From contig PAUA01000021.1 of assembly GCA_002712565.1 (NCBI GenBank), forward strand, positions 1 through 7,186: DNA of 7,186 bases, read 5' to 3'. The position numbers and the translations under genes were made by a program. The number at the start of each line of letters is the position of its first letter. Position 1 is the first letter of the stretch. The stretch is from Gemmatimonadota bacterium. Its GTDB lineage: Bacteria > Gemmatimonadota > Gemmatimonadetes > Longimicrobiales > UBA6960. The notes below the pieces were generated by a model. The model was not told the DNA's origin and made no database searches. It worked only from the letters and a program-made list of their open reading frames with translations. Shown piece after piece: positions 1 through 7,186 of the stretch.

Positions 1-347
1 ATTCTAGCCCTGTCGTTGCCGACTACCACGCCGGCCCAACGCTTCGTATCACACACGCTACAGCTGAGATAGAGACCTCGGGAGCTCGTTGCCATACAGT
101 TGAGGTTTACCGAATAGGGCAACAGACCGCCGACTTGGATCTGACACAGAGAGACATCATTGGCGAAGGACCAGTCGGCAACCTCTTCGCCAGCGCGGTC
201 TCCGAACAACAAGCCGCCGGGTGTGAAGTCGCAAGGGCAGGTGATGGACCAACCCAGGAACGCCGTGACCAACAGGCTCGCAGCTATGGCTCCGACAATC
301 GCACCAAGCTGGCCTCTGGTGACCGACCTCTTCTTTGGTTCACTCAT
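1..347 (-). CDS. Membrane-anchored split-barrel (PNPOx-like) protein, C-terminus cut by window edge
   Basis: The frame is open from an ATG at 347 to the left edge, giving 115 residues with no stop. A purine-rich Shine-Dalgarno site (GGAGAGG) lies just upstream of the ATG. The N-terminus is basic (KKRSVTR) and is followed by one hydrophobic segment at about residues 14-35, so the protein is probably inner-membrane anchored with the rest outside the cytoplasm. After a Gly-rich linker come D58-W-S-F, L76-P-Y-S-V, a short strand with L92-Y-L, and K102-R-W. This order resembles the start of the pyridoxamine-phosphate-oxidase-like/nitroreductase split-barrel family, which binds flavin, F420 or haem; the cofactor here cannot be told. 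Six cysteines fall within 115 residues (37, 39, 68, 84, 96, 99), which is unusual for that fold. The gene is divergent from the operon starting at 610. That it is a real gene is fairly sure; the family is a recognition from short motifs only. Confidence 0.72.
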   Translation of the reverse strand, partial: MSEPKKRSVTRGQLGAIVGAIAASLLVTAFLGWSITCPCDFTPGGLLFGDRAGEEVADWSFANDVSLCQIQVGGLLPYSVNLNCMATSSRGLYLSCSVCDTKRWAGVVVGNDRAR

Positions 348-540
348 GTCCTCTCCTCAATCAAACCGCGCTCAACATCCGAGACTCGCTCGGTAGGCGC
401 AAGCAGAGGAGGTCTAGGGCACACCAGCGGTGCATTTCTCCGTTCATGATCCGGCGTTAATCTCCCCCAGAATCGAGCCACACGCCGAGCTGCGCGGCGC
501 GCGCTACCAGGAACACCCGGAGGACGACGGGCGGGACTCC

Positions 541-569
541 TTGACCTCCCCGACACTCCCGCGTACGGT
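541..569 (+). promoter_or_regulatory. Candidate sigma70-type promoter of the four-gene operon
   Basis: TTGACC at 541-546 matches five of six bases of the -35 consensus. After a 17-base spacer, TACGGT at 564-569 keeps the first two bases and the last base of the -10 consensus. Transcription would begin near 576, giving a leader of about 34 bases that contains the strong SD at 595-603. Spacing and position are right but the -10 is weak, so this is a candidate only. Confidence 0.3.
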
Positions 570-594
570 TCCCGGCCCACATTCGAGCCTGTAC

Positions 595-603
595 AAAGGA
601 GGT
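595..603 (+). promoter_or_regulatory. Strong ribosome binding site deciding the start at 610
   Basis: AAAGGAGGT is a near-perfect complement of the 16S rRNA 3' end and sits six bases before the ATG at 610. It decides against longer in-frame starts such as the ATG at 430, which would place 60 non-signal residues before the signal peptide. Confidence 0.85.
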
Positions 604-609
604 ACTATC

Positions 610-1683
610 ATGTCGACCGGGAGCCGTAAGTCGAGTCTCGGAACTTTGATGTGCGCCGTCGCGGCGCTGGCAGTCATGGTTCCCGCCGAGGCAACAACGC
701 AGTCGGGCCCTAGCCCCTACCGCCTGGTGGACGACTGGGCGCAGCTGCCTGACGGAAGACCGATGGGCGCGGTCGGCAAGGTCACGATGGATCCGGACGG
801 AGATCACCTGTGGGCGGTGATCCGTTGTATCGCCCGCGGATTCGATGTGACACCGAGCCGGTTCGGCAACGAGTGTGTGGATTCCGACCTCGATCCGGTG
901 ATCAAGTTCGACCTCGATGGGAATGTCGTGGAGAGCTTCGGCGGCGGGTTGTTCATCTGGCCACACGGCATCGATGTCGACCCTGATGGCAACATTTGGG
1001 TTACTGACGCCGTGGGTTCGAACAACATCCCGGACGGTGACCAGCGGGGGCACCTCGTCTACAAGTTCGGCCCCACGGGTGAGGTGCTGCTGCGCCTCGG
1101 CACACCGGGCAGGGCCGGCAGCGGTCGTGGTGCCTTCAACTCCCCGTCCGACGTGGTGGCGGCGGACAACGGCGACGTCTTCATCGCGGACGGCCACAAC
1201 GCCACCGGAAACAACCGCGTCATGAAGTTCACGAGCGACGGTGAGTACATCATGGAGTGGGGCCAGACGGGATACGCGCCCGGGGAATTCCGTGCTCTGC
1301 ACGCCATCGAGATGGACTCCAGGGGACGGATCTTCGTCGGGGACCGGAGCAACAACCGAGTCCAGATCTTCGATCAGGAAGGGACGCACCTGGCCACGTG
1401 GACGCAGTTCGGGCGGCCGAGCGGAATCGCGTTCGACACGAACGGGCAGATCTATGTGGCCGACTCGGAGTCGGACATCGTGGAGAATCCGGGCTGGGAG
1501 ATGGGGATCCGGATCGGAGACGCCGAGACGGGCTGGGTGACGGACTTCATCGTCTACCCGTGGGGAGACCCCGCGGTCAGACTCGGAAACGGGGCTGAGT
1601 TCGTCGCGGTGGATCGCGACGGGAACATGTACGGCGGTGAGCCTGTGCCGCGTAATCTTCAGAAGTACGTACGGGTCAGGTAG
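610..1683 (+). CDS. Exported NHL-repeat beta-propeller, PAL-like (alpha-amidating lyase family relative)
   Basis: The 357-residue protein begins with a signal peptide (hydrophobic stretch about 11-24, probable cleavage after A26 or A28). The rest is a six-bladed propeller built from NHL repeats. Clear repeat cores are H119-G-I-D-V-D-P-D-G-N-I-W, S180-D-V-V plus F191-I-A-D-G, H231-A-I-E-M-D plus I241-F-V-G-D-R, and S271-G-I-A-F-D plus I281-Y-V-A-D. C73 and C89 lie in the first blade and could form a disulfide, as in bacterial relatives of peptidyl-alpha-hydroxyglycine alpha-amidating lyase (PAL). PAL binds zinc with three His from different blades. H119 and H231 occupy two such positions, but the third has E330 (E-F-V-A-V-D), so lyase activity is doubtful and a binding or scaffold role is possible. 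It is first in the operon, 29 bases before the flavoprotein gene. A paralogue lies at 6455-7186. Confidence 0.88.
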   Translation: MSTGSRKSSLGTLMCAVAALAVMVPAEATTQSGPSPYRLVDDWAQLPDGRPMGAVGKVTMDPDGDHLWAVIRCIARGFDVTPSRFGNECVDSDLDPVIKFDLDGNVVESFGGGLFIWPHGIDVDPDGNIWVTDAVGSNNIPDGDQRGHLVYKFGPTGEVLLRLGTPGRAGSGRGAFNSPSDVVAADNGDVFIADGHNATGNNRVMKFTSDGEYIMEWGQTGYAPGEFRALHAIEMDSRGRIFVGDRSNNRVQIFDQEGTHLATWTQFGRPSGIAFDTNGQIYVADSESDIVENPGWEMGIRIGDAETGWVTDFIVYPWGDPAVRLGNGAEFVAVDRDGNMYGGEPVPRNLQKYVRVR

Positions 1684-1712
1684 AAGGGCATTCACACTCG
1701 AGGAGACCGGAC

Positions 1713-3164
1713 ATGACACAACCAGAATCGGACACGTCCCTCCCGGATCAGAGGGCAAGTCGGCGGAAATTCTTCAAGTTCATGGCCGCCAGTCCGCTTG
1801 CGGCCCTGGCCTACGCGGCGTGGCCGTCGAGATTGCTGGAGCAGGTCGCAGCCGAGGTGCCAAGCGGGCCACCCATGACGCCGGCACCGTTGCCCTGCGT
1901 CAACTGCGGCGCCCCGGTGCTCCCGCCCGGCATCGACGAGACTCGCGCGGTCCCGGCGATCCCTCCTCGGGCGGCGCGCCAACAGGTGCCGTATCCCCAG
2001 GAAGCCCAGGAAGAGCAGTTGATGGGGAGCCTCATTGCGGCACCCGGCGACGCGACCAATGTCTGGGACTTTGAGCGCGTGACCCATGAGAACAACCTGG
2101 CCCCGCACTGGGACTACCTGCACATGGGCGTCGACGACTACGAGACGCGCGTGGCGAACCGGGAGGGTTTCCAGCGGCTGATGCTCCGTCCCCGTCGGCT
2201 CGCGACCGAGCCCGCGAGGGGATTCAGCACGTCGACCGAGATCCTCGGACAGCAGTTCAATTCACCCCTGTTCCTCTGCCCCGTGGCGGCCCTGCAGGCG
2301 TACCACACGCAGGGGGAGGCCGGCGCCGCCCGGGCAGCTCAACGCAGGGGCCTGCTACAGCTCCAGTCGCACCAAAGCTCGCAGACGTACGAAGAGATCG
2401 CCGAGGCGCGAGGCGAGCCCCACTGGTTCCAGATCTACACAAATCCCGATATGAACGTTAATCAGCGGGTGGTCGACCGCGTGGTCAGTGCTGGCTGCCG
2501 TACACTCGTGTGGACGATCGACCTCCTCGGTGGAAGCAACCGGGAGCTGTCGCGGCGGTCCCTCGTCGGCGAGGGCAGGGACTCGGAGCTCTGCCAGCAG
2601 TGCCACCAGCACCAAGAAGGCTACGTGCGGGCAATGAACCAGAATCTAGGTGGGCCAGCCGGTGAGCGTCCTCCGTACACCTGGGACTGGGTCAATCGTC
2701 TCAAGGACCTCAGCGACATGAACCTCGTCGTGAAGGGCATCGTCACGGCGGAAGAGGCGGAGCTGGCGATCGAGCACGGCGCCGACGGGATCTACGTCTC
2801 GAACCACGGTGGACGGGCGGTGAACAGTCTGTGGTCGACGATCGACGCGCTGCCCGAAGTAGTCGCGGCAGTGAGAGGACGGGTCCCCGTGATGATCGAC
2901 AGTGGGGTCCGTCGCGGCGGCGACGTCTTCAAGGCCCTCGCGCTCGGTGCCGACGCGGTCGGCATCGGTCGGCCCTACGTGTGGGGCCTCGGAGCGTTCG
3001 GCGAGGACGGGGTCGACGAGGTGATCCAAGTGATCATGAACGAGTTCCGCATGGTCATGCGGCAGACACGGACCACCTCGATCGATCAAATCACTTCGCG
3101 CTTCGTGATGGAGGCGGAGAATCCCATCATGACGCGGCTCAACGAGTTCGGGTTCGGCCTATGA
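1713..3164 (+). CDS. Tat-exported FMN-dependent alpha-hydroxy-acid dehydrogenase/oxidase with CxxCH motif
   Basis: The product has 483 residues; SD GAGGAG at 1700-1705 is seven bases before the ATG. A twin-arginine signal (S16-R-R-K-F-F-K, then hydrophobic 23-36) is followed by a Pro-rich linker of about 80 residues. The FMN TIM barrel starts near residue 130. Compared with spinach glycolate oxidase, every key residue is kept: Y135 (Y24), Y242 in F-Q-I-Y (Y129), D270 in T-I-D (D157), R277, K341 in V-V-K-G (FMN N1), H365 and R368 in S-N-H-G-G-R (catalytic base and carboxylate binding), and the phosphate-binding D396-S-G...G419-R-P. The expected reaction is oxidation of an L-2-hydroxy acid to a 2-oxo acid, here in the periplasm because folded FMN enzymes use Tat. 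Two features are odd: C294-Q-Q-C-H298 in the mobile loop before barrel strand 5, a haem c attachment sequence, and C62-V-N-C65 in the linker. Its stop overlaps the YceI start. Substrate and electron acceptor are unknown. Confidence 0.93.
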   Translation: MTQPESDTSLPDQRASRRKFFKFMAASPLAALAYAAWPSRLLEQVAAEVPSGPPMTPAPLPCVNCGAPVLPPGIDETRAVPAIPPRAARQQVPYPQEAQEEQLMGSLIAAPGDATNVWDFERVTHENNLAPHWDYLHMGVDDYETRVANREGFQRLMLRPRRLATEPARGFSTSTEILGQQFNSPLFLCPVAALQAYHTQGEAGAARAAQRRGLLQLQSHQSSQTYEEIAEARGEPHWFQIYTNPDMNVNQRVVDRVVSAGCRTLVWTIDLLGGSNRELSRRSLVGEGRDSELCQQCHQHQEGYVRAMNQNLGGPAGERPPYTWDWVNRLKDLSDMNLVVKGIVTAEEAELAIEHGADGIYVSNHGGRAVNSLWSTIDALPEVVAAVRGRVPVMIDSGVRRGGDVFKALALGADAVGIGRPYVWGLGAFGEDGVDEVIQVIMNEFRMVMRQTRTTSIDQITSRFVMEAENPIMTRLNEFGFGL

Positions 3165-3721
3165 GGGTGGTGAGCATGACCGTGACGGCCGGCATGGTCG
3201 GCCTGGCACTGTTGCAGGCGGATCAGGCGTCCGCGTTGCAGTCTTCCGTCGATTTCACGGTGTCAGGCACTTCGACCGTACGGGGATGGACGTGTGAGGT
3301 GACGGGCTCGGCCCAGGTCGCAGCTGGCTCGGGCGCCGCAGTGCGTGGGCTGGCCGATGGAGTCCAAGAGGGCACGCTCACCGTTCCGGTAGGCGATTTC
3401 GTTTGTCCTGACGAGGAGATGACGGAACATCTTCTGGAGGCGTTGAGGCCAGACGAGTTCCCGGAGATCACCTTCCGGCTCGTGCGCTACGAGGCGAGTG
3501 GTCAGGGCGCCGTCACTACAGGTACGCTCACGATCCTCGATTCGGCCCGAGGGGTGAGCTTCCCGCTCTCGCTGACGCCCTCCGGATCGGATGTCCGGAT
3601 TGCAGGAGAGCTGGCCTTGGACATGACCGACTACGGCGTTGAGCCACCCGTGGTAATGCTCGGCCTGATGCGGGTCAGGCCACAGATTCGGATCGAGTTT
3701 TCGGGCATCATCAGCCCCTAG
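3161..3721 (+). CDS. Exported YceI-family lipid/quinone-binding protein
   Basis: The 186-residue product starts at the ATG at 3161, inside the ATGA overlap with the upstream stop, which implies translational coupling. An alternative ATG at 3176 (M6) has GGTG upstream and would shorten the signal peptide by five residues. The hydrophobic segment runs to about residue 20, with probable cleavage after A-S-A25. The mature part fits the YceI beta-barrel: S29-V-D-F-T-V near the start, T72-L-T-V-P-V-G-D-F, then M87-T-E-H-L-L-E-A-L, F100-P-E-I-T-F, G121-T-L-T-I, and a closing strand I177-R-I-E-F. Known YceI structures hold an isoprenoid chain in the barrel, and YceI genes often accompany periplasmic redox genes. 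C45 and C82 could form a disulfide. Coupling to the flavoprotein suggests that YceI carries its electron acceptor or another ligand; this role is inferred. Confidence 0.85.
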   Translation: MRVVSMTVTAGMVGLALLQADQASALQSSVDFTVSGTSTVRGWTCEVTGSAQVAAGSGAAVRGLADGVQEGTLTVPVGDFVCPDEEMTEHLLEALRPDEFPEITFRLVRYEASGQGAVTTGTLTILDSARGVSFPLSLTPSGSDVRIAGELALDMTDYGVEPPVVMLGLMRVRPQIRIEFSGIISP

Positions 3722-3758
3722 AGGGAATAGGCGAAACAAAAGCCCTTCAACACCTCCT

Positions 3759-3764
3759 AAGGAG
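3759..3764 (+). promoter_or_regulatory. Ribosome binding site of the MBL-fold gene
   Basis: AAGGAG lies seven bases before the ATG at 3772. It is preceded directly by CCTCC (3753-3757), so CTCC-taa-GGAG could pair as a four-base hairpin that hides the SD. The stem is very short; any regulatory effect is speculative. Confidence 0.6.
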
Positions 3765-3771
3765 TGGTCTC

Positions 3772-4827
3772 ATGAGAAAATCGGCATTGTTGTTCTTGTC
3801 TGTGAGCATAATGGCAGCCATTCCTTCGATGGCGTGGGCACAGCAAGAGGAATATCCCATCATCGTGGTGCCGACGGGCGAGGGCCCGTTCACGTTTCCG
3901 CAGGGCTACCAAACCCCGTGGGATCAGATCGAGATCATGGTGACAGAAAAGATGTCGCCGAATCTTTTTGTTCTGCACGGCTCGCAAGGCCTTGATCGGG
4001 GACACCCCGACGCATCAGGCGGCAGGGTCATGGTGCTCTTCGGACCGGATGGCGTCCTGCTGGTGGACACCCAGAACCGCCAGGTGGCCGACAAGACACT
4101 GGCGGCAATCCGGACGTTCACCGACGGCCCCATCAAGGTTCTGGTCAACTCGCATGTTCATTCGGACCACACGGGCGCCAACGCCTTCTTCGCGAACCAG
4201 GGGGCGTTGATCTTCGCGCAGGAAAACCTGCGGCTCGACATGATCACTCCGCGGCGTCCCAACGGCCCACCCCCGACACGCGATCCGGCCTCTGTTCCGG
4301 TGGTGACCTATCGCTACGATCCCACCGCGCCCGGCGAGCCCGCCGTCACCCTGAACATGAACGGCGAAACGGTGGATTTCATCCCGATGATGCCGTCCCA
4401 CACGGGTGGGGACACCGTCGTGCGCTTCCGCAACGCCAATGTGATCTACATCGAGGATTTCTACCGTAACTTCGGCTTCCCTTTCGCCGCTCAGACCAGT
4501 GGCGGCTCGATCCAGGGAATGATCGAGGCGATTGATCTCTTTCAGACGATCGCCGGTCCCGACACCTGGCTGATCCCCGGCCATGGCACGCTCATCCATA
4601 GAGAGGATCTCCTGCCGTATCGCGCCATGCTGGTTGACATCGTGACGAAGGTCACGGCGCGGCGCGACCAGGGCCAGTCGCTGGAGGAAGTTCTGGCCGC
4701 GAATCTGACGGCGCCGTATGAGGCCCAGGGCGACACGCAGCAGAGCAGAGATCGCTTTATCAGGGCAGTGTATGCTGAGGCGAGGGACTTTCCGCCTATC
4801 GTAAACGGCAGGCGGGCCATGCCCTAG
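3772..4827 (+). CDS. Exported MBL-fold metallo-hydrolase
   Basis: The 351-residue protein has a classic signal peptide (M1-R-K, hydrophobic 5-18, cleavage after A-W-A23). The metallo-beta-lactamase fold carries the complete dinuclear metal site: H128-V-H130-S-D132-H133, H210 in S-H-T-G-G-D, D229 in I-Y-I-E-D-F, and H271 in P-G-H-G. The preceding L96-L-V-D-T strand is also typical of the fold. It is therefore predicted to be an active periplasmic zinc hydrolase. The overall pattern matches the broad SoxH/glyoxalase II-like MBL group rather than a clinical beta-lactamase, but MBL sequence rarely gives the substrate. The residues after about 280 form an alpha-helical C-terminal extension. It is the last gene of the operon, 50 bases after YceI, with its own SD and no terminator in between. 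It may act on an ester, thioester or lactone belonging to the hydroxy-acid module; this is inferred from the context only. Confidence 0.9.
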   Translation: MRKSALLFLSVSIMAAIPSMAWAQQEEYPIIVVPTGEGPFTFPQGYQTPWDQIEIMVTEKMSPNLFVLHGSQGLDRGHPDASGGRVMVLFGPDGVLLVDTQNRQVADKTLAAIRTFTDGPIKVLVNSHVHSDHTGANAFFANQGALIFAQENLRLDMITPRRPNGPPPTRDPASVPVVTYRYDPTAPGEPAVTLNMNGETVDFIPMMPSHTGGDTVVRFRNANVIYIEDFYRNFGFPFAAQTSGGSIQGMIEAIDLFQTIAGPDTWLIPGHGTLIHREDLLPYRAMLVDIVTKVTARRDQGQSLEEVLAANLTAPYEAQGDTQQSRDRFIRAVYAEARDFPPIVNGRRAMP

Positions 4828-4828
4828 A

Positions 4829-4894
4829 GCAGGTGGCAAGCGGCCACTCGACTCGCAACCACTGGCCTAGGTAAACAAGAGGACCGCCACCTGC
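4829..4894. terminator. Nested inverted repeat between convergent genes, possible bidirectional terminator
   Basis: GCAGGTGGC at 4829-4837 is perfectly complementary to GCCACCTGC at 4886-4894. Within the 48-base loop GGCCA (4842-4846) pairs with TGGCC (4863-4867). The element starts two bases after the MBL stop codon and ends 12 bases from the stop of the convergent lipoprotein gene, which is where a shared terminator would be expected. There is no T-run on either strand and the loop is long, so it is not a canonical rho-independent terminator. It could instead stabilise the mRNA 3' ends or bind a protein. Confidence 0.4.
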
Positions 4895-4906
4895 GAACGA
4901 TGGGCC

Positions 4907-5305
4907 CTATCCTACCGGCAGCCTGGTTAGCTGGATGCTCTCGTTGTTGTATCCCGAACCATTGAGCGTGGCCGCTATCGTGGTTGTGGACATGACGGTG
5001 CCGGTAAGGTCCAGGTCGTAGGAGCCGAAAGGGGCTAGTGTAAGGCTCAAGTTCGGGAAGACGTGAGTTCCAACCCTAACCGCGAGCGCGACGTTGTGAT
5101 CTTGCGCCAGGTTGCCGCTACCAGTCACGGTCCCATCAACTGCCTCGATCAAGGTGAGCGTGAGCGTTATTGTGCCGTTGTTGCCACCCCAAGTCCCTGT
5201 CACGATGGGGTTGGGCTCCGTACCGCCGTCCCCGCAAGCGGCCAACATCATGTGAAGAGGAAGCAAGAAAAAGAGACGGGAAAGTGTACGAGTGCGTTTA
5301 TTCAT
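4907..5305 (-). CDS. Small beta-rich lipoprotein
   Basis: The product has 132 residues from the ATG at 5305. The N-terminus is basic (MNKRTRTLSR), followed by a hydrophobic stretch and the lipobox L21-A-A-C24, so it is a lipoprotein anchored by C24. G25-D26 after the Cys and the G-G-T-E-P spacer are typical of lipoproteins in Gemmatimonadota-like genomes. The mature part is rich in Thr, Gly, Asn and Leu in alternating patterns (T43-like strands such as T-I-T-L-T-L-T-L, V-T-G-S-G-N-L, L-D-L-T-G-T-V), predicting a small beta-barrel or meander. I do not recognise a named family. The SD is weak, so translation may depend on the small membrane-protein gene that ends 41 bases upstream. A longer in-frame reading to 5539 exists, but it is basic, low-complexity and buries the signal peptide, so it is rejected. 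Confidence 0.78.
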   Translation of the reverse strand: MNKRTRTLSRLFFLLPLHMMLAACGDGGTEPNPIVTGTWGGNNGTITLTLTLIEAVDGTVTGSGNLAQDHNVALAVRVGTHVFPNLSLTLAPFGSYDLDLTGTVMSTTTIAATLNGSGYNNESIQLTRLPVG

Positions 5306-5346
5306 GTTCAGGTTTGGCGACGTGGCGTTGGGGTCCCGCCGCCCTC

Positions 5347-5544
5347 TCAGGGGTCGTCCGGATCGGTGACCATCTCCTGAACCTGTTGAACTACTCTTCT
5401 CGCCCTCAGAGCACGACCGATGACCCCGTTGACGAAAGCCAGTAATCCCATGGCACCGACGACGAAGCCCACCAAATTGTTGAGCGCAAAAAGCAACACG
5501 GCAGCGACGAGCAACCACCGCCACCGAGCCGCTACCCAATCCAT
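5347..5544 (-). CDS. Small membrane protein (65 aa), unknown function
   Basis: The ATG at 5544 is preceded by GGAGGT four bases away, a strong SD that supports expression. The N-terminus is aromatic and basic (M-D-W-V-A-A-R-W-R-W). It is followed by about 34 hydrophobic residues (10-43) broken by N22-N23, which could be one long helix or a tight two-helix hairpin. A basic patch (R44-A-L-R-A-R-R) and a short charged tail ending D-P-D-D-P follow, so by the positive-inside rule the tail is probably cytoplasmic. No family is recognised. It probably shares a transcript with the lipoprotein gene downstream. It overlaps the rejected upstream extension of that gene in another frame. Confidence 0.7.
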   Translation of the reverse strand: MDWVAARWRWLLVAAVLLFALNNLVGFVVGAMGLLAFVNGVIGRALRARRVVQQVQEMVTDPDDP

Positions 5545-5668
5545 TGAGACCTCCGTCCCTGAGCCTTCAATTGCCCGCCCGCCCCAGCAGTTCCTCGAGC
5601 CAATTGGTGACCATGATGAGTTTCAGAGGTGTTCACCACTTCAATCAGGATAGGTTGGTCCGCGAAAG

Positions 5669-5685
5669 ATCGAGGCTTACTCGAT
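5669..5685 (-). terminator. Short hairpin downstream of the SRPBCC gene
   Basis: On the minus strand ATCGAG-taagc-CTCGAT forms a perfect six-pair stem with a five-base loop, 38 bases after the SRPBCC stop codon, followed by CTTTCG. The stem is short and the T-run has only three bases, so this is a weak terminator or attenuator candidate. The 179-base gap (5545-5723) otherwise shows no convincing gene. Confidence 0.25.
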
Positions 5686-5723
5686 GGGGTGGCCGTCGAG
5701 TCGCCTGGTGCCGCCTGCAATCG

Positions 5724-6263
5724 TTAACGCGACCGAGTTGGCAGCGTGCCTCCTTCAGCGAGGATCTTCATGCTCCCGAGTGCCCTCGTGAACGTTGCGA
5801 GCCTTCGCGCCCGGTCCGCTTCCCGGGCAGCATCGTCCGCCAGCATCGAGTTGTCGTAAATCAAGGTATAGACGAGCTTCGACGTGGTCGCCGTGACCGG
5901 CCTGGCCTCAAGGGTTCCGTGATAGAGGTCGTACGGCCGGCCCTCTCTTGGGGTCTGCGTGTAGGTATAGGAAAGCTCGGTCCGTCCCACGAGAACCTCG
6001 TTCGCGACGCTGCGCACGGAGCCGAACTCGCCCTCAACACCCGACACCATCGTACACCCCATCCCAAACCATTCTCCGATATCGCAGTACCCTCCGACAC
6101 GCTCCCACACCTCGGCCGCGGGGCGGTCGACATCGATCTCCATGGGAATGAACGTGTAGGTCGGTGATTCGACCACGATTGGGTCCTGCGCGGCGACAGT
6201 GGTGGTGGCGCAGGCGAGCGCGACCGCGCAGCTGGCGGCGATTAAGGTGAATCGATGCTTCAT
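5724..6263 (-). CDS. Exported SRPBCC (polyketide cyclase/START-like) family protein
   Basis: The 179-residue product starts at the ATG at 6263, with GGAGGG seven bases upstream. A signal peptide (K2-H-R, hydrophobic 5-19) has probable cleavage after V-A-A25. The mature region opens with a strand and E42-I-D-V-D-R-P-A-A-E-V-W, the hallmark start of SRPBCC/START-like domains (strand, then P-x-x-x-V-W helix). It continues with G57-G-Y-C-D-I-G-E-W-F and ends with a long helix (A144-R-E-A-D-R-A-R-R-L-A-T-F) that closes the hydrophobic cavity. SRPBCC domains bind lipids, polyketides or other hydrophobic ligands; some are enzymes. Most are cytoplasmic, so a secreted one is less usual. C60 and C70 may form a disulfide, consistent with export. 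It lies downstream of the second NHL gene on the same strand, with a 191-base gap. Confidence 0.82.
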   Translation of the reverse strand: MKHRFTLIAASCAVALACATTTVAAQDPIVVESPTYTFIPMEIDVDRPAAEVWERVGGYCDIGEWFGMGCTMVSGVEGEFGSVRSVANEVLVGRTELSYTYTQTPREGRPYDLYHGTLEARPVTATTSKLVYTLIYDNSMLADDAAREADRARRLATFTRALGSMKILAEGGTLPTRSR

Positions 6264-6368
6264 GAATTCCCTCCAGATGGTTTGGCACAGTTGTTCAGAT
6301 CCTGCCGCCATCCACCATGGCGCCTTCAGGCGTGTGCTGCAAGGCAGGCGACGCTACACCACCTGGTC

Positions 6369-6396
6369 AAAACGCTGTGGGGAGACTGCCCCTAGC
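6369..6396 (-). terminator. Candidate rho-independent-like terminator after the second NHL gene
   Basis: On the minus strand GCTAGGGG-cagtct-CCCCACAGC can pair as four G:C pairs, a small internal loop and three further pairs. It is followed directly by GTTTTG. It lies about 60 bases after the NHL stop codon and upstream of the SRPBCC gene, so it could separate the two transcripts. The stem is imperfect and the T-run has four bases. Confidence 0.3.
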
Positions 6397-6429
6397 CCGC
6401 GAGTTCAGCTATGTGGTCGACCGCGAGTT
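6397..6429. repeat. Pair of 9-base direct repeats, possible operator
   Basis: CCGCGAGTT occurs at 6397-6405 and again at 6421-6429, with starts 24 bases apart (a little over two helical turns). Both lie in the 191-base gap between the second NHL gene and the SRPBCC gene. Two identical sites on one face of the helix fit a tandem transcription-factor site upstream of the SRPBCC gene, but two copies are too few to be sure. Confidence 0.3.
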
Positions 6430-6454
6430 AGTTTTTTGCATGACGGATGTCTTC

Positions 6455-7186
6455 TCATTCGACAAACTTCTGGATGCGCCCAGCCAGCTGCGCCACGAAT
6501 ACGTCTCCGGCGTCGGTTGTGGTCATTCCGTGCCCGCCGTCACCCCCCGGCAACCTTGCTAGCGCCACGCCCTCGAGGTTCCGGAGTGTGCCGCCGGTCC
6601 AGATCTGCTGTTCTTCGGTCATGAACAGGGCAGAGACGGCGCCGATATTGGGCCACTCCGCCAAGAATCCCCCGTCCGGTGCGAACACCTGCACCCGCCG
6701 GTTGTCACGATCGGCCACGTAGACACGACCCTCAGCGTCGACCACCAGATTGTGTGGAAGGCCGAACTCGCCCGGCCCGGTGCCCCGGCTGCCCCACTCG
6801 AGCGCGTACTGTCCGCCGGCCGTGTATTTGACCACGCGGGCGTTGCCGTAGCCGTCGCTCACATACACATCGCCGTTCGGGCCGAAGGCGACGTCGGTCG
6901 GTAGGTTGAACGTATTCCGGCTCATGCCCGCGACACCCCTCGAGCCAAGCTCCATCAGCACACGCCCTTGGGGGCTCGTCTTGTACACGACGTGGCCAGG
7001 CGCGTCGACCACCCAGATGTTGCCGTCCGGATCGACACGCACCGAGTGGGCCCCGCAGGCATGGCACCCGGCCGCCCCGTAGACGGCCGTGTAGCCCGAC
7101 TGCCCGGCCTCGCGATCTGCCGGCGCCATGATGATGATCTTGCCGTTGCTGAATAGGCCGTCGCCCCAAGCCCCGACGAACCCCCC
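6455..7186 (-). CDS. NHL-repeat beta-propeller, PAL-like, N-terminus beyond right edge
   Basis: The frame is open from the right edge to the TGA at 6455, with 243 codons visible. An in-frame ATG at 7129 is not the true start, because the reading frame upstream of it is propeller-like (G-A-W-G-D-G-L-F) and no SD lies at the ATG. Visible NHL repeat cores are H47-S-V-R-V-D-P-D-G-N-I-W, P96-T-D-V plus V108-Y-V-S-D-G-Y, H145-N-L-V-V-D plus V156-Y-V-A-D-R-D, and H219-G-M plus V229-F-V-A-Q (numbered from the first visible codon). The three His fall at equivalent blade positions, as for the zinc ligands of peptidyl-alpha-hydroxyglycine alpha-amidating lyase. The operon paralogue at 610 lacks the third. 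A C41-H-A-C44-G-A-H47 cluster sits next to the first His. Signal peptide and full length cannot be seen. Family assignment is firm; catalytic activity is not. Confidence 0.85.
   Translation of the reverse strand, partial: GGFVGAWGDGLFSNGKIIIMAPADREAGQSGYTAVYGAAGCHACGAHSVRVDPDGNIWVVDAPGHVVYKTSPQGRVLMELGSRGVAGMSRNTFNLPTDVAFGPNGDVYVSDGYGNARVVKYTAGGQYALEWGSRGTGPGEFGLPHNLVVDAEGRVYVADRDNRRVQVFAPDGGFLAEWPNIGAVSALFMTEEQQIWTGGTLRNLEGVALARLPGGDGGHGMTTTDAGDVFVAQLAGRIQKFVE

Follow-up and report, generated by a model that had tools for sequence, protein, structure and literature searches.

A predicted haem c attachment site on the active-site lid of exported FMN-dependent alpha-hydroxy-acid dehydrogenase-like proteins

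Flavocytochrome b2 (EC 1.1.2.3, L-lactate:cytochrome c oxidoreductase) is a member of the FMN barrel family in which a haem serves as the exit for electrons. This haem is b-type, has His/His ligation and lies 0.53 nm from FMN (excerpt of PMC6472588), and it occupies a b5-like domain of its own at the N terminus. Glycolate oxidase and L-lactate oxidase share the barrel and its catalytic residues, use oxygen as acceptor, and have neither a CxxCH sequence nor a noted export signal. In the membrane enzymes of the family, (S)-mandelate dehydrogenase and LldD, acceptor specificity is tied to loop 4, which is longer in S-mandelate dehydrogenase; final acceptors across the family include oxygen, cytochrome c and quinone, and a cyt-b5 domain or a longer loop 4 stretch has been used to recognise misplaced members (excerpt of PMC8491902). 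The excerpted part of that source makes no mention of CxxCH.

Electron transfer from flavin to haem c also occurs in gluconate dehydrogenase, p-cresol methylhydroxylase and flavocytochrome c, which have other flavin folds and hold the c-type haem in a subunit or a distinct cytochrome part; the same review excerpt groups flavocytochrome b2 under haem b and describes c-type cytochromes in enzyme complexes (PMC6472588). Engineered lactate oxidase-haem c complexes, built by fusion or SpyTag, conduct electrons from the lactate oxidase barrel to haem c on a separate cytochrome (excerpt of PMC9915066). Among the matches listed in open-access full text, with subscription literature mostly outside that scope, no report of c-type haem in the FMN_dh family was found.

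The window, which is the whole stretch of 7,186 nucleotides that was analysed, encodes an exported FMN-dependent alpha-hydroxy-acid dehydrogenase-like protein of 483 amino acids in an intact open reading frame (1713..3164, + strand). The sequence bears out the first-pass annotation in placing CQQCH at residues 294-298 of this protein (C294-H298, 2592..2606, + strand), within loop 4 of the barrel domain, and this is the predicted haem c attachment site. It is likely, on the sequence comparisons below, that the protein is a one-domain periplasmic flavocytochrome c, in which the active-site lid of an FMN-dependent 2-hydroxy-acid dehydrogenase would itself carry covalent haem c. Like the engineered complexes, such a protein would link a lactate oxidase-type barrel to haem c, and this compact design of flavin and haem c lid appears to be described nowhere in the literature searched.

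Export signal and catalytic residues

The protein matches PF01070 (FMN_dh) with 339.7 bits in a Pfam scan (cut-off 24.9), and all of its NCBIfam matches fall under their cut-offs, including that to the LldD model NF033901 (179.8 bits, cut-off 550). Judged by name, the best PDB matches of both this protein and a Methylobacterium relative are lactate and glycolate oxidases; flavocytochrome b2 is represented by the match 1fcb. Pfam detected no cytochrome c domain in the protein and no cytochrome b5 domain (PF00173, E 0.001), in agreement with the earlier proposal that, unlike flavocytochrome b2, it has no separate haem domain. A Gemmatimonadetes MAG has an identical copy of the gene (L001, 100% identity) on its contig PCCM01000112.1.

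A twin-arginine signal motif, SRRKFFKF, occupies residues 16-23 (1758..1781, + strand), where the first-pass annotation had seen an export signal. Its residue R18 is invariant in the 433-row homologue set wherever present, and an RR pair occurs within the first 70 residues of 346/360 database proteins, with KR in 6 more. The signal suggests that the protein, as predicted from its sequence, is exported by the Tat system to the periplasm.

All six residues of the active-site set, Y135, Y242, D270, K341, H365 and R368, are present in the alignment, and we take them to match Y24, Y129, D157, K230, H254 and R257 of glycolate oxidase. Y135 (2115..2117, + strand), placed by alignment with relatives, is presumably the counterpart of Tyr24 of glycolate oxidase and of Tyr143 of flavocytochrome b2. 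The latter residue contacts a haem propionate in flavocytochrome b2. K341 (2733..2735, + strand), presumably the flavin/active-site lysine, is kept in all rows of the 434-row set, as is R368 of the H365-G-G-R368 segment (2805..2816, + strand), in which we take H365 to be the catalytic histidine and R368 the substrate-binding arginine. With these residues the protein should, as predicted, oxidise small 2-hydroxy acids with FMN. Proline is aligned at H365 in 3 of the 120 proteins P0241-P0360, where CxxCH is still there; all others of the 434-row set have H365.

Conservation and position of the CxxCH motif

Two sets of relatives document the constancy of the motif. In the closest set, comprising the window protein and 120 database proteins of 100-60% identity, C294, C297, H298 and H300 are identical in 120/121 rows, and the remaining row, P0114, has a gap. 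A second set of 80 genome loci, the best 80 of 215 confirmed, was retrieved with the peptide patterns GRPYVWGL and A[IVT]NVWD[FM]E, neither of which holds CxxCH; here the two cysteines and the histidine are kept in 79/79 aligned rows down to 38% identity, and the invariance of residues 421-425 is partly due to the retrieval patterns. L001 (the window's own gene) and the frameshifted L036 were left out of these 79 rows, as were the fragments L035, L037 and L040-L042 from the larger alignments. The 80 loci come from Gemmatimonadota, Acidobacteriota, Pseudomonadota and Verrucomicrobiota, together with one Actinomycetota MAG (L033) that nests among Acidobacteriota in the tree.

The 434-row set adds two more searches from distant members to the earlier rows, and its 360 database proteins, being the best 120 from each of three CxxCH-bearing queries, lean towards the clade. 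CxxCH is present in 433 of these rows, with 73 different dipeptides between the cysteines; the sole exception is again P0114, whose loop is deleted in frame and whose gene lies on a 1,536-base contig. With P0114 left out, C294, C297 and H298 are identical in 433/433 rows, down to about 38% identity, so the free variation of these residues among signal-bearing homologues that would have spoken against the first-pass annotation was not seen. Positions 295 and 296 accept 14 and 13 residue types, respectively, and the three motif residues are the only invariant positions in columns 285-312. Across the alignment, full invariance is seen in 33 of the 375 well-filled columns, among them R18, H132, C294, C297, H298, Y242, D270, K341 and R368. 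In a protein that carries an export signal, two cysteines with a histidine right after the second and free residues between them make up the haem c attachment signature. Judged by these alignments, the CxxCH of the exported FMN proteins is not a product of chance, and a covalent haem on it is highly likely.

Ordinary members of the family differ in this respect, as had been claimed of typical oxidases: CxxC is absent from the first 8 ordinary FMN_dh relatives compared, E. coli LldD among them, and CxxCH is absent from the 30 highest-scoring FMN_dh loci in 100 Pseudomonadota genomes.

CQQCH follows the WTID270 strand and precedes the VVKG342 strand. In lactate oxidase, loop 4 spans residues 173-222 and links strand 4 with helix 4, and residues 200-215 form the lid (excerpt of PMC4908395). 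In an alignment with the Aerococcus enzyme, with numbering counted from R181, C294 comes at or near residue 198, and C297-H298 fall in a gap of three residues that follows residue 200; in so variable a loop this placing is approximate. By this alignment the motif would sit at the known active-site lid, approximately where the first-pass annotation had put it. The distance from D270 to K341 is 71 residues in the window protein and in L082, 94 in E. coli LldD, 61 in L193 and 62 in L101. Loop 4 is thus elongated in LldD but not in the window protein, where its length does not exceed that of an ordinary member and is about 10 residues above that of the nearest outside relative, L193.

Genes for haem c maturation, which the first-pass annotation had proposed to look for, are present in part. 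PF01578 (CcmF/CcmC/CcsA) was found in 15/15 member-holding genomes, CcmE in 10 and ResB in 5, although in genome G003 the ResB match reached no better than E 7e-4. CcmE is present in all three Methylobacterium genomes, and those of Blastocatellia, Opitutae and Verrucomicrobia carry ResB and lack CcmE; in the window's own MAG (2.2 Mb) and in G004, PF01578 stands alone, with neither CcmE nor ResB. This distribution fits haem c weakly, because many bacteria carry such genes.

Candidate ligands and the proposed electron path

H132 (2106..2108, + strand), located three residues ahead of Y135, is a candidate distal haem ligand. It is histidine in 432/432 CxxCH rows that have a residue there, and the residue at this position in eight ordinary members is V, L, I, R or A, one of them being gapped in one of two alignments. 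A second table, from which L129 and L137 were left out, gives His at 132 in 18/18 CxxCH rows versus 0/56 other rows. A profile search of 149 genomes yielded 30 loci, 9 with CxxCH and all of these with H132, and 21 with neither; a search of 396 genomes yielded 27 loci, 24 with CxxCH, again all with H132, and 3 without CxxCH. These tables share some genes (for example, L143 = L014, L168 = L100 and L172 = L171). Overall, His at 132 occurs in 2/59 rows without CxxCH (0/56 plus 2/3), and these two, the near-identical pair L194 and L195, mean that H132 is not exclusive to CxxCH proteins. L194 and L195 carry a twin-arginine motif, have histidine in place of Y135 as well (HFAH), and are placed elsewhere in the tree.

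The CxxCH proteins form one side of a branch with support 97/92.8 in a 92-row tree. In a quick 55-row tree, L193 branches directly outside the CxxCH clade (support 99 for the joint group and 95 for the clade); it retains the twin-arginine-like signal RRQFFRFLAASPLL, H365, R368, K341, Y242 and PYVWGL, and has neither CxxCH nor H132, with Ala at 132. L171, inside the clade, presents the reverse: R368 is gone (STHAAH for SNHGGR), as are Y135 and the Y242 region, and the signal, H132 and CNSCH are retained, although this is a single case. Since L193 is without both H132 and the motif, and L171 has both despite its lost substrate residues, H132 is, on the aligned sequences, associated with the CxxCH motif and not with the substrate site.

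L171 is a decayed Acidobacteriota paralogue (1489-2745, + strand of its own locus) that may be a haem protein lacking the dehydrogenase function; the 396 genomes searched contained no close relative of this paralogue. Two further proteins, L100 and L101, combine a twin-arginine motif with Val at 132 and no CxxCH, and their placement is unsure: the 92-row tree sets them beside the clade with a very long branch, the 55-row tree among other proteins. L101 (in two frames) and G003:C1:5179635-5180435 are acidobacterial FMN_dh genes with a twin-arginine motif and no CxxCH, each paired in tandem with another FMN_dh frame, which is degenerate.

Two other residues were considered as ligands. M308 (2634..2636, + strand), the second choice, was rejected as the sole distal ligand, as it is present in only 407/433 rows and missing in 26; H300 was rejected because it occurs in 40/79 rows and is limited to the close group. 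The chance that H132 serves as the distal ligand is rated somewhat better than even.

In the proposed scheme, the protein would fold with FMN in the cytoplasm and leave by Tat; once outside, the mobile loop 4 would still be accessible, and the Ccm or Ccs machinery would attach haem to C294 and C297, a late step that a mobile lid would suit. H298 would be the proximal ligand and H132 the distal one. Substrate would reduce FMN, and electrons would pass from FMN to the haem and on to a soluble cytochrome c; for the window's subgroup, a quinone on a neighbouring YceI protein may be the acceptor instead. It is unusual for a Tat substrate to receive haem. Cytochrome-c-containing nitrate reductase, considered as a single-chain precedent for Tat export with haem c, was not borne out in the excerpt of PMC12780646.

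The strongest rival holds that a zinc or copper ion, coordinated by C294, C297, H298 and/or H132, staples the lid to the barrel with no haem involved. The joint invariance of Cys, Cys, His and His would suit a metal site, and metals can hold lids; however, CxxCH is an unusual geometry for one metal ion, and a histidine always right after the second cysteine, with free residues between the two, is the rule for haem c, so that this reading is improbable. Less probable still is a disulfide or redox thiol pair at C294/C297 governing lid movement, which would be natural for an exported protein, given that CxxC pairs make disulfides, but which leaves the invariant H298 and its coupling with H132 unexplained. 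A single four-cysteine metal or iron-sulfur site joining C294/C297 to C62/C65 (CVNC, 1896..1907, + strand) has a negligible chance: all four residues are invariant in the closest set (C62/C65 in 118/121 rows and C294/C297 in 120/121, the remainder being gaps), but 44/79 CxxCH rows have no residue aligned at C62/C65, which disfavours the site for the family as a whole, and in 16/360 database proteins there are no cysteines besides the CxxCH pair, so that a site needing more cysteines cannot be general.

Covalent haem c on the lid is thus preferred to these alternatives. Its fullest form, for which we put the chances at about even, would be a one-domain flavocytochrome c that is widespread and bears a bis-His (H298/H132) covalent haem on the mobile lid of its FMN TIM barrel; one loop would then tie substrate entry to FMN-to-haem transfer, and assembly would take two steps, FMN binding and folding before Tat export and haem attachment to the protruding lid afterwards. 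If the proposal is true, proteins named in databases as hydroxy-acid or 4-hydroxymandelate oxidases would pass electrons into periplasmic transport through a haem of their own, and peroxide would not be a necessary product. The family would gain a further change of acceptor, beside the fused b5 domain and the longer loop 4, and again at or near the lid. Such proteins would also allow haem c attachment to be examined on a chain that Tat exports in the folded state, and would be a natural counterpart of the engineered lactate-oxidase-haem-c complexes for direct-electron-transfer electrodes (excerpt of PMC9915066).

N-terminal cysteines, YceI and other neighbours

The N-terminal CVNC pair belongs to the close subgroup only and occurs in 35/79 rows of the 80-locus set; its absences in the closest set are 3 gaps. 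Directly downstream, a YceI-family gene (3161..3721, + strand; PF04264, 5e-14) has an ATG that overlaps the stop codon of the FMN gene, with a second in-frame ATG at 3176. YceI lies downstream on the same strand, 0-522 bases off, in 35/80 loci, and two cysteines are kept in all 35 of these FMN-linked YceI proteins. Among the 35 YceI-linked FMN proteins, 31 have the N-terminal pair (as CxxCG), and the other four comprise two fragments (L035 and L042) and two proteins without the pair (L024 and L043); no YceI match was found for L003, L021, L023 and L029, in which the pair is present and the downstream sequence extends for at least 3 kb. YceI proteins often carry ubiquinone-8 or other isoprenoids (excerpt of PMC9113575), which makes a quinone carrier possible as acceptor; that a YceI-held quinone accepts the electrons in the window's subgroup would be a guess.

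The scan of neighbour families covered 10 proteins from 7 loci, and a general cytochrome partner gene was sought among the neighbours and not found. By tblastn (E 1e-12), a PQQ dehydrogenase neighbour was matched in 14/80 loci, with an identity of at least 79% in 5, and a glucose/sorbosone-dehydrogenase-like neighbour in 6/80. At L045, the FMN gene starts where a PQQ-domain gene ends, and this PQQ-domain gene matches cytochrome c weakly (26.9 bits, cut-off 27).

Further genes in the window include a metallo-beta-lactamase-fold protein (3772-4824, + strand), whose best NCBIfam match is the PQQ-linked SoxH_rel_PQQ_2 at 63.5 bits, under its cut-off of 280, and an SRPBCC/polyketide-cyclase-like protein (5727-6311, - strand; PF10604, 21.3 bits, under the cut-off of 27.4). 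NHL-repeat beta-propeller genes flank the region at 478-1680 (+ strand) and 6458-7129 (- strand), and the latter has CHACG close to the start of its open frame.
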